Below are positions 1 to 64,000 of a stretch of 64,000 nt of DNA, one piece after another. The notes under the pieces were generated by a model. That model was given only the letters and a program-made list of their open reading frames with translations. It did not search any database and had not been told where the DNA came from. The DNA lies in the NCBI GenBank assembly GCA_947494995.1, contig CANLWY010000001.1:868001-932000 (forward strand), given 5' to 3'. Each line of letters begins with the position of its first letter. Position 1 is the stretch's first letter. The position numbers and the translations under genes are program-made. Source of the stretch: an uncultured Campylobacterales bacterium. Its GTDB lineage: Bacteria; Campylobacterota; Campylobacteria; Campylobacterales; Arcobacteraceae.

Positions 1-270
1 AAATATAATAGGGATTTTAAACTTTTTCCATATAATATTTGCTGCATCAATTCCTGTCTGTGCTGAGTTTAGATTAATGTCCATTATAATAATATCAGGA
101 TGATGGTTTTTTGTATGAGTAATTGCTCTTGATGCTGTTGTCTCTATTCCACTAACAAAGAAACCCATTTTTTTAAGACTTACTTCTATTGCCATGGCTA
201 AAACAACTTCATCTTCTACAATTAATACATTAATATCATCATCTTTATGAATTAAATCAAATTTTTGCAT
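1..270 (-). CDS. Response regulator receiver domain protein (partial, 3' end outside window)
   Basis: Reading leftward from an ATG at 268-270 gives a protein whose first 90 residues are a receiver domain. It has an acidic pair in VLIVEDE near residue 16 and the likely phospho-accepting Asp in IIIMDINL near residue 72. The IMDINL-type motif and spacing resemble the regulator at 23484, so it may also carry a C-terminal output domain, but that lies beyond the window edge. No partner kinase is visible. A perfect 7-1-7 palindrome resembling a Fur box sits 35 nt upstream of the start, between this gene and the divergent TonB receptor, so iron control is possible. The receiver call is firm; the output function is unknown. 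Confidence 0.85.
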   Translation of the reverse strand, partial: MQKFDLIHKDDDINVLIVEDEVVLAMAIEVSLKKMGFFVSGIETTASRAITHTKNHHPDIIIMDINLNSAQTGIDAANIIWKKFKIPIIF

Positions 271-304
271 AGAAGTACCTTCATAATCTATTATATTTAA
301 GTAA

Positions 305-319
305 TGATACTGAGTATCA
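305..319. promoter_or_regulatory. Fur-box-like palindrome
   Basis: TGATACTGAGTATCA is a perfect 7-1-7 inverted repeat. It matches 12 of 14 positions of the TGATAAT-N-ATTATCA form of the Fur box. It lies between the leftward response regulator and the rightward TonB receptor and could serve either. Assignment to Fur is by similarity only. Confidence 0.45.
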
Positions 320-409
320 ATTTAAGGAGAGGTTAAACAAATATGAGTATAAATTCAAAAAACGTAAAGAATTAAGATTTTGTGATTATTTTGTGATTAT
401 ATATAAGTA

Positions 410-424
410 TGATTCTCAATATCA
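410..424. promoter_or_regulatory. Fur-box-like site upstream of the TonB receptor
   Basis: TGATTCTCAATATCA matches 12 of 14 positions of TGATAAT-N-ATTATCA and ends 18 nt before the receptor ATG. This is a typical operator position for an iron-repressed outer-membrane receptor. Confidence 0.5.
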
Positions 425-442
425 TTAAATACAAGGAAATCC

Positions 443-2497
443 ATGAAAAAGAATAGTAAATTATTATTCTCTCTTTCTATCTGCACTTGTTTTGCACTAA
501 ATACAATGGCAGAAGAAAAAACAGACTTAGGAGAAGTATCAATTATAGATACTGCGTTAGAAGCACAAATTAAAAGTATTACTTCAGAAAAATTAGAAAA
601 TCTTCAAGCAAGTGATATTAAGGATATTTTAAAATCAATGCCAAGTGTTATTGTAGATGGAAATGCAAGATATTCTCAAAAGGTGTATATTAGAGGTCTT
701 GAAGATAAATCATCAAATATTACTATTGATGGTGCAAAAATTTCTGGTCAACTTTTTCACCACTCAGGTGACCAGACAATTGATGCAGAAATGTTAAAAA
801 TTGGTTCAATTGAATTAGGTCCTAATTCTGCACTAAGTGGACCAGGGGTAATAAATGGTTCATTTATATATGAAACAAAAGATCCTAGTGATTATTTAAA
901 AGAGGGTGAAAATTTTGGTGGAAAAGTCTCTGTTGGATACCAAAGTGGATTTGATAGAAAATCTCTTGATGTAGCAATATTCTCAAAAATAAATGAAAAA
1001 TTAGAGTTTGTTGGTATTGGAAACTTGTCAAAGGATGGAGAACTTTCTATTCCTAATTCTGATAATATTAAATCAAAAGAGAGTAAATTAAAAAGTGGTT
1101 TAGTAAAAGTGATTTTTAAACCAAATGATGAAAACACTTTTAAACTTTCTTATAATAAGTATCAAGACGGTGGTAATAGACAACTATCAGGAGAAAAAGC
1201 AGGAAGTTCATTAAGTTCAAATGATCGACATAATGAGATCTCAAGAGATACATATACTTTAAACTATAACTATTCTCCTCAAAATGATTTAGTAAATATA
1301 GATGCTAAACTTTATTCTTCTAAACAAGACCTTGAGATAGAGGGTGACTCTGGACCTGCATATTGGTTATGGCAGAGAGGTTTTTCTCATGAATCTGATG
1401 AGCCAACTATGAATTTTGAAAATGAAACAAAAGGGATTGATTTAAGGAACACTTCTCTTCTTAGTAATCATAAATTAACTTATGGAATTAGCTTTGATAA
1501 AGAGAAACAAGCAGCAAAAGCAGGTGGTAAGGCAAGATATACAAATGGTCCAAGAGCAGGTGAAATTGTTGATTTAAATGTAGCAGGTGGTGAAACTAAA
1601 GAGTATGCTCTTTATGTAGAAGATGAAATTGAGCTTGATAAATTATTGTTAACAATTGGAGCTAGATATGATATTCATAAGCTTGGAGGTTTATATTCAG
1701 AGAAGAATAAACAATTGTCTCCAAAACTTAAAGCAGAATATCAACTTACTGATAATCTTAAGTTAAGAGCAGGGTATGGTAGAATCTTTAAAGGCCCAGT
1801 TTTAAGTGAAACGATGTTAGTTTCTGATATTACTACAAATCCATTTAATATTAATGCTCAAACTGGTCATAATTATGAATTAGGTTTTGATTATGATTTA
1901 ACAAACGCTTTAGATGCCGATGAAGCAATCTTTGGTTTTACAGCATATACTTATAATGTAGATAATTTTATGCATCCAACTAAAAATATCTATTTAAGAA
2001 GCCAATATGATACGAAAATTTGGGGACTTGAGTCTGTATTTAGATATCAAAAAGATGCACTTACTTTAAGTTTAAGCCATACCTATACAGGTGGTGAAAG
2101 TGAATCAATTGAAAATGGAATTAAGTTTGACCCTACAACTACAAAAATCCATACTTTTAAAGCAGATGTAGATTATAAAATAAGTAAAGAGCTTTTTGTA
2201 AATTATAATGCTGAGTTTGTTCCAGGTAATAAGATTAATTCATATTGGGAACATCCAACAACAGGTAGGGGTCCTGATGAGTATGATGTTGAAAGATCTG
2301 GATATGGAGTTCATAATATCTCTGCAACATATGCTCCTTCAAGTATAAAAGGTGCTAAATTTCATTTTGCTGTAGATAATATTTTTGATAAAAAATATGC
2401 AAGACATACTGCTTTTGGTACTGATTGGGGAAATCCAGAACGTGGTGGTTTTGAAGTGGGAAGAAATTTCAAAATTAAATTCTCTTACAGATTCTAA
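443..2497 (+). CDS. TonB-dependent outer-membrane receptor (iron/siderophore type)
   Basis: This is a 684-residue protein with a signal peptide (about residues 1-23, cleavage after TMA). An N-terminal plug domain follows (about 40-150; IKDILKSMPSVIVDG and the VYIRGLEDKSSNITIDG plug signature). The rest is a 22-strand beta-barrel ending in the terminal aromatic FKIKFSYRF that outer-membrane insertion requires. It should bind an Fe-chelate at the surface and import it using TonB/ExbBD energy; the substrate cannot be read from sequence. A Fur-like box precedes it, and a DUF3649/PepSY membrane pair follows after a likely terminator, a neighbourhood typical of ferric-siderophore uptake. ATG start with upstream aaggaaat. 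Confidence 0.9.
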   Translation: MKKNSKLLFSLSICTCFALNTMAEEKTDLGEVSIIDTALEAQIKSITSEKLENLQASDIKDILKSMPSVIVDGNARYSQKVYIRGLEDKSSNITIDGAKISGQLFHHSGDQTIDAEMLKIGSIELGPNSALSGPGVINGSFIYETKDPSDYLKEGENFGGKVSVGYQSGFDRKSLDVAIFSKINEKLEFVGIGNLSKDGELSIPNSDNIKSKESKLKSGLVKVIFKPNDENTFKLSYNKYQDGGNRQLSGEKAGSSLSSNDRHNEISRDTYTLNYNYSPQNDLVNIDAKLYSSKQDLEIEGDSGPAYWLWQRGFSHESDEPTMNFENETKGIDLRNTSLLSNHKLTYGISFDKEKQAAKAGGKARYTNGPRAGEIVDLNVAGGETKEYALYVEDEIELDKLLLTIGARYDIHKLGGLYSEKNKQLSPKLKAEYQLTDNLKLRAGYGRIFKGPVLSETMLVSDITTNPFNINAQTGHNYELGFDYDLTNALDADEAIFGFTAYTYNVDNFMHPTKNIYLRSQYDTKIWGLESVFRYQKDALTLSLSHTYTGGESESIENGIKFDPTTTKIHTFKADVDYKISKELFVNYNAEFVPGNKINSYWEHPTTGRGPDEYDVERSGYGVHNISATYAPSSIKGAKFHFAVDNIFDKKYARHTAFGTDWGNPERGGFEVGRNFKIKFSYRF

Positions 2498-2501
2498 AAA
2501 T

Positions 2502-2530
2502 AAAAGTTAGCCTTTTTGGGCTACTTTTAT
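2502..2530 (+). terminator. Rho-independent terminator after the TonB receptor
   Basis: The hairpin aaaagttagcc/gggctactttt has a T-rich loop and sits directly after the receptor stop codon. One base is bulged. It could be an attenuator, since iron genes on the same strand follow. Confidence 0.5.
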
Positions 2531-2580
2531 AAAAACTTACACTCACACTCCTATTTTAATTAGAAATTTAAAGGATAAAC

Positions 2581-2886
2581 TTGTTTTTTTCATGTATTTA
2601 TAAAAAGTTCAGTACATCTGAAACTAATGGAAGAAGAATTGGACTTTTCAAAGTTATTATTACTGTTTTTGGAAGCTTACTTGTATCATATTCGGCAATG
2701 ACTCTATTTGCAATTATTTTACCAACTACAAAAGCTCAATCTCTTGTAGTGTCTTTATATTTATATACTTTTGTATGGGCCTGTTGTATATTATGGATTG
2801 CTTTGTCAAGAAGCAAACTTCATGCACTTTTAAAAGTATTGATTCCTTCAGTTATATTTTCAATTTCAATTTTGGTCTTAAAATAG
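2581..2886 (+). CDS. DUF3649-like small iron-uptake membrane protein
   Basis: This is a 101-residue protein starting at a TTG with a good ribosome-binding site (aaaggata) 6 nt upstream. It has three predicted membrane segments, at about residues 22-45, 54-75 and 84-100. Its length, topology and position directly ahead of a PepSY-TM protein match the DUF3649 family, commonly annotated as iron uptake protein and found next to TonB receptors. Only 9 nt separate it from the PepSY gene, so the two are cotranscribed. The biochemical role is not established for the family. Confidence 0.65.
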   Translation: MFFSCIYKKFSTSETNGRRIGLFKVIITVFGSLLVSYSAMTLFAIILPTTKAQSLVVSLYLYTFVWACCILWIALSRSKLHALLKVLIPSVIFSISILVLK

Positions 2887-2895
2887 AGGTATATT

Positions 2896-4473
2896 ATGGA
2901 AGAATCAAAAACAAAATTAATAAAACAACAACTATATGTAATTCATTCAAGTGTAGGAATTGCTTTATCTCTTTTTATGTATGTCTCACTTTTTTTTGGG
3001 TTTTTTACAATCTTTAAACCTTTTATTGATGTGTGGGAGAAACCTTCACGACATTTTGAAAGAACAGTATCAAAGCCTATTGCTTATGACAATATTTTAG
3101 AATCTGTAATATCAAATCCTGAATACCCAAAAAACAATGTATATATTGAGTTTCCTGGTTTTTCAAATGATCCTACAGTAAGAGTAAGTCATAGGTTTAT
3201 GGAAACTAATTATTTTAATCCAAGTACAGGAGAAAAAATAGAGTTAAAAGATGAAAGAACTTATCTTGGAGCTTTTTTAAATCATCTGCATTATGGACGG
3301 CCTTTGATGATTATAGGAAAGGTGATTTTTGGCTTTGTGGCTTTAGGAACTATGGTTTTAATTATAGGCGGTTTAATCTTAGTTGTAAAATTAAAGTTTC
3401 AAAATAAAGGTAAAAACCAACAAGCGAATTTTTCTAAGTGGCATAGAAAAATATTTATTTATACAAGTCCTATTTTTTTGATTATTGTTTTAACAGGTGC
3501 TTTAATGAATCTTGGTTATTTAGGTTCAAAACCTATGACTTCAATAGTAACAAAAGGTGAAACAAATAATGTTTTAGCTTTTACAAATAGTGCTTTAAAA
3601 CCAGTAGAAAAATCTATTCCTCTATCAAATGAAAGTGCAAATATGCTTTCAATAAATCTTTTAATAGAAACAGCAAAAAAAATAAATCCAGAAGTTAATT
3701 TTCAAGAGCTTAGACTTATAAACTGGAAAGATAAAACAGCAAAAGTGGAGTTTATTGGATATAACCCATATAAACCTTTTATAAATGGTGTTTACAATAA
3801 AGAAAAAGTACTTTTAAACGCTTTAGATGGCTCTTTAATAGAAGATAGAAGAGCCCAAGATAGTTCTTGGACAATTATTTTTGCAGATGCATTTTATTTT
3901 ATTCATCTTTTATATGATGTGGATATTTTTATTAGAACTTTAACTGCATTACTTATGCTTTTATGTACCTTTGCAGTTGGTTTTGGAGTTATGCTTTGGC
4001 TTGAAAAAAAAGCAAAAGTTTATGATGGAAAACTTGTCTTTTATCATTGGATGGGAAAAATCTCACTTGCGGTAATGATTGGTGTGATTCCTGCAACTGC
4101 TTTACTCTTTGTTTCTCAATGGCTTTTGCCTTTTGATTTAGAAAATAAAACTACTATTCAGCAGGTATTATTTTACAATATTTGGTTAGCAACTTTAACT
4201 TGGTCTTTTTATAGAATTAATTCATACAAGGTTGCTAAAGAGTTTCTTTTTTTAGGTGGGGGTTTATTTATTTTAGCTTCTATTATTCATCAAATAGTTT
4301 CAGGTTTTTCAGTGATAAAACTATATGAAAGTAGAATGTTTGATATTTTAAGTGTGGATATTTCACTTATTATATTAGGAGTTTTACTTATTATATCTTC
4401 TAAAAAATTGCCTAAAAATAGAGAAGAAGCAAAATTCTTCTGGAATAAAAATTATAAAGGAAATAAACAATGA
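2896..4473 (+). CDS. PepSY-associated transmembrane protein (ferric-siderophore reductase-like)
   Basis: This is a 525-residue inner-membrane protein of the PepSY_TM family. The first membrane helix (about 17-40) is followed by a periplasmic PepSY region. A second helix pair (about 145-170 and 190-215) precedes a second PepSY region (about 255-320), and several helices fill the C-terminal third. The membrane histidines in LNHLHYG, KWHRKIF, FIHLLYD and FYHWMGK fit the haem-binding or reductase role proposed for iron-regulated members. The family acts at the inner membrane in reductive release of iron from imported siderophores. It overlaps the next gene by 4 nt. Confidence 0.8.
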   Translation: MEESKTKLIKQQLYVIHSSVGIALSLFMYVSLFFGFFTIFKPFIDVWEKPSRHFERTVSKPIAYDNILESVISNPEYPKNNVYIEFPGFSNDPTVRVSHRFMETNYFNPSTGEKIELKDERTYLGAFLNHLHYGRPLMIIGKVIFGFVALGTMVLIIGGLILVVKLKFQNKGKNQQANFSKWHRKIFIYTSPIFLIIVLTGALMNLGYLGSKPMTSIVTKGETNNVLAFTNSALKPVEKSIPLSNESANMLSINLLIETAKKINPEVNFQELRLINWKDKTAKVEFIGYNPYKPFINGVYNKEKVLLNALDGSLIEDRRAQDSSWTIIFADAFYFIHLLYDVDIFIRTLTALLMLLCTFAVGFGVMLWLEKKAKVYDGKLVFYHWMGKISLAVMIGVIPATALLFVSQWLLPFDLENKTTIQQVLFYNIWLATLTWSFYRINSYKVAKEFLFLGGGLFILASIIHQIVSGFSVIKLYESRMFDILSVDISLIILGVLLIISSKKLPKNREEAKFFWNKNYKGNKQ

Positions 4474-4967
4474 ATAAAAAACTTTTTTTTATATCACTTT
4501 TTTTGATACCTTCATTTATCTATGCTCATACTTTGATTTTAAATCTATATGATAATGAAGATAATACAATACTTGTAGAAGGAGTATTTAGTACAGGAGA
4601 ATCAGCAACTGGAGCCCAGATAAGATTGGAGTCATTAGTTACAGGAAAAGTTCTATATAAGAAAAGACTTCCAAGTGAGAGTGAATTAACAATAGAGATT
4701 CCAAAGGAACCATATACAGTAATTTTAAATGGAGGACCAAGACACCAAGTTGAGAAAGAGGGTATTGCTCCACTTGAAGGTTTTTCAAAAGAGTTTTTAG
4801 AGAAAAAAGAAGTGAAAAAAACAAAAATTAAAAAAGAATCTAATTTATCTATATCAGCAAAAATAACTATAGGTGGGTTGTTAATAGCATTTTTATTAAT
4901 ACTTTTAACAATTTTTGTAAGTATAAGAAATACAAATAGACTTATTTCAGAGTTAAAAAGAAGTTGA
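4470..4967 (+). CDS. Secreted, C-terminally anchored small protein, paralogue of the 5940-6239 product
   Basis: This is a 165-residue protein with a signal peptide (residues 1-19, ending IYA-H) and a C-terminal membrane helix (about 131-151), so it should face the periplasm from the inner membrane. The mature N-terminus has the pattern AHxxI..D..D.TI..EG.FS.G.SA.G, ending in a GxxHQV motif. The 99-residue protein encoded at 5940-6239 shares this pattern. The His-at-position-1 layout recalls periplasmic metal-binding subunits such as NikL/NikM. The gene is coupled to the PepSY gene by a 4-nt overlap. It is not a family I can name. Confidence 0.7.
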   Translation: MNKKLFFISLFLIPSFIYAHTLILNLYDNEDNTILVEGVFSTGESATGAQIRLESLVTGKVLYKKRLPSESELTIEIPKEPYTVILNGGPRHQVEKEGIAPLEGFSKEFLEKKEVKKTKIKKESNLSISAKITIGGLLIAFLLILLTIFVSIRNTNRLISELKRS

Positions 4968-4986
4968 ATATTTTCAACTTCTTTTT
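4957..4986. terminator. Bidirectional terminator between convergent genes
   Basis: A near-perfect hairpin, aagaagttgaa/ttcaacttctt with a TATT loop, is flanked by A- and T-tracts. It separates the rightward PepSY unit from the leftward DUF4198 gene. Confidence 0.8.
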
Positions 4987-5000
4987 ATATATTTTGAAAT

Positions 5001-5795
5001 TTATTTCATAGGTTTAGCTTCAATCCAAATAACTGCATCTTGGCTAAGCTCTTTACCTTTATATTCAGTATCAGATCCAACACCTAAAGCACCAAATGCC
5101 CAAAAACCAGCTTTTGGAATTGCAAAAGTAAATTCACCGTCTTTGTTCGCTTTAATACCCATTGTTACAAAAGCATCTTGAGGTGCTGTATATTTGTTTT
5201 TACCCATAGCATTGTTTTTCATATCAGGAACATTGTTAAGATATTCTACTTCAATCTCTGCATAAGGAACTACTTTACCTTTTGATTTTACAATACCTGT
5301 AAAGCTTCCACCTTCATATATAGCATATGGTTTAGTTAAAGGAACAATTTCTGCTTTTAAACCTAAATCAGCATCCCAACCATTTGGAACACCTGCTACA
5401 TTGATTACTGATTTTGTAATTTGTTGAATATATACATCTTCACGTTTTTCAAAGTATGGAGTTGGAACCATTACTAATACGTGATCACCCATGTTTCTAG
5501 CTTTGTACTTAGAAGTATAAGCTTTACCTGGATTATGATTACCTTTCCACGTGATAGGCTTTAACGTATCTTTTAAATCTTTTTTACCTTTTTTCTCAGT
5601 AATAGAATAAAACTCTTCAACTCCAGCCATATCCATAGTATGCTCATCTGCAAATGGGTGAGTAAACACGTGTTTTAATTCAATTGTTTTACCTTTTGTT
5701 AAAGCTGTATTTGGTGTATACATCATTTGAAAGTGTGCTAATGCTCCTGTAGCCATAACTGCTGCTGCAACTGTACTGATAACTAATTTTTTCAT
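5001..5795 (-). CDS. DUF4198 (NikM-like) periplasmic protein
   Basis: This is a 264-residue protein with a signal peptide (residues 1-20, cleavage before HFQMMYTPN). The mature N-terminal His, the ELKHVFTHPFADEHTM stretch and a C-terminal DGEFTFAIPKAGFWAF block identify the DUF4198/NikM family. These are periplasmic metal-binding proteins that work with cobalt/nickel ECF importers or appear alone in iron-regulated loci. No ECF transporter lies nearby, and the iron context suggests a metal-handling role here. It has its own leader with a perfect 21-bp palindrome 32 nt upstream, after the terminator of the feo operon. Confidence 0.8.
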   Translation of the reverse strand: MKKLVISTVAAAVMATGALAHFQMMYTPNTALTKGKTIELKHVFTHPFADEHTMDMAGVEEFYSITEKKGKKDLKDTLKPITWKGNHNPGKAYTSKYKARNMGDHVLVMVPTPYFEKREDVYIQQITKSVINVAGVPNGWDADLGLKAEIVPLTKPYAIYEGGSFTGIVKSKGKVVPYAEIEVEYLNNVPDMKNNAMGKNKYTAPQDAFVTMGIKANKDGEFTFAIPKAGFWAFGALGVGSDTEYKGKELSQDAVIWIEAKPMK

Positions 5796-5826
5796 TTTTT
5801 GTCCTTTATAGTATTAATTTTAATAA

Positions 5827-5847
5827 TTACTATTATAATAATAGTAA
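5827..5847. promoter_or_regulatory. Perfect 21-bp palindrome upstream of the DUF4198 gene
   Basis: TTACTATTAT-A-ATAATAGTAA is a perfect 10-1-10 inverted repeat 32 nt ahead of the DUF4198 start. It looks like a metalloregulator operator. It is related to but distinct from the Fur boxes elsewhere in the window, so Fur or a NikR-like regulator are both possible. Confidence 0.5.
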
Positions 5848-5854
5848 AAACTTA

Positions 5855-5903
5855 GCTAAGTGCCAAATTTAAAATAGAGTTTATTCTAAATTTAGCACTT
5901 AGC
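5855..5903 (-). terminator. Terminator of the feo operon
   Basis: A 17-bp stem with one G-U pair (5855-5871 with 5887-5903) is followed on the minus strand by a T-run. It lies just past the stop of the 99-residue gene and separates the feo operon from the DUF4198 gene. Confidence 0.75.
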
Positions 5904-5939
5904 AAACTTTTGCGTTAAAGTGAGAGGTTTCTATTTAAA

Positions 5940-6239
5940 TTATTCAGTGATATCTGAACCTTTGATATGAACTTGATGACCTTCTCCTGCATCAAACACT
6001 GCTGAATATGTAACAGTCGGTTTTTTGAAAGTTACTTCACTATCTTCATTCATTTTTGCTTCAAAAGTTTTTTTACCATCTTCTAAAACGTGAAACTTCA
6101 CACCACTTGCACTACTACCATCAGAAAAACCACCTTCACAAGTGATTGTTCCATCGCCATTATCAAAACAACTCATGATGGCACTGTGTGCAAACATCGA
6201 ACTAGCAACAAATGCTAAACCAAGTAAAATTTTTTTCAT
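5940..6239 (-). CDS. Small periplasmic protein of the feo operon
   Basis: This is a 99-residue protein with a signal peptide (residues 1-17, cleavage before HSAIMSCFDNGDGT). The mature part is about 80 residues with two Cys (about 24 and 34) that could form a disulphide. It shares the D..D.TI..EG.FS.G.SA.G pattern and a GHQV motif with the anchored protein at 4470-4967, but lacks its membrane tail. It starts 27 nt after feoB and is the last gene of the feo operon. A periplasmic metal-binding or ferrous-iron delivery role is inferred from context. Confidence 0.65.
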   Translation of the reverse strand: MKKILLGLAFVASSMFAHSAIMSCFDNGDGTITCEGGFSDGSSASGVKFHVLEDGKKTFEAKMNEDSEVTFKKPTVTYSAVFDAGEGHQVHIKGSDITE

Positions 6240-6266
6240 TTTGTATCCTTTATTTAAATTATTTCT

Positions 6267-8756
6267 TTATATTTCTTTTGGACTAATGGACTTTATATTT
6301 ATTCCACCTTTCCAGTTTATATTTTTGTGTGGAAATAGACCAATAGTTAAAGCAATAGCTACAATAAGAATGTAGAAGTAGGTCATTGCTTCTACTCCAC
6401 TCCAAGCATTAATCTGCCCCATTGTAAAAATTAAAGAGGCTATTGTAATTCCTAGAAAAACAGGAAAGAAGATGGCAAACATCATCCATTTGTAACTATT
6501 AGTCTGCATTTTTACAACAATCATTGTAGCTATACAAGGAGGAGTTAAAATCATAAAAATGATAATTGCAGTTGCATGAAGTGGTGTATATCCACTATTT
6601 TGTGCCATTGCCTCTTCTGCTCTCATATCATCAGCTTTATTGTTTTCATATAAAGAACCTAAAGTTGCAACAGCACTCTCACGTGCTGCAAATGAACTTA
6701 AAAATGCAACATTAATTTTCCAATCAAATCCAGCATATTGTGAAAATGGTTCAATTGCACGACCTGTCATACCTAGAAGTGAGTTTTCAACTTTTTCATT
6801 CTTCATATTTCTTAAGATTCTTTTTCTTTGTTTAGAAAGTTTTCTTAGTACTTTATTGATTTTTTTAGCTTCTTTATCTTTTTTTGGTTTGATAAATTTA
6901 AAGTATGATTTATTTATTGTCATATACTCTTGATCAATAGCTTTGGCACCTTCTTTAGAGGTAGTAGTCATTCTTTTTGCTCTATATCCATCATAGAAGT
7001 TTAAAAGTTCGGATACCTTTTCTTTTGTATCAACTTCCTCATAATATGTAGACTTTTTTGCCTTTTTATCAAAATCATCTAAAGCTTTTTGAGATTGTAG
7101 ATCATATTTTGCCTGTGACTCTTCCGATAAACCTGGGTATTGAAGCATAGCAAAAAGTACAATAGCAACAGCAAGTACAATAGTTACAACTTTTTTGATA
7201 TACAGCCAGACTCTTTGAGATGCTCTAATAATAACTCCTTTAAAAGTAGGAGCATGATAAGGAGGTAACTCCATTAAGAATGGTGCTGTTTCTCTTGTAG
7301 TTAAAATAGTTGATGTTAATAGTTTTGAAACAATCATGGCTATAAATACAGTTATAGTTGAAATGAAAAACATCATAATTGCCATATCAGGTTTGAAAAA
7401 TGCTCCCAAAAGAAGAGTATAAAAAGGAACCTTTGCCAAGCAGTTCATATATGGAACAGCTAAAATTGTTGCCATTCTTGCTCTATCATCAGCAATACCT
7501 TTTGTAGACATAACCCCTGGTACTGCACATCCTCCAACCATAGCTCCACCAAGTACAAGTGGGAGTGTTGATTGTCCATGAAGTCCAAACCTTTTAAATA
7601 CTCTATCTAAAATAAAAGCCATTCGTGGCATATAACCTATATCTTCCATAATTGCAATTAAGGCAAATAAAATAAAGAAAATTGGAAGGTAGTTCATTAA
7701 TGCATTACCACTATTTACCATCCAGATTCCTAAATCTGTAATCATAGGTACATCTGTAAAATCAGCAGCTGGTAAAATATCAATCACAAAATTTTTAAAT
7801 GCAGCTAATATTGGCCATGTATAATCTGTAAGTTTATAACCCCAAACAATAGAGATTTGATAAACCATAAACATTAAGAAAATTAAAATAGGAAGAGCAA
7901 GGAACCTATTTAAGATAATTTTATCTACTTTATCTGTAAATGTTTCTTCTCCTTTATTTTCCTCTTTTACTGCTTTATGGTAAATAATATCGGATGATTC
8001 GTATCTAAATGAAGCTAAAAAAGAGATGGTATCCTTATCGTACTTATCATGAAAAGAGCTTTCTTGAGTTTTTGTAAACTCTTCAATATCTGAAAATTCA
8101 TCTTTCAATCTTTTTATAATTGTTGAGTCTTCTTCTAAAACTTTTATAGAGAGCCATCTTTTACTTTGAGTCATTTTAGTAGTAGCAATTTTTTCTTCAA
8201 TATTAGAAATATGAGGCTCTAACTCCTCATAGTTTAGTTTAAATTCATCATAATATTGTTTATTCTTAGAGGTTTCTACAATACTTTTCATAATATCATC
8301 ACCACCAATACCTTTTGCTCCAGCTGCCTCAATTACAGGGCAATTTAACATTTGCGATATTTTTTTAGAGTCTATTGAAATTCCTCTACGCTTAGCTACG
8401 TCCATCATATTTAAAACAACAACAACAGGGATACCTATTTCTAGAAGTTGAAAAGTAAGGTATAAATTTCTTTTAATATTTGAGGCATCTACAACATTTA
8501 CAATTACATCTGGATTTTCATCAATTATAAAATCTTTTGCAACTCTTTCTTCTAAAGAATAAGAACTAAAAGAGTAAGTTCCTGGTAAATCAATCATTTC
8601 AATTCTATGATTATCATAATTGAAATAACCTGTTTTTTTATCAACAGTAACACCAGGATAGTTAGCAATATGTTGTTCTATTCCACTAACAAGGTTAAAC
8701 ACAGTAGACTTACCACAATTTGGCTGTCCAGCTAGTGCTACTTTAATTTTATTCAT
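6267..8756 (-). CDS. feoB: Ferrous iron transporter FeoB
   Basis: This is an 829-residue inner-membrane Fe(II) importer. The N-terminal G domain shows G1 GQPNCGKST (about residues 10-18), G3 DLPGTYS and G4 NMMD. A helical regulatory region follows, then the membrane core with the two Gate motifs around FILFALIAIMEDIGYMPRMA and the GGCAVPGVM stretch with its conserved Cys. It is longer than usual (about 700-770 residues). The extra length is a Lys/Glu-rich, coiled-coil-like insert at about residues 545-650 between membrane helices. It overlaps the feoA stop by 1 nt, indicating translational coupling. Confidence 0.97.
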   Translation of the reverse strand: MNKIKVALAGQPNCGKSTVFNLVSGIEQHIANYPGVTVDKKTGYFNYDNHRIEMIDLPGTYSFSSYSLEERVAKDFIIDENPDVIVNVVDASNIKRNLYLTFQLLEIGIPVVVVLNMMDVAKRRGISIDSKKISQMLNCPVIEAAGAKGIGGDDIMKSIVETSKNKQYYDEFKLNYEELEPHISNIEEKIATTKMTQSKRWLSIKVLEEDSTIIKRLKDEFSDIEEFTKTQESSFHDKYDKDTISFLASFRYESSDIIYHKAVKEENKGEETFTDKVDKIILNRFLALPILIFLMFMVYQISIVWGYKLTDYTWPILAAFKNFVIDILPAADFTDVPMITDLGIWMVNSGNALMNYLPIFFILFALIAIMEDIGYMPRMAFILDRVFKRFGLHGQSTLPLVLGGAMVGGCAVPGVMSTKGIADDRARMATILAVPYMNCLAKVPFYTLLLGAFFKPDMAIMMFFISTITVFIAMIVSKLLTSTILTTRETAPFLMELPPYHAPTFKGVIIRASQRVWLYIKKVVTIVLAVAIVLFAMLQYPGLSEESQAKYDLQSQKALDDFDKKAKKSTYYEEVDTKEKVSELLNFYDGYRAKRMTTTSKEGAKAIDQEYMTINKSYFKFIKPKKDKEAKKINKVLRKLSKQRKRILRNMKNEKVENSLLGMTGRAIEPFSQYAGFDWKINVAFLSSFAARESAVATLGSLYENNKADDMRAEEAMAQNSGYTPLHATAIIIFMILTPPCIATMIVVKMQTNSYKWMMFAIFFPVFLGITIASLIFTMGQINAWSGVEAMTYFYILIVAIALTIGLFPHKNINWKGGINIKSISPKEI

Positions 8757-8998
8757 TATTTTATATCCTCTACTTCAATCAATTGAGCCTCACTTTTTCT
8801 TACTGTTAAGTGATAATCTAATATTTTTAATTCCATTGGATCAAAAAGAGGAGCTTCTCTTATAACTTCTATTTGTATATTGTTTATAAATCCCATATCA
8901 AGGAGTTTATGAAGAAGTTTTCCTTGTGCATTTAACTTTTTAATTTTTGCTTTTTGTCCATTACTAAGAATATCTAGTGTACTTATTTGTGCATTCAT
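8756..8998 (-). CDS. feoA: FeoA, SH3-like partner of FeoB
   Basis: This is an 80-residue cytoplasmic protein with the FeoA core: KIKKLNAQGKLLHKLLDMGF followed by an IEVIREAPLFDP strand and a DYHLTVRKSEAQLI C-terminus. FeoA binds FeoB and modulates ferrous iron transport. It overlaps feoB by 1 nt (TAATG) and follows the ABC permease by 11 nt, so all lie on one transcript. The length is normal for the family. Confidence 0.95.
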   Translation of the reverse strand: MNAQISTLDILSNGQKAKIKKLNAQGKLLHKLLDMGFINNIQIEVIREAPLFDPMELKILDYHLTVRKSEAQLIEVEDIK

Positions 8999-9009
8999 TC
9001 TATATTCCT

Positions 9010-10644
9010 TTATTTGAATACGTCTTCGTCTAATTTTTTAAAACTTTTATCAAATACAACTGCGTAATATTTATCTTGATTTGAATATCGCACAAGATAG
9101 TATTTTGGATTTGAAATTAATAGAAGTTTCATTGTTTTATAATTAAAGTTATTAAGTTCAATTTTTTTAAATTTTAAAGTTTTATAATCTATTATGTAAA
9201 AAGAGTTATTTGAATCAATTGCGAATCCTGCTAGTTCTCTTTTCTTATTTTCACTTATTTTTATGAATACAATATCTATACCATCAGGATATGCTATTTT
9301 ATTTAAATGCAATTTATTATCGTGTCTATTTAGTCTAAATAGCTTATTTTTGGAATCTAATAAGAAGTATCCTAAATCAAATGGTTTCATATTTGTAGCT
9401 TTACCCCAAACTTTTTTTATTGGTAAAGTGATTTCTTTTGTAGTAGGTAGATTTATCATCTCTTCAATTAAGTGTACATGTTCATTTGGTTGTGCTTCAT
9501 GATATGCAAAATGATCAAAATCATGAAAATCAATAGTTCCATTTTCAAAAGAGACCATTTCTTCTGGAAATTTAATCATTCCTATATTACTTTGAGGGTT
9601 TATTAGTGGGTATAGTTTTACTTCAAGCTCTTTTAAAAGTGAGGGATTATATGAGAAACTAAGTCTTGAATCTTTTATAGTTTTTTTATCAAAAACTTCT
9701 CCCTTTATATTTAAAGGCAGTTTCCCTTGAATATCCAAATCTTTCCAATAAACAAATGGTAAGTATGATTTGTATGTTTCCATATCAAAGGTTTTTTTAT
9801 CTTTTATTCCATATTCAAACTGATGCTTTCCAAAGTTTTTTTGATAAACAAACTCTTTTAAAATAGGTGAATAAAAAATATAGTATTTATTAAATTCATG
9901 TTTATATTTATCTATATATAGATTGTATGAAAATAGTCCAACTATTAATACTGAAATAAGTACAGAAGTTTTAAAAATAATAGTATTAAGTCTTTGCTCT
10001 TTTATACTATAAAAACTATCTAAAACTACAAATAGCATAACTATTGTAATTAAAATCCAAGTAAGATCTATATTTGTAAATATAGTTTTGTGAAAAACAA
10101 AGATAAATAAAAATGAAATAAAAAGTTTAATAGCACTAATTATTTTATTTTTCTCAATAATCGCACTACTAACTCCAAGATATATAATAATAGAACCTAA
10201 AAAATAAAAACTTATATCTTTGATAGATATCATTACAATTTCCATTGGATAGTATTGATATACAATGAAAACTATAGCAAGAGTTATTACTAAACTTAAA
10301 AGCAAAATATAAAAAACACCAATAAATAGATGTAAGAAAAGTGACTTTGACAAGGATATTGGTAAATGGGTCATTATTTTAATTCTATTTTGAACACGTT
10401 CTGGTACAAACTGAAAAGTTGAAATTGTAAAACCAAATAAAAAATAGAGATAAGAAAGATATTCATAAGGTTTTTGTTCTAAATGAACAAATCTATACCA
10501 CATCATAGATTCGGGTTCAACTGTAGAGAATGAAAAATCCAAGTTATACCAAAATTTTGAAAGTAAGGCTATACTAATAATAAACAGTATTAAGAGGATT
10601 GATTTAATTTTTAGCCACTCTTTTTTAATAATTGATTTTATCAT
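9010..10644 (-). CDS. ABC-2 type permease with large C-terminal extracytoplasmic domain
   Basis: This is a 544-residue protein. The N-terminal ~245 residues hold six or seven membrane helices, with the QNRIKIMTHLPIS coupling region typical of ABC-2 exporters. The C-terminal ~300 residues lack helices and are probably extracytoplasmic, with repeated strand patterns such as GYFLLDSKNKLFRLNRHDN and DSNNSFYIIDYKTL that suggest a beta-propeller-like fold. The layout recalls DUF4857 proteins, but I am not certain of that match. It is paired with the ATPase directly upstream and lies inside the feo operon. The substrate is unknown. Confidence 0.7.
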   Translation of the reverse strand: MIKSIIKKEWLKIKSILLILFIISIALLSKFWYNLDFSFSTVEPESMMWYRFVHLEQKPYEYLSYLYFLFGFTISTFQFVPERVQNRIKIMTHLPISLSKSLFLHLFIGVFYILLLSLVITLAIVFIVYQYYPMEIVMISIKDISFYFLGSIIIYLGVSSAIIEKNKIISAIKLFISFLFIFVFHKTIFTNIDLTWILITIVMLFVVLDSFYSIKEQRLNTIIFKTSVLISVLIVGLFSYNLYIDKYKHEFNKYYIFYSPILKEFVYQKNFGKHQFEYGIKDKKTFDMETYKSYLPFVYWKDLDIQGKLPLNIKGEVFDKKTIKDSRLSFSYNPSLLKELEVKLYPLINPQSNIGMIKFPEEMVSFENGTIDFHDFDHFAYHEAQPNEHVHLIEEMINLPTTKEITLPIKKVWGKATNMKPFDLGYFLLDSKNKLFRLNRHDNKLHLNKIAYPDGIDIVFIKISENKKRELAGFAIDSNNSFYIIDYKTLKFKKIELNNFNYKTMKLLLISNPKYYLVRYSNQDKYYAVVFDKSFKKLDEDVFK

Positions 10645-10645
10645 T

Positions 10646-11476
10646 TTAGTATTTCCCTACAAAACCTAAAAACTTATCTTCAAAGTCTGTTTGAAGTTCT
10701 TCAAGTTCATTGATATCTTCAAAGGTATAAAGTTTTTTATCCCCTTTATACTCTTCAATCCTGTGAATTCTTGTTTCACATATCTCTTCATTCCCTAATT
10801 TATAGCATTTAAAATTTTTTATAAAATCACTCATATTAGTTTGATAGACACTACCACCTCTTTGAACAATTGCCATTTCATCAATTAGGCCAACTAGATC
10901 TCCCATTACATGAGAAGTGATAAGAACAGTTTTTTTTGTATCTTTTATATAGTCTCTTAAATAGTCAATAAAAAGTTTTCTATATCCAGCATCAAGTCCC
11001 ATAGAGTAATCATCTAAAATAAGAAGTCTTGCATTTTGAGCAAAAATCGCGCCAAGTACTACTTGTGATTTTTGTCCAAAAGACAAGGTCGATAATTTTT
11101 GATTATGGTTTAATTTCATTAAGTCTACTAAATCATAGAATACTTTAGCATCCCAGTTTTTATAAAAAGGTGCATAAAATTCTTCATACTCTTTGATACT
11201 CATATAGTCATATGCAACAAATCCTTCATGAAGTAAGGCAATATCTTCTTTAGCTTTAGTTGACAGATTATGAGATTGTTCTGCAAATATAAGACACTCT
11301 CCATTTTTTGGTTTTAAGTACCCCATTAAGATATTAATTAACGTTGATTTACCAACGCCATTTTTCCCTAAGATTCCATAAACGGAACCTTCTTTTATAT
11401 TTAGATTTAAATCTTTATATATAAGTTTAGAATCATAAAAGTGAGAGAGGTTTTTAATCTCTATTATATTATTCAT
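10646..11476 (-). CDS. ABC transporter ATP-binding protein of the feo operon
   Basis: This is a 276-residue ABC ATPase when started at the ATG at 11474-11476 (MNNIIEIKNLSHFYDS). That start fits the fold, and the longer frame to 11566 would overlap a real small gene. Visible motifs are Walker A GILGKNGVGKSTL, signature LSFGQKSQV, Walker B ARLLILDDYSMGLD and the switch His in LITSHV. It is a CcmA/YtrB-like exporter ATPase that pairs with the permease encoded next. Its start codon overlaps the stop of the 43-residue Cys-rich protein, implying coupled translation. Confidence 0.9.
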   Translation of the reverse strand: MNNIIEIKNLSHFYDSKLIYKDLNLNIKEGSVYGILGKNGVGKSTLINILMGYLKPKNGECLIFAEQSHNLSTKAKEDIALLHEGFVAYDYMSIKEYEEFYAPFYKNWDAKVFYDLVDLMKLNHNQKLSTLSFGQKSQVVLGAIFAQNARLLILDDYSMGLDAGYRKLFIDYLRDYIKDTKKTVLITSHVMGDLVGLIDEMAIVQRGGSVYQTNMSDFIKNFKCYKLGNEEICETRIHRIEEYKGDKKLYTFEDINELEELQTDFEDKFLGFVGKY

Positions 11477-11600
11477 TTGTAGTATTCTTTTTTGTTGGGC
11501 ATTTTTTACTTCCACAGTTACAAGAGTTGTTTTTAAAGGTTGTTTTATATATATAATAAAGAGCAAAAAGTGTAATTGTTATTAAAAAAATATTTTCCAT
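11469..11600 (-). CDS. FeoB-associated Cys-rich membrane protein (43 aa)
   Basis: This is a short gene read leftward from ATG 11598-11600 to TAA 11469-11471. The product is 43 residues: one membrane helix (about 4-18), then a basic tail with the cysteine cluster SCNCGSKKCPTKK (Cys 27, 29 and 34). Size, single helix and Cys/Lys tail match the FeoB-associated Cys-rich membrane protein family (FeoB_associated), which accompanies feoAB in many anaerobes. It is the first gene of the operon, behind two Fur-like boxes, and overlaps the ABC ATPase start. The family role is unproven; binding Fe(II) near FeoB is the usual proposal. Confidence 0.8.
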   Translation of the reverse strand: MENIFLITITLFALYYIYKTTFKNNSCNCGSKKCPTKKNTTNE

Positions 11601-11626
11601 TTGTCTACCTTAACTATTATTTATTA

Positions 11627-11641
11627 TGATAATTAATATCA
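11627..11641. promoter_or_regulatory. Fur box of the feo operon
   Basis: TGATAATTAATATCA matches 13 of 14 positions of TGATAAT-N-ATTATCA, 27 nt ahead of the first gene of the leftward feo operon. Confidence 0.65.
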
Positions 11642-11654
11642 TTAATAAATCGAA

Positions 11655-11669
11655 TGATAGTAATTATTA
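11655..11669. promoter_or_regulatory. Second Fur-like box of the feo operon
   Basis: TGATAGTAATTATTA matches 12 of 14 consensus positions and lies 28 bp (start to start) from the stronger box. This suggests cooperative Fur binding over the feo promoter. Confidence 0.45.
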
Positions 11670-11916
11670 ACTTTATAAGTACTTAAAAATATCATTAAAG
11701 TAGTATTAATTTAAAAATGTAAAGAAAAATTAAGTATTGTGTCAAACAAGTGACATTTTGGAGTGTTTAAAAATATATATTGTGTAAAAACAAAAATAAT
11801 TGAATAATTATTGTTTTAGTTCTTTATACTTTTTAAATATTAAAAGAGTTTTTTAGTAAGTCAAAATAGTTTAAATCTGTAGCAATTATTTACCAAATAT
11901 TCTAAACCAATAATTA

Positions 11917-11932
11917 TTATCATTAATGATAA
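11917..11932. promoter_or_regulatory. Palindromic Fur-type site upstream of fur
   Basis: TTATCATTAATGATAA is a perfect 16-bp palindrome built from the Fur half-site. It lies about 50 nt before the 44-residue ORF that leads into fur and points to autoregulation. Confidence 0.55.
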
Positions 11933-11957
11933 CTTAAGTTAACTATTAGTACTATAA

Positions 11958-11972
11958 TGATACTTATTATCA
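11958..11972. promoter_or_regulatory. Fur box upstream of fur
   Basis: TGATACTTATTATCA matches 13 of 14 positions of TGATAAT-N-ATTATCA and ends 10 nt before the small ORF that precedes fur. Confidence 0.6.
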
Positions 11973-11982
11973 AGGTTTGACC

Positions 11983-12117
11983 ATGGAATATAAAAACAAC
12001 ATTGAAGATTCAATATTTTATAAACAAAATATGAAAATACAAAAAAATTTATGGAAAGCATATACTCTAACATTAATTGTTAGTCTTATGGTGATTTTAG
12101 TACAAGGTGTAAATTAA
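11983..12117 (+). CDS. 44-residue single-helix membrane protein coupled to fur
   Basis: ATG at 11983 to TAA at 12115-12117 encodes 44 residues: a charged N-terminus (MEYKNNIEDSIFYKQN) and one hydrophobic helix (about 27-41, AYTLTLIVSLMVILV). The stop codon overlaps the fur ATG (TAATG), so fur translation is probably coupled to it. Two Fur-like boxes lie directly upstream. I recognise no family. It could be a real small membrane protein in the Fur regulon or a translated leader that sets Fur levels. Confidence 0.6.
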   Translation: MEYKNNIEDSIFYKQNMKIQKNLWKAYTLTLIVSLMVILVQGVN

Positions 12118-12566
12118 TGGCAAGTGAATATAGTATTGATTTTGATACTTTTTTATCAAGTTTTAAAGAGAAGGTATCAAAACTAGGATTTAAAAACTCT
12201 ATTCAAAAAGATTATATTTTAAAAGTTCTTTATTACACAGATGAACATTTATCTGCTGAGCAGATAACTGCAGAAGTAAAGAATGAATATAATATTGAAG
12301 TTGGTATTGCAACTGTTTATAGAACAATGAGCTTTTTTGAGGAGTTGGACATCATTGAATCTTTGGATGTTGGTGATGGAGTAAAAAGATATGAATTAAG
12401 CCTTGCCTTACATCATGACCATTTAGTTTGTATCTCTTGTGGTAAAGTTATAGAGTTTACAGATGATATTATAGAAGAACAGCAACAAAAAGTTGCTGAT
12501 AACCACAACTTTGATTTAAAAGACCATGTTATGACTATCTATGGTCTTTGTGAAAACTGTCAATAA
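12117..12566 (+). CDS. fur: Ferric uptake regulator Fur
   Basis: This is a 149-residue Fur-family repressor. A winged helix at about residues 20-90 contains the recognition segment EVGIATVYRTMSFFEEL. The metal sites are HHDHLVC, the first CxxC (CISCGK) and the last CxxC (CENC), plus the EFTDDIIEE acidic stretch. The N-terminal extension resembles Campylobacter/Helicobacter Fur. With Fe(II) it represses uptake genes. It lies between the feo operon and the ferrosome-like operon and is translationally coupled to a 44-residue ORF. The Fur boxes ahead of that ORF imply self-regulation. Confidence 0.93.
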   Translation: MASEYSIDFDTFLSSFKEKVSKLGFKNSIQKDYILKVLYYTDEHLSAEQITAEVKNEYNIEVGIATVYRTMSFFEELDIIESLDVGDGVKRYELSLALHHDHLVCISCGKVIEFTDDIIEEQQQKVADNHNFDLKDHVMTIYGLCENCQ

Positions 12567-12591
12567 AAGAGAAGTTTTTAACTTCTCTTTC
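12566..12591 (+). terminator. Terminator after fur
   Basis: The hairpin aaagagaagtt/aacttctcttt with a three-base loop starts at the fur stop codon and is followed by a T-rich tract. It separates fur from the next operon. Confidence 0.75.
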
Positions 12592-12606
12592 TTTACTTCT
12601 TTTAAT

Positions 12607-12621
12607 TGATAATGAGTACGA
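12607..12621. promoter_or_regulatory. Weak Fur-like box upstream of the ferrosome-like operon
   Basis: TGATAATGAGTACGA has a perfect left half-site (TGATAAT) and a degenerate right half (11 of 14 overall). It sits about 57 nt ahead of the first gene of the operon. Confidence 0.4.
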
Positions 12622-12678
12622 TTTTGGAATAAGCTTCACTTAAGTGTCACTTGGCAGAATTACATTAAAGGATTTTTT

Positions 12679-12993
12679 TTGATAAAAACAGAAGATATTA
12701 TAAAAATAGCAAGTTATTTTTCAATAATTGCTCATACTCCAGGACGACTTAGAGTAAGAGTGAACCCTAAAATAAAAGAAGAGGGTGGAAGTATAACTAT
12801 AGAAGATATAGAGGCCTTACCACAAAGAATAAATGGTATTAAAAGTATTAAAGTAAAAAAGATTATTGCCTCTGTTACTATTATGTATGAGCCACAAATT
12901 TTTGCTCCAAAGCTTTGGGAAGATTTAGTAAAAAATGAAAATTTAGATGAGTTAACAAGTTTAATAAATAATTTAGCAAAGGAGGTTGCATAG
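12679..12993 (+). CDS. HMA-like domain protein with arginine motif (ferrosome-cluster candidate)
   Basis: This is a 104-residue protein with a TTG start and aaagga upstream. Residues 14-75 resemble the HMA_2-type ferredoxin-like fold, with HTPGRLRVRV (19-28) followed by a LPQRINGIKSIKVKKI strand-helix and an SVTIMYEP strand. The metal-binding CxxC of classical HMA domains is absent, and alternating arginines (R23, R25, R27) occupy that loop. The ATPase encoded at 14715 has a similar Arg motif. It is the first gene of a tight seven-gene operon. An accessory role for the ATPase is inferred; fez clusters commonly contain such proteins. Confidence 0.7.
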   Translation: MIKTEDIIKIASYFSIIAHTPGRLRVRVNPKIKEEGGSITIEDIEALPQRINGIKSIKVKKIIASVTIMYEPQIFAPKLWEDLVKNENLDELTSLINNLAKEVA

Positions 12994-12994
12994 T

Positions 12995-13675
12995 TTGGTA
13001 GTAAATAATGATGAGGTTTTATTAGTAAGTCAAAGGGTTGATGAAAATGATGCACAAGCAATAATTTCTCAAGTTCTTAGAATAGCAATCTATGATGAGT
13101 GCAAAGCTTATGAAGCCTATGTAAAAATTATTGAGAAGTTTGGATTGGTTCAGCCTTTTGTACATATAAAAGAGTCAGAAGCTAGACACTATGCCTCTTT
13201 GATTCCTTTATTACAAAAATACAATGTTGAAGTTCCTATAAATGATTGGGCTACAAAAATTGAAGCCCCAAATAGTTTTATAGAAGCTTGTGAATTAGGT
13301 GTTGCAGCTGAAATAAAAAATATAGCTATGTATGACCATCTTTTACAATATGTCCAAGAAGCAGATATTAGAGATGTTTTCTATAGATTGCAAGCACACT
13401 CTTATAATAATCATCTTCCTGCATTTAGGAATTGTGTAACAGATCATTATACAGTTTCAAATAATGTACAGGGATTTAATCAAGAAGAAGTAATGCAGAA
13501 AATAGGTGAGTATCAAATGATACTTGAAGATATGTTAAATGGAAATATGGACCAATCAAAATTAACTGATTTATTATCAAAGTTAAATATTTCCATGTTA
13601 TCAGGAGCGGCGTTTGGAAGTGCAGGGGTTGCATTTTTAAATAGTTATTTAGAAAAGAAAAATCAAGAGGAGTAA
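12995..13675 (+). CDS. Ferritin-like DUF2202-type diiron protein with hydrophobic C-terminus
   Basis: I place the start at TTG 12995, 9 nt after a strong aaggagg; an earlier TTG at 12986 would abut the ribosome site. The 226-residue product matches ferritin-like DUF2202 proteins. Candidate diiron ligands are E35 (YDECKAY), E62/H65 (ESEARH), E100/E106 (ELGVAAEIKNIAMYD) and H140 (SYNNHL). After about residue 190 it departs from the family: a Gly/Ala-rich hydrophobic segment (MLSGAAFGSAGVAFLNSYL) precedes a charged tail, possibly a membrane tether. It is followed by the next gene after 3 nt. A ferroxidase role in iron mineral formation is inferred. Confidence 0.75.
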   Translation: MVVNNDEVLLVSQRVDENDAQAIISQVLRIAIYDECKAYEAYVKIIEKFGLVQPFVHIKESEARHYASLIPLLQKYNVEVPINDWATKIEAPNSFIEACELGVAAEIKNIAMYDHLLQYVQEADIRDVFYRLQAHSYNNHLPAFRNCVTDHYTVSNNVQGFNQEEVMQKIGEYQMILEDMLNGNMDQSKLTDLLSKLNISMLSGAAFGSAGVAFLNSYLEKKNQEE

Positions 13676-13678
13676 ATT

Positions 13679-13990
13679 ATGGCTTTACCATTTGTATTAG
13701 GATTAGCAGTAGGGGCTGGAGCAGTATTCGCATTTAATAAGTCTGATAAGATAAAAGATGCTGCCTGTAATGTATTTAAAAAATCAAAAGATGTTGCTTC
13801 TGACTCTTTAGAAAAAGGTAAAGAGACTGTTGAAGATGTAAAACAAACAATTAATGCAACAGCAGAATGTATAAAAGAGAAAAAAGCTAAAGCTATTGAA
13901 GAAGAAATAGAAAAAGTAGAAGAAGTTGTTGAAGAAAAAAAAGCTCCTGTAAAAAGAGGAAGAAAACCAAAAGTTAAGGACGAGGAATGA
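13679..13990 (+). CDS. Small YtxH-like membrane protein with basic tail
   Basis: This is a 103-residue protein. A glycine-rich hydrophobic helix at the very N-terminus (about 3-19, FVLGLAVGAGAVFAF) is followed by a long amphipathic, Glu/Lys-rich coiled region. The tail carries RGRKPK (93-98), similar to an AT-hook core. The GxxxG-like spacing in the helix suggests tight helix packing, as in small structural proteins of bacterial organelles. It overlaps the next gene by 4 nt. No known family apart from a general YtxH-like layout; role inferred from the operon. Confidence 0.6.
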   Translation: MALPFVLGLAVGAGAVFAFNKSDKIKDAACNVFKKSKDVASDSLEKGKETVEDVKQTINATAECIKEKKAKAIEEEIEKVEEVVEEKKAPVKRGRKPKVKDEE

Positions 13991-14352
13991 AATACCACCC
14001 ATTAGTAGATAATGCTGATAACCCAGTACTAAGAAGTGTAATAACTGGTGCTATAGCATCAGCTGTTGCTTCAGGTACTGTTAATATGAGAAAAGTTAAA
14101 AACGAAGAGATTTCAAAAGCTGAAGCTGTAAAAGAGGTAGTAAAAAGAACATCTCAAGGAGCAATTGCAACAGGTGCTGCAGTTGCAACAGCTGGATATT
14201 TAACTCAAAAGGGTGGTTTTTTCAAAGCTTTAACAGCTATTTCTATTGGTGTTGCAGGAGTATATGCAGTAGAAGTTTTAGATGAAAAACTTCAAGATAA
14301 AGAAGCTTTAGTTTGTTGTGAAAATGAAAACTTAATTGAAGAGGAAAAATAA
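13987..14352 (+). CDS. Small glycine/alanine-rich membrane protein of the ferrosome-like operon
   Basis: This is a 121-residue protein with hydrophobic Gly/Ala segments at about 16-33 (SVITGAIASAVASGTV), 57-75 (GAIATGAAVATAGYL) and 84-100. The tail is acidic and contains a CC pair (VCCENEN). The small-residue repeats are glycine-zipper-like and recall organelle membrane proteins such as those of magnetosomes and ferrosomes, though I cannot assign a family. It is translationally coupled to both neighbours, by a 4-nt overlap before and a 1-nt overlap after. Confidence 0.6.
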   Translation: MKYHPLVDNADNPVLRSVITGAIASAVASGTVNMRKVKNEEISKAEAVKEVVKRTSQGAIATGAAVATAGYLTQKGGFFKALTAISIGVAGVYAVEVLDEKLQDKEALVCCENENLIEEEK

Positions 14353-14711
14353 TGAATCAAAACCAAAATATGCAAAATCAAAATATGTATGATACAAATA
14401 TTGATAATAGTAGAGTTTATGCTGACCCTACTATGAATATCGGACAAAATCCTTATATCAATCCACAAGTAAATCAAATGAATCAAATGCCACAACAACC
14501 GCAACAACAAGGTATGTTTAATAATGGAGATTTTGTAAAAGGTGCTTTACTTGGAGCAGCTGTAACGTTTCTATTAACAAACAAAGGTGCACAAGAGACT
14601 CTTATGAAAGCTGCATCTAAAGGGACTGAACTATTTCAAGCAGGAATGGAAGAGTTAAAAGAGAGATATGAAGATGCACAAGCACAAATGGAAGCAAATA
14701 GACAAGAGTAG
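14352..14711 (+). CDS. Asn/Gln/Met-rich protein with a single hydrophobic helix
   Basis: This is a 119-residue protein in two parts. Residues 1-54 are a low-complexity, prion-like stretch rich in Asn, Gln, Met and Pro (for example MNQNQNMQNQNMY). Residues 58-76 form a glycine-rich helix (FVKGALLGAAVTFLLTN), followed by an amphipathic charged helix to the end. The C-terminal half resembles YtxH-like proteins and the 13679 product. The ATG overlaps the previous stop codon. The low-complexity head could drive self-association or coat an iron particle; this is inference only. Confidence 0.55.
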   Translation: MNQNQNMQNQNMYDTNIDNSRVYADPTMNIGQNPYINPQVNQMNQMPQQPQQQGMFNNGDFVKGALLGAAVTFLLTNKGAQETLMKAASKGTELFQAGMEELKERYEDAQAQMEANRQE

Positions 14712-14714
14712 TTT

Positions 14715-16823
14715 ATGATTAATCAATTTCAAAAAGTACATAGTACTTCCACTAGAGCTAGATATAAATTTTCTTTATTAAGAGATAAATCACTTGATGA
14801 AAATATATTAAAAGCAAATTTAGAGAAACTTTCAGGAGTTACTAGCGTAAGAATAAATAAAAAAGCATATAGCTTAATTTTTAATTTTGAAGAATCTAGT
14901 GTATGTGAAACCATTGAAGAAAAACTCTCTTCTTTAACAGTGGATGAATTACTAAATTCATCTAATGAAAACAGTTCAGTATGTATTTCTTGCGTAAGTG
15001 ATGAGGAACCAAGTTTTAAAAGAACAGCTTTAGCTAGTTCAGCTCTTGTAGCAGAAAGATTAGTAACAAGTGATTTATTAAAGTTTTCAATTACAGCAGG
15101 TGCTTCTTATCCAATTATTGTAGATGGAATAAAAGAGTTTTTTGAAGAAGGATTAACTTCAAGAGTTCTTGAAAGTGCGGCTGTTGGTATATCTATTTAT
15201 AGAAAAGATTATCTTGCTGCAAACTCTACAAATGCAATGTTAGAGCTTGGCGAATATATGGAAGAAACAACAGTTCATAAAAGTGATGATCTTTTAAAAG
15301 AGTTATCAAAACCTAATGTTGAAGAAGCTTGGGTAGAAAAAGAGATTGATGGAAAAGTTACAGAAATTTTAATAAAGAGTAAAGATATTCAAATTGGTGA
15401 TGTTGTAGTAGTAGGAATTGGAAATACAGTTCCTGTTGATGGGCATATTTTAGAAGGAAATGCAAGTGTAAATGAAGTCTCTATGACAGGAGAAGCTGAG
15501 CCTGTTATGAAAGTAAGAGGAGACAGGGTTATTTCTGGAACCATTGTAGAAGATGGTAGACTTAGAATTTGGGCAGAGCATGTTGGTGCTGATACAGCTA
15601 CGCAAAGAATAAAACACTATATAGAAAACTCTTTAAATGAAAAATCAGCAGTACAATTAAAAGCTACAAGACTTGCAGATAAACTTGTTCCTGTAACTTT
15701 AGGTTTAGCAGGAACATCATATCTATTAACAAGAGATTTCGAAAGAACAGCATCTATTTTACAAGCTGATTATTCATGTGCCTTAAAACTTGCAACACCA
15801 GTTGCTTTTAAATCAACAATTTCAAAAGCTGGACACAGTGGTATTATGATAAAAGGTGCAAAATCAATTGAAGCTTTAAATAGTGCAGATACTTTTGTTT
15901 TTGATAAAACAGGTACTCTAACAGAAGGAGAACTTGAAGTTATTTCAGTTGAATCTTTTGATAAGAACTGGAGTGAAGAAGATTTATTAAATCTTACTGC
16001 CTCTGCTGAGGAACATTATTTTCATCCTGTTGCTGAAGCAGTTGTAAAAGCTGCAAAATCAAAAGGGTTTATTCATATGCATCATGAAGAAGTAGAGTTT
16101 ATTGTAGCTCATGGAGTTAAGACTGAAGTAAATGGAAAAGCAGTAATAATTGGAAGTAGACACTTTTTAGAAGATGATGAAAAGATAGATTTTTCAAAAC
16201 ATAAAAAGAAAATTGAAAAATGCTTAGAAAATGGAAAAACTCTTTTATATATCGGTTTTGATGGTGTTTTATTAGGAACAATTGGTTTAGCTGATAACCT
16301 AAGAACAAATGCAAAAGAGTCATTAAAAAAGTTAAGAGAATTAGGTGCTAAGAATATCATTATGTTAACTGGCGATATAAAGAAAAAAGCAGACTTAATT
16401 GCAAATGAGTTAGATATTGATGAGGTAAGAGCAGAATTAAGACCAACGGATAAAGCAAAAATAGTAAAAGAGCTTATGGATGAGGGCAAAAAAGTTGCTT
16501 TTATTGGAGATGGTATAAATGATGCTCCAGCTTTAATCTCTGCTCATGTTGGTATTTCAATGAGTAGAGGAGCAGATATTGCAAAAGCTACAGCTGATGT
16601 GAGTTTATTAAAAGATGATATTGCAGCTGTTGTTGAAGCAAAAGATCTTGCAAATAAAACTATGAATTTAATCAACAACAATTTTAATGCAACTGTAGGT
16701 ATAAACTCTGCGATTTTGGCGGGAGCTACATTTGGATTATTTTCTCCTGTGGTAACTGCTGTTTTACATAATGGTACGACTATAGGATTATTATTGAATT
16801 CAATAAAAGGTGTAAAGGTATAA
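14715..16823 (+). CDS. fezB: P1B-type metal ATPase, FezB-like (ferrosome iron pump candidate)
   Basis: This is a 702-residue P-type ATPase. The N-terminal HMA-like domain (1-75) carries R14-A-R16 where copper and zinc pumps have CxxC. Other landmarks are actuator TGEA (258-261), membrane motif SCALKLATP (354-362) in place of the usual CPC, phosphorylation site DKTGTLT (D397), HP (437-438) and GDGINDAP (598-605). An Arg-rich N-terminus in a P1B-type pump next to small hydrophobic proteins is the hallmark described for FezB, the P1B-6 ATPase needed for ferrosomes. It probably loads iron into a membrane compartment. Cys only in the SCA position argues against a copper pump. Symbol by resemblance. 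Confidence 0.75.
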   Translation: MINQFQKVHSTSTRARYKFSLLRDKSLDENILKANLEKLSGVTSVRINKKAYSLIFNFEESSVCETIEEKLSSLTVDELLNSSNENSSVCISCVSDEEPSFKRTALASSALVAERLVTSDLLKFSITAGASYPIIVDGIKEFFEEGLTSRVLESAAVGISIYRKDYLAANSTNAMLELGEYMEETTVHKSDDLLKELSKPNVEEAWVEKEIDGKVTEILIKSKDIQIGDVVVVGIGNTVPVDGHILEGNASVNEVSMTGEAEPVMKVRGDRVISGTIVEDGRLRIWAEHVGADTATQRIKHYIENSLNEKSAVQLKATRLADKLVPVTLGLAGTSYLLTRDFERTASILQADYSCALKLATPVAFKSTISKAGHSGIMIKGAKSIEALNSADTFVFDKTGTLTEGELEVISVESFDKNWSEEDLLNLTASAEEHYFHPVAEAVVKAAKSKGFIHMHHEEVEFIVAHGVKTEVNGKAVIIGSRHFLEDDEKIDFSKHKKKIEKCLENGKTLLYIGFDGVLLGTIGLADNLRTNAKESLKKLRELGAKNIIMLTGDIKKKADLIANELDIDEVRAELRPTDKAKIVKELMDEGKKVAFIGDGINDAPALISAHVGISMSRGADIAKATADVSLLKDDIAAVVEAKDLANKTMNLINNNFNATVGINSAILAGATFGLFSPVVTAVLHNGTTIGLLLNSIKGVKV

Positions 16824-16825
16824 AA

Positions 16826-17044
16826 ATGGCTTTTGATAAAGAACTACAAAGAGAGACTGCAAAGATTGGTATGACAGCAACTCTAGGTGTTACAGTTGCA
16901 ACTTCATTATTTATGAAAAATAAGGCTGCAAAAAGAGCACATATTGTAGCAGGGGTTGCTTTTTGTGGATTTACTCTTTGGCATACAATGCTTTATGATA
17001 AATCTAAAAAAAGAGTTGAAGAAGTAGAAGCAAAAAAAGATTAA
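16826..17044 (+). CDS. 72-residue two-helix membrane protein with paired histidines
   Basis: This is the last gene of the ferrosome-like operon, 2 nt after the ATPase. It has two predicted helices (about 14-30 and 39-57). The second, AHIVAGVAFCGFTLWHTMLY, has His at both ends (H39 and H53) and one Cys (C47), a spacing that could bind haem or metal in the membrane. Basic residues flank both helices. No family is recognised. It is followed by a strong terminator. Confidence 0.6.
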   Translation: MAFDKELQRETAKIGMTATLGVTVATSLFMKNKAAKRAHIVAGVAFCGFTLWHTMLYDKSKKRVEEVEAKKD

Positions 17045-17067
17045 CAAAATAAAATAGATTTACTTTT

Positions 17068-17098
17068 AAGGAAGCTTGAAAAAGCTTCCTTTTTTTAT
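17068..17098 (+). terminator. Terminator of the ferrosome-like operon
   Basis: The hairpin aaggaagctt/aagcttcctt with a GAAA loop region is followed by a run of T. It begins about 24 nt after the last gene of the operon. Confidence 0.85.
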
Positions 17099-17112
17099 AT
17101 CTTTTTAATATA

Positions 17113-17127
17113 TGATAATAAATATCA
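17113..17127. promoter_or_regulatory. Fur box upstream of the 36-residue ORF
   Basis: TGATAATAAATATCA matches 13 of 14 positions of TGATAAT-N-ATTATCA, just downstream of the operon terminator. Confidence 0.6.
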
Positions 17128-17158
17128 GTTTCATATAAGTTTGTTAAGATAAAATTAT

Positions 17159-17173
17159 TGATAATTATTATTA
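17159..17173. promoter_or_regulatory. Second Fur box upstream of the 36-residue ORF
   Basis: TGATAATTATTATTA matches 13 of 14 consensus positions and ends 13 nt before the ATG of the 36-residue ORF, overlapping its probable promoter and leader. Confidence 0.55.
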
Positions 17174-17186
17174 ATAAGGAGAAAGG

Positions 17187-17297
17187 ATGCCTTTTTTACT
17201 TCCACTTGGAGCAGTATTAACAGCAGCTATTACTTTAAAAACAGTTGATAAGACAACAAAGAAGATGATAAAAAGAAGAAAAAGAACTAGTAAATAG
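17187..17297 (+). CDS. 36-residue hydrophobic/basic protein with its own Fur boxes
   Basis: ATG 17187 to TAG 17295-17297, with a strong ribosome-binding site (aaggagaaagg). The product is 36 residues: an N-terminal hydrophobic stretch (FLLPLGAVLTAAITL, about 3-17) and a highly basic tail (KKMIKRRKRTSK). The start resembles the 13679 product (MALPFVLGLAVGAGA), which suggests a shared origin. Two good Fur boxes and a terminator just upstream make it a separate iron-controlled unit. It may be a small component of the ferrosome-like system; no family is known to me. Confidence 0.6.
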   Translation: MPFLLPLGAVLTAAITLKTVDKTTKKMIKRRKRTSK

Positions 17298-17353
17298 TTG
17301 TTGCTAAGCTTAAGCTTTTTACATAGATATTCTAATTTGATTTTCTTTGATTT

Positions 17354-17866
17354 TTATGCTATTACAAAAACATCTTTTCTTTTATAGTTCATAATTTTTG
17401 CCAAAAAGTTTATAGGGATCATTTCAATAGTATTGTTATAATCTTTTACTGCTTGATTATATGCTCTTCTTAACGCTGCAATCTGTTTTTCAGCATCATT
17501 TAGTGAAGCTTGTAATTGGATTATATTTTCATTTACTTTTAATTCTGGATAAGATTCAACTGCAATCATAAGTGAAGTTAATGCAGAAGTTATTTTATTA
17601 TCTAAATTGATTATTTTTCCTTGAGGAAGGTTATGTCTTATTGCTTGTGTTCTTAATGAAGTTACCTTTTTTAAAACAGATTTTTCATGTTCCATATACT
17701 CTTTTACATTTACTACTAAATTTGGAATTAAATAGTATCTTTTTTTTAATTGGATATTGATGGAAGTAAATATATTTTCAACTTGCTTCTTTTTATTAAC
17801 AAGAGAGTTATACATTAAAATTAATATTAATATTATTATTGAAGTAATAATAAGTGCTATATCCAT
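17354..17866 (-). CDS. LemA family protein
   Basis: This is a 170-residue protein with an N-terminal membrane helix (about 4-20) and an all-helical body. The LemA core is clear: VNKKKQVENIFTSINIQLKKR, YYLIPNLVVNVKEYMEHE and the C-terminal RRAYNQAVKDYNNTIEMIPI. LemA proteins are membrane-anchored with an extracytoplasmic helical bundle; their molecular role is poorly defined. It stands alone, convergent to the iron block, and is close to the usual family length of about 185. Confidence 0.9.
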   Translation of the reverse strand: MDIALIITSIIILILILMYNSLVNKKKQVENIFTSINIQLKKRYYLIPNLVVNVKEYMEHEKSVLKKVTSLRTQAIRHNLPQGKIINLDNKITSALTSLMIAVESYPELKVNENIIQLQASLNDAEKQIAALRRAYNQAVKDYNNTIEMIPINFLAKIMNYKRKDVFVIA

Positions 17867-18053
17867 ACAAGTCCTTCTTATACTAAGTTATTTAATAGTG
17901 TAGCTATTTTTGATTTAAAATTTAATTTGTTGGTTTTTTGCTATTATATATGATTATTATAATTATTTTTTAATGTAAGACAAAACTGATATAAGTTAAA
18001 ATACAAATTAACAACATATGATAGCCTTTATTTAAATTAGAGAAGGGAAAAGT

Positions 18054-20774
18054 ATGAAATTATCACTTGCGAAAATAAACTTTTTAAATGTACTCTTTAC
18101 AGCTCTATTATTTTGTATTGTAATAGGGTTATTTACTGTAAAAATTACAAATGATTCTTATGAAGAAAGAATTGCTGATTTAGAACAAACATATATCCAA
18201 GAAAATAAATTGTTAGTTAGAGAAGAAGTTGCAAGAGCTATTAGTAGAATAAAAACTTTAGAAAAAGTTATATATGAAAACTTAAAAGACAATCTTGAAG
18301 AGAAAGTAAAATATGTTTATGATATTTCTAAAAATGGAATACATTCCTCTTTTACTCATAATGGAATAACAGAGTCCTATGCAAAAGAGCTTGATCTCTT
18401 TAAGTGGGACAATAGCAATGGATACTTTTATATTTTCACAGGTAGTGGAAAAATGCTTTACCATGGAGCTAATAAAAGTTTTGTTGGTAAAGACATCTTT
18501 AAACTTGCAAAAAACAATAAAAAGCTTAGTTCTTTTTTAAAAGAGGCTATTTTAAAAGATAAAAGTTTTGGAAGTTATTCTTGGTATAAACCAAGTGGAG
18601 AAAAAAATAAGCTTTATAAAAAATATGTTTATGTAAAAAAATTAGATAATTATGATATTTATATAGCTGCAGGAATTTATAAAAGTCAACTTCAAAAAAC
18701 AGTTCAAAATATCTTTTTTAAAGAGTTAGATAAAGATAGATTTGGAAAAAATAAATATGGGTATTTCTGGGTACATGATTTATCAAATATAATGAGAATA
18801 CACCCAATTAGAAAAGAGTTAAATAATCAAGACCTAACAAAATACAAAACGCTTGATGGGCAGTTCTTATTTCCAAATATGAATAAACTTGTATTAGAAA
18901 AAGAAAAAGGTTATATAAAATATAAATGGTATAAAACCAATAGTGAAGAGATAGATGAAAAAATATCTTTTGTTCATCTTTTAAAAGAGTGGGGTATGGT
19001 CATTGGTTCAGGGTTTTATTTGACTGAATTAAAAGATCAATTAGTAAGTGAGAAGAAAAAACTAAAAGAGTCATTGAGTTTAAATCTACAAAAAATATTT
19101 ATGACTCTATTTATTCTTATAATTCTTTCACTTTTAGGTGCATGGTTTATTTCACAAAAAATAAGAAAAATAGAGATCTCTCAAAAAGAACATCTAAATA
19201 TGTTAAAGCAATACAAGCTAATACTTGATAAGAGTGCAATAGTTTCAAAAACTGATAAAAAAGGAATTGTTACATATATAAATAGTAATTTTACAAAAAT
19301 AAGTGGCTATACAAAAGATGAAATAATTGGAAAACCACATAATATAGTAAGACATCCAGAAACACCAAAAAGTCAGTTAAAAAAACTATGGGCAAATATC
19401 CAAAGTGGTAAAATCTGGAAAGGGATGTTAAAAAACAAGAAAAAAGATGGTAACAGTTATTTTAATAATTCTACAATTGTTCCAATAAAAGATAGTGAAG
19501 GAAATATTTTAGAGTATATTTCAGCGGGAACGGATGTAACAGAGTTATTTGAAAATAGAACAAAACTACAAAGCATATTTAAAACAGACTCTTTGACAGG
19601 GTTAGGAAACAGAGTAAGTCTACTTAATACAATAACTAAAAATTGGCAAGGGGTATTAAGTCTAATTAATATTGATAGGTTCAAAGAAGTAAATGATATT
19701 CAAGGGCATGAGGTAGGAGATAAGATTATCAAAGAGTTAGGATTAAGACTTTTTGAATTTTTTTCTGATGAAAAATATAAGCTTTTTAGAGTTCAAGCAG
19801 ATATTTTTGCCTTGTTTACATTAGAAAAAGAGCCTTCTTGTATGATTAGTGAAATTGAAGAGTTTATGAAAAATGAAGGAAGAGAACCTTATAAATATAA
19901 TAATCAAGCCTTTTTGTTAACATATACTTGTGGGATAGCGAATAATACAGAGAACTTACTAACTTATGCAGATATGGCTTTAAATGAAGCAAAAAATAAA
20001 AAAGTCAAAATCAAACTATATGATACAAGTATGAATAATATTGAAGAGTATAAACAAAATATTATTTGGGTAGAAAAATTGCATAAAGCAATTGCAGAAG
20101 ATAAAATAGTACCTTATTATCAACCAATTTACAATTATAAAACAAAAAAGATAGAAAAATATGAATGTCTAATGAGATTGATAGAAGGAGATAAAATTAT
20201 TCTTCCTTTTGAGTATTTAGATATAGCTAAGAAAACTAAACTTTATCCTGAACTTACTTATAAAATGGTTGCAAAAGCAATAAGTAAATTTGCAAATGAA
20301 AAAGAAGAGTTTTCTATAAATTTAAGTGTTGAAGATTTAATGAATGAAAATCTAATGCAGTTTATTTATAACTATGCTGAACAAAAAGATGTATTTAAAA
20401 GAATGGTTTTAGAGATAGTAGAATCAGAAGAGATAGAAGATAGTGACCAAATATCAAGAATCATCAAGAAGTTTAAAAATAAAGGTACAAAAGTAGCCAT
20501 TGATGATTTTGGAACAGGTTATTCAAACTATGATTATCTTATCTCTTTACAAGCAGATTATATAAAGATTGACGGTTCTATTACAAAACATTTACTAGAT
20601 GATGAAAGAACCTCAGAACTTGTTAAATCAATAGTAAATTTTGCAAAAAAATCAAATATAAAAACAATTGCAGAATTTGTAAGCGATGAAAAAATAGATG
20701 AAAAAGTTAGATCTTTAGATATTGATTATGCTCAAGGCTGGTATTATGGAAAGGCAGAAAAAGAGCTTTTATAA
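18054..20774 (+). CDS. Membrane Cache-PAS-GGDEF-EAL protein, probable c-di-GMP phosphodiesterase
   Basis: This is a 906-residue signalling protein. A membrane helix (10-30) precedes two Cache_2-like sensor modules (about 115-215 and 225-325), then a second helix (about 345-365), PAS (about 390-505), GGDEF (about 510-655) and EAL (about 670-906). The GGDEF signature is replaced by QADIF around residue 580, so cyclase activity is unlikely; the domain may bind GTP as a regulator. The EAL domain keeps the key residues (ECLMRL, INLS, LEIVESE, DDFGTGYSN, KIDGSI, YAQGW), consistent with active phosphodiesterase. A periplasmic ligand probably controls it. Confidence 0.88.
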   Translation: MKLSLAKINFLNVLFTALLFCIVIGLFTVKITNDSYEERIADLEQTYIQENKLLVREEVARAISRIKTLEKVIYENLKDNLEEKVKYVYDISKNGIHSSFTHNGITESYAKELDLFKWDNSNGYFYIFTGSGKMLYHGANKSFVGKDIFKLAKNNKKLSSFLKEAILKDKSFGSYSWYKPSGEKNKLYKKYVYVKKLDNYDIYIAAGIYKSQLQKTVQNIFFKELDKDRFGKNKYGYFWVHDLSNIMRIHPIRKELNNQDLTKYKTLDGQFLFPNMNKLVLEKEKGYIKYKWYKTNSEEIDEKISFVHLLKEWGMVIGSGFYLTELKDQLVSEKKKLKESLSLNLQKIFMTLFILIILSLLGAWFISQKIRKIEISQKEHLNMLKQYKLILDKSAIVSKTDKKGIVTYINSNFTKISGYTKDEIIGKPHNIVRHPETPKSQLKKLWANIQSGKIWKGMLKNKKKDGNSYFNNSTIVPIKDSEGNILEYISAGTDVTELFENRTKLQSIFKTDSLTGLGNRVSLLNTITKNWQGVLSLINIDRFKEVNDIQGHEVGDKIIKELGLRLFEFFSDEKYKLFRVQADIFALFTLEKEPSCMISEIEEFMKNEGREPYKYNNQAFLLTYTCGIANNTENLLTYADMALNEAKNKKVKIKLYDTSMNNIEEYKQNIIWVEKLHKAIAEDKIVPYYQPIYNYKTKKIEKYECLMRLIEGDKIILPFEYLDIAKKTKLYPELTYKMVAKAISKFANEKEEFSINLSVEDLMNENLMQFIYNYAEQKDVFKRMVLEIVESEEIEDSDQISRIIKKFKNKGTKVAIDDFGTGYSNYDYLISLQADYIKIDGSITKHLLDDERTSELVKSIVNFAKKSNIKTIAEFVSDEKIDEKVRSLDIDYAQGWYYGKAEKELL

Positions 20775-20790
20775 TAGTTTCTTAGTTTTT

Positions 20791-20823
20791 AAAGAGCATA
20801 CTTTTGAAGTATGCTCTTTTTTA
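20791..20823. terminator. Bidirectional terminator
   Basis: A perfect hairpin, aaagagcatactt/aagtatgctcttt with a TTG loop, flanked by A and T runs, lies between the convergent GGDEF/EAL gene and the acyltransferase gene. Confidence 0.85.
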
Positions 20824-20828
20824 TTGTT

Positions 20829-21542
20829 CTAACTTACTTTAAGAAAAGCTTTTTTGAAGAACCTTGATACATTTGCAGGATTCCATGATGAGATTACAAA
20901 AGGCTTATCTAAATGCCCATAAGACTCAAGTTCTCTTTCAATGGTAAATCCACCTAGCTTTTTATATAGTTTAAAATGCTCTTGTAAAAATACAGAAGTA
21001 GAAGCTTCTAATTCATTTTGAGTTTTAAGGTAATACATACCTGCCATTAGATATTTAAAATCAAGACTTAGTCCTTTGTTCTCCTTTTTTACCATTAATC
21101 TTGAAATTTCTGCTATCTTTGGAAACTTTTCTCTTATATCAGAAAGATTTAATTTCTCTTCAATTGGTAGTTTTCTCTTTGAATCAAAGATTAACCTACA
21201 TGTTGAAGTAACTTCTTTATTATCTTCTGTATAGATAATAGCTGATGACTCATCGTAAAAATCAAAGTTCATATTTGGTAGATAGTCTGGAAACTCATTT
21301 TGGTATCCAAGATTTCCGTATATCTCACTTCTTAATTCATAGACTTTTACTAACTCTTCAGCTGTTTTAACTAGTTTTAGATTCTCATAGTTTGATTCAA
21401 AATTTACCTTTTTGTTAAAAGATAAAACTATATCAATAAATTTTTCAAAAATGAAAGCCTTATTGAAGTTTCTAAAACTATCTTGTTGTTTATATACTGC
21501 CTCTAACCTCTGTACTGTTTCGTTTTTGTTTATGTAAACCAT
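20829..21542 (-). CDS. N-acyl amino acid synthase-like protein (FeeM/LuxI-type acyltransferase fold)
   Basis: This is a 237-residue soluble protein. Its layout matches the autoinducer-synthase/FeeM branch of the GNAT superfamily: Arg in VYELRSEIYGNLGY (about 70), the acidic pair in FDFYDESSAIIY (about 105), Arg in STCRLIF (about 120) and EISRLMVKKEN (about 145), followed by a helix-rich C-terminus. Relatives join acyl chains from acyl-ACP to amino acids or lactones. It is divergent from a sensor kinase and shares a 122-bp promoter region with it, which suggests a signalling link. The product cannot be predicted. Confidence 0.65.
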   Translation of the reverse strand: MVYINKNETVQRLEAVYKQQDSFRNFNKAFIFEKFIDIVLSFNKKVNFESNYENLKLVKTAEELVKVYELRSEIYGNLGYQNEFPDYLPNMNFDFYDESSAIIYTEDNKEVTSTCRLIFDSKRKLPIEEKLNLSDIREKFPKIAEISRLMVKKENKGLSLDFKYLMAGMYYLKTQNELEASTSVFLQEHFKLYKKLGGFTIERELESYGHLDKPFVISSWNPANVSRFFKKAFLKVS

Positions 21543-21664
21543 TTCTTCTCCTTTGTTTTGAAATATGTTTCATTATTGAAGAAAGGCGTCAAAAGTAATG
21601 TCAAAGTGTTTAATAAAAGTATGGATATAATGTAATAAATGTAATTTTTTAATAATATTGTAAG

Positions 21665-23482
21665 GTGATTTCCATTTTGTGTAAAAAGATAAAATTTCTT
21701 TTTGTTTTTATATTGATGTTTGTCTCTTCTTTATTTGCTAATCAATTGAAAGAAACAAATTATATTTATATAGATTATGAAAATATTGAGACAATAGATA
21801 CAATAAAAAACAAAGAGTTTAAATATATAGAAAATAAAAAAGCCCTACCTTTTGGCTATGCACCAAGTTTTACAGTTTGGACAAAGCTTACTCTTAAAAA
21901 CACAAGCAATAAAGTTCAAAAGAGAATATTGCAGTATGAAAGTCCTCTTACTACACATGTGAATTTTTATTATGATGATAAAAAATATAAGGAAGGTTTG
22001 TTTCAGATTTCTTCAAATAGAAAGGTATTGAAACCATTTTTTGAGATAAGCTTAGAAGCCAATGAAGAAAAGACTTATTATTTTCAATTGTCATCTAAAA
22101 TAACTACTTTGATTGTAGATTATAAATTATATGAAACGCAAATCTTTTATGAAGCAGAGATAAGTAAGCAAAATATCTTAGTGTTTTTCTTTAGTGCAAT
22201 GTCAATCTTGGCTATTTACAATTTAGTTATTTATTTTATTGTTGGTTCTAAAAGTTATCTATATTATGTATTTTATATAATGAGCGTATCTTTACATCAG
22301 TTTTTCTATACAGGATATTCCTCAATTTTCATTCAAAATCCATATCTTGTAGAGTCAATTATCAAAGCTGCTGCCTTGATTGTAGCATTGCCTATATTCT
22401 TCTTCTCTTTATTTACAATCTCTTTTATAAATGCAAGAGAAAATCATCCTGTAATATATAAGTATTTAAGACTATTTCTAATAGCTTATCCTATTATAAT
22501 ATTGACAATTGTGTATTTGCAAGAGCAAGGATGGATTAGGAATATCTTTTCTGTTATTTTACTTCTTTTAGTACTGTTTCTTACTTTGTATAGTGTTACA
22601 AAGAAAAATAGACAAAGCTATTTTTTACTAGTAGGGTGGATTATATTTTTTGGTTCAATGATAAGCATGTATTTAGCAAGTGCAGGAATATACAATATTT
22701 ACAATGATATTCCATATTTAGTGGAGTTATTCTTAGTCTTAGAAGGAGTAATCTTCTCAGTTGCATTAGCAGATAGGATTAAGTTATTAGAGAAAGAGAA
22801 AGAAAAAGTTCAACTCTCTTTAATCAAGTATCAAAAAAATGAGACTATACGTTTACAATCAATGGTTGATGAAAAAACACAAAAGTTGCAGTTGGCATTG
22901 CAAGATAAAGAGTTTTTGCTAAAAGAGCTTAACCATAGGGTAAAAAACAATATGCAAACTATTATTTCTCTTATTCGTTTACAAAAAGAGAGTATAAAAG
23001 ATCCAAAAATGTCAGAAATGCTTATCACTATACAAAATAGACTAAATGCCATGAGTGAAGTACACCAATTGTTATATAGTGGAAATGAAAATTTAGAGTT
23101 CATCAGTCCTACAGAGTATTTTACTTCAATTGTAAATGGTATAAAAGAGACAACCTTTAGTGAAGATATTATTGTTAATTATGATATAAAGACATATTTA
23201 AAATCAGAAGAAGCTATTTATTGTGGACTTATCATAAACGAACTTGTTACAAACTCTATAAAACATGCTTTTACTTTAAATAGTGGAAAAATAGATATTA
23301 AGTTTTATAAAAGTGAAAATAAAAAAACCTTGGTTGTTATAGACAATGGAGTAGGTTATGATAAATATGCGCAAGACTCTTTTGGAATGAAACTTATTCG
23401 CTCATTAATAGAAATTTACTTAGATGGAACTATTAGTATTGTAAATAAGAATGGAACACATATAAAAATTACTTGGGATTGA
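21665..23482 (+). CDS. 7TMR-DISM sensor histidine kinase (HisKA_2 type)
   Basis: This is a 605-residue kinase with a GTG start; the first 25 residues are a signal peptide. A periplasmic 7TMR-DISMED2 carbohydrate-binding-like domain (about 30-155) precedes seven membrane helices (about 175-375), a coiled coil, a HisKA_2 domain with H424 in ELNHRVKNNMQTI, and an HATPase_c domain with N-box INELVTNSIKHAF and G-box DNGVGYD. It senses an extracytoplasmic ligand and phosphorylates the response regulator encoded 1 nt downstream. The divergent acyltransferase gene is a plausible regulatory partner. Confidence 0.88.
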   Translation: MISILCKKIKFLFVFILMFVSSLFANQLKETNYIYIDYENIETIDTIKNKEFKYIENKKALPFGYAPSFTVWTKLTLKNTSNKVQKRILQYESPLTTHVNFYYDDKKYKEGLFQISSNRKVLKPFFEISLEANEEKTYYFQLSSKITTLIVDYKLYETQIFYEAEISKQNILVFFFSAMSILAIYNLVIYFIVGSKSYLYYVFYIMSVSLHQFFYTGYSSIFIQNPYLVESIIKAAALIVALPIFFFSLFTISFINARENHPVIYKYLRLFLIAYPIIILTIVYLQEQGWIRNIFSVILLLLVLFLTLYSVTKKNRQSYFLLVGWIIFFGSMISMYLASAGIYNIYNDIPYLVELFLVLEGVIFSVALADRIKLLEKEKEKVQLSLIKYQKNETIRLQSMVDEKTQKLQLALQDKEFLLKELNHRVKNNMQTIISLIRLQKESIKDPKMSEMLITIQNRLNAMSEVHQLLYSGNENLEFISPTEYFTSIVNGIKETTFSEDIIVNYDIKTYLKSEEAIYCGLIINELVTNSIKHAFTLNSGKIDIKFYKSENKKTLVVIDNGVGYDKYAQDSFGMKLIRSLIEIYLDGTISIVNKNGTHIKITWD

Positions 23483-23483
23483 T

Positions 23484-24176
23484 ATGGAAAAAAAGTATAA
23501 GGTTTTAATTGTTGAGGATCAAGCTATTACTGCAATGGAAGTAAAGCAGATAGTTACGGAGATAGGATTAGATGTTGTGGGTATTGCAAAATCCAATGAC
23601 GTAGCACTAAAAAAGTTTGAAGAGCATTTACCTGAGATTGTGATTATGGATATAAATTTAGAGGGTGAACGTGATGGTATCTCAACAGTAGAAGACATGT
23701 ATAAAATAAACGAAGTAAGTGTTGTATATCTTACGGCGTTTAGCGATGATACAACTATTGATAGAGCTATAAAAACAAATCCTTTAGCATATGAAATCAA
23801 GCCTTTTAATAAGGCAAGTCTTCAATCAACTATTAAAATTGTAAAAGCAAAATTAAAAAAAGAAGTGACACTAGAGCCTAGTACAAACTTTGATTTGGGA
23901 TATGGATATTCATTTAATTTAGATACAAAAGAGTTGTTTTTTAATGATACTTTCATAAGGTTGGGACCACAAGAGAAAAAATTACTTGAAATGCTAATAT
24001 ATGCAAAAGGACAACTAGTATCTCTCAAACAAATAGAGTACTGGGTATGGGAAAACAATGTTTTATCAGAAAGTGCAGTTAGGACACTAGTATGGAGACT
24101 ACGTACAAGGTTTGAGTACAAAATAATTGAAACCGTACCTTGTCAAGGAATTAAACTTTTAATAAATGAAGAATAA
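23484..24176 (+). CDS. OmpR-family response regulator
   Basis: This is a 230-residue regulator. The receiver domain (about 5-120) has acidic residues in VLIVEDQ, the phospho-acceptor D56 in IVIMDINLEG, Thr in VVYLTAF and the KPF Lys. A C-terminal winged-helix Trans_reg_C domain (about 140-228) follows, with ESAVRTLVWRLRTRF as recognition helix region. It is cotranscribed with the kinase (1-nt gap). Its targets probably include the divergent promoter region at 21543-21664, where GTCAAA occurs twice 12 bp apart (21588 and 21600). Confidence 0.9.
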   Translation: MEKKYKVLIVEDQAITAMEVKQIVTEIGLDVVGIAKSNDVALKKFEEHLPEIVIMDINLEGERDGISTVEDMYKINEVSVVYLTAFSDDTTIDRAIKTNPLAYEIKPFNKASLQSTIKIVKAKLKKEVTLEPSTNFDLGYGYSFNLDTKELFFNDTFIRLGPQEKKLLEMLIYAKGQLVSLKQIEYWVWENNVLSESAVRTLVWRLRTRFEYKIIETVPCQGIKLLINEE

Positions 24177-24190
24177 AAGGTTTTAGTTTT

Positions 24191-24210
24191 TGGTACGACC
24201 GATGGGATTT
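24191..24210. repeat. Left tRNA-3'-end-like direct repeat bounding a defence-type insertion
   Basis: The 20-bp stretch tggtacgaccgatgggattt recurs at 28464-28483 with one mismatch in the same orientation. On the minus strand it reads like a tRNA acceptor/T-arm 3' end with CCA. No matching 5' acceptor strand lies about 75 nt away, so no complete tRNA is present. It probably marks an attachment-site remnant. Confidence 0.55.
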
Positions 24211-24440
24211 GAATCTATCAGATGGAAATAACTACTAAAAGTATAAGTCCTTAAAATGGCGATTTCTTGCATTTAAATAAAAATAAAAATTATTATAAAA
24301 GCTTTTTTCATGTAAAATTCATGCAAAAAAATTAGAATAGATATATTTAAGTTTTAACATAATGGAAATAAATCATTTATTGATTAGATAGGAAGATGAA
24401 ATTAGATATAATCTTACAAATTAAATAGGAAGTTTTAATC

Positions 24441-25433
24441 ATGGTTGATGTAAGAGAAGATGCATTTAAAAACATTAGTAGAACACTAGCAATTACAAGA
24501 TATGATATTGAACAAAGACAAAGTATTAATGAGTATGCATTAAATATTCATGGGGAAAATTACTTTAGAGATGTTCTTAATTATGTTTATTGTTTGAAAC
24601 TTGAAAATGCTAATTCAGAAAATCAAAATGAAGCTTGTATAGATTTAATTGATAAAGAAAATGAATTACTATATCAGGTTACAACTACAAGAAGCAAAGA
24701 TAAAATTGATAAAACACTATTAGCATTAAAAAAAGATAAGTATGATGGATATGAGATAAAAATTTTATATTTACTTGATAAAGCTAATCCTACTGAAGCA
24801 ACAATTAATGAAGTTAGAGCGGAATACGCAATTGAATTAAAAGAATGTTTAGTTGATTATACAGATTTAATAAGAGACATAAATGACTTAGAACAAAATA
24901 AGTTGATTGAACTAAATAACAAATATTTTAGAAAGAATGATATTTATACTGATGAAATTGTTTTGAATCTTGCATTTGCTCATTTATTAAAAAATAAAGG
25001 AAAAGTTAAACCTAATTATGATGATGATTTTGGTTCAATTGATACAAACGAAAAATTAGATTTAAATAATATTAATGAGCGTATAAGAAATAAAATTAAT
25101 GATGGCTTGGACTATCGGGAAGTTTTAAATTCAATTGATGAAGAAGATAATATATTAACAGATTTAAGAAATTTTGTAGTTGAAGAATTATATAAAGATA
25201 TTTTAATTAGACATCTATCTAGTAAAGTGTCTAAAAGCTCTATTGAGAACTTAACAATTTTAGAACTACATAGTTTAGCAAGAGAAAAAGAGTTAGATTT
25301 TAATAAAATTATACATGACCTATATAATGGATTGGAAGCATATATAGAAATTCAAGATTTTAACTCAACTTCAATTAGTTGGATTATTATTGCATTTTTC
25401 TTTGAGATATGTGATGTAGGAGCAAAGCAATGA
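24441..25433 (+). CDS. SMEK-domain protein of an ABC-three-component system
   Basis: This is a 330-residue cytoplasmic protein. The N-terminal ~110 residues (from ISRTLAITRYDIEQRQ through GENYFRDVLNYVY to ACIDLIDKENELLYQVTTTR) resemble the SMEK domain found next to ABC-3C systems. The IDL...ELLYQVT arrangement also looks like the core of a PD-(D/E)xK nuclease fold, a possible effector activity. The C-terminal half is helical and unassigned. It overlaps the next gene by 4 nt, so the module is one operon. Family call is moderate; the function is inferred as anti-phage. Confidence 0.6.
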   Translation: MVDVREDAFKNISRTLAITRYDIEQRQSINEYALNIHGENYFRDVLNYVYCLKLENANSENQNEACIDLIDKENELLYQVTTTRSKDKIDKTLLALKKDKYDGYEIKILYLLDKANPTEATINEVRAEYAIELKECLVDYTDLIRDINDLEQNKLIELNNKYFRKNDIYTDEIVLNLAFAHLLKNKGKVKPNYDDDFGSIDTNEKLDLNNINERIRNKINDGLDYREVLNSIDEEDNILTDLRNFVVEELYKDILIRHLSSKVSKSSIENLTILELHSLAREKELDFNKIIHDLYNGLEAYIEIQDFNSTSISWIIIAFFFEICDVGAKQ

Positions 25434-25660
25434 TTATGCCAACAAAAATTATTCAACCTGTGGATAGTTTAGTTTCAATTTCTTCGTATGTTATTAATAT
25501 TCTGAAAAATGGTGGTTTAACATTGGATGAATTATTAATTGAGTTAAATAAAAAATACTATAAAAATATATCATTAGATACTTTAATTTTATGTATTGAT
25601 TTTTTATTTATTATTGGAAAGATAAGGGATGACAATGAGATTATTACAATTAACATCTAG
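25430..25660 (+). CDS. ABC-three-component middle component (MC6-like)
   Basis: This is a 76-residue protein. The opening MIMPTKIIQPVDSLVSISSY and the small winged-helix-like body (LTLDELLIELNKKY...LDFLFIIGKI, approximate) match the short middle components of ABC-3C systems. They sit between an effector-type gene and the DUF2326 ATPase gene. It overlaps both neighbours, including a 32-nt overlap with the ATPase gene. The partners and order strengthen the call. Confidence 0.65.
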   Translation: MIMPTKIIQPVDSLVSISSYVINILKNGGLTLDELLIELNKKYYKNISLDTLILCIDFLFIIGKIRDDNEIITINI

Positions 25661-27347
25661 TAACCCAAAATTTAATACTATTACTTTCAATAAAGATTTA
25701 AGCATTGTTGTGGGAACGCAATTATCAGAAGAAAGAAAAAAATCGATTAATGGTATCGGTAAAAGTATGTCTTTAAATTTAATTCATTATATGTTTGGAG
25801 CTGATTTCAAAAGTACATCTGAAAAAAAGCTTGAGAATTATTTATCTCAATATGGACAGTTTGAATTAACATTAATTGACAAAGAAATTGAGTATACAAT
25901 AAGAAAGAATTTTGCGGTTAATGATTTTTATATAAATGACGAAAAAATTGTGAAGACAAAATATCGTGAAAAGTTAAAAGAGTTATTTTTATCAACAGAA
26001 CTAGACGTTTCTTTTAAACAAATACTGAATTGCTTTGCAAGAAGATATAGTAGTGATAAAGGTATGGTTTATTATAACAATATACTTACACAACAAGGTA
26101 GACCTTTAGAGGATTATTATCAACAATTTACTAATTTATATTTACTTAATATTGATATGAGTTTAGTTAAAGAAAGTTTTTCCATTAGAGGTAAACTTGA
26201 TAAGTTGGAAAAAGCAAAAAAAACTGTTGAAGAATATGAAAAAGCTTTAGATAAAACTAATATAAACGATATTAAAGATAAGAGAATAAATCTTGAGAAA
26301 CAATTAGATAATTTTATAATTGCTGAGAACTATGATGCTTTAAAAAATGAGGCTGATGAGTTAACTAATCAAATAAATGAATTTAGAAATAAAGTATTTT
26401 ATAGTACAAAAAAATTAAAAACAAAACAGTTTAATTATGAAAAATCTGAATATATAGATATTGATATAGATAAAATAGAAGCATTATTCAATGAGGCAAA
26501 TTTTTTCTTTGAACAAAGTGTATCCCGTAGATTAGATGAAGCGCAAAAGTTCCATAATAACTTATTAGAAAATAGAAGAAAAAGATTAAAAGAAGAAATA
26601 TCAATTCTTGAAGTTGAGGTTGATGAGTTAGATAAAGATATGAAAGAGTTGTCTTCTAAAAGGGATTTGATATTAAAGGATTTAAATAATAAAGGTGCCT
26701 TAGAGGAAAGAGATAGTTTAAAAGATAGAATAAAAACTTTATATGAAGAGGAACAGAATCTAGAAAGATATGAAAATATACTTAATGATTTTCAAGAAGA
26801 TAAAGTTAATTTAGATGTTGAACAAGCATTAGTTAAGAAGAAAAGTTTAACTTATTTACATAGTATACATGAAAACCTAGTACATATAGAAACGTCTTTT
26901 AGAAATTTAGTAAAAGAGTTTTATGATAATGAGGGTGGGGTTTTTAAATTAGAACAAGCTCCAAGTGCAAAATATTTGTTTAATATAAATAGTCATATAC
27001 CAAGAGAAGGTTCACAGGGAGTTAATGAAGTTAAAATCTTCTGTTACGATGTGCTATTATATTTATTAAACCCTGATTTATTAGGTTTCTTAGCGCATGA
27101 TGGGTGTTTGTTTTCTGAAATGGATAGACGTCAACAATCTACAATTCTAAAAGTTGTTATTAAATTAATAAATGATTATAACTTACAATATTTCTTAAAC
27201 ATTGGTGATTCAACATTAAATGCTGTATTAGAAGATGATAATGATATATTAACTCAAGAGGAAAAAGAGTTTATACGAAGTCACATTGTATTAACATTAT
27301 CTGATGACAATGAAAAAAATTGGCTATTTGGCGAAAGCTTTGATTAA
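25629..27347 (+). CDS. DUF2326 SMC-like ATPase of an ABC-three-component system
   Basis: This is a 572-residue protein. An N-terminal P-loop (NGIGKSMSLNLI, about 39-50) is followed by the DUF2326-type core, and a long coiled coil occupies about 180-420. The C-terminal part holds a Walker-B-like region (LGFLAHDGCLFSEMDRRQQ, about 480-500). This is the ATPase subunit of ABC-3C modules, related to Rad50/SMC. An internal ATG at 25635 is an alternative start, but the first ATG fits the coupled gene order. Together with the two upstream genes it forms a compact, probably anti-phage, module. Confidence 0.75.
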   Translation: MTMRLLQLTSSNPKFNTITFNKDLSIVVGTQLSEERKKSINGIGKSMSLNLIHYMFGADFKSTSEKKLENYLSQYGQFELTLIDKEIEYTIRKNFAVNDFYINDEKIVKTKYREKLKELFLSTELDVSFKQILNCFARRYSSDKGMVYYNNILTQQGRPLEDYYQQFTNLYLLNIDMSLVKESFSIRGKLDKLEKAKKTVEEYEKALDKTNINDIKDKRINLEKQLDNFIIAENYDALKNEADELTNQINEFRNKVFYSTKKLKTKQFNYEKSEYIDIDIDKIEALFNEANFFFEQSVSRRLDEAQKFHNNLLENRRKRLKEEISILEVEVDELDKDMKELSSKRDLILKDLNNKGALEERDSLKDRIKTLYEEEQNLERYENILNDFQEDKVNLDVEQALVKKKSLTYLHSIHENLVHIETSFRNLVKEFYDNEGGVFKLEQAPSAKYLFNINSHIPREGSQGVNEVKIFCYDVLLYLLNPDLLGFLAHDGCLFSEMDRRQQSTILKVVIKLINDYNLQYFLNIGDSTLNAVLEDDNDILTQEEKEFIRSHIVLTLSDDNEKNWLFGESFD

Positions 27348-27357
27348 AATATAGTTA

Positions 27358-28278
27358 ATGGAAAATAATACACTTTTATATAAATATGTAGGACACCTTA
27401 AAAATGAAGAATTTATTAAAATTATAGAGAATATAATAAACAATAAATCACTTAAAATCACTAATCCACTTGATTTTAATGACCCATTTGATTGTAATAT
27501 TCCTTATATTTACACAAATAGTAAATGGTTTGAGAATTTAATAAATAAAGAATTTGAAAAACTTATAAAAGAAGAGGCAAAAAAAGAGAATAAAGTAATC
27601 CGTAAAAAACAAATAACTAGTCTTATTAAGTCAATGAAGTCTGAGCTAAATGATTTATCAAATATTATAAATTCTGAGTTAGATAAACTTTCTTTAGATT
27701 GGAAAAATTTAATAAATGAGTATAGAATTTTATCTTTATCTCTTGAATCTGAAAATATATTAATGTGGTCTCATTATGCAAACTCTCATAAAGGATTGGC
27801 TTTGGGATTTAAATATAATTCTGAAAATAGTATATTTAAAAATTGCAAGGAAGTCAGTTACTCTTTTGAGGAGTTGAGTAAAGAAATATTTAAAAAAAAC
27901 ATTGTTGATTTAATACCTCAATTTTTAAAAGATAAAGATGATGAAAAAATTACAAATTCATTTGCAAATAGTTTTTTACAAGAATTAATTAATTTCTTCT
28001 ATATAAAAAAAGAAGATTGGGAATATGAAAATGAAGTACGATTAGTTCTTTCTAAAGATGACAAAAATATTAATAGTGAAAATGCTATTGATTTAATAAA
28101 TTTTGGTGAGAATGAATTAAGTGAAGTAATCTTTGGACTGCTTATGGAAAAAGAAGATGAAGAGTACATAATTGAATTAATTAAAAAGTCATTTCCAAAT
28201 AAAAGAATAGAATTTAAAAAAGTACATAAGGTTTTTAACACTTTAGAAATTAGAGATTATGATAATAAATTCATGTAA
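27358..28278 (+). CDS. DUF2971 protein
   Basis: This is a 306-residue protein starting with LYKYVGHLK. It has the hallmark DUF2971 blocks: KITNPLDFNDPFDCN (about 35-50), SLSLESENILMWSHYANSHKGLALGF (as two adjacent short blocks, about 125-152) and WEYENEVRLVL (about 222-232). The family is frequent in defence islands and next to mobile genes, but its biochemical activity is unknown to me. It follows the DUF2326 gene by 10 nt and is probably cotranscribed, so it may be a fourth part of the module or an independent cargo gene. Confidence 0.75.
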   Translation: MENNTLLYKYVGHLKNEEFIKIIENIINNKSLKITNPLDFNDPFDCNIPYIYTNSKWFENLINKEFEKLIKEEAKKENKVIRKKQITSLIKSMKSELNDLSNIINSELDKLSLDWKNLINEYRILSLSLESENILMWSHYANSHKGLALGFKYNSENSIFKNCKEVSYSFEELSKEIFKKNIVDLIPQFLKDKDDEKITNSFANSFLQELINFFYIKKEDWEYENEVRLVLSKDDKNINSENAIDLINFGENELSEVIFGLLMEKEDEEYIIELIKKSFPNKRIEFKKVHKVFNTLEIRDYDNKFM

Positions 28279-28585
28279 AAAAAATTTAATAGAAATTTTT
28301 TATGCTTTTTTTTCATGTAAAAAATAAAAGAATGATTAATTGTAATAATTAAAAAAGAGTTATTTCCTTGTCTCTACATACAATTACTGTGAAATTCATG
28401 TAAAATTATAAGTATTACAAGAATTATTTATTTAATAAGTCCCATCGTATGGGAAAAGTATCATGGTGCGACCGATGGGATTTTAACCCTTACCCCTGTA
28501 CTGGTATTATCCCGTAAGGTATTGTATTCGTTATTCCTGTACAGTCTTTTTAAGATAAAAGCTATAACAATTATTAAAAAAAGAT
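28279..28585. other. Non-coding right flank of the insertion
   Basis: This 307-bp region has three copies of ttcatgtaaaa (about 28271, 28312 and 28397), also seen at 24309 near the left end. It also has a CCCATCG/CGATGGG inverted repeat (28441-28447 with 28472-28478), the tRNA-like repeat, and a cctgtac motif repeated at about 28494 and 28546. No ORF or complete tRNA is visible. Confidence 0.6.
28464..28483. repeat. Right tRNA-3'-end-like direct repeat
   Basis: tggtgcgaccgatgggattt is 19/20 identical to 24191-24210 and in the same orientation, giving a 4.27-kb interval between the copies. The following ttaaccct continues a T-arm-like sequence, but the remainder of a tRNA cannot be folded from the neighbouring bases. 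Confidence 0.55.
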
Positions 28586-29104
28586 TTACCTCAGGTCTTT
28601 TTGCATATGTACTGTTTGCATTTCATCTTTTTCATCATATACTATTTTAAAACCTACTTTTGACCAAAACTCAAAACCACCGGGTAAGAAGTAGTGAGTG
28701 TGTAGATACATTTTTTCATACTCTTTTTCTTTTGCAAAACTATTTACTAAGTTTAGAAGGTTTGAGGCGATACCTTGTCTTCTGTACTCTTCTAAGATAT
28801 AGCACCTTCCTACTTCGGCAACTTTTTTATTTTCGTAGTGTTCTTTTATGGTCTCAATTCTATTATCATACAAAGAGATACTTATAGCTCCTATAATTTT
28901 TTTTTGTTCATTTATAGCTACATAAAAGGCATTGTCTTCTTTGTTTTTTAGAAGTTTTCCCATATTTTCGTATAAAACCTTGGCTCTATCTACTGATACT
29001 AGATCTTTATAGTATTTTTTGCACTCTTTTATAATAAAATCTTTGGTATTTTTTTCTAGGTTTTCATCTACATATTTAAAATCTATTTTTATCTTTGCAT
29101 TCAT
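28586..29104 (-). CDS. GNAT family N-acetyltransferase
   Basis: This is a 172-residue protein with the GNAT fold: strand pair NAFYVAINEQKKIIGAISI, a CoA-binding loop in VGRCYILEEYRRQGIASNLL (about 95-115, with the R-x-x-G-I/A pyrophosphate loop) and the closing LPGGFEFWSKVGFKIVYD. The acceptor substrate cannot be predicted. It follows nikE by 9 nt on the same strand and is probably the last gene of the nickel operon. Confidence 0.85.
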   Translation of the reverse strand: MNAKIKIDFKYVDENLEKNTKDFIIKECKKYYKDLVSVDRAKVLYENMGKLLKNKEDNAFYVAINEQKKIIGAISISLYDNRIETIKEHYENKKVAEVGRCYILEEYRRQGIASNLLNLVNSFAKEKEYEKMYLHTHYFLPGGFEFWSKVGFKIVYDEKDEMQTVHMQKDLR

Positions 29105-29113
29105 TTTTAATCC

Positions 29114-29806
29114 TTAGTCATCTAGTGTTACTACAGAGTTTATTAGCATTTTTGTGTACTCTTCTTTTGCATTTTTTAAACTTTTAGTTTCTAGTGATTC
29201 TATAATCTCACCTTTGTAAAGAATTTTTATTTCATCACAAAGTGCTGTAGCTATTTGTAAATCATGGCTTATTAGAAGGTAGCTTATTACTTGTTCTTCT
29301 TTTAGATTTTTTAGCACTTTTACAATCTTTGTCTTAGTTGACGCATCAATTGCACTAAAAGCTTCATCTAGTATTAAAAAGCTTGGATTAGAAAGTAGTG
29401 CTCTTATGATACATACCCTTTGAAGTTGACCACCACTTAGCTCATGGGAATATTTATTTAGTAAAGAAATAGGAAGTTCAAATTTAGTAAAAAGCTTTTC
29501 AATCTCTTTTAACTCAAACTTCTTTTTACTTATCCAAAAAGGCTCTTCAAGTATTTGTTTTATTTTAAAAGAAGGGTTCACCGAGCTTCTATACTCTTGA
29601 AAAACTACACTTAAACTCTTTTTTTCTAAGTTTATTTTTCCACTGCTTGGTTTTTCTAATCCTAAGATTAGTTTTGAAAGTGTAGACTTTCCAGCTCCAC
29701 TTTCTCCAACTAAAGCCAAAGAGTACTTTGTTTGCATACTTAAGTTTATATCTTTTAATACATACTCATCTTGGTACTTTTTATTTAAGTTCTTTATTGT
29801 AAGCAT
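29114..29806 (-). CDS. nikE: Nickel ABC transporter ATP-binding protein NikE
   Basis: This is a 230-residue ABC ATPase. Walker A GESGAGKSTL (about 35-44), signature LSGGQLQRVC (about 123-132), Walker B LILDEAFSAID and the switch His in LISHDLQ are all present. It belongs to the peptide/nickel (Dpp/Opp/Nik) group. It overlaps nikD by 13 nt. It should form the second nucleotide-binding half of the importer, powering Ni(II) or Ni-chelate uptake. Confidence 0.88.
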   Translation of the reverse strand: MLTIKNLNKKYQDEYVLKDINLSMQTKYSLALVGESGAGKSTLSKLILGLEKPSSGKINLEKKSLSVVFQEYRSSVNPSFKIKQILEEPFWISKKKFELKEIEKLFTKFELPISLLNKYSHELSGGQLQRVCIIRALLSNPSFLILDEAFSAIDASTKTKIVKVLKNLKEEQVISYLLISHDLQIATALCDEIKILYKGEIIESLETKSLKNAKEEYTKMLINSVVTLDD

Positions 29807-30564
29807 GAGCTAAAACCTTTTGATAAGTTTTTAGAAGAGTCAAGTAAGAACTTGGTATAAGAGTGAGTAGCATTTTTAAATACTTCTTCTTTTTTTCCTT
29901 GTTCAATTATCTCTCCCTTTTTTAAAACAAGTATTTCATTTGAAAGAGAAGAGATTACTCCTAAGTCATGGGATACAAAGATAATAGTCTTTTCCTTGAA
30001 GTTTTTAAATATCTCCAATATCTGTTTTTGGTTTATTGTATCTAGTGATGAGGTTGGCTCATCTGCTATTATTATATTGGTATCTTGAAGTAGGGCAATT
30101 GCTATCATTACTCTTTGCATTTGCCCACCACTTAGTTCGTGTGCATAACTTTTTAGTATCCTTTGAGTATCTTTTAGTCCAACTTCATTTAGTAAAAAAG
30201 AGGCTTTTTTTATAGCTTCCTTTTTTGAGAGTTTATATTTAAAACTCTCAATCATATGTTTTTGAATAGTACAAAAAGGATTAAAAGCTTCTATTGCTTC
30301 TTGAAGTACTACTGAAAAGTTTTTTCTTATAATCCTTTCATTGTTTAAAAGCTCAATTCCTTCAAGTTTTATACTTCCTTTTACTCTTAGATTATTTGGA
30401 AGTAAACCTAAAATAGTTTTACATAGTAGAGATTTACCACTTCCACTATCTCCAATTATTCCAAGAGTTTCATTTTTATTTAGTTCAAAACTTATATTGT
30501 TTAGTAGAATCTCTTTTGTTAAAATATTCTCTAATACTAGATTTTCAACTTTTAAATAAATCAT
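29794..30564 (-). CDS. nikD: Nickel ABC transporter ATP-binding protein NikD
   Basis: This is a 256-residue ABC ATPase with Walker A GDSGSGKSLL, signature LSGGQMQRVM, Walker B IIADEPTSSLD and switch His FVSHDLG. The C-terminal ATHSYTKFLLDSS is typical of the oligopeptide/nickel ATPases. It overlaps nikC by 4 nt and nikE by 13 nt, so the subunits are made in a coupled way. Confidence 0.88.
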   Translation of the reverse strand: MIYLKVENLVLENILTKEILLNNISFELNKNETLGIIGDSGSGKSLLCKTILGLLPNNLRVKGSIKLEGIELLNNERIIRKNFSVVLQEAIEAFNPFCTIQKHMIESFKYKLSKKEAIKKASFLLNEVGLKDTQRILKSYAHELSGGQMQRVMIAIALLQDTNIIIADEPTSSLDTINQKQILEIFKNFKEKTIIFVSHDLGVISSLSNEILVLKKGEIIEQGKKEEVFKNATHSYTKFLLDSSKNLSKGFSSCLQ

Positions 30565-31409
30565 GATTCATCCTTAAGTTTTAGATTATAGTTAGGGTCT
30601 AAGGCATCTCTGATACTATCTCCAAGAAAGTTAAAAGAAGCCACAACAAAAAGAATCATAAGTCCCGGTGGAAGCATCATATATGGATTTAGACTCATAA
30701 GCTCTTTTGCTTCATTTAGCATAACTCCCCATTCACAAGCTGGAGCTTGAACACCAAGACCTAAAAAAGATAAGGCAGAAATACTAAGTATTACACTTCC
30801 TACATTTAGAGTGCCAAGCATGATAATATCACTTGAAATCAAAGGGAAAAGATGTTTTCTTAAAATCATACAAGAAGGGATATTCAAAACCTTAGAGTAG
30901 TAAATATAGTTTTTATTTATATGACTTATTGTAAAAGAGTAGGTCATTCTTGTATACCAAGCAAGTTTTGAAATCACTGTTGCAATAATGATATTCTCAA
31001 TTCCTGTTCCAAGAAAACCTACAATTGCAAGCATCATTAGTTCACTTGGGAAAGATAACATTACATCACAAACTCTTAGTATGATTTTTCTAGGTAGTTC
31101 AAAAAAACTTGCAATAAGACCTAATATCATTCCTAAAACTACAGTAATAAACATGGCAAATAAAGCATAAAAAAGTGTAACTCTAATAGCATAAATTAGT
31201 CTTGAAGCAATACATCTTCCAAGTTGGTCAGTTCCAAGAGGATATTGCCAAGAAAAAAGTTCAAGTTTATGCTCTAAGTTTACCAAGTAAGGGTCATTTG
31301 GTGCAACAAAAGGTGCAAAAATACCCATAAGAATAATAAGAGTTAAGAAAGAAGCACATACAAGTGCTATTTTGTCAGATAGTAGTTTTTTTAAAAAATC
31401 TTTTCTCAT
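30561..31409 (-). CDS. nikC: Nickel ABC transporter permease NikC
   Basis: This is a 282-residue membrane protein of the BPD_transp_1 (DppC) family. The N-terminal helix (about 15-35) precedes the APNDPYLVNLEHKLE...YPLGTDQLGRC block typical of DppC/NikC. Five core helices and the EAA loop (FLGLGVQAPACEWGVML) with the GDSIRDALDP ending follow. It forms the channel with NikB. It starts 1 nt after the nikB stop. Confidence 0.9.
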   Translation of the reverse strand: MRKDFLKKLLSDKIALVCASFLTLIILMGIFAPFVAPNDPYLVNLEHKLELFSWQYPLGTDQLGRCIASRLIYAIRVTLFYALFAMFITVVLGMILGLIASFFELPRKIILRVCDVMLSFPSELMMLAIVGFLGTGIENIIIATVISKLAWYTRMTYSFTISHINKNYIYYSKVLNIPSCMILRKHLFPLISSDIIMLGTLNVGSVILSISALSFLGLGVQAPACEWGVMLNEAKELMSLNPYMMLPPGLMILFVVASFNFLGDSIRDALDPNYNLKLKDES

Positions 31410-31410
31410 A

Positions 31411-32337
31411 CTATCGTCTTAACCTTGAATCTCTTAAGTGTAAAAAAATATCTGCAAAAAGATTAAAAACTATAAACAATACAGCTACAAAAAGCACATA
31501 TGATTGAATAATAGGAAAATCTCTTGCAAAGATTGCATGAACACTAAGTCTTCCAAATCCAGGTAGGGCAAAGATATTTTCTATTACAACAGTACCTGCA
31601 AAAAGTCTAGGAATAGACATGTTTATTGCTACGATAAAAGGGTTTATGACATTTTTTATTTGGTGCATTAAAATTTGATATTTACTTAGACCTCTAGCTT
31701 TTGCATATGTTACAAATAGTGAGTTTTTTATTTGAATAAGAGAGTTTCTAAGTATTCTTACAAAAGTAGACATGTGAGTTACTGCTAATGCAAAAGCTGG
31801 TAATACTATTCCACTAAAGTTTTCCAAGCCATTTGAAGGAAAAATATTAAAATGAATAGAAAAAGCCCAAATAAGAAGTAAAGATAACCAAAAACTTGGC
31901 ATAGAACTTGTAGTAAATACAATAGTTCTAATTAGTTTATCAAATCTGCTGTTTTCATAAATAGCACATAAAACTCCAAGAATAAGTCCTAAAACTATAG
32001 TTAAAACAAGTGCCGCAATACTTAGATAAAAAGTTGTAGGCATAGCAGTTATTAGTTCATCTAAAACTGGTTTTCTAGTTTCATAACTAAAACCTAAATC
32101 CCCTTGAAAGATATTTTGTACCCATAAAAAGTATTGCATATAAAGAGGTTTATTAAGTCCAAGCTCTATTCTTGTAGCTTCTATTGCTTCAGGTGTAACA
32201 GAAACAGAAGAGTTTACTCTTAGAGCAACTTCAGCTGGGTCACTTGGATTTAAATTTACCAAGATAAAACAGACTAAAGATACTCCAATAAGTAATGGAA
32301 TTAAAAGTAAAACTCTTTTAATTATAAATTCAAGCAT
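31411..32337 (-). CDS. nikB: Nickel ABC transporter permease NikB
   Basis: This is a 308-residue membrane protein of the DppB family, with six predicted helices. It has the N-terminal IKRVLLLIPLLIGVSLVCF helix, the NPSDPAEVALR and LGLNKPLYMQYFLW extracytoplasmic block, and the EAA-loop region (TYAKARGLSKYQILMHQIK, GTVVIENIFALPGFGRL). It pairs with NikC. Two nt separate it from nikA. Confidence 0.9.
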   Translation of the reverse strand: MLEFIIKRVLLLIPLLIGVSLVCFILVNLNPSDPAEVALRVNSSVSVTPEAIEATRIELGLNKPLYMQYFLWVQNIFQGDLGFSYETRKPVLDELITAMPTTFYLSIAALVLTIVLGLILGVLCAIYENSRFDKLIRTIVFTTSSMPSFWLSLLLIWAFSIHFNIFPSNGLENFSGIVLPAFALAVTHMSTFVRILRNSLIQIKNSLFVTYAKARGLSKYQILMHQIKNVINPFIVAINMSIPRLFAGTVVIENIFALPGFGRLSVHAIFARDFPIIQSYVLFVAVLFIVFNLFADIFLHLRDSRLRR

Positions 32338-32339
32338 AG

Positions 32340-33929
32340 CTACTTTTCAAAAAACATCTTTTCAAAAGGAATCTCATATTGAGAAAGATTAAAATTAACG
32401 CCTTTTAAATTAGGTACATAAACAGTTTTTGTTCTTGAATAACTTAAAGGTATATATACACTTTGCTCATGTAAATATGTAAGAACTTGTGTATATAACT
32501 CTTGTCTTTTTTCCATATCTGGTTCTATTAAGATTTTTTTGATAGTTTTATCCATCCACTCTTTTTTAGGCATTCCTGCTTGTGCATGATAATCTCCATG
32601 TGAAGGCGTTCTCCAAGATGAAACAAAAGATTGTGGATCATATGGAAGTCCCCAAGAAAGTGAATACATTAAATCAAAGTCACCAGCTTTTTGTCTGTCA
32701 TAAAATGATTGTGATTCTTCACCAATAATCTTAAGTTCAACACCAATATTTTTAAAGTTGCTTTGTAAATACTCTCCAATAATTTTTTCTTGGGCATTAC
32801 TGGCATTGAAATATAGTGCAAGACTTAAAGCTTTTCCATCTTTGTATCTTAAATTCTCTTTTTCATTTAAAATCCATCCTGCATTTTCTAGAAGTTCATT
32901 TGCCTTATTTTCATCAAAGTTTCTAACTTCTAAATCAATATTACAATATGGAGTAGCTTTTGAAAAAAGAGCATGGGCAATTGTTTCTGAACCATTTAAA
33001 ATCCCTTTGATTAAAGCTTCTTTATTAACTGCTAGTTCTAAAGCTTTTCTTACTTGAATATCTTTTGTAAACTCTGTTTTTGAGTTTAGTAAGATTGCTC
33101 TTGAAGAGATAGGCTCACTAACAAGTGTTTGAAGATTTGCATCTTTTTTGATTGCTTCAAAAGCATTTAGATTAATCATATCTCCATCTGCTCCAAAGAT
33201 TAAATCAACTTCACCTTTTTGAAGTGATAGTAAAATAGATTGATGACTTGGAATTACCCTCCATTTAACAGATTTGATTTTTGGTTTTTCATTCCAGTAG
33301 TTTTCATTTCTATTAAATAAAGCATAGTCGTTTTTCTTGTGTTCGTCTAAAACCCAAGGTCCCGTACCACTATAACAAGCTAGTTTGTCATTTGTTTCAT
33401 TGTTTACAAAACATTTTGGTGAAACAAATCTAAGAGGTCTTGTCATAGCAAGTTCAGTAAGTGTTGGATAATAAGCATTATGCAAGTTTAATTGAAATGT
33501 ATACTTATCAATAACTTTTGTAGATTTAATCTCATTAATTAACTCTAACCAACCATGTCTTACCTTATTTCTTAAAATAGCATCAAAGTTTTGTTTTACA
33601 ACATTTGCATCAAAAACTGTTCCATCTGAAAACTTAACATCATCTCTTAAAGAAAAAGTATATGTTCTAGCTTCGTTTGTTATATCCCAACTTTTAGCTA
33701 ACCAAGGTTTGATACCATCTTTTGTATTTATGATTAAAGATTCAAACAGCATATTTTGTGCAGCCATTTCCCCTCTATATATATGAGGATTTACATCTCG
33801 TATATCTTTTGTACTCGCGAAAACCAATTGGGTTTTATTTTTTACCTCTTGTTTTTCTTCATTATTACAACCAGTTGTGATAAAAATAATTAATATCATT
33901 AGAAATAAACTAAAAATTTTTTTACTCAT
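32340..33929 (-). CDS. nikA: Nickel-binding lipoprotein NikA
   Basis: This is a 529-residue substrate-binding protein. It carries a lipobox (TTGC, Cys about 21), so it is tethered to the membrane. The sequence follows E. coli NikA closely across its length: DVNPHIYR, PWLAKSW, FSLRDDVKFSDG, RHGWLELINEI, NENYWNEKP, IGEESQSFYDRQ and RTPSHGDYHAQAG, which keeps the His equivalent to the nickel-contacting His416. It captures a Ni(II)-chelate in the periplasm for NikBCDE. It is the first gene of the leftward operon; an imperfect NikR-like site lies about 34 nt upstream. Confidence 0.9.
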   Translation of the reverse strand: MSKKIFSLFLMILIIFITTGCNNEEKQEVKNKTQLVFASTKDIRDVNPHIYRGEMAAQNMLFESLIINTKDGIKPWLAKSWDITNEARTYTFSLRDDVKFSDGTVFDANVVKQNFDAILRNKVRHGWLELINEIKSTKVIDKYTFQLNLHNAYYPTLTELAMTRPLRFVSPKCFVNNETNDKLACYSGTGPWVLDEHKKNDYALFNRNENYWNEKPKIKSVKWRVIPSHQSILLSLQKGEVDLIFGADGDMINLNAFEAIKKDANLQTLVSEPISSRAILLNSKTEFTKDIQVRKALELAVNKEALIKGILNGSETIAHALFSKATPYCNIDLEVRNFDENKANELLENAGWILNEKENLRYKDGKALSLALYFNASNAQEKIIGEYLQSNFKNIGVELKIIGEESQSFYDRQKAGDFDLMYSLSWGLPYDPQSFVSSWRTPSHGDYHAQAGMPKKEWMDKTIKKILIEPDMEKRQELYTQVLTYLHEQSVYIPLSYSRTKTVYVPNLKGVNFNLSQYEIPFEKMFFEK

Positions 33930-33962
33930 AATAGCTCCTTAAAATTATTGAAATATTGTAGT

Positions 33963-33987
33963 TATTATTTGTAAAAGTTAAATAATT
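33963..33987. promoter_or_regulatory. Possible NikR-type operator upstream of nikA
   Basis: TATTATT-N11-AATAATT resembles the TATWATT-N11-AATWATA site bound by Helicobacter NikR, with one mismatch. It begins 34 nt before the nikA start codon. The region is very AT-rich, so chance is a real alternative. Confidence 0.3.
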
Positions 33988-34310
33988 AATTTAAGTTCTT
34001 CTGTATTATTAGAACTAAATTTAAAATTTTATTTAAAGTTTTGAATTACTTTAAAAAGAAAATAGGTCGATTTTTTTAATTAAATTTTTTATATAATTTA
34101 ACTAATAGTATTTAAGTTAGTTATTAATTAATAAAAATCAAGCTTTTTAAATAGTTGTAAACGTTATACTTCTATTTTTCATAAAATATAGAATTGAACA
34201 AAAAAATTAAATTTTTTTTAAGTTACTTGCTTTTTTATGATAAAAAGTTTAATTTATAGAATTGTGAAAAATATTATTTATGATAAAAGGTAATAGGTTA
34301 GTTTTGTTCG
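33988..34310. other. AT-rich intergenic region
   Basis: About 320 bp of AT-rich sequence with no ORF, repeat or clear promoter that I can support. The interval 34399-34656 on the other side of the tRNA is similar; it holds only the promoter region of the kinase gene. Confidence 0.6.
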
Positions 34311-34398
34311 TGGTGCGAAGAAGGAGACTCGAACTCCCAAGCCCAAAATGAGCAGCAGGCCCTCAACCTACCGTGTTTACCAATTTCACCACCTTCGC
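34311..34398 (-). tRNA. tRNA-Leu (anticodon GAG), CCA encoded
   Basis: On the minus strand an 88-nt cloverleaf folds. The acceptor stem is GCGAAGG with TCTTCGC (one G-U), followed by encoded ACCA. The anticodon stem is GTAGG/CCTGC with loop TTGAGGG, giving GAG. A long class II variable arm is present, and the T arm is GGGAG-TTCGAGT-CTCCT. The long variable arm plus GAG anticodon identifies tRNA-Leu. It stands alone between the nik operon and a kinase gene. Confidence 0.95.
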
Positions 34399-34656
34399 AT
34401 TTAACAGTTAAAAAGTTATAAGAATTAAGTACATTCAATTAAAAGTTTTAATTATAATTAAAGTCTACTCAATTATAAGTATCTACTTGTTTTGCAATAT
34501 TTGCATGACTAAGTATTAAGTTGGGAATTTTACAACTTCAAGACATAAATTACGCTTAACATAAGTTTTAACTATTAGTAATATCTTTTAAATATATGAA
34601 AAGATTATAAGTTCTAAAATAGTCATATAAAAATTACATTATTATTGTAGGATAAA

Positions 34657-35787
34657 ATGAATGCTTTTGAAGAGAATAAGTTTGTCGAACTAATAAATAA
34701 AATTCCAAATGTAGCTGTTCAAGGCTACAATAAAGAACGCATTGTAATTTATTGGAATAAAGCAAGTGAGTCTATCTATGGCTATACTAAAGATGAAGCC
34801 ATAGGACAAAAACTTGAAGACTTAATTATTCCAAACTTTATGAAAGATGATGTAAAAGAAGCTATAAAAAACTGGTATGAAGCAGGTCAAGAAATACCTT
34901 CCGGTAAACTCCCTTTAAAACATAAAGATGGTTCCACCATACATGTATATTCTTCTCATGTAATGCTAAGACAAAATACTACTTCTCCTGAAATGTTCTG
35001 TATAGATGTAGATTTGAGTGCCGAAGTAAAAAAAGATGAAGAGTTGAAAAAAAAGGATGAACTCTTAGCTCATAAATCAAAAATGGCATCAATGGGAGAA
35101 ATGTTAGATAATATAGCACATCAATGGAGACAACCTTTATCTATGATTTCATGTATTGCAGCTGGGATACAGTTTGAAAATGAGTTCAATAAGTTAACTG
35201 ATAAGTACTTGAATAAATCAATTGATTCCATAGTTGATACAACTAAATATCTTTCACAAACAGTAGATGATTTTAGGGATTTTATGAAAGGAACACATGA
35301 GAAGGTAAACTTTGATCTTTTAGATAATTTAAAATTTTCATTGAAACTTTTAGATCCACAAATAAAGAAAAATAGATTAAATATAATTTTAACTACTCCC
35401 TATGAAGAGTTTAAAATAAATGGATATCCTAATGAATTAGTCCAAGTTATTATAAATATAATTAGTAATGCTAAAGATGCCTTTATTGAAAGAAGTATTG
35501 CCGAACGATATATTTTTATAAATGTAAAAAAGAAAAAAGAGATGGCAATAATTGAAATAAAAGATAATGCAGGAGGAATAAAAGAAGAGTATCTTCAAAA
35601 AATATTTGAACCTTATTTTACAACAAAAGGTGAAATTGATGGAAGTGGAATAGGCTTATATATGTCCAAAAACCTTATAACACAAAGTATGAAGGGTACA
35701 CTTAGTGTAAAAAATGAAAAGTATCTTTATGAAAATATTTCTTATGGAGGTGCAAAATTTAAAATTGAGATACCCCTAGATTTATAG
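34657..35787 (+). CDS. PAS-domain sensor histidine kinase (orphan)
   Basis: This is a 376-residue cytoplasmic kinase with no membrane helix. A PAS domain (about 10-120, with YWNKASESIYGYTKDEAIG and LKHKDGSTIHVYSS) precedes a short coiled coil. The phospho-acceptor block MLDNIAHQWRQPLSM has H155, and the HATPase domain has N-box IISNAKDAF, G1 DNAGGI and G2 GSGIGLYMSK. The HQWRQPL box is common in Campylobacterota kinases. No response regulator is adjacent, so its partner must lie elsewhere. A terminator shared with the convergent chemoreceptor follows. Confidence 0.88.
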   Translation: MNAFEENKFVELINKIPNVAVQGYNKERIVIYWNKASESIYGYTKDEAIGQKLEDLIIPNFMKDDVKEAIKNWYEAGQEIPSGKLPLKHKDGSTIHVYSSHVMLRQNTTSPEMFCIDVDLSAEVKKDEELKKKDELLAHKSKMASMGEMLDNIAHQWRQPLSMISCIAAGIQFENEFNKLTDKYLNKSIDSIVDTTKYLSQTVDDFRDFMKGTHEKVNFDLLDNLKFSLKLLDPQIKKNRLNIILTTPYEEFKINGYPNELVQVIINIISNAKDAFIERSIAERYIFINVKKKKEMAIIEIKDNAGGIKEEYLQKIFEPYFTTKGEIDGSGIGLYMSKNLITQSMKGTLSVKNEKYLYENISYGGAKFKIEIPLDL

Positions 35788-35788
35788 T

Positions 35789-35822
35789 CATAAAAAAAGG
35801 CTAGAAGAAAACTTCTAACCTT
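35789..35822. terminator. Terminator, identical copy 1 of 2 flanking the chemoreceptor gene
   Basis: A 34-bp sequence with seven A, the hairpin ggctagaag/cttctaacc (loop aaaa) and flanking A/T runs. It is base-for-base identical to 38052-38085. The stop codon of the leftward chemoreceptor gene lies inside the right arm. Confidence 0.8.
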
Positions 35823-37953
35823 GTTTATTGGATTTAAACTTTTTTTCATTTACAGTATCTAAAATCTTTTTTGCTATTTCAGATGTTTGTACAGCAATAT
35901 TTTGAGTCTCATTGGCAACAGATGCATTGTTTTGTGTTTGTTGGTCAAGTCTATTGACTACACCATTAATTTGTTCAATACTTGTTTTTTGTTCTTTAGA
36001 AGAGTCCGAAATATCTGTAATAATAGTTGTTGTTTTTGAAATATCTTTATTTAGTTTTTTATATCCTTGAATCATTTTATCTGCAATACTTTTTCCATTA
36101 TCAGTTTTTAAAGTTGCATTTTCAACTAAATCTTTTATCTCTTTTGCTGCTTCAGCAGATCTACTTGCAAGATTTCTTACTTCTTGTGCAACAACAGCAA
36201 AACCTTTTCCTGCTTCTCCTGCTGTTGCTGCTTCAACAGCAGCATTTAGTGAAAGAATATTTGTTTGAAATGCAATTTGATCAATTATTGTAATTGCTTC
36301 TGCAATTGATTGAGTTTGTTCATTTATTTCATCCATTGATACTACAGTAGAAGTTGCTAAGTCTTGACCTTGGTTGATTGCAGAAATTAATTCAAGAGAG
36401 TGATTTTCCATATCAGTTATTCTATTTGTGTTACTAATAACTGTACTTGTAATTTCTTCTAAAGCAGCAGCAGTTTCTTCTAAAGATACAGCAGTATCTT
36501 TTGATGATTCATTTAATATATCTACATTTTTTAGTAATATCTTTGCATTATCACTTAAAATTTCTCCATTGTACATATTTTCTTGAAGCATTTGATTAAT
36601 GATATTGCAAAGATTATTTAAACCTTTAGAGATATTACCATCAGCGTTTGGAATGCTATTTCTAAAATCAAGTTTTGCATACTCTTTAAGTTGTAATAAA
36701 ATAGGATTAATATCACTATTAACATTTTTATTAATTGTTTCTATCATATCATTTAATAAATCTTTTAATTCATTTAAAGATTTATTTGTGGTTGATTTAT
36801 CAACTTTTATATCAACTCTACCTTTTTTTACATGATTTACAACATCTTTAACATTGTTAATCAAATTTTTATCTTGATTTATACCTTTTGATATTAGTTC
36901 CATCTCAGTATTAATAGTCTTTGCCATATTTCCAAATTCATCATTAGTTTTTATATCAATTTTTTTAATATTCTCTTCTTCAGCTTTTAGATATTTAAAA
37001 AAGTAGTTAAAACCTTCTTCTAGTTCTTTAAGAGGAGCAAGTATTTTAAGTAAAGAGTAAAAAATAATACCAAGTATAATTGCTAATAACACAATATATA
37101 TAACTACTTCTTTAATAACTGCATCATTAACTTTTTCATAATATGAAGCTTTATCTAAATCAAGCACTAGTTTCCATTCTGTTGCATCAATTGTACTATA
37201 TGCAACTAATCTATTGCTGTTATTAGTTTCTGCATTTCCAAATGAGCTTTTTTTATCTGTTTTAATTTGAGTAAATAAAGAATCTTTTTTTTCAAATTTT
37301 TTAGGATCTTTATGAATAATAATTTTGTCATTATTATCAATTAGATAAGCTAAGCCTTTACCACCTTCAAGCTTGATTTTTAAAATAGTTTCTACAATTG
37401 TATCAATAAAAATATCAGAACCTACAACACCAATTATTTTTCCATCTTTTTTTAGAGGTGCAAATACAGATACTACAAGTTTCTTCGTAGTAAAATCAAT
37501 ATAGGGTGCGGTTACACCTCCTTTGTCTTCTTTTACTGCTTGTTTATACCAACCTCTTTGTCTTGAGTCATAGTCTATTGTTTGAGGAGTTCTTTTTTCT
37601 CCTTTTGCATTTAGGTAATTACCATTTTTTTCAACGCCAATATAAAATTGAGTAAATCCACCAGCTTTTGAAGCTATGATAAGATCTTTTACTATTGATT
37701 CATTATGAATATTAAAATTTTCGTCACTTGGAAGAACATCTCTAACTGCTTCAAGAATCTTAATCTTTGATTCTAAGTATTCATTTATAAACTTTGATGT
37801 TTGATTTGCTAAATTCAGACTTGCTTCTCTTACACTTATATCTTGTGCACTGTAATAGCTTCGTGCATTAATAAACCCTAGAATAGCAAAAGAAATAAAT
37901 GTACTAATTAGCACAAGCGCTAAAAGTTTTACTTTAATACTATTTTTATTCAT
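35815..37953 (-). CDS. Methyl-accepting chemotaxis protein with dCache sensor
   Basis: This is a 712-residue chemoreceptor. The membrane helix at 10-30 precedes a periplasmic dCache_1 domain (about 35-275, with the [12 protein letters not shown] ligand-pocket signature seen in amino-acid sensors). A second helix (about 280-300), a HAMP-like linker and a long helical region follow. The signalling hairpin has [20 protein letters not shown] with [12 protein letters not shown] after it. It should bias flagellar rotation through CheA/CheW in response to an external small molecule. The gene is a single unit flanked by identical terminator sequences. Confidence 0.93.
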
Positions 37954-38051
37954 TATAAATCCTTTAAAATGTTATTTGTAAGATTAACAATCTAAAGTGA
38001 CATAAAAGGGACTTTTTAAGATAAATAATTATAAATTGGAGAAAAATTAGG

Positions 38052-38085
38052 CATAAAAAAAGGCTAGAAGAAAACTTCTAACCTT
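38052..38085 (-). terminator. Terminator, identical copy 2 of 2
   Basis: A perfect 34-bp repeat of 35789-35822. It sits about 37 nt past the atpE stop and serves as the atpE terminator on the minus strand. Confidence 0.8.
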
Positions 38086-38121
38086 TCGCTATATAATAGT
38101 AAATAGTTAACTATTTAGATC

Positions 38122-38430
38122 TTACATAAATGGGTTTGCATATAGTGCGATCATCGCAATAACTAATGCATAAATAACTTGTGCTTCGATCATCGCTAAT
38201 GCAATGAACATTGTAGTCATTAATTTTCCACCTAAACCTGGGTTTCTAGCAGTACCAGCAATAGTTGCAGCAGCAGTGTTACCCATACCAATAGCTCCAC
38301 CAAGAGCAGCAAGACCAAGACCTACACCTGCAGCAAGTACAGAGTAAGCTTTTAACGTTTCACCCGCAGCAGCGTCAGCAGCGAATGCAAAACCAGCGAA
38401 AGCTAGCATTAAAAGAACGATTTTTTTCAT
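38122..38430 (-). CDS. atpE: F0F1 ATP synthase subunit c
   Basis: This is a 102-residue proteolipid. A cleavable leader-like N-terminus (residues 1-20, ending FAADAAAG) precedes two helices joined by the polar loop ARNPGLGGK. The proton-binding acidic residue is the Glu in LAMIEAQVIYALV. GxGxGxxx-type packing (AAGVGLGLAALGGAIGMG) marks the first helix. The c-ring drives rotation for ATP synthesis. As in other Campylobacterota it is separate from the rest of the atp genes. Monocistronic, with its own terminator. Confidence 0.97.
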   Translation of the reverse strand: MKKIVLLMLAFAGFAFAADAAAGETLKAYSVLAAGVGLGLAALGGAIGMGNTAAATIAGTARNPGLGGKLMTTMFIALAMIEAQVIYALVIAMIALYANPFM

Positions 38431-38697
38431 TCTAGTATCCTTAAAAAATATTTTTTACAAAGTCTGTTCGGATAGCGTAACCACAGTAAAACTGTAGCAA
38501 TACTTACATAAATGCAAATATTTCCCTACTAGGTACCTTGTACGGCAAGAATTATACATCAAAGATCTTTAATATTTCATTAGAATCAACAAAAATTTTA
38601 GAATCATTACATAAAGTAACAAGTTTATTAAAATAACGTTAATTTCAATTTTATTGATGTATAATCAAGCCTTAACGTTAATTAAAAAAGGAATATT

Positions 38698-40860
38698 ATG
38701 AAAAAACTATTTTTGGGTTTAACCTTTTTGATTCTACTGATAATTGGTGGAGTTTATGGTTTATTATTTACAGCTCCTGGTAATTCATATGTAGCATCAA
38801 TCATTGAACAAAAAGTAAATGAGGGACAGCAAGATGTAAATATGAAAGTTAATGATTTCAAATTAACAATGAATGATATTCTATTTAACGCAACTCTTGA
38901 TGGTAATTCAACTATAAATGTTGAAGGAGATTTAAATATATTTGCTAAAAGTGTTGATTTAAAATATGATTTAAATATAAAAGATTTAGCTAAATTAGAG
39001 AACATAACAAAGCAAAAGCTAAATGGAGCTTTTTCAACAAATGGTACAGTAAAAGGGAATCAAGAACTTGCTATTGTAAAAGGTATTAGTAAAGTTGCTT
39101 CTGGAAATACAACTTATGATGTAAAACTTGTAGATTTTAAACCAAGTAATATTTTATATAGTATGAAAGATGTAAAAATTGATGAACTTCTTCATCTTCT
39201 AAATCAGCCAAAATATGCAACAGGTATTTTAGCAGTAGATGCAAATATTAAAAATGCAGATATTGCAAGTTTAGATGGGCTTGTTACAACAAAAATTACA
39301 AATGGTATTTTAAATGCAAAAGTATTAAATAAAGAGTTAAAACAAAATCCAAAAACTCCTATCTCTTTCACTGCAAATACAACTACAAATTTAGTTCCAA
39401 ATATGGCTAATACAAAAGTTGATTTTGATAGTACAATTGCTAATTTGGATGTACAAAAAGCAAATGTTAATCTAAAAACATCAGTTATAAATTCAGACTA
39501 TAAACTTTTTGTAAAAGATTTAGCAAAATTAGAAGCAATAATAAATCAAAAGTTTAATGGTTCATTTACAACAACAGGAACAGCAACAGTTAATAAAGGT
39601 GTTGTAAAAGTAAATGGAGCAGCTGATATCTTTGCAAGTGATACAAAGTATGATGTGAAAATTGAAAACTCAAAACCAGAATATGTAAATGTAATGGTAA
39701 ATAATGCAAAAATCCAAGATGTACTAAAGTTAGTAAACCAACCAAACTTTGCAAATGGTCTTATGAATATAGATGCCAAAATAAAAAGTGCAGATATAAA
39801 AAATCTTGATGGAAAAGTTATTACAACTATTTTAGAGAGTAAGGTAAATAATAAAGTAGTAAATGAACAATTTCAACAAAAACTTAAAAAGCCTATTGTT
39901 TTTAAAGGTGATATTGTAACAGACTTAGTAAAAACACAAGCTATTTCTAAAATTGATTTAAATACAACAGTTACTAATCTTGATATGGCAAAAGCAGTAT
40001 TTGATATTGAAAAAGGTGAGTTTGTAAGTGATTATACAATTAATTTTACAGACCTTGGAAAACTGTATGATTTTACACAGCAAAAGATGAGAGGGGCTGC
40101 AAAATTTACAGGAAATATAAAACAGAATCCAACTACATTAAGTGTTGATGGTAAATCATCGCTATTTGGAGGAAATATTACTTTCAATCTATTAAATGAC
40201 AATTTCAAAGCAAAAATTGATGGTGTAGAAGTTAAAAACCTTACTCATATGTTATATTATCCAGAGATTTTTACTTCTAAGTCTAATATCGATGTAGATT
40301 ATAACTTAGCAACAAAAATTGGTAAAGTTGGTGGTAATTTATTAAATGGACAGTTTGTAAAGAACCAATATTCAGATATTATTAATACTTTTGCTCAATT
40401 TGATCTTACAAAAGAAGTTTACGAAAAAGTTGAAATCAAAAGTGATATGAAACAAGATATTATAAATACAGTTGTGGATATGACAAGTAAACACACTACT
40501 ATTAAAGTTCCAAGTTCTATTTTAAATACAAAGAAAAATTCTGTAAATGCTCTAGTTCAAGCAAAAATTTTAAAATATGCTTTTGATACAAAAATAAGTG
40601 GAAGCTTATCGAACCCAAAAGTAAAAGTTGACACAAAAGCATTTTTAAATAGTAAATATGGGAAAAAAGTAAAAGAAAAGACTGATAAGTTAAAGAATAA
40701 ATTAAAAGATAAATTAGGAGAAGATTTAAAATTAGATGGTTTAAAACTTGATAAACTATTTAATGAAGCTCCAAAAGACCCTAAAGATACAGCAACTGCA
40801 AGTGCAAAACCTACAAATGCTGAAATAGCAGCAGCTTTTAAAAAAATGTTTGGAGAGTAA
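38698..40860 (+). CDS. AsmA-like membrane-anchored protein with internal repeats
   Basis: This is a 720-residue protein with one N-terminal signal-anchor helix (about 4-24). The rest is extracytoplasmic and beta-rich. Three related blocks of about 185 residues (roughly 70-260, 260-440 and 440-570) each contain DYxLxxxDLxKLxxxxxQKxxGxxxxxG followed by LLNQPxxAxG-type segments. The C-terminal region resembles the AsmA_2 end (SLSNPKVKVDTKAFL). AsmA/TamB-type proteins work at the inner membrane in lipid or outer-membrane protein transport. Assignment to this superfamily is by layout, so moderate. Confidence 0.6.
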   Translation: MKKLFLGLTFLILLIIGGVYGLLFTAPGNSYVASIIEQKVNEGQQDVNMKVNDFKLTMNDILFNATLDGNSTINVEGDLNIFAKSVDLKYDLNIKDLAKLENITKQKLNGAFSTNGTVKGNQELAIVKGISKVASGNTTYDVKLVDFKPSNILYSMKDVKIDELLHLLNQPKYATGILAVDANIKNADIASLDGLVTTKITNGILNAKVLNKELKQNPKTPISFTANTTTNLVPNMANTKVDFDSTIANLDVQKANVNLKTSVINSDYKLFVKDLAKLEAIINQKFNGSFTTTGTATVNKGVVKVNGAADIFASDTKYDVKIENSKPEYVNVMVNNAKIQDVLKLVNQPNFANGLMNIDAKIKSADIKNLDGKVITTILESKVNNKVVNEQFQQKLKKPIVFKGDIVTDLVKTQAISKIDLNTTVTNLDMAKAVFDIEKGEFVSDYTINFTDLGKLYDFTQQKMRGAAKFTGNIKQNPTTLSVDGKSSLFGGNITFNLLNDNFKAKIDGVEVKNLTHMLYYPEIFTSKSNIDVDYNLATKIGKVGGNLLNGQFVKNQYSDIINTFAQFDLTKEVYEKVEIKSDMKQDIINTVVDMTSKHTTIKVPSSILNTKKNSVNALVQAKILKYAFDTKISGSLSNPKVKVDTKAFLNSKYGKKVKEKTDKLKNKLKDKLGEDLKLDGLKLDKLFNEAPKDPKDTATASAKPTNAEIAAAFKKMFGE

Positions 40861-40866
40861 AATATA

Positions 40867-40895
40867 AGAGGCTTTTATTTAGCCTCTATATTTTT
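40867..40895. terminator. Terminator between AsmA-like and rhodanese genes
   Basis: The hairpin AGAGGCT/AGCCTCT with a TTTATTT loop is followed by ATATTTTTT. It overlaps the last codons of the convergent rhodanese gene and serves both directions. Confidence 0.7.
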
Positions 40896-41576
40896 TGTTA
40901 AAGTTAAAGATACTCCAACCCAAGAAGCAATACCACCTCTATACCACATGATTTTTTCTTTTGGATAACCAATTTTTACTAGATGTTTTATAGCTCTTGG
41001 TGATTGTGCACACCATGAACCATTGCAAAAAAAGATTGCAGTTTTTGCATTTGAAAAATCATATTTGTTTTTTCCTAATAGTTTTACTCCTAAAAGCTTA
41101 TATGCTCTGTTATACTCTTCTTCAAAATCTTCATCAAACTCTAATTCATTGTAAGGAATATTTACAGAGCTTGGGATTGTCCCATAGTTAAACCAAGAAG
41201 AGGTTCTACTATCAACTAAAATATATTTATTTGGATTTTTTGATGAATTATTTGCGATGAAATCTAAAACTTCAAGTTCAGCAACAGTAGATATTCCTGC
41301 TTTTAATTTAAGAGGTTGTATAACCCCTTTTGTAACAATAAATGTTTTTTTGCATTTGTTATTAATATTTGAGGAAGCTAGATTTTCAGACTGGAAGTTT
41401 TCAGCAGTTATAGCAATATCTAGGCAAACTGCATCCTCTTCTCTTTGTATAGTTATTAACTCTTTTTTATCATTGGAATATGTATGTGTTACCTCTACTC
41501 CTGAAATAGGAAGCATAATAGGGTTTATAGCATAAACTAAAACTGCTGATAAAAAAAGTAGAATTGTGGTCTTCAT
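40875..41576 (-). CDS. Periplasmic rhodanese-like protein
   Basis: This is a 233-residue protein with a signal peptide (about 1-16). The C-terminal half is a rhodanese domain: VDSRTSSWFNYGTIPSSVNI (about 130-150), then the catalytic Cys in FFCNGSWCAQSPRAI (about 185-200) and WYRGGIASW near the end. The first half has no clear family and two Cys that may pair. It may handle sulfane sulphur in the periplasm. It is a single gene, divergent from an SDR gene. Confidence 0.85.
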   Translation of the reverse strand: MKTTILLFLSAVLVYAINPIMLPISGVEVTHTYSNDKKELITIQREEDAVCLDIAITAENFQSENLASSNINNKCKKTFIVTKGVIQPLKLKAGISTVAELEVLDFIANNSSKNPNKYILVDSRTSSWFNYGTIPSSVNIPYNELEFDEDFEEEYNRAYKLLGVKLLGKNKYDFSNAKTAIFFCNGSWCAQSPRAIKHLVKIGYPKEKIMWYRGGIASWVGVSLTLTKNIEAK

Positions 41577-41674
41577 AGAATCTCCTTAAAAGATAATAAG
41601 ATACAATACAAAAAAAATCATAAAATCATCATATAATTTCAGATATAATTTTAAAAACATGAAGGAGAAGTTAT

Positions 41675-42379
41675 ATGTTAAATAGAGTATTAATAACAGG
41701 CGGAAATAAAGGAATAGGCTTAGAAGTAGTAAAAAAATTCCTTGATGTCAATTATGATGTAATTGTAGTAGCAAGAGATTTTTCTTCTTTTCCTTTTAAA
41801 GATAATAAAAAAGTTACGATTATTGAGTATGATTTATCAAATATTGAAGACTTACCAAACCTTGTAAAACAAGTAGGGGAAATAGATATCTTGATTAACA
41901 ATGCTGGATATATGCAACCAAAATACACTTATGATAACTATCCGAAGGAAGCAAAAGAACATATTATGAATGTGGACTTACACTCTCCTGTTGAACTTAT
42001 AACTCTATTTTCAGAAGGAATGAAAGAGAGGGCTTATGGAAGGATTGTAAATACAGCTTCAATAGCAGGTCAAATTGGACATCCCGATATTTGGTATGGA
42101 ATTGCAAAGGCAGGTTTAATAAATGCTACAAAGATTTTTGCAAAAATATTAGGAAGTCATGGAATTACAGTGAACTGTATTGCTCCAAGTCCTGTTGAAA
42201 CTGATATGCAAAAAGATAACTCAGAAGAGAGAAAACGTGAATTTAAAAAGATGGTTCCTTCTGGAAGATTTGCAGAAGCAGATGAAGCTGCAGAGGTAAT
42301 TTTTTGGTTAGCTACAGATTGTCCAGAGTACGTAAATGGTACTACAATGGATTTTAATAATGGATCTTATGTAAGATAG
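41675..42379 (+). CDS. Short-chain dehydrogenase/reductase
   Basis: This is a 234-residue SDR. The dinucleotide-binding TGGNKGIG (about 8-15), the NNAG motif (about 77-80), catalytic Ser in NTASIAG and YxxxK in WYGIAKAG (about 142-149) are complete. The C-terminal substrate region ends NGTTMDFNNGSYVR, which resembles FabG-like oxidoreductases. The substrate is unknown. It is monocistronic with a terminator shared with the convergent gene. Confidence 0.9.
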   Translation: MLNRVLITGGNKGIGLEVVKKFLDVNYDVIVVARDFSSFPFKDNKKVTIIEYDLSNIEDLPNLVKQVGEIDILINNAGYMQPKYTYDNYPKEAKEHIMNVDLHSPVELITLFSEGMKERAYGRIVNTASIAGQIGHPDIWYGIAKAGLINATKIFAKILGSHGITVNCIAPSPVETDMQKDNSEERKREFKKMVPSGRFAEADEAAEVIFWLATDCPEYVNGTTMDFNNGSYVR

Positions 42380-42395
42380 GCTTTTGCCTATCTTA
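42372..42395. terminator. Bidirectional terminator between the SDR and OB-fold genes
   Basis: A perfect 10-bp hairpin, taagataggc/gcctatctta with a TTTT loop. It starts inside the last codons of the SDR gene and ends 3 bases into the convergent gene. Confidence 0.8.
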
Positions 42396-43109
42396 TTTCT
42401 CTTTTTTAGTTTCTAAAACTTCAAATTTTCCATTTACACCTAAGATTTCATATTTATAACCATATCCAAAATCTATATCAGTGTTAATAGTTCCTACAAC
42501 TTTTACTTTATCACCAATTTTAACTTTTTCGTCTTCATTTGGTGATCTAAAAATTATAGCGTCTTTGCCATTATAGATTTTTACCCAAGTATTACCCATA
42601 ACCTTGTTTGATACTTGAATAACATCACCTTCTAGTTCAACATTTTTATTTTTGTATTTTGCTTTGTTTTTATATAAGTCAGAGATGTCAGTTTTTATTG
42701 CTTTTTCATTAGAAGTGTAAGTTCCTTCATTGAATTTAACATTTGGTTTATTTTCTTTCTCTTTCTTTTTTATCATTTTTCCATGAATACTGTGAATATC
42801 ATTACTTTTACCAGCACCTTCACCTTTATAATCAGCAAATAAAACTTTTTCAAAAGTTCTGTTTAGAGCTGTACTTTTGAAGTCATTCATCCAAACTTGT
42901 TCATGAATAGTTATTGTATCACCAACTTTTACAGCAGCTTTGTTAATAGCAACCCAGTATTGTTCATCTTTTTCTTGAACTTTCATATATGAGTAAGCAC
43001 CAGCATTTTCAAGTTCTAATATTTTTACTTTATGCGGTTCATTTAATGCAAAAGCAGTAGTTATAGAGAATAAAATCCCTAAACATCCAAGAGTTAATTT
43101 TTTTATCAT
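42393..43109 (-). CDS. Periplasmic OB-fold protein (NrfJ-like N-terminus)
   Basis: This is a 238-residue protein with a signal peptide (about 1-21). Residues 27-95 (VKILELENAGAYSYMKVQEK...YWVAINKAAVKVGDTITIH, in separate blocks) resemble NrfJ-type beta-barrel domains. A charged linker (about 105-130) leads to a second OB-fold (about 140-230: VELEGDVIQVSNKVMGNTWV, KVKIGDKVKVVGTI). Such proteins are associated with metal or nitrite stress in related bacteria, but the role is not established. Divergent from the tetR-efflux operon. Confidence 0.65.
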   Translation of the reverse strand: MIKKLTLGCLGILFSITTAFALNEPHKVKILELENAGAYSYMKVQEKDEQYWVAINKAAVKVGDTITIHEQVWMNDFKSTALNRTFEKVLFADYKGEGAGKSNDIHSIHGKMIKKKEKENKPNVKFNEGTYTSNEKAIKTDISDLYKNKAKYKNKNVELEGDVIQVSNKVMGNTWVKIYNGKDAIIFRSPNEDEKVKIGDKVKVVGTINTDIDFGYGYKYEILGVNGKFEVLETKKEK

Positions 43110-43205
43110 ATTATACCTTTATAGTGAATAATCGTTCGTATAATATCAATTTTATGTCGGGTTTTCGTTGACCTTGGTCATTTATTTAATTAAAAGTAAA
43201 AAAAT

Positions 43206-43235
43206 TTGACAAATTTATAGATTATATAATATACT
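43206..43235 (+). promoter_or_regulatory. Promoter of the tetR-RND operon
   Basis: A -35 element TTGACA (43206-43211) and a -10-like TATACT (43230-43235) are 18 bp apart; TATAAT at 43225-43230 is an alternative -10. The TetR operator lies immediately downstream. Confidence 0.5.
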
Positions 43236-43244
43236 TTCATTATA

Positions 43245-43264
43245 AACTAACCGAACGGTTAGTT
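43245..43264. promoter_or_regulatory. TetR operator palindrome
   Basis: AACTAACCG-AA-CGGTTAGTT is a perfect 9-2-9 inverted repeat, 21 nt before the tetR ATG and just after the promoter. The repressor bound here would block its own operon, including the efflux pump. Confidence 0.75.
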
Positions 43265-43284
43265 GAGAAAATTTAGGAAATTTT

Positions 43285-43887
43285 ATGAAAACAAATGAAC
43301 TTATATTAAAAGTTGCAGGTGAAGAGTTCGCAAAATATGGCTATGATGCGGTAAGTATGAATGATTTAGTTAAGAAACTTGATATAAATAAAGCAACTAT
43401 TTATTATCACTTTAAGGATAAAAAGAGTCTATATCATGAAATTATAAAAAATGCAATGGAAGAATCAAATTCAAATATGAGAGCTATTTTTATGGGAAAT
43501 AAAGACCCTGAAATACTTTTTAGATCATATGTAAATGCGATTATTTTAACTATAAAAGAGAATCCAAATATTGTTCCTATTGCATTAAGAGAGATTGCAA
43601 ACTTTGGAGCAAATATCGATGAGAGTTTAATCCCTTATATAGAAGAAGAGTTAAATTATTTAAAAATGATTATGGAAAAATTAAATTTAAAAGATGAATA
43701 TAAAGATATGAATCTTTTTACAATCTTCTCTTTTATTCAAGGAAGTATTAATACTTTTTATTCAATTCAAATGAGTGAACTTCCAATTGGTGGTCAGGAT
43801 GATTTAAAACAAAATAGTGAAAAAACTCTAAATTATATTTCGGAATTTATTTCAAATATTATCTTGGATGCAATAGTAAAGAAGTAG
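43285..43887 (+). CDS. TetR family transcriptional repressor of an RND efflux operon
   Basis: This is a 200-residue regulator. The N-terminal helix-turn-helix (about 9-55) contains AGEEFAKYGYDAVSMNDLVK and INKATIYYHFKDKKSLYHEI. The C-terminal ligand-binding domain is helical and unlike other families I can name. The gene is the first of an operon with an RND adaptor and pump 8 nt downstream. The palindrome at 43245-43264 is its likely operator. Ligand binding should release repression. Confidence 0.9.
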   Translation: MKTNELILKVAGEEFAKYGYDAVSMNDLVKKLDINKATIYYHFKDKKSLYHEIIKNAMEESNSNMRAIFMGNKDPEILFRSYVNAIILTIKENPNIVPIALREIANFGANIDESLIPYIEEELNYLKMIMEKLNLKDEYKDMNLFTIFSFIQGSINTFYSIQMSELPIGGQDDLKQNSEKTLNYISEFISNIILDAIVKK

Positions 43888-43895
43888 GAGAAAAG

Positions 43896-44978
43896 ATGTA
43901 TTATAAACTAATTACAATAGCTTTATTATCAGTAGTAGCATTTACTGGATGTACTGAACAAGAAGAAGTTCAATCAAAATCAAAAACAAAAGTTGTAAAA
44001 ATACTTGATTTAAAAGATAGTGGAAGTTTTATTGAGTCTTTTGTATACCCAGCACAAGTTGAAGCTTTTCAAGATACAACAATGGCTTTTGAAGTATCAG
44101 GAAAAATAATAAAGTTTTATTTTAAAGAGGGACAAAAGGTCAAAAAAGGTTCTACTATAGCAAAACTTGATGATGCAATTTATAGGGCCAATTATAATTC
44201 TACAAGGGCAAACTATAATCAAGCTAGTCTTGATTATAAAAGATATCAAAAACTTTTTAAATCAAATTCAGTTGCAAAAATCCAAGTAGAGAAACAAAGA
44301 CAGAATCTTGATGTAACAAGAGCAGCAATGCAAGTTGCAAAGAAAAACCTTGAAGAGACAAAACTTGTAGCAGAGTTTGATGGAATAATGGCAAAAAAAA
44401 TGGTTGATGATTTCGCTAGAGTAACTGCAAAACAGCCTATTGTGAGACTTCAAGATAACTCTTCTTATAAAATCAAGTTTTTTGTACCAGAAAAAGATAT
44501 TCTAAGAGTACGAGGTGAACTGACACCTAAACATATCTCTTCACTTGTAAGTTTTACTGTAACTTTAGGTGATGATAAAAGTAGAAAATATGAAGCAAAA
44601 TTAATAGATATTTCAACAACAGCTGAAAAGGTTACAAGAACTTTTGAAGCTACTCTTCAATTAGAAGAGCAAAAAAATGTAACAATTCTTCCTGGAATGA
44701 CAGCACAAGTAAAGGCTACTGCAAAAGAGATTATTGAGAAAAGAGTTTTTATTCCATATAAAGCTGTGTTTTCAGATACTACAAAGAACTCTTTTGTTTG
44801 GATAGTTGATGAAAAGAATAGAGTTCACAAACAGCAAGTAATAATAGGTGAAATAATAGGTTCCTCTGTAGAAGTTATCAAAGGACTTGATGATGGTGTT
44901 TTAAAGATAGTGACTTCAGGAATTAGATTTTTAGAAGTAAATGATAAAGTACAAGAGTATTCGAAAATAGGTGATTAA
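43896..44978 (+). CDS. RND efflux periplasmic adaptor lipoprotein
   Basis: This is a 360-residue membrane-fusion protein with a lipobox (FTGC, Cys about 19). It has the classic barrel-sandwich halves: FEVSGKIIKFYFKEGQKVKKG (split by coiled-coil hairpin residues about 95-150) and ETKLVAEFDGIMAKKMVDDF. A beta-barrel domain with LPGMTAQVKATA and a membrane-proximal end follow. It links the inner-membrane pump to an outer-membrane channel. No TolC-like gene is adjacent, so the channel is encoded elsewhere. Confidence 0.9.
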   Translation: MYYKLITIALLSVVAFTGCTEQEEVQSKSKTKVVKILDLKDSGSFIESFVYPAQVEAFQDTTMAFEVSGKIIKFYFKEGQKVKKGSTIAKLDDAIYRANYNSTRANYNQASLDYKRYQKLFKSNSVAKIQVEKQRQNLDVTRAAMQVAKKNLEETKLVAEFDGIMAKKMVDDFARVTAKQPIVRLQDNSSYKIKFFVPEKDILRVRGELTPKHISSLVSFTVTLGDDKSRKYEAKLIDISTTAEKVTRTFEATLQLEEQKNVTILPGMTAQVKATAKEIIEKRVFIPYKAVFSDTTKNSFVWIVDEKNRVHKQQVIIGEIIGSSVEVIKGLDDGVLKIVTSGIRFLEVNDKVQEYSKIGD

Positions 44979-44979
44979 C

Positions 44980-47900
44980 ATGGACTTTGCAAAATTTAGC
45001 CTAAAAAACAAACTTTTAATCTATATCTTAACTATAGTTTGTGTTGCATATGGTTTGATTGTTTATGAAAAAATAGGAAAACTTCAAGATCCAGAGTTTA
45101 CAATAAAAGATGCTTTAATAATAACAAACTACCCAGGAGCTACTGCAATTGAGGTAGAAAAAGAGGTTTCTGATAGATTAGAAGAGACAATACAAAAACT
45201 TCCATATGTAAAAAGAGTTATTACAAAAAATATATCTGGTCAATCTTTTATTCAAGTTACAATGAAAGATAAATATAAAGCAAGAGAATTACAACAAATA
45301 TGGGATGAACTTAGAAAGAAAATAGGTGAGACTTATTTACCTCCAAGAGTTGAGAAACCATATATTAATGACGATTTTGGCGATGTATATGGGATAATGT
45401 TTGCTATTTATGGAGATGAATACTCTTATGAGGAGTTAAAAGATTATATTGACTTTTTGAAAAAAGAGCTTATTTTAGTTGATGGAGTTGGAAAAGTTGA
45501 TACTTTTGGAGAACAACAACGAGCTTTAATTGTTGAGATAAACCGAGATAAACTTTCTCAATTAGGAATATCTAAGTCTCAGATTATTCAAGAATTATAT
45601 TTAAAAAATTTAGTTCCTAATTTTGGAAAAGTAAATGTTGGAACAGAGTTTATTCGTGTAAATACAGATGGTTTTTCAAGTGTACAAGAGCTTGGCAATA
45701 TTGTAATAAAAGGAAATAGAAGTAATTCTCAAATCTTTTTAAAAGATATATCAAATATAAAAGATAGTTATTTAGAACCAAGTAGTGAGATTTTAAAATA
45801 TGATGGACATAATGCAATAGCAATTGGAATTTCTACTGAAAAGGGTGGAAATGTAGTGAAAATGGGAGAGCTTATAAATAAAAGACTTCAAGAGTTTGAG
45901 AGTAAAAAACCTTTGGGTATTGAGCTAGGGATAATTTCTAATCAAAGTAAAGATGTTGAGAAAGCTATCAACTCTTTTATGGAAAACCTTGCTCAAGCAG
46001 TTGCAATTGTAATTATTGTACTTCTTCTGTTTATGGGGCTTAGATCAGGGCTTATTATTGGTGCAGTTTTACTTGTAACTATAATTGCAAGTTTTATTTT
46101 TATGCCTCTTCTTGGGATTTTACTTGAAAGAGTCTCTTTAGGGGCTCTCATTATTGCTCTTGGTATGCTTGTTGATAATGCAATTGTTGTTGTGGATGGG
46201 ATATTAGTAAGAATTAATAGAGGAAAAGATCCAAAGCAAGCAGCTTCAGAAGTTGTAAAGCAAACAGCTTGGCCACTTTTAGGTGCAACAATAATCGCTA
46301 TTTTAGCCTTTGGTGCAATAGGATTATCAGAAGATGCAACAGGAGAGTTTACAAGATCTCTTTTTTATGTGGTTATGATATCTTTAGGTTTCTCTTGGGT
46401 TACAGCAATGACCTTAACTCCTATTTTAGCTGTACAGTTTTTAAAACCTGCCAAAAATAAAAAAGGTGAAAAAGAAGAGTATGGAAATTTTATTTATAGA
46501 GCTTATGGTTCAATATTAAAATTTTCTTTAAATCACAGATTTATTATTGTTGTTATAGCAGTAATTATATTTGTGGCTTCTTTGATGAATTTTAAATATA
46601 TAAAACAAAGTTTTTTCCCAGACTCTTCTAGACCTCAAATTATAGTAGATTATTTTCTTCCTCAAGGAACAGCAATAGAGACTACAAATTCTTATATGAA
46701 TCAGTTAAATAAAGATATTATTAAAATAGATGGAGTTAAACATATTTCTACATTTATAGGGAGTGGTAGTTTAAGATTTCTTTTAACATATGATCCAGAA
46801 AAACCAAATTCTGCTTTTGCACAAATGTTAATAGATGTAGATAACTATTTAGAGTCAGGAAGAATAATTAAAGAGATTGAAACCCTAAGTAAAAATAGAT
46901 ACCCTGATATAAATGTTTATGGTAAAAAGTTTATCTTAGGTCCTGGGGATGGAGGTAAAGTACAAGCAAAAATATATGGACGAGATTTAAATAAAATTAG
47001 AGAATATGAAAAACAAGTTTATAAAATAATAGAAGAATCTCCTTTCTCAAAAGGTATTAGAAGTGATTGGAAGAACAGAGTAAAAGTTTTAAAACCTATA
47101 ATCTCTTATGAAAAAGCAAATTTAAATGGGATTACAAAAGATAATATTGCAGAAGCAATCTTAGATACTTTTCAAGGAAGAACAATTGGAGTATATAGAG
47201 ATGGGAAAGAGTTATTACCAATAATTCTTAGATCTCCTCAAAGAGAAAGAGAAGATATTAAAAATATAGAAAATATTCAAATTTTTTCACCTGTTGTAAA
47301 TAAAGTGATACCTCTTAAGCAATTAATAACAGGTTATAAGACAGTCTTTGAAGATGATATTATTTATAAGTATAATAGAAAAAGAGCTTTAACTATCCAT
47401 GCTGATCCAATAGAGGGAAAACTTCCAAATGATTTACTATTTGATATAAAAGATAAGATTGAAAATATAGATTTTGAAGATGGGTATTATGTGCAATGGC
47501 ATGGAGAATATAAAAGTTCAAGAGATGCACAAAAACCAATCTTGCAATCTCTTCCTTTCTTTTTTGTTTTGATGGTTTTAATTATGGTTGCACTATTTAA
47601 TTCTATGAAAAAAACATTGGTAATATGGTTAGCAGTTCCTTTTGCTCTTATTGGAGTAGTAATTGGTTTATTAACTATGAATTTACCATTTGGTTTTATG
47701 TCTTTACTTGGATTTTTATCTCTTTCTGGAATGTTAATTAAAAATGCTATAGTTTTAATAGATGAGATAACATTAGAGAATGAACAGAATAAGCTCCCTT
47801 TAAATAAAGCAATTTTTAATTCAGGAATAAATAGATTAAGAGCAGTTTCAATGGCAGCACTTACTACGGCACTTGGTATGATACCTCTTGTAAGTGATCC

Positions 47901-48018
47901 ATTTTTTGCTTCTATGGCAGTTGTAATTATCTTTGGTTTAATGGTTGCTACAATGCTTACAATGATATTAGTACCAGTATTTTATGCAATATTTTTCAAA
48001 GCAAAAAAATTGGAGTAA
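44980..48018 (+). CDS. RND efflux inner-membrane transporter
   Basis: This is a 1012-residue pump when started at ATG 44980; a GTG three codons earlier overlaps the upstream stop. It has twelve membrane helices and two large periplasmic loops. TM4 carries the proton-relay GMLVDNAIVVVDG with two Asp, and the FMGLRSGLI-type and LSGMLIKNAIVLIDE blocks are present. It belongs to the hydrophobe/amphiphile exporter group rather than the heavy-metal group, which has a different TM4 motif. It exports toxic compounds using proton flow, with the adaptor encoded upstream. Confidence 0.92.
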   Translation: MDFAKFSLKNKLLIYILTIVCVAYGLIVYEKIGKLQDPEFTIKDALIITNYPGATAIEVEKEVSDRLEETIQKLPYVKRVITKNISGQSFIQVTMKDKYKARELQQIWDELRKKIGETYLPPRVEKPYINDDFGDVYGIMFAIYGDEYSYEELKDYIDFLKKELILVDGVGKVDTFGEQQRALIVEINRDKLSQLGISKSQIIQELYLKNLVPNFGKVNVGTEFIRVNTDGFSSVQELGNIVIKGNRSNSQIFLKDISNIKDSYLEPSSEILKYDGHNAIAIGISTEKGGNVVKMGELINKRLQEFESKKPLGIELGIISNQSKDVEKAINSFMENLAQAVAIVIIVLLLFMGLRSGLIIGAVLLVTIIASFIFMPLLGILLERVSLGALIIALGMLVDNAIVVVDGILVRINRGKDPKQAASEVVKQTAWPLLGATIIAILAFGAIGLSEDATGEFTRSLFYVVMISLGFSWVTAMTLTPILAVQFLKPAKNKKGEKEEYGNFIYRAYGSILKFSLNHRFIIVVIAVIIFVASLMNFKYIKQSFFPDSSRPQIIVDYFLPQGTAIETTNSYMNQLNKDIIKIDGVKHISTFIGSGSLRFLLTYDPEKPNSAFAQMLIDVDNYLESGRIIKEIETLSKNRYPDINVYGKKFILGPGDGGKVQAKIYGRDLNKIREYEKQVYKIIEESPFSKGIRSDWKNRVKVLKPIISYEKANLNGITKDNIAEAILDTFQGRTIGVYRDGKELLPIILRSPQREREDIKNIENIQIFSPVVNKVIPLKQLITGYKTVFEDDIIYKYNRKRALTIHADPIEGKLPNDLLFDIKDKIENIDFEDGYYVQWHGEYKSSRDAQKPILQSLPFFFVLMVLIMVALFNSMKKTLVIWLAVPFALIGVVIGLLTMNLPFGFMSLLGFLSLSGMLIKNAIVLIDEITLENEQNKLPLNKAIFNSGINRLRAVSMAALTTALGMIPLVSDPFFASMAVVIIFGLMVATMLTMILVPVFYAIFFKAKKLE

Positions 48019-48109
48019 AAATGAGAAATCCCATTATTTCCACATATTTTATTTGTAAAATAAAAATACCAAATATGATTTTAGAAACCTTGAAAAAAAA
48101 GGATTAGTT

Positions 48110-49405
48110 ATGCTAAGAAAATTATGGTTTCAAGTTATTTTGGGCATGGTATTAGGAGTATTAAGCGGCCTTTTATTATCTCCTAATGCCTTCGCTCTTA
48201 TTCCCAAAGATATTGCTTTGGAGATTGCCCCGTGGGTTGCTTTAGTTGGAAATATTTTTTTAGCATTAATTAAAATGGTGGTTATTCCTCTTGTGATGAG
48301 TTCAATTATATTAGGTATAACAAGTGCAGAAAATACTGAGACTTTAAAAACACTAGGTTTAAAAATTGCTCCATATTTTGTATTTACTACAATAGTTGCA
48401 GTTACTATAGGGATTTTTATATCATACATGATAAATCCAGGAGATTTTGTATCATCAGATATCTTAACAAATATTTCAAATTCACAAATTGTTGCAAAAA
48501 GTATTGAACCTGTACAAAATATATCAATACCTGATATGATAGTTAGTTTAATCCCTATAAATGTCTCAAAAGCTGAATTAGATGGTAATATCTTATTTTT
48601 TGTAATTTTAGCAATATTTGTTGGTGTGGCATTAATGAATATGCATAATGATGATGCAAAGCCTATGAAAGATTTAGCAAGATCATTTCAAGCTTTTTCA
48701 ATGACAATTGTAAAATGGGCTATGAAACTAGCTCCTTATGCAGTGTTTGGCCTTTTATGTAATATTACTATAAAAATAGGTTTTGATGCTATTTCATCAA
48801 TGGCAATGTATATTTTCACTGTTTTATTTGGTCTTTTTCTTCTTTTATGTTTTTATTTAATTTTAGTCTATTTTTTTGGTGGAGTTAAACCTTTGATTTT
48901 CTTATCAAAAATAAAAGAGGTTCAGTTAATGGCTTTTTCAACTTCAAGCTCAGCTGCTGTTATGCCTTTATCTATGAAAACGGCAGAAGAAAAATTAAAT
49001 ATTCCAACTCCTATATCTAAATTTGTAATACCTTTGGGTGCTACAGTAAATATGGATGGTACAGCTCTTTATCAGGTTTGTGCGGCTATATTTCTAACCC
49101 AACTTTTTGGTGTAGATTTAGATTTAATTGATATTATAATTTTAGCTATTACAACTGTGGGTGCCTCTATTGGAGCACCAAGTACACCAGGGGTTGGGAT
49201 AGTTATATTAGCAACTATTTTACAAAGTATTGGAGTTCCTGTTGAAGGAGTTGCTCTTATTTTAGGAGTTGATAGAATACTTGATATGTGTAGGACAACT
49301 ATTAATGTAACCGGAGATTTAACGGCCTCTTTAGTTATGAAACATTTTGTGGAGATTTCAAGTAAAAGTATGAAAGTTGCAAAAAAAATACAAGAATTAG
49401 GATAG
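48110..49405 (+). CDS. Dicarboxylate/amino acid:cation symporter (DAACS family)
   Basis: This is a 431-residue inner-membrane protein with eight helices and two hairpin loops. Hairpin 1 has the serine-rich AFSTSSSAAVMPLSM (about 280-295), TM7 has GATVNMDGTALYQ (the NMDGT cation motif), and hairpin 2 has GAPSTPGVGIV. The TM8 segment DRILDMCRTTINVTGD completes the substrate site; the Arg in it favours acidic substrates such as glutamate, aspartate or C4-dicarboxylates. Monocistronic or leading into the patatin gene 3 nt downstream. Confidence 0.92.
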   Translation: MLRKLWFQVILGMVLGVLSGLLLSPNAFALIPKDIALEIAPWVALVGNIFLALIKMVVIPLVMSSIILGITSAENTETLKTLGLKIAPYFVFTTIVAVTIGIFISYMINPGDFVSSDILTNISNSQIVAKSIEPVQNISIPDMIVSLIPINVSKAELDGNILFFVILAIFVGVALMNMHNDDAKPMKDLARSFQAFSMTIVKWAMKLAPYAVFGLLCNITIKIGFDAISSMAMYIFTVLFGLFLLLCFYLILVYFFGGVKPLIFLSKIKEVQLMAFSTSSSAAVMPLSMKTAEEKLNIPTPISKFVIPLGATVNMDGTALYQVCAAIFLTQLFGVDLDLIDIIILAITTVGASIGAPSTPGVGIVILATILQSIGVPVEGVALILGVDRILDMCRTTINVTGDLTASLVMKHFVEISSKSMKVAKKIQELG

Positions 49406-49408
49406 AAA

Positions 49409-50707
49409 TTGATAAAAAATGTATTGCTTTTAGGAGTGATTCTTTTATTTACAGCGTGTACAAGTAAATTACCAGTTTTAAATAAAAAGATTGAAGATAA
49501 TAAAGTATCAACTTTAAAGGTTGATAAAAAAATAGGAAACAATGATGATTTGTCATTGATATTAACTTTTTCAGGTGGAGGAACAAGAGCCGCTTCTTTA
49601 TCATATGGTGTATTAAAAGAGCTTAAAAGAGAAGATCTTTTAAAAGAGGTTGATGTTATCTCTTCAGTTTCAGGAGGAAGTTTTACTTCTGCTTATTTTG
49701 GTTTATATGGAGATCAGATTTTTGAAAATTTTGAAAATAAGTTTCTTAAAAAACCAATTCAAACTAGACTTATTGATACTTTCTTGAATCCTTTTAATTG
49801 GTTTGGTTTATCTTTTTCAAATAGAAGTGATTATGTAGCAGAGTATTATGAAGAAGAAATTTTTGGAGAGAAAACCTTTGGTGATTTAAGAAAAGATGGG
49901 CCAAAAATTATTATAAATGCAACAGATATTTCAACTGGAAATGCCTTTGCTTTTTCTCCTGAAAATTTTAATAGAATCTGCTCTGATTGGGAAAGCTATC
50001 CCATAGGTCGTGCTGTTACTGCTTCTTCTGCTGTTCCAGTTGTTTTTTCAGCAATTACTTTAAAGAATTATAATGGTTGTAAAACTCTTTTTAAAAATAA
50101 AAATATTGAGAAACCTAAGACATATAACGATTATCAATCTTTAGGTTTGCAGAAATATAATCAAAAAGAGCAGTTTAAATACCTTCATTTAGTAGATGGA
50201 GGAATAGCAGATAATTTAGGAATTAGGTCATTACTTGATGTTGTTGCACAATATGATAATGATTTTATAAAAGTTATGGAAGCTTTTGGTATTCCAAATA
50301 GTAAAAAAGTAGTTTTGATTGTTGTAAATGCAGCTGATTCTTTAAATCCAAATATATCACTTCAAGAGGAGAGTCCTGATATTGAAACAACAATGGGTGC
50401 TGTAAGTACAATACAGCTAAAAAGGTATAATACGGAAACTTTAGACTTAATAAGTAACTTTTTTGATGTTTGGGAAAAGCAAGTAAATAAAAAAAGATGT
50501 GGAAGTGAAGATTGTGGAGCAATTTCATTTCATATGGTTGAATTAAATTTCAACCAATTAGAAAAGAAAAAAGCTATGAAATTTGCTCTTACTGAGACAT
50601 CTTTAGAATTACCAGAGAAGAAAGTTGACGAGCTTATAGAAGCAGGGCAATTTCTTTTAAGAGACTCTAAAGAGTTCAAAGAGGTTTTAAGAACCCTTAG
50701 GAACTAG
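49409..50707 (+). CDS. Patatin-like phospholipase lipoprotein
   Basis: This is a 432-residue protein starting at a TTG. The lipobox (FTAC, Cys about 17) predicts a lipoprotein. The patatin domain shows the oxyanion loop SGGGTRAASLSYGVL (about 56-70), the nucleophile Ser in SSVSGGSF (in place of the canonical GxSxG, Ser for the first Gly) and the catalytic Asp in VDGGIADN. A Cys-containing C-terminal region follows. It probably hydrolyses acyl lipids in the envelope. It is convergent with and overlaps the APC permease gene by 11 bases. Confidence 0.85.
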   Translation: MIKNVLLLGVILLFTACTSKLPVLNKKIEDNKVSTLKVDKKIGNNDDLSLILTFSGGGTRAASLSYGVLKELKREDLLKEVDVISSVSGGSFTSAYFGLYGDQIFENFENKFLKKPIQTRLIDTFLNPFNWFGLSFSNRSDYVAEYYEEEIFGEKTFGDLRKDGPKIIINATDISTGNAFAFSPENFNRICSDWESYPIGRAVTASSAVPVVFSAITLKNYNGCKTLFKNKNIEKPKTYNDYQSLGLQKYNQKEQFKYLHLVDGGIADNLGIRSLLDVVAQYDNDFIKVMEAFGIPNSKKVVLIVVNAADSLNPNISLQEESPDIETTMGAVSTIQLKRYNTETLDLISNFFDVWEKQVNKKRCGSEDCGAISFHMVELNFNQLEKKKAMKFALTETSLELPEKKVDELIEAGQFLLRDSKEFKEVLRTLRN

Positions 50708-51905
50708 TTTGAGTCTTCTGCTTTTTTAAATAAGTAAATATAAAAAGAGCAAATATAACTGCTAAAATAAAGATATTTGAAAAAAGTAAGATTATAGAAA
50801 ATACTACTGTTAGGATAATTGCACTTGTTCTTAAAAAACCTTTTTCAAAAAGAATTATTGCTGTAACTAATCCAATTAAAGCATTTGCAATAAAAAAACC
50901 ATCTGCAAAAGCAACTAGATTGTCAAGACTTAGATAATCAAAATATACTAAAAATAGAGTGATTATATAAATTATAGATAGGAAGTTTAATGCTCCTATT
51001 GGTACACCTGTTTTAGTAACTGTTGAGGTAAAAGGTGTTAGCTCTAGTGAAGTAATAAGTCTTGCAACTCCACCTACAAATAGTATTAAAGTTCCTACAC
51101 AAAGTGTAGTTGAAATAGTTGTAAGAATTATATTAGAAGCTTTTCCAAAGATTGGTTCAATTAGCCAAACTAGTTTAAACTCTTCATCTTTTGGAAAATC
51201 TCCAAAACATATTGCAAGAGTTAAAAGAAGATAAACAAGTGAAGTCATGGTTGCAGAAAAAACAACAGCACGTGTTAAAGTACTTGTATGTTGTACTTCT
51301 CTTGAATAGTTTCCTATAACTTCCCAACCTACTATTGCCCAAAATACAATAATAAAAGAGTATCCAATTTCTTTTAAAGAAATAGTTGGTAATGAGAAAT
51401 GAAACTCATTTACACTTAATAAAATATTGATACTTGAAACAAAAAAGATTATAGTAATTGCTGAGGTTACAATTAACATCAATGTACCAAGAAAATTAAG
51501 TCTTATTAAAAGGCAAATATAAGTTATAACATAGACATAAAAACCTAGCATCTCTAAAGTAGTATTAGGAAAATACTCTTGTAAAAATTGTGCTGCAATA
51601 ATTAAAACAGCAACTGGCCCAAAGAAAACTGCACAAATTAGATAAAAGGAAGTCAGAAGTTGATACTTTTTCCCTAAGGCTGCTTTTGTTGCTAAACTTA
51701 CTCCTCCATCTCCTGGATATAAAATAGCAAGTTTCCCAAAAACAAGGGCAAAGGCAAATCCAAGTATCAATATAGTTGCCCAAATGATTAATGAAAAGTT
51801 TCCAATCATATTATATAAAAGTGGTGGAAGTAAAATCACTCCTGAGCCTAAAACAGGACCCACAATCATGCCTGAAAGTGTAATAGCATTTAATTTTTTA
51901 TTCAA
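50697..51905 (-). CDS. APC superfamily amino acid permease
   Basis: This is a 402-residue inner-membrane protein with about 12 helices. The N-terminal helix 1 has the broken GPVLGSGVILLPPLL substrate-binding motif, and VFWAIVGWEVIGNYSREV is the helix 6 equivalent, both typical of the APC (YjeH-like) group. It should export or import amino acids. The 8-nt overlap with the EamA gene upstream shows one operon, and the identical 19-bp repeat ahead of that operon suggests control by the AraC-family regulator. Confidence 0.85.
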   Translation of the reverse strand: MNKKLNAITLSGMIVGPVLGSGVILLPPLLYNMIGNFSLIIWATILILGFAFALVFGKLAILYPGDGGVSLATKAALGKKYQLLTSFYLICAVFFGPVAVLIIAAQFLQEYFPNTTLEMLGFYVYVITYICLLIRLNFLGTLMLIVTSAITIIFFVSSINILLSVNEFHFSLPTISLKEIGYSFIIVFWAIVGWEVIGNYSREVQHTSTLTRAVVFSATMTSLVYLLLTLAICFGDFPKDEEFKLVWLIEPIFGKASNIILTTISTTLCVGTLILFVGGVARLITSLELTPFTSTVTKTGVPIGALNFLSIIYIITLFLVYFDYLSLDNLVAFADGFFIANALIGLVTAIILFEKGFLRTSAIILTVVFSIILLFSNIFILAVIFALFIFTYLKKQKTQTSS

Positions 51906-52803
51906 TCTTTTTATTCTTCTTTTTTAATATTTTAATGTCATTTAAAATTTTTACTGCAATTATAGTTAAAATTGTCCCAATAACAATTGAAAATGTTATT
52001 TCCTCTTTTAAAAAAATAGAACTTAAAGTAATTGCTGCAAAAGGAACTAAGAAAATAAAAGTAGAGACTTCACTTGCTCCAAGTTTTTCTATTCCTAAAA
52101 AGTAGATGGTATTTGCAAAAGTTGAGGCAGCTATTGATAAAAAGAACATATTTATCCAAAATAGAGAATCTAATCTTTGATATTCTATAGTAGTTAAATC
52201 TACAAAGAATATTAGATTTAATATACATGTCACAATATATAAATATAATGTAAATACTATAGGAGATATATTTGTTGCTTTTGAACTAAGTATTGTTACA
52301 AGAGGCCAAAGAAGCGATGCTAATATAAAATATAAGTTATGAATTACAAATATTTCATCTGTTTTAAATGACCAAATATTTAGCATAGTCATAACTCCAA
52401 CAGCTCCTAATGCTAAGGCAAAGCTATCTTTTTTTGTAATATTTTTATTACCCATTATTGCCATTATTAAAAAAGTATTTATAGGAATTAAACTTGTTAC
52501 AAAAGCACCACCAAGTGAAGCTGTCCCAAACTTTGTTCCTAAGTAGAAGTATTTCATATATGCAATCATTGCAATTGATGTTGCTAGAACTACAGCAAAA
52601 CTTTTTAAATTAATTTTGAATGATTTTTTTAATACTAATATAATTGGAATCATAGTAACCGCAGTAATAGCAAATCTAAAAAACATAGTTTCAAATTCAT
52701 TTAGATAGTTACTTAATATTTTAATATTTACCCATGAACCACCCCATCCAATCATTGCTAAAAATAGTAAGAAGTAGAAAAAGTTTTTATTTGTTGTAGT
52801 CAT
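51898..52803 (-). CDS. EamA/DMT family transporter
   Basis: This is a 301-residue protein with ten predicted helices in two EamA repeats. The first has MIGWGGSWVNIKILSNYL at the N-terminus and the second FFLSIAASTFANTIYFLGIEKLGASEVS. Such proteins usually export amino acids or small metabolites. It is cotranscribed with the APC permease. The AraC-type gene lies upstream with a shared repeat in its promoter, suggesting an efflux function induced by a metabolite. Confidence 0.9.
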   Translation of the reverse strand: MTTTNKNFFYFLLFLAMIGWGGSWVNIKILSNYLNEFETMFFRFAITAVTMIPIILVLKKSFKINLKSFAVVLATSIAMIAYMKYFYLGTKFGTASLGGAFVTSLIPINTFLIMAIMGNKNITKKDSFALALGAVGVMTMLNIWSFKTDEIFVIHNLYFILASLLWPLVTILSSKATNISPIVFTLYLYIVTCILNLIFFVDLTTIEYQRLDSLFWINMFFLSIAASTFANTIYFLGIEKLGASEVSTFIFLVPFAAITLSSIFLKEEITFSIVIGTILTIIAVKILNDIKILKKKNKKIE

Positions 52804-52848
52804 TAAACCTCTTTTTATTTTAGTTTAACAAAATAGTTTTCAAGGTGT

Positions 52849-52867
52849 ATAGAATAAAATTGCTATT
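52849..52867. repeat. 19-bp repeat (copy 1), candidate AraC-type operator
   Basis: atagaataaaattgctatt is identical to 53672-53690. It lies upstream of the EamA-APC operon and overlaps the last codons of the AraC gene. The second copy sits ahead of the AraC gene itself, so both promoters carry the same site. Confidence 0.6.
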
Positions 52868-53639
52868 GTTTTGTTAAATAAGAAGGAGTGTAACCATATA
52901 TTTTTTTAAAGTTTCTTGTAAAGTGGGATTGATCATTAAATCCAACTTCTAAACTTGCTTGGGATATTTTCATTCCATTTTTTATAAGGTCATGGGCTTT
53001 ATTAATTCTTTGATTTATAATAAAATTATGAGGAGTTAATCCAAACTCTTTTTTAAACATTCTTAGAAAATGATATTTACTTAAACTTGAATTTGAAGCT
53101 AGTTCTTCAAGACTAAAGTTTGTGTCAAGAGAGTCTTTTATAAGTTCATAAGTAGAGTTGACTACTTTTTTATCACTAAAAATATCATCAATTTTTTTAT
53201 TGTATGAAGTATAGTTTATTATAAGATAGGAGAGCGCTTCATGTAGTTTTGTTTCAATATCTAACTTTTCACTTCCCTTAAAATAAGAGAAGAAAAATTC
53301 ATGAAGTTTTAAAAATAAAAATTTGTCTTCTATAATATGATCTAAAAAATAAGGAGTACCATCTTTTTTATAAATATCTTTATATATAGAGCTTAAAAGT
53401 TCAATTGTAGGATAAAAGTTTGCATGACTCCATGATTTTGATAGTCCACCATGAATATCTCCTGGATTATTTATTCGAATAGAGTTTTCATAAAAGTAGA
53501 AATCTTTATTTAAGCTATATGATTTAAAAATACCATGATAAGTTATACCTAGGGTATATGTATTATGGAAATGTTTAGAAAAGTTTTTATCTAAGGTTTT
53601 AATATTTTCAAAAGAGATATTATCAAGTATTTTTGTCAT
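52863..53639 (-). CDS. AraC family transcriptional regulator
   Basis: This is a 258-residue regulator. The N-terminal ~140 residues form a cupin-like ligand domain (HFHNTYTLGITYHGIF and NPGDIHGG blocks). The C-terminal HTH_18 domain (about 160-258) has the pair LEELASNSSLSKYHFLRMFK and SQASLEVGFNDQSHFTRNFKKIYG (the latter split). It is the likely activator of the EamA-APC operon downstream and of itself, given the 19-bp repeat ahead of both. Confidence 0.9.
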   Translation of the reverse strand: MTKILDNISFENIKTLDKNFSKHFHNTYTLGITYHGIFKSYSLNKDFYFYENSIRINNPGDIHGGLSKSWSHANFYPTIELLSSIYKDIYKKDGTPYFLDHIIEDKFLFLKLHEFFFSYFKGSEKLDIETKLHEALSYLIINYTSYNKKIDDIFSDKKVVNSTYELIKDSLDTNFSLEELASNSSLSKYHFLRMFKKEFGLTPHNFIINQRINKAHDLIKNGMKISQASLEVGFNDQSHFTRNFKKIYGYTPSYLTKQ

Positions 53640-53671
53640 GTATTTATTATAGCAAAAATTTTAAAATGAAA

Positions 53672-53690
53672 ATAGAATAAAATTGCTATT
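53672..53690. repeat. 19-bp repeat (copy 2), candidate AraC-type operator
   Basis: A perfect copy of 52849-52867, in the same orientation, 33 nt upstream of the AraC gene start codon. Confidence 0.6.
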
Positions 53691-53737
53691 TTTTATACAA
53701 GATTAAAAGCACATGAAAAGTTAGAATCTAGCTTTTT

Positions 53738-54094
53738 TTATAAACAGTTAGGACAAATTCCTTTTATAATGATATTGTCTATTTGGTGGTTTTTAATATC
53801 AATATCTAATTTTTCATGAATACATTCTATTTTTGAACAAACATTACAAATAAAGTGAGAATGTTTTGTTTTTTGAACTTCAAAATATCTTTTTTTGTCA
53901 TTAGATTCAAAAGAGCTTACAATTCCTTCTTCTTCAAACTTTGTTATATTTCTATAAAATGTTGCTTTATCCATAGATAAGTTGTTTTTTATATCTTCAT
54001 AAGCTAAAGGTTTTTTTGAGTTAACTAAAACTTCTAAGATAGCACGTCTTGCTGTTGTGAGTTTTATATTTTTTGATATATTTTCTAAATCCAT
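53738..54094 (-). CDS. Zur-like Fur family regulator
   Basis: This is a 118-residue Fur-family protein. A winged helix (about 10-80, with MDKATFYRNITKFEEEGIV as recognition region) precedes a short dimer domain with the metal residues HSHFICNVC and CPNC. It is shorter than Fur (149) and lacks the HHDH motif. It is divergent from znuA, with TTGC/GCAA palindromes in the shared promoter region, so zinc control (Zur) is the best guess. PerR is less likely. Confidence 0.75.
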   Translation of the reverse strand: MDLENISKNIKLTTARRAILEVLVNSKKPLAYEDIKNNLSMDKATFYRNITKFEEEGIVSSFESNDKKRYFEVQKTKHSHFICNVCSKIECIHEKLDIDIKNHQIDNIIIKGICPNCL

Positions 54095-54158
54095 ATAAAC
54101 ATTATATCTGATTATTTTTAAAAATAGGTTTCTTAAAAAAAGTTATTTTGCGATTAAG

Positions 54159-54200
54159 TTGCATTTTATGGCAAATTGATTAGAATTGCAAAAATGCAAT
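54159..54200. promoter_or_regulatory. Candidate Zur boxes in the divergent znuA/zur region
   Basis: Two inverted repeats: TTGCattttatgGCAA (54159-54174) and the perfect ATTGCA-AAAA-TGCAAT (54185-54200). A GTTGCAT half-site recurs at 54158 and 54204. Their place between the divergent genes fits a zinc-responsive operator. Confidence 0.5.
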
Positions 54201-54232
54201 CAGGTTGCATAAAACTTATGAAAAGGATATTT

Positions 54233-55189
54233 ATGAAAAAGATTTTAATTGCTTTATTTGCAATTTCAAGTTTTCTATTTGCTAAAGAAGTAACGGTATC
54301 AATTGTACCTCAAAAATATTTTGTAGAAAAAATTGCAGGTGACAAAATAAAAGTAAATGTGATGGTGAAACCAGGTTCTTCTCCTGCTACATATGAACCA
54401 AAAACATCTCAAATGAGAATTTTAGCAAGTTCAGTTGCTTATTTTTCTATTGATGTGCCATTTGAAAAAGTATGGTTAAAAAAGTTCCAAGCTGCAAATA
54501 AAAAAATGCTACTTGTAGATACTTCAAAAGGTATTAAGAAGCTTGAAATGGAAGCACATGAACATCATGATGAAGAGCATGAGGAACATGCACATAAGGA
54601 AGAGAAACATGAAGCTCACGGACACCATGACCATCATGATCACCATGATCATCACGAAGATGAAAAGAAAGATAAAGAAAAACATAATTCTCATAAACAT
54701 GAAGGATTAGATCCTCATATTTGGCTAGATCCAGTTTTAGTTAAAACTCAAGCAAAAAATATTTATGAAGCATTAGTAGAAATAGATCTTCAAAATAAAG
54801 AGTTCTATGAAAAAAACTATAAAGAGTTTTTAGTAGAACTTGAGCAATTAAATAAAAAAATTGAAGAGATAATAGAACCTTTTGAGCATAAAGCTTTTAT
54901 GGTATTTCATCCATCTTGGGGATATTTTTCAAAAAGATATCACTTAGAACAAATTGCAATTGAAGTTCAAGGTAAAGAACCTAAACCAGCTCAATTAGTT
55001 GAATTAGTTAAAGAAGCAAAAAAACATGAAATAAAAATTGTTTTTGTTTCTCCTCAGTTCTCTCAAAAAGGGGCTAAAACAATCTCTAAGAGTATAAATG
55101 GTAATGTTGCTGTTATCAATCCTCTTGCTCAAGATTGGAATGATAATTTAATCAAGGTAGCTAAAACTATTGCAGAAACTTATAAATAA
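54233..55189 (+). CDS. znuA: Zinc ABC transporter substrate-binding protein ZnuA
   Basis: I choose ATG 54233 (MKKILIALFAISSFLFAKEV), which gives a normal signal peptide and has aaaggat upstream; the longer frame adds 19 non-signal residues that overlap the Zur boxes. The 318-residue protein has the ZnuA fold with a very His/Asp/Glu-rich loop (about 105-160) and metal ligands DPHIWLDP, FMVFHPSWGYF and the C-terminal Asp region. It delivers Zn(II) in the periplasm. No znuB or znuC is adjacent. It overlaps the next gene by 20 nt. Confidence 0.88.
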   Translation: MKKILIALFAISSFLFAKEVTVSIVPQKYFVEKIAGDKIKVNVMVKPGSSPATYEPKTSQMRILASSVAYFSIDVPFEKVWLKKFQAANKKMLLVDTSKGIKKLEMEAHEHHDEEHEEHAHKEEKHEAHGHHDHHDHHDHHEDEKKDKEKHNSHKHEGLDPHIWLDPVLVKTQAKNIYEALVEIDLQNKEFYEKNYKEFLVELEQLNKKIEEIIEPFEHKAFMVFHPSWGYFSKRYHLEQIAIEVQGKEPKPAQLVELVKEAKKHEIKIVFVSPQFSQKGAKTISKSINGNVAVINPLAQDWNDNLIKVAKTIAETYK

Positions 55190-56618
55190 AATATTTCTAC
55201 TTCTAGTTCTATTTTCCTACACCCTTTTTGGGTGTAGTATCTGTACTATATACTCTCCTGAAACAAGAGTTTCAATTGAAATTGAAGCTGATGAAAAAAA
55301 GATTAAAACAGCAAATGTTACATGGGTTTTAACAAAAGAGTTTACTGAACACTTAAAGCAAATTTACGATAAAAATCAAAATAATCATTTAGATAAAAAA
55401 GAGTTAACGCCAATAAAACAATCTATTTTAGACTATATAGAAGAGAAAAACTATTTAATTCATATCTCTTATGATAAGGTGGTTAATAAAGAGAACTTTA
55501 ATGAGATTAAAGTAAATAGTAAGAAGACATTTGTAAAGAATTCAAGACTTCATTTTAATTTTGAACTTGATTTAAATTATGATGTTATTAAAGATAATGC
55601 TCTTTATATAAATGTAAATGATGATGAAAACTATTTTATTTTATTGTTGGCAAAAAATGGTGTAAAATTTAATGCCCCTTTTAAATACCAAGAGCTACTT
55701 GATAGAAAGAGTGCAATTTTTTATATTGGTACAGATACAAAAATAATAGAATCACCTACAAGTAGTAAAAATTCTCAGGACATTGAAAAACTAGATGTAG
55801 AGGTTCAAGAAAATAAAGAGATAAAAGAAGAGACTATTTTAAGCTCTTTTTCTAAAAAAGTAAAAGAGTATTTAATTAAGATAGAAAATGGTGATGATTA
55901 TGCTCTATTTATCCTTTTAGGAATATCATTTGTTTATGGGATAATTCATGCTTTAGGGCCTGGACATGGAAAATCTTTAGCTTTTTCATATTTTGCATCA
56001 AATAAAAGCTCTTTTATAAAAGCTTTTTGGGTATCACAGGCAAGTGCTTTTATCCATATAGTTGGAGCTTTGATTTTGGTTATGATTTCAGTTTTTATTT
56101 TACAATCTATGTTAAATAACTTTGTAAATGACTCTGTTGAAATTTTGACAAAAGTAAGTTCAGTGATGATTATGGCTTTAGCTGCATATATTCTTTATAA
56201 TAAGCTAAGTAATAAGCCTCATTCTTGTGCAGCTTGTTGTGGAGGACATTCCCATGAAGAAACTACAACTACATCAGTATGGAGTGCAACAAAACCTAAT
56301 AATACAACAAGTTTAAAACCAAATTTTATGAAAAGAGACCTCTATTTTGTATTAACAGCTGGGCTTATACCTTGTCCAGGAACTGTGGTATTGTTTATTT
56401 ATGCTTTTATCCTTAAAACATATTTTGCAGTTATATTAGCTTCTATTTTTATAAGTCTTGGAATGGGATTAGTAATTTTTGCTTCTTCTTTCTTAGGTGT
56501 TTCAGTTCATAAGTTAAGTGAACGTTCTCATAAGCTTACAAATATTTTAGAGATATTAGCGCCAGTTGTTATGTTTGCTTTAGGGGTATTTCTATTTTTA
56601 AATGCGGAGTTAATTTAA
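55170..56618 (+). CDS. DUF1007-NicO family fusion membrane transporter
   Basis: This is a 482-residue protein with a TTG start that overlaps the znuA end by 20 nt. A signal peptide and a periplasmic DUF1007 region (about 25-185), with an EF-hand-like DKNQNNHLDKKEL, precede a NicO/RcnA-like transporter. Its signature is IIHALGPGHGKSLAFSYF (about 255-272), with GLIPCPGTVVLF near 400. A His/Cys loop (SCAACCGGHSHEE, about 350-363) lies between helices. NicO members move nickel or cobalt; coupling to znuA suggests zinc here. Direction of transport cannot be told from sequence. Confidence 0.8.
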   Translation: MQKLINKIFLLLVLFSYTLFGCSICTIYSPETRVSIEIEADEKKIKTANVTWVLTKEFTEHLKQIYDKNQNNHLDKKELTPIKQSILDYIEEKNYLIHISYDKVVNKENFNEIKVNSKKTFVKNSRLHFNFELDLNYDVIKDNALYINVNDDENYFILLLAKNGVKFNAPFKYQELLDRKSAIFYIGTDTKIIESPTSSKNSQDIEKLDVEVQENKEIKEETILSSFSKKVKEYLIKIENGDDYALFILLGISFVYGIIHALGPGHGKSLAFSYFASNKSSFIKAFWVSQASAFIHIVGALILVMISVFILQSMLNNFVNDSVEILTKVSSVMIMALAAYILYNKLSNKPHSCAACCGGHSHEETTTTSVWSATKPNNTTSLKPNFMKRDLYFVLTAGLIPCPGTVVLFIYAFILKTYFAVILASIFISLGMGLVIFASSFLGVSVHKLSERSHKLTNILEILAPVVMFALGVFLFLNAELI

Positions 56619-57068
56619 ATGTTTGATATTATAAAGATACTTGAAAATCATCTACCTAAATATAAAAGAGTTCTAGAATTAGGAAGTAAACAAGGTGAAT
56701 GTTTAGAGATACTTGATGGTTATTATGAAGTTGTTGCAAGTGAAGATGAAAAGACAAAGACTCGATATCTAAAAGATAATTATTTAGATATCAGAGTTAT
56801 TTTAATAGAACCAGTAACGCTTGATAGTCATAAAAGATTTGAGTGTGTATTTTCAAAAAACTTACTTGATGAACTAAGTATTGAACAAATAGATAAATCT
56901 TTTGAAAATCAAAAAAAACTACTTGAAAACGAATCTTTGATCTTTCATATTTTTGATGAAAGTAAAGTTTCAAAAGAAGAGATTGAAAAGCTACTTCTTA
57001 AAAACTATAAGATATTGGATTCTAATTCTAAAGAGGGAAGTTTTTATATACTAGCTACTTTAATATAA
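56619..57068 (+). CDS. Methyltransferase-like protein of unknown function
   Basis: This is a 149-residue protein directly abutting the transporter gene. The start KRVLELGSKQGECLEIL resembles the SAM-binding motif I of class I methyltransferases, and EPVTLDSHKRFECVFSKNLLDEL resembles the motif III/IV region. It is shorter than typical enzymes (about 200-250) and lacks a clear catalytic signature, so it may be degenerate. It is probably cotranscribed with the zinc locus. I cannot assign a substrate. Confidence 0.5.
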   Translation: MFDIIKILENHLPKYKRVLELGSKQGECLEILDGYYEVVASEDEKTKTRYLKDNYLDIRVILIEPVTLDSHKRFECVFSKNLLDELSIEQIDKSFENQKKLLENESLIFHIFDESKVSKEEIEKLLLKNYKILDSNSKEGSFYILATLI

Positions 57069-57106
57069 ACCAATAAAACTTAAAATGATGGAAATTAAAT
57101 AAAAAG

Positions 57107-57126
57107 TTTATACTTTTTTTATACTT
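57107..57126. promoter_or_regulatory. Direct repeat TTTATACTT-N2-TTTATACTT ahead of the TorS-like kinase gene
   Basis: Two identical 9-mers start 11 bp apart, about one helical turn, 45 nt before the kinase start. The same arrangement occurs at 59893-59912 ahead of the cytochrome-torA operon. OmpR-family regulators bind such repeats, so the regulator encoded at 59186 is the likely ligand. Confidence 0.6.
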
Positions 57127-57170
57127 TTGTATTATTATGAAATAGAGTTTGAAACAAAAGGTTTATTTAT

Positions 57171-59186
57171 ATGAAACGTAATAATATTTTTCTACTTATT
57201 TCCATTGTTTTTTTTCTTCTATATATATTTATAATCTATTCTACTTATTCAGAAAATAAGTCATATCTATTGGCAAATACAAAAAATAATCAAATTAAAT
57301 TAGTTCATGCATATAAAGAAAAATTTGATGAAAGACTTTCTGGTTTAAAAAGAATTGTTGAGACAATGGGTAAAAATCTTATAAAAAAAGATAGACAAAA
57401 AGATTTTGAAATTATAAAAGAGACCTTGACAAATGCTATGAATTCGGGGATAGGTTTTAAAAGTGTATATATTGCATATCCTGATAATTATACAATTTCT
57501 GGACGCCCTGAATGGTTTTATACTAAAGATTATATTGCTACACAAAGACCTTGGTATTTAGCGGCAATTAAAAAAGGGAAAACAACAATCTCAAAACCTT
57601 ATTTTGGTTCACCAGGTTATGAAGATAAAATATATATTAGTATAGTTTCTCCTGTTTATAATGATAAAGGCGAATTATTAGCTGTAATGGCTAGTGATTT
57701 AGAATTAGAATCTGTTCAAAAAGAGTTATCTGAACTTTTTCCTCTTGAAAAGGCTTTTGCTTTTTTAATGACAAATGATGCAAAAGTTATTACTAAATCA
57801 AATAAGCTAGGAATTGATTTTAAAAATAGTGAATTAAAAGAGTTTTTATCTTTTTTAACTAAGGAAAAAATAGGAGATAAGGTTCTAAACTTGGATAAAA
57901 AAAAGTATTTATTTACTTATGACTCTTTAGAAAATAGTGATTGGTTATTTGTCTCTGTATTAGAAGAAAAAGAGATATATAAGAATTTGAATAATCAACT
58001 ATTTATGAATCTATTAGCTTCTTTAGTTTTATTTATTTTAGGTTTTGGGACAATCGTTTTTATGTCAATAACTCAAAAGAAACTATATGAAAAACATCTT
58101 CTTTTAGGTCATTTTGCTAAAAGTCCAACTTGGGGCGTATTATTAACAGATAAAATAGGTAATATCATATTTATAAACCAAGTTTTTGAAAATATATTTA
58201 ATCTAAAAAGAAAAAGTTTATATGGAAAATCTTTAGATTCTATTGTACATCATATAAAGTGTCCAAAAAAGCAAGGAGAAGAAATATCTTGTTTTGAGGA
58301 TATAAAAGAGAGGTTTTTAGAAATGAAAACATATACTCTTGAAAAAAATGGCAAAACATATAGGGTTCAAATCACCCCTTTACTAAATAAGTATCAAAAG
58401 GAGTTAGAGGGAGCAATTATTACTGTTAATGATGTTACCCATGAAAAAGAGTTAGAGAAAAAAGAGATTGAACATGAACAGCTTTTAATACAAAATAGTA
58501 AAATGGCAGCCTTAGGTGAAATGGTAAGTGCCATATCTCATCAATGGAGACAACCACTTAGTACACTATTGATGTTAATTAGTAATACAGAAGATATGAT
58601 TGAGAAACAAAATTTTGAAAAGGCAAATAACTATTTAGATAGATCAAGAAATAATATTGAATTAATGAATGAGACAATAAATGCTTTTAGAAATTTTTAT
58701 AAAGAAGATTTTGGAAAAGCAAAATTTGATTTAGTAACAATTATAAATGAAATTATATTAATAAGTTCACCTCAAATGACAATGAATGGGATTGAATTAG
58801 AGTTTACATATGATAAAAAGGAATCTTATTTATCTACAGGGTATCCCTCTTATATAAAACAAGTATTGATTAATCTTATTGGAAATGCAAAAGATGAATT
58901 ATCAAATATATTAAAAGAAGAACCTTTATTTGAAGCAAGTATAAAAATAAATTTATCAAAAGAAGATCAAACCTTTTTTATAAGTGTTGAAGATAATGGA
59001 AAGGGCATTTCAAAAGAGAATAAAGAAAAAATTTTTCAACCATTTTTTACTACAAAAGCAGAACAAGGTACAGGTACGGGACTTTATCTTTGTAAGCTAT
59101 TAATAGAGAATAAAATGAATGGAAAATTCACTTTATCAAATTATTCTAATCCCACAAGATTTATGATTGAAATAGGAGAGTTTTGA
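57171..59186 (+). CDS. dCache/PAS sensor histidine kinase (TorS-like role)
   Basis: This is a 671-residue kinase. The membrane helix at about 7-27 precedes a periplasmic dCache domain (about 40-275, with the ATQRPWYLAAIKKGK ligand signature). A second helix (about 280-300), a PAS domain (about 315-430, with Cys in HHIKCPKK and ISCFED) and a coiled coil follow. The acceptor block AISHQWRQPLSTLLM has H457, and the HATPase has NLIGNAKDEL, DNGKGI and GTGTGLYLCK. It is coupled to a response regulator gene (1-nt overlap) and lies ahead of torA, suggesting it senses the electron acceptor. Confidence 0.88.
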   Translation: MKRNNIFLLISIVFFLLYIFIIYSTYSENKSYLLANTKNNQIKLVHAYKEKFDERLSGLKRIVETMGKNLIKKDRQKDFEIIKETLTNAMNSGIGFKSVYIAYPDNYTISGRPEWFYTKDYIATQRPWYLAAIKKGKTTISKPYFGSPGYEDKIYISIVSPVYNDKGELLAVMASDLELESVQKELSELFPLEKAFAFLMTNDAKVITKSNKLGIDFKNSELKEFLSFLTKEKIGDKVLNLDKKKYLFTYDSLENSDWLFVSVLEEKEIYKNLNNQLFMNLLASLVLFILGFGTIVFMSITQKKLYEKHLLLGHFAKSPTWGVLLTDKIGNIIFINQVFENIFNLKRKSLYGKSLDSIVHHIKCPKKQGEEISCFEDIKERFLEMKTYTLEKNGKTYRVQITPLLNKYQKELEGAIITVNDVTHEKELEKKEIEHEQLLIQNSKMAALGEMVSAISHQWRQPLSTLLMLISNTEDMIEKQNFEKANNYLDRSRNNIELMNETINAFRNFYKEDFGKAKFDLVTIINEIILISSPQMTMNGIELEFTYDKKESYLSTGYPSYIKQVLINLIGNAKDELSNILKEEPLFEASIKINLSKEDQTFFISVEDNGKGISKENKEKIFQPFFTTKAEQGTGTGLYLCKLLIENKMNGKFTLSNYSNPTRFMIEIGEF

Positions 59187-59878
59187 TGTATGAAAAAATA
59201 GAAGAGCTTTTAAAGGATAAAACTATTTTAATTGTTGAGGATGAAGTAAGTTTACTTGAAATAATGCTTGAATCAACTCAAGAGTATGTAAATGAAGTAT
59301 TCACAGCAACAAATGGAATTGAAGGACTAGAAGTTTTTCAATCAAAGAACATAGATTTGATTATTTCAGATATTCATATGGCTAAAATGACTGGACTTAG
59401 AATGAGTCATGAAATAAGAAAAGTAGACCCTTATATTCCTATTATATTTTTAACAGCATATGATACAGATGAAAATATGATTGAAGCAATAAAAGTAAAA
59501 AGTAGAAATGTTTTAAGAAAACCATTTGATAAAAAGCAACTTCTTTTGAGTATGATGCTTGTTATGAACTCTTTTAAGGAAGAATTTTCTTTATTTGAAT
59601 TAGCCAATGGATATAAATATAATTTTGATACTAAAGAACTTATTTTTAATGATAAACATCTTATTTCTTTAACAAAAAAAGAACAGAGACTTTTAGAACT
59701 TTTATTAAAACATCAAGAACATGTTGTTCCTTTTTCAATGATTGAAAACTATGTATGGATGGAAAATGGTGCTACAGCTGATGCTATAAGAATGTTTATA
59801 AATAAACTTAGAAAAAAAATCTACCCAGAGCTTATTCAAAATATCCAAGGTATTGGATACAAACTCTCAATAAATTAA
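59186..59878 (+). CDS. OmpR-family response regulator (TorR-like role)
   Basis: I take ATG 59186, which overlaps the kinase stop (TGATG); a TTG one codon upstream is possible. The 230-residue protein has a receiver domain (about 8-120, VEDEV pair, phospho Asp in LIISDIHM, FLTAYD Thr, RKPFDK Lys) and a winged-helix output domain (about 135-229, ADAIRMFINKLRKKI). The 11-bp-period TTATACTT repeats ahead of both its own operon and the torA operon are its likely sites, making it the probable activator of torA. Confidence 0.9.
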   Translation: MYEKIEELLKDKTILIVEDEVSLLEIMLESTQEYVNEVFTATNGIEGLEVFQSKNIDLIISDIHMAKMTGLRMSHEIRKVDPYIPIIFLTAYDTDENMIEAIKVKSRNVLRKPFDKKQLLLSMMLVMNSFKEEFSLFELANGYKYNFDTKELIFNDKHLISLTKKEQRLLELLLKHQEHVVPFSMIENYVWMENGATADAIRMFINKLRKKIYPELIQNIQGIGYKLSIN

Positions 59879-59892
59879 CAAAAAATAAAAAG

Positions 59893-59912
59893 ATTATACT
59901 TAGTTTATACTC
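59893..59912. promoter_or_regulatory. Direct repeat ATTATACTT-N2-TTTATACTC ahead of the cytochrome-torA operon
   Basis: Two 9-mers start 11 bp apart and match the 57107-57126 repeat at 16 of 18 positions. It lies 49 nt before the cytochrome start codon, a usual location for an OmpR-type activator site. Confidence 0.6.
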
Positions 59913-59961
59913 TTGCCATAAAATTCCTATAGAGAAATAAAAAAGCTATAGGAGGCTTAAA

Positions 59962-60546
59962 ATGATAAATATAACAAAAGTTGGATTATCTTTGTTGTTA
60001 TTAACTACATTAAGTTTTTCAGCAGAAAATATTATTCTGAAAGAAAAAACTAATTTAATTTTTGATGGAAAAGTAATAGGGTATTCACCTATTTTAACTC
60101 CAGTAAAAAAAGTAAAAACTTCAAAAAATAAAACAGAAATTAAAATTAAAGGTTTCAGACTTGAAAACTATCCTCAAATGGTAGTTAGAGATATGAAAAG
60201 AGGTGAACTATATGCTGAGTTTGATGAAGAAGAGATGGCTAATAAATCTTTTAAAGTAATTAAAAAATATGAAGACGATTATGGTGAAGTTTGGCATGAA
60301 GTTGAAGGTAAGTTTCAAATTGCTTCAAAACAGATTGCAAAAGAACCAGCAAAACTATATTTAAATGCTAAAAAAACATATGAAAGAACTTGTTCAATGT
60401 GTCATCATTTAGCAGCTTCAACAGCATATACTGTAAATCAATGGCCACAACAAATTGAGAGTATGATGGAGCAAGTGGCATTAGATGCTCCGACTAAAAG
60501 TTTAATTATTAAATATTTACAACAAAACGCTTCAGACGCAAAATAA
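59962..60546 (+). CDS. Monohaem cytochrome c partner of TorA
   Basis: This is a 194-residue protein with a signal peptide (about 1-20). It has one haem-c site, CSMCHH (Cys144, Cys147, His148), near the C-terminus, with no second CxxCH. The first ~120 residues are a beta-rich domain with no known family. Gene order cytochrome-torA and size match Campylobacter jejuni Cj0265, the monohaem cytochrome paired with the TMAO/DMSO reductase Cj0264. It should pass electrons in the periplasm to TorA, replacing the E. coli pentahaem TorC. Confidence 0.85.
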   Translation: MINITKVGLSLLLLTTLSFSAENIILKEKTNLIFDGKVIGYSPILTPVKKVKTSKNKTEIKIKGFRLENYPQMVVRDMKRGELYAEFDEEEMANKSFKVIKKYEDDYGEVWHEVEGKFQIASKQIAKEPAKLYLNAKKTYERTCSMCHHLAASTAYTVNQWPQQIESMMEQVALDAPTKSLIIKYLQQNASDAK

Positions 60547-60556
60547 AGGAGATATT

Positions 60557-63025
60557 ATGAAACGTAGAGGATTTATAAAATTAGGAGCTGCAGTAGGTGC
60601 TGCAACTACAGTAAAAGCAAGCGGTCTTGATGGTTGGGCTGATTTAACAAATTTTGATCAAAGAGTTGCATTCTCAGCAAATAGATTTGGTATGTTTAAT
60701 GCAACAATTAAAAGTGGTGAAGTAACTCAAACTACAGCTTTTGAAAAAGATTATTTCCCAACACCTATGATTAGAGCAACTGCTGATATGATGCAAAATA
60801 CTACAAGAGTAGAATACCCAATGGTGAGAAAATCATTTTTAGAAGCAAAAGGACCTTCAAAACCAGAACTAAGAGGAAAAGAAGAGTTTGTAAGAGTTTC
60901 TTGGGAAACTGCACTTGATTTAGCTGCAAAACATATGAGAACAACTTTTGATAAATATGGACCTGAAAGTATTTATGGAGAGTGTTATTGGTGGGGTGGT
61001 TCTGGACGTGTAAGTTGGGGACGAACAGTTTCTAGAAGAATGATGAGAGTTCTAGGTGGTTTTGTGACTGAATCAGGAGACTATTCAACAGGTGCTGGAT
61101 TAGTTATTATGCCTCATGTCTTAGGTGGCTCATCAGTATATGATACACCAACAAAATGGAAAGCGATAATTGAAAATGCAAAAAGTGTTGTTGTTTGGGG
61201 TTGTGATCCTATTATTACTAATCAAATTACTTGGAGTATCCCTCTTCATAGTTGTTATAACGAGTTTGCTAAGCTTCAAAAAGCTGTTGTTAGTGGAAAA
61301 ATTAAAGCATTTTCTGTTGATCCTAGGGTTAATGATACTGCTAGGTATTTAGGTTCTACTCATATTGCAGTTAAGCCTGGAACTGATCCTGCTTTAATGC
61401 TTGGTATGATTCATTACTTATATACTAAAAAACTTTATGATGCAAAATTTATTAAGAAATATACAGTTGGGTTTAATAAATTTAAAAAATATTTTATGGG
61501 TGAAGTTGATGGAGTTGCAAAAGATATTAATTGGGCTTCAAAAATCACAGGTGTTCCAGCAAACGTAATTGCAGAGTTTGCAACAACTTTAGTAAAAGAG
61601 AGATCAGTTATTCTTTGTGGTAGAGCATTACAAAGACAAGATCATGGTGAGCAAAATCACTGGATGTGTACAGTTCTTAGTGCAATGTTAGGACACATGG
61701 GATTACCTGGTGGTGGATTAGAATTCTCATTAGCTTATAATTCAAGTGGAGCTTCAGATAGAGTAACACCTACAATTTCAGGAATTTCACAATCTATTCC
61801 AGAAAAATACAATAAAAAATATCCAAATGCTCCTTGGTTAAAACATCATGATGTAGTTATTCCATCATCAAGATCTATTGAAGCTCTAGCTAATCCTGGA
61901 AAAGAGATAGATTATAATGGTAAAAAAATCAAGTTGCCACATATTAGATTAATGTATAACGCATCAGGATCTCCACTTACAAGACATCAAGATGTAAATA
62001 ATATGATTGAACAATGGAAAAAAGTAGATACTGTAATTACAGCTGAACCATTTTGGACTTCAACTGCAAAAATGTCAGATATTGTATTTCCTGTTGCTTT
62101 AGAACTTGAAAGAGTAGATATTGATCAAACAGGTAGTACAAAAGAGTTTATTTTAGCAAGAAAAGCTGAGGTTGCACCTGCTGGTGAGAGTCAAAGTGAT
62201 TTCTGGATTTGTAAAGAGCTATGTAAAAGATGGGGATATGAAGAGGTATTTACTGAAGGTAAAACAGAATTAGACTGGGTTAAGTCTATTTATGAAGATG
62301 CCTCACAAAAAGGTAAGGCTATGGGACTTTCTATGCCTACATTTAGTGAGTTTTGGGAGAAAGGTTATGTACAATTCCCTGAGGTTGATAAAAATACATT
62401 AAACTATACTAGATATACAGATTTTAGAAAAAATCCATATAAAAATAAACTTGGAACACCTTCTGGTAAAATTGAAATCTATTCACCAGTAATTGCTAAG
62501 TTTGGTTATGATGATTGTAAAGGATATCCATCTTGGATTGAACCTAAAGAGTGGTTAGGAAATAAAAAACTAACTAAAAAATATCCATTGCATTTAGTAT
62601 CACCTCACTCTAAATATAGACTTCATTCTCAAATGAATAATAGTTATTTAAGAGGATTATATGAAAAGTCTGGACGAGAGCCAATTTTAATGAATAAAAA
62701 AGAGGCACAAAAAAGAGGAATTAAAGAGGGTGATATTTTAAGAGTATTTAATGATAGAGGTGAGATTTTAGCTGGAGCTCATATTACCGAAGAAGTAATA
62801 GATGATGTTGTAATTATGTGTGAAGGTGCATGGTACTCTCCTGAAGTTCCTGGAGAAAAATCTCTTTGTCAACATGGTAATGTAAATATTCTTACTATTG
62901 ATAAGGGAACATCGAAATTAGCCCAAAGTAATATTGCTCACACTGCATTAGTACAAGTTGAAAAATATAAAGGTGTTGTTAAACCTATTAATGCCTTTAA
63001 TAAACCAAAAATCATTCAATCTTAA
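60557..63025 (+). CDS. torA: TMAO/DMSO reductase TorA-like molybdoenzyme
   Basis: This is an 822-residue periplasmic molybdopterin enzyme. The twin-arginine signal RRGFIK (residues 3-8) directs folded export. The active site has Ser as probable Mo ligand in GDYSTGAGLVIMPHVLGG (about 175-192), as in TorA/DmsA-type enzymes, with no 4Fe-4S Cys cluster at the N-terminus, which marks the single-subunit TorA/BisC group. It resembles C. jejuni Cj0264 and has the preceding cytochrome gene. It reduces TMAO and related N- or S-oxides during oxygen-limited growth. A terminator follows. Confidence 0.9.
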   Translation: MKRRGFIKLGAAVGAATTVKASGLDGWADLTNFDQRVAFSANRFGMFNATIKSGEVTQTTAFEKDYFPTPMIRATADMMQNTTRVEYPMVRKSFLEAKGPSKPELRGKEEFVRVSWETALDLAAKHMRTTFDKYGPESIYGECYWWGGSGRVSWGRTVSRRMMRVLGGFVTESGDYSTGAGLVIMPHVLGGSSVYDTPTKWKAIIENAKSVVVWGCDPIITNQITWSIPLHSCYNEFAKLQKAVVSGKIKAFSVDPRVNDTARYLGSTHIAVKPGTDPALMLGMIHYLYTKKLYDAKFIKKYTVGFNKFKKYFMGEVDGVAKDINWASKITGVPANVIAEFATTLVKERSVILCGRALQRQDHGEQNHWMCTVLSAMLGHMGLPGGGLEFSLAYNSSGASDRVTPTISGISQSIPEKYNKKYPNAPWLKHHDVVIPSSRSIEALANPGKEIDYNGKKIKLPHIRLMYNASGSPLTRHQDVNNMIEQWKKVDTVITAEPFWTSTAKMSDIVFPVALELERVDIDQTGSTKEFILARKAEVAPAGESQSDFWICKELCKRWGYEEVFTEGKTELDWVKSIYEDASQKGKAMGLSMPTFSEFWEKGYVQFPEVDKNTLNYTRYTDFRKNPYKNKLGTPSGKIEIYSPVIAKFGYDDCKGYPSWIEPKEWLGNKKLTKKYPLHLVSPHSKYRLHSQMNNSYLRGLYEKSGREPILMNKKEAQKRGIKEGDILRVFNDRGEILAGAHITEEVIDDVVIMCEGAWYSPEVPGEKSLCQHGNVNILTIDKGTSKLAQSNIAHTALVQVEKYKGVVKPINAFNKPKIIQS

Positions 63026-63032
63026 TAAAAGC

Positions 63033-63066
63033 AAAGGGTTTCATATCTTTAATGAAACCCTTTTTT
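63033..63066 (+). terminator. Terminator after torA
   Basis: The hairpin aaagggtttcat/atgaaaccctttttt has a seven-base loop and a clear T-run, 8 nt after the torA stop codon. Confidence 0.9.
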
Positions 63067-63183
63067 AGAATACTTAGTTAAAGGTGATATGGATACCTAG
63101 TCATTTATACATTCTCCTTCACTCATTCGTATCATCTTTAGCTAAGTATTTTATAAAATCTTAAAAAATACAAAGGAGTTTTA

Positions 63184-63462
63184 ATGAAAAAAACAAGTGT
63201 TTTATTTGTTTTAATGTGTACCTTAGTTTATGCTAATCCATATGCTAAGTGTTCTGGCTGTCATGGTTTAAAAGGAGAAAAGGCTGCATTAAATGGTAAG
63301 TCTAAAGTTTTAAAAGATATGACAAAAGCAGAAATAAAATCTGCAATGATAGGTTATCAAAATGGAACATATGGTGGTGCTATGAAAAATATGATGATAG
63401 CTCAATCGAAACTATTAAGTGAATCTGATATTGATACCATATCTGAAATGATTGGTAAATAG
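63184..63462 (+). CDS. Cytochrome c553-like periplasmic cytochrome
   Basis: This is a 92-residue protein with a signal peptide (about 1-18, ending VYA). One haem site CSGCHG lies just after it, and the probable sixth ligand is a C-terminal Met in KNMMIAQSK or EMIGK. Size and layout match soluble class I cytochromes of the c553 type that shuttle electrons between bc1 and oxidases or reductases. It has its own leader with a good ribosome-binding site (aaaggag). Confidence 0.88.
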   Translation: MKKTSVLFVLMCTLVYANPYAKCSGCHGLKGEKAALNGKSKVLKDMTKAEIKSAMIGYQNGTYGGAMKNMMIAQSKLLSESDIDTISEMIGK

Positions 63463-63494
63463 TAGAATCACTATACACAAAACAAGGAAAAAGA

Positions 63495-64000
63495 ATGAAG
63501 ACGTTTAATTTAAGTCTTGCTGCTATTGCAGCAATGTCAATTGTTTCAACAACTAATGCAAGTAGTTTACAAGAAGCATTAAAAAATGGAAAAATAAGCG
63601 GTGCAATTCAAGCTTACAATTTCTCTAGAAATTTAGATTCGGGAAAAGATTATGAAATCACAACTTTAAACTTAGATTTGAGTTATGAAACAGCGCGAAT
63701 AAATGGATTTGGTGCAAAAGCAACATTTCAAGCAGCTTCTTCACCATGGGCTGATGATGATGCAAAAAATGCAAGATCTGGAGATATGTATGGTTCTGGA
63801 GCTCAACTTTCAGAACTTTACCTTTCTTATAAAACGGATAATACAACAGCTCAAGTTGGTAGAATGTATTTTTGGTCACCTCTTCTTGGTGGAAGTGGAT
63901 CAAGACCAACTAAAGAAGCTATGCAAGGTATTTCTATTGTTAATTCTGACCTTCCAGATACAACAGTAACATTAGCATATATGAATAAAATGCAATCAAG
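63495..64000 (+). CDS. Outer-membrane porin (partial, 3' end outside window)
   Basis: The first 168 residues read from ATG 63495. The signal peptide (about 1-22, ending TTNA) and a short helical EALKNGKISG stretch precede beta-strand repeats (NLDLSYETARINGFGAKATF, LSELYLSYKTDNTTAQVGRM and so on). The SGAIQAYNFSRN start and RMYFWSPLLGGSGSR loop are typical of OprD-like porins of Campylobacterota. It would form a diffusion channel; specificity is unknown. The gene continues beyond the window. Confidence 0.8.
   Translation, partial: MKTFNLSLAAIAAMSIVSTTNASSLQEALKNGKISGAIQAYNFSRNLDSGKDYEITTLNLDLSYETARINGFGAKATFQAASSPWADDDAKNARSGDMYGSGAQLSELYLSYKTDNTTAQVGRMYFWSPLLGGSGSRPTKEAMQGISIVNSDLPDTTVTLAYMNKMQS

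Follow-up and report, generated by a model that had tools for sequence, protein, structure and literature searches.

Ferrosomes are newly found iron organelles, membrane bags in which bacteria store iron, and Grant is said to have described, in 2022, the fez (ferrosome) operons of R. palustris and S. putrefaciens. MbfA is a membrane-bound ferritin in which a rubrerythrin-like domain is fused to VIT1. Ferrosome production in R. palustris is reported to rest on six genes, RPA2333-2338 (PMC12016538), and FezC of Desulfurispirillum indicum was shown experimentally to be a haem-binding cytochrome (PMC11334425). Residues Glu66 and Asp70 of the magnetosome protein MamC (Mms13) have been linked to magnetite (PMC6584501, PMC7604359). 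The literature searched contained no mention of ferrosomes in Arcobacteraceae or in other Campylobacterota families; with Grant 2022 and Pi 2023 not covered, it also gave no assigned function for the small ferrosome proteins and no mention of a likeness between fez proteins and MamC.

The window, a 64,000-nt stretch of DNA from an uncultured bacterium of the Arcobacteraceae, carries seven genes that we interpret as a fez operon with a probability of about 0.8; ferrosome formation, iron binding and localisation are inferred. The first-pass annotation had proposed a fez-like operon, and the proposal is supported by the tree and motifs of a FezB-type ATPase, by a FezC-like domain and by the set of small proteins that is found in alphaproteobacterial and Vibrio operons. 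As in the operons of the R. palustris and S. putrefaciens type, the gene for the P1B-6 ATPase stands last or next to last and is accompanied by an HMA-like protein, a FezC-like domain and three small Gly-rich proteins. Unlike that type, the window adds a DUF2202 gene between hma and ORF4, and its FezC-like domain is split from the HMA domain and placed behind fezB. The likeness rests on operons of Azospirillum and Vibrio and not on direct sequence comparison; because proteins of R. palustris, S. putrefaciens, D. magneticus and C. difficile were not aligned, fez membership rests on FezB-type relatives.

The six-gene operon of Azospirillum runs in the order HMA fused to a FezC-like tail, HMA, ORF4-like, ORF5, ORF6 and FezB, and it has counterparts to all parts of the window operon but one. 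The window differs by its additional DUF2202 gene and by a FezC-like domain that is free and lies behind fezB. Compared with the Azospirillum and Vibrio operons, the HMA-like and small Gly-rich proteins stand in the order of the six-gene operon.

Layout of the operon

The seven genes lie on the + strand between 12679 and 17044 and, according to the ORF list and the sequence, overlap or are only 2-3 bases apart. They are flanked by two terminators, with fur directly upstream. All seven were found where the first-pass annotation had placed them, next to fur, but its right end at 17297 overshoots the operon; because of the terminator at 17068-17091, positions 17092-17297 are outside the operon's transcription unit. 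The features are as follows.

12117-12566, +, fur (ferric uptake regulator), upstream neighbour with its own terminator (Pfam FUR, 1.7e-35)
12566-12590, terminator-like element after fur
12608-12626, +, candidate Fur box GATAATGAGTACGATTTTG, 14/19 to the Fur consensus
12679-12993, +, ORF2, HMA-like protein with the Arg motif HTPGRLRVRV replacing CxxC (HMA_2, PF19991)
12986-13675, +, ORF3, DUF2202 ferritin-like protein with a C-terminal Gly-rich membrane segment (Pfam, AlphaFold, ligand alignment)
13679-13990, +, ORF4, N-terminal Gly-rich membrane segment and Lys/Glu-rich tail
13987-14352, +, ORF5, MamC-like membrane protein (NF038051 (MamC), 2.7e-4)
14352-14711, +, ORF6, Asn/Gln-rich N-terminus and YtxH-like C-terminal half; homologues adjoin FezB elsewhere
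14715-16823, +, FezB-type P1B-6 ATPase with RAR and SCA motifs (TIGR01525, 3.5e-144; tree)
16826-17044, +, ORF8, stand-alone FezC/DUF4405-type cytochrome domain (31-row alignment; DUF4405 matches)
17068-17091, +, intrinsic terminator at the operon end, 10-pair stem and T run
17187-17297, +, ORF9, hydrophobic/basic peptide of 36 aa, a separate unit with a Fur-box-like site upstream

The score of the candidate Fur box was reached by 1.7% of shuffles (p about 0.017), and family-wide a Fur-like site at p <= 0.05 was present in 21 of 67 operon upstream regions. Fur control of the operon is suggestive only, resting on a weak predicted box and the position next to fur. The site upstream of ORF9 (17114-17132) scores 15/19. 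Many relatives have a counterpart of ORF9 within the operon, between fezB and ORF8.

The ATPase and its HMA-like and FezC-like partners

The ATPase (702 aa) belongs to the heavy-metal P-type family and has an HMA_2 N-terminus. Both motif replacements noticed in the first pass are present in the sequence, with RAR where CxxC is expected (STRARYKFS, at the N-terminus) and SCA where CPC is expected (DYSCALKLATP). In a 64-row tree, the window ATPase falls in the SCA-type clade, with the CPC pumps across the branch; the other two P1B ATPases of the genome are among these CPC pumps. The SH-aLRT support is 92 for the SCA-type side and 100 for a 32-row clade in which the window ATPase is joined by proteobacterial, Desulfobacterota and Campylobacterota rows; one SCG-type Fusobacterium row lies outside the SCA-type group. 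A P1B-1 or P1B-2 (Cu, Zn/Cd) identity found no support, as the protein has no CPC motif and no CopA/ZntA-type grouping in the tree. Grouping with copper or zinc pumps would have refuted the P1B-6 proposal of the first-pass annotation; because the ATPase groups with SCA-type FezB instead, that refutation did not occur. Tree and motifs together identify the ATPase as a FezB-type (P1B-6) pump, while iron transport itself is inferred.

ORF2 matches HMA_2 (PF19991) at 1e-4, under the family cut-off, and its homologues hold the same position in nearly all operons. ORF8 is the 72-residue, His-containing membrane protein that had been recorded in the first pass; it consists of a two-histidine FezC/DUF4405 cytochrome domain and has no HMA domain. 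Its H39 and H53 are invariant in 31/31 aligned relatives, 15 of which match DUF4405 at E <= 0.01, and the window protein itself scores 18.1, under the Pfam cut-off of 26.7. Like the Desulfurispirillum indicum FezC (PMC11334425), it is a short membrane domain, keeps a pair of conserved histidines and adjoins FezB; it differs in its length, in lacking an HMA domain and in falling under the Pfam cut-off. From these conserved residues and family matches, ORF8 is FezC-like, an identity that had been overlooked, and its haem binding is inferred.

Distribution of the operon

Of 104 Arcobacteraceae genomes, 64 encode a FezB-type ATPase, as do 102 of 298 sampled Campylobacterota genomes. A neighbourhood survey, which the first-pass annotation had suggested as a check, found the order hma, DUF2202, ORF4, ORF5, ORF6, fezB, ORF8 repeated in nearly all FezB-positive Arcobacteraceae genomes. 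Because the order is identical in so many genomes, the operon is not a chance arrangement. One Arcobacter strain carries it on a 133-kb plasmid.

A ferritin-like DUF2202 protein

The ORF3 start is likelier to be the TTG at 12995, which is 9 nt past AGGAGG, than 12986. The protein matches DUF2202 (PF09968) at 5e-6 and 26.8 bits, above the cut-off of 22, and its AlphaFold model is a helical bundle (pLDDT 85.9) whose best solved fold match is MJ0754 (Foldseek E 2.2e-5). One row from a plasmid record was left out of the alignment used for structure prediction. In a profile alignment, E38, E65xxH68, E109 and H143 correspond to the E, ExxH, E and H of MJ0754 (PDB 3q4n, 3q4o, 3q4r), of which 3q4r was crystallised with metal. 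The two proteins share a ferritin-like four-helix bundle and the ligand positions, whereas the fez-type DUF2202 protein has in addition a conserved, Gly-rich membrane segment at its C-terminus and sits in a fez operon.

A strong DUF2202 copy was detected by profile search in 64/64 FezB-positive Arcobacteraceae genomes (one as a contig-end fragment) and in 0/40 FezB-negative ones; three of these 40 gave matches of 35-39 bits, to a different frame of 391-393 aa. The DUF2202 gene is a fixed part of Arcobacteraceae fez operons. In other families of Campylobacterota, 26 of 30 operons also contain a DUF2202-type gene, two of the 26 matching weakly. Outside the phylum, four operons from Pseudothauera and its family carry it at the same position, as does one gammaproteobacterial MAG, which has a FezB that groups with those of Campylobacterota; it was not found in fez operons of Vibrio, Photobacterium, Azospirillum or the Desulfovibrio type. 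Weak profile matches in Cereibacter (L094) and at two Desulfobacterota loci (L232, L234) may reflect the Gly-rich tail alone and were not counted. The idea of a distinct Campylobacterota version of the operon thus holds in that DUF2202 is fixed there, but the gene is not exclusive to the phylum because some Rhodocyclaceae have it as well.

Of 43 Arcobacteraceae proteins, 42 keep the full five-ligand set, as do 4/4 proteins of family f10, 5/6 of family f2 and all of family f13. The set is complete in just 1 of 12 proteins of family f3, where 10-11 of the 12 have other residues at positions 65, 68 and 143 and the gene is retained. As the set is lost in 11 of these 12 proteins, a ferroxidase role cannot be universal. 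The C-terminal Gly-rich segment is kept in all rows, with G207 and G211 invariant, and we therefore take membrane anchoring to be the common property of fez DUF2202 proteins, with the metal site lost in a single lineage.

Small membrane proteins and a relative of MamC

The first-pass annotation counted three small Gly-rich membrane proteins. This description fits ORF4, with one clear hydrophobic segment, and ORF5, with two, but ORF6 has a weak segment only. ORF6 had also been singled out for its Asn/Gln-rich composition as an unusual part, which it is not: its C-terminal half is common to other operons of the fez type, and its homologues adjoin FezB in Vibrio and Azospirillum. ORF4 has no convincing family; a weak match to Mms6 (0.045) was unrepeated in 20 relatives and was rejected.

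ORF5 is predicted to form three helices (pLDDT 88.6) and matches the curated MamC model NF038051 at 2.7e-4 (21.2 bits). The same model matches 33 of 44 ORF5 relatives (best 6.3e-10) and 12 of 23 ORF5 proteins from other phyla (best 7.4e-15). In the reverse direction, a MamC sequence scored 32.4 bits over 84 ungapped columns against the ORF5 profile, compared with at most 15.2 bits for about 4000 shuffled controls that kept the segment composition, and hhalign of MamC against ORF5 gave an E of 2.3e-7. The MamC sequence in these profile, hhalign and shuffle comparisons, and in the residue comparison below, did not come from a database record; the curated model recognised it as MamC at 135.6 bits, over the cut-off. 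A PDB search with the ORF5 profile returned no MamC entry among its matches.

In Arcobacteraceae genomes, the matches to the MamC model up to about E 1e-3 are the fez ORF5 gene, in one genome on a different contig from FezB, and there were none in 14 control genomes. Weaker matches in the whole-genome scan include frames of roughly 1040 aa, which we took as false. The model matched nine of 247 Desulfobacterota genomes, eight of them FezB-positive; seven of the matches lie within a few kb of FezB on the same contig and one is split between contigs. The ninth genome (G1232), without FezB, retains a decayed remnant, in which a run-on ORF5 stands next to an ORF6 fragment of 49 aa. The MamC-like ORF5 is absent from Desulfovibrio-type clusters. 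The equally Gly-rich ORF4 family never matches the MamC model, and neither does the window ORF6.

At the column of MamC Glu66, 26 of 44 ORF5 proteins have E or D (E46 in the window); at that of Asp70, 23 of 44 have D or E (E50 in the window). MamC and ORF5 share colinear hydrophobic segments and an acidic helix; they differ in that ORF5 scores under the equivalog cut-off and is coded in fez operons, not beside mam genes. The best Desulfobacterota score, 61 bits, is the highest for any ORF5 relative, and because no fez member reaches the cut-off of 100 bits, ORF5 is a MamC homologue and not MamC. On these profile comparisons, ORF5 is a distant homologue of MamC that also occurs in fez operons of other phyla, and it had been overlooked in the first pass.

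Discussion

What the sequences demonstrate is the family assignments and motifs, the order and co-occurrence of the genes, the intact ligand set and the terminators; each functional step of the mechanism is inferred. Going by the P1B-6 family, the FezB-type ATPase would pump cytosolic Fe(II) into a membrane vesicle. ORF8 would move electrons across the vesicle membrane and set the redox state of the iron, by inference from the FezC that has been tested. Iron mineral may nucleate or be held at the charged helix of ORF5, and ORF4 and ORF6 may give the membrane its shape or crowd it. With its Gly-rich C-terminus as a tail anchor, the DUF2202 protein would hold a ferritin-like di-metal site at the surface of the vesicle and there most likely oxidise Fe(II) or pass it on, and limit peroxide chemistry, in the manner of MbfA. 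Both MbfA and the fez operon tie a ferritin-like domain to a membrane iron transporter, a likeness of layout and not one drawn from sequence; the fez operon uses separate genes and has a P-type ATPase in place of VIT1.

The genes could instead form a module for efflux and detoxification of iron, or of another metal, in the cytoplasmic membrane, in which the ATPase exports metal that the DUF2202 protein senses or loads, without an organelle. P1B ATPases usually export, pairs of a membrane ferritin with an exporter do exist (MbfA), and an analysis built on sequence has no vesicles to offer. We nevertheless consider an efflux module unlikely, since the small Gly-rich set, the FezC-like cytochrome and the SCA-type FezB match ferrosome-type operons, and a simple efflux pump needs none of those extra parts. 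A closer contest concerns DUF2202 within the fez operon itself. It may be structural or peroxide-protective rather than a ferroxidase, with a dispensable metal site, as the retention of the gene in family f3 despite its replaced ligands and the invariant C-terminal glycines would suggest. The conservation of all five ligands in nearly all Arcobacteraceae proteins and throughout families f10 and f13, together with the metal in the MJ0754 crystal, speaks for a working site, and we regard the non-ferroxidase role as a real possibility that falls somewhat short of an even chance.

Convergence of two Gly/Ala-rich membrane proteins could likewise produce the likeness of ORF5 to MamC, and the window protein alone, at 21 bits, is far under the cut-off. 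It is a very improbable source of the ungapped alignment, whose 32.4 bits stand against at most 15.2 in composition-keeping shuffles, of the scores in Desulfobacterota, of the failure of the Gly-rich ORF4 family and window ORF6 to match, and of the way in which the model singles out the fez gene genome-wide. A stronger proposal is that MamC and the ORF5 family of fez operons share a common ancestor, and that in each a charged, membrane-bound helix serves for nucleating or holding iron mineral. We advance it tentatively, at nearly even odds. If it is true, part of the magnetosome toolkit may have come from, or returned to, an iron-storage organelle that occurs in several phyla.

A MamC-like protein in a probable ferrosome operon suggests that two iron organelles share a part, and the homology gives one small ferrosome protein a role, in mineral nucleation, that can be tested, and ties it to magnetosomes. 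The fixed ferritin-like subunit would unite protein-based and membrane-vesicle iron storage in one system. Together, these findings extend probable ferrosomes to the Arcobacteraceae and to other families of Campylobacterota.

Neighbouring genes, damaged or possibly damaged clusters, and plasmid copies

A short hydrophobic and basic peptide accompanies the fez operon, the probable ferrosome operon, in the window and at other loci:

17187-17297 of the window, also L007, L018, L036 and L039: hydrophobic/basic peptide of 36-48 aa, MPFLLPLGAVLTAA...KKMIKRRKRTSK

In the window the peptide gene follows the operon, whereas in many relatives it lies between fezB, the P1B-6 ATPase gene, and ORF8, the FezC/DUF4405-type gene; because of this internal placement, the peptide is probably an eighth fez part.

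Directly 3′ of ORF8, at L036, L039, L042, L064 and other loci from several genera, we found a second Fur-family gene with about 41-43% identity to the window's fur. A further heavy-metal P-type ATPase gene is frequently located immediately or closely upstream of the operon, including upstream of hma at L054-L059, L061, L101 and L102, and also at L232, L233, L235, L237 and L238. L239 and L242 carry a tandem pair of FezB-like genes.

The fezB of L022 (genome G034) contains one in-frame TAA and would be a pseudogene unless this codon is a sequencing error. L255 (G1232:C46, 2697-3153) is a remnant without fezB, retaining a fragment of ORF6, the Asn/Gln-rich gene, and a run-on frame resembling ORF5, the MamC-like gene.

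An Arcobacter strain whose source was chicken meat carries the operon (L095; CP129951.1, 128912-133388) on a plasmid of 133 kb, and a FezB-type ATPase is also present on a second Arcobacter plasmid, CP134847.1; the fez trait can be carried on plasmids.
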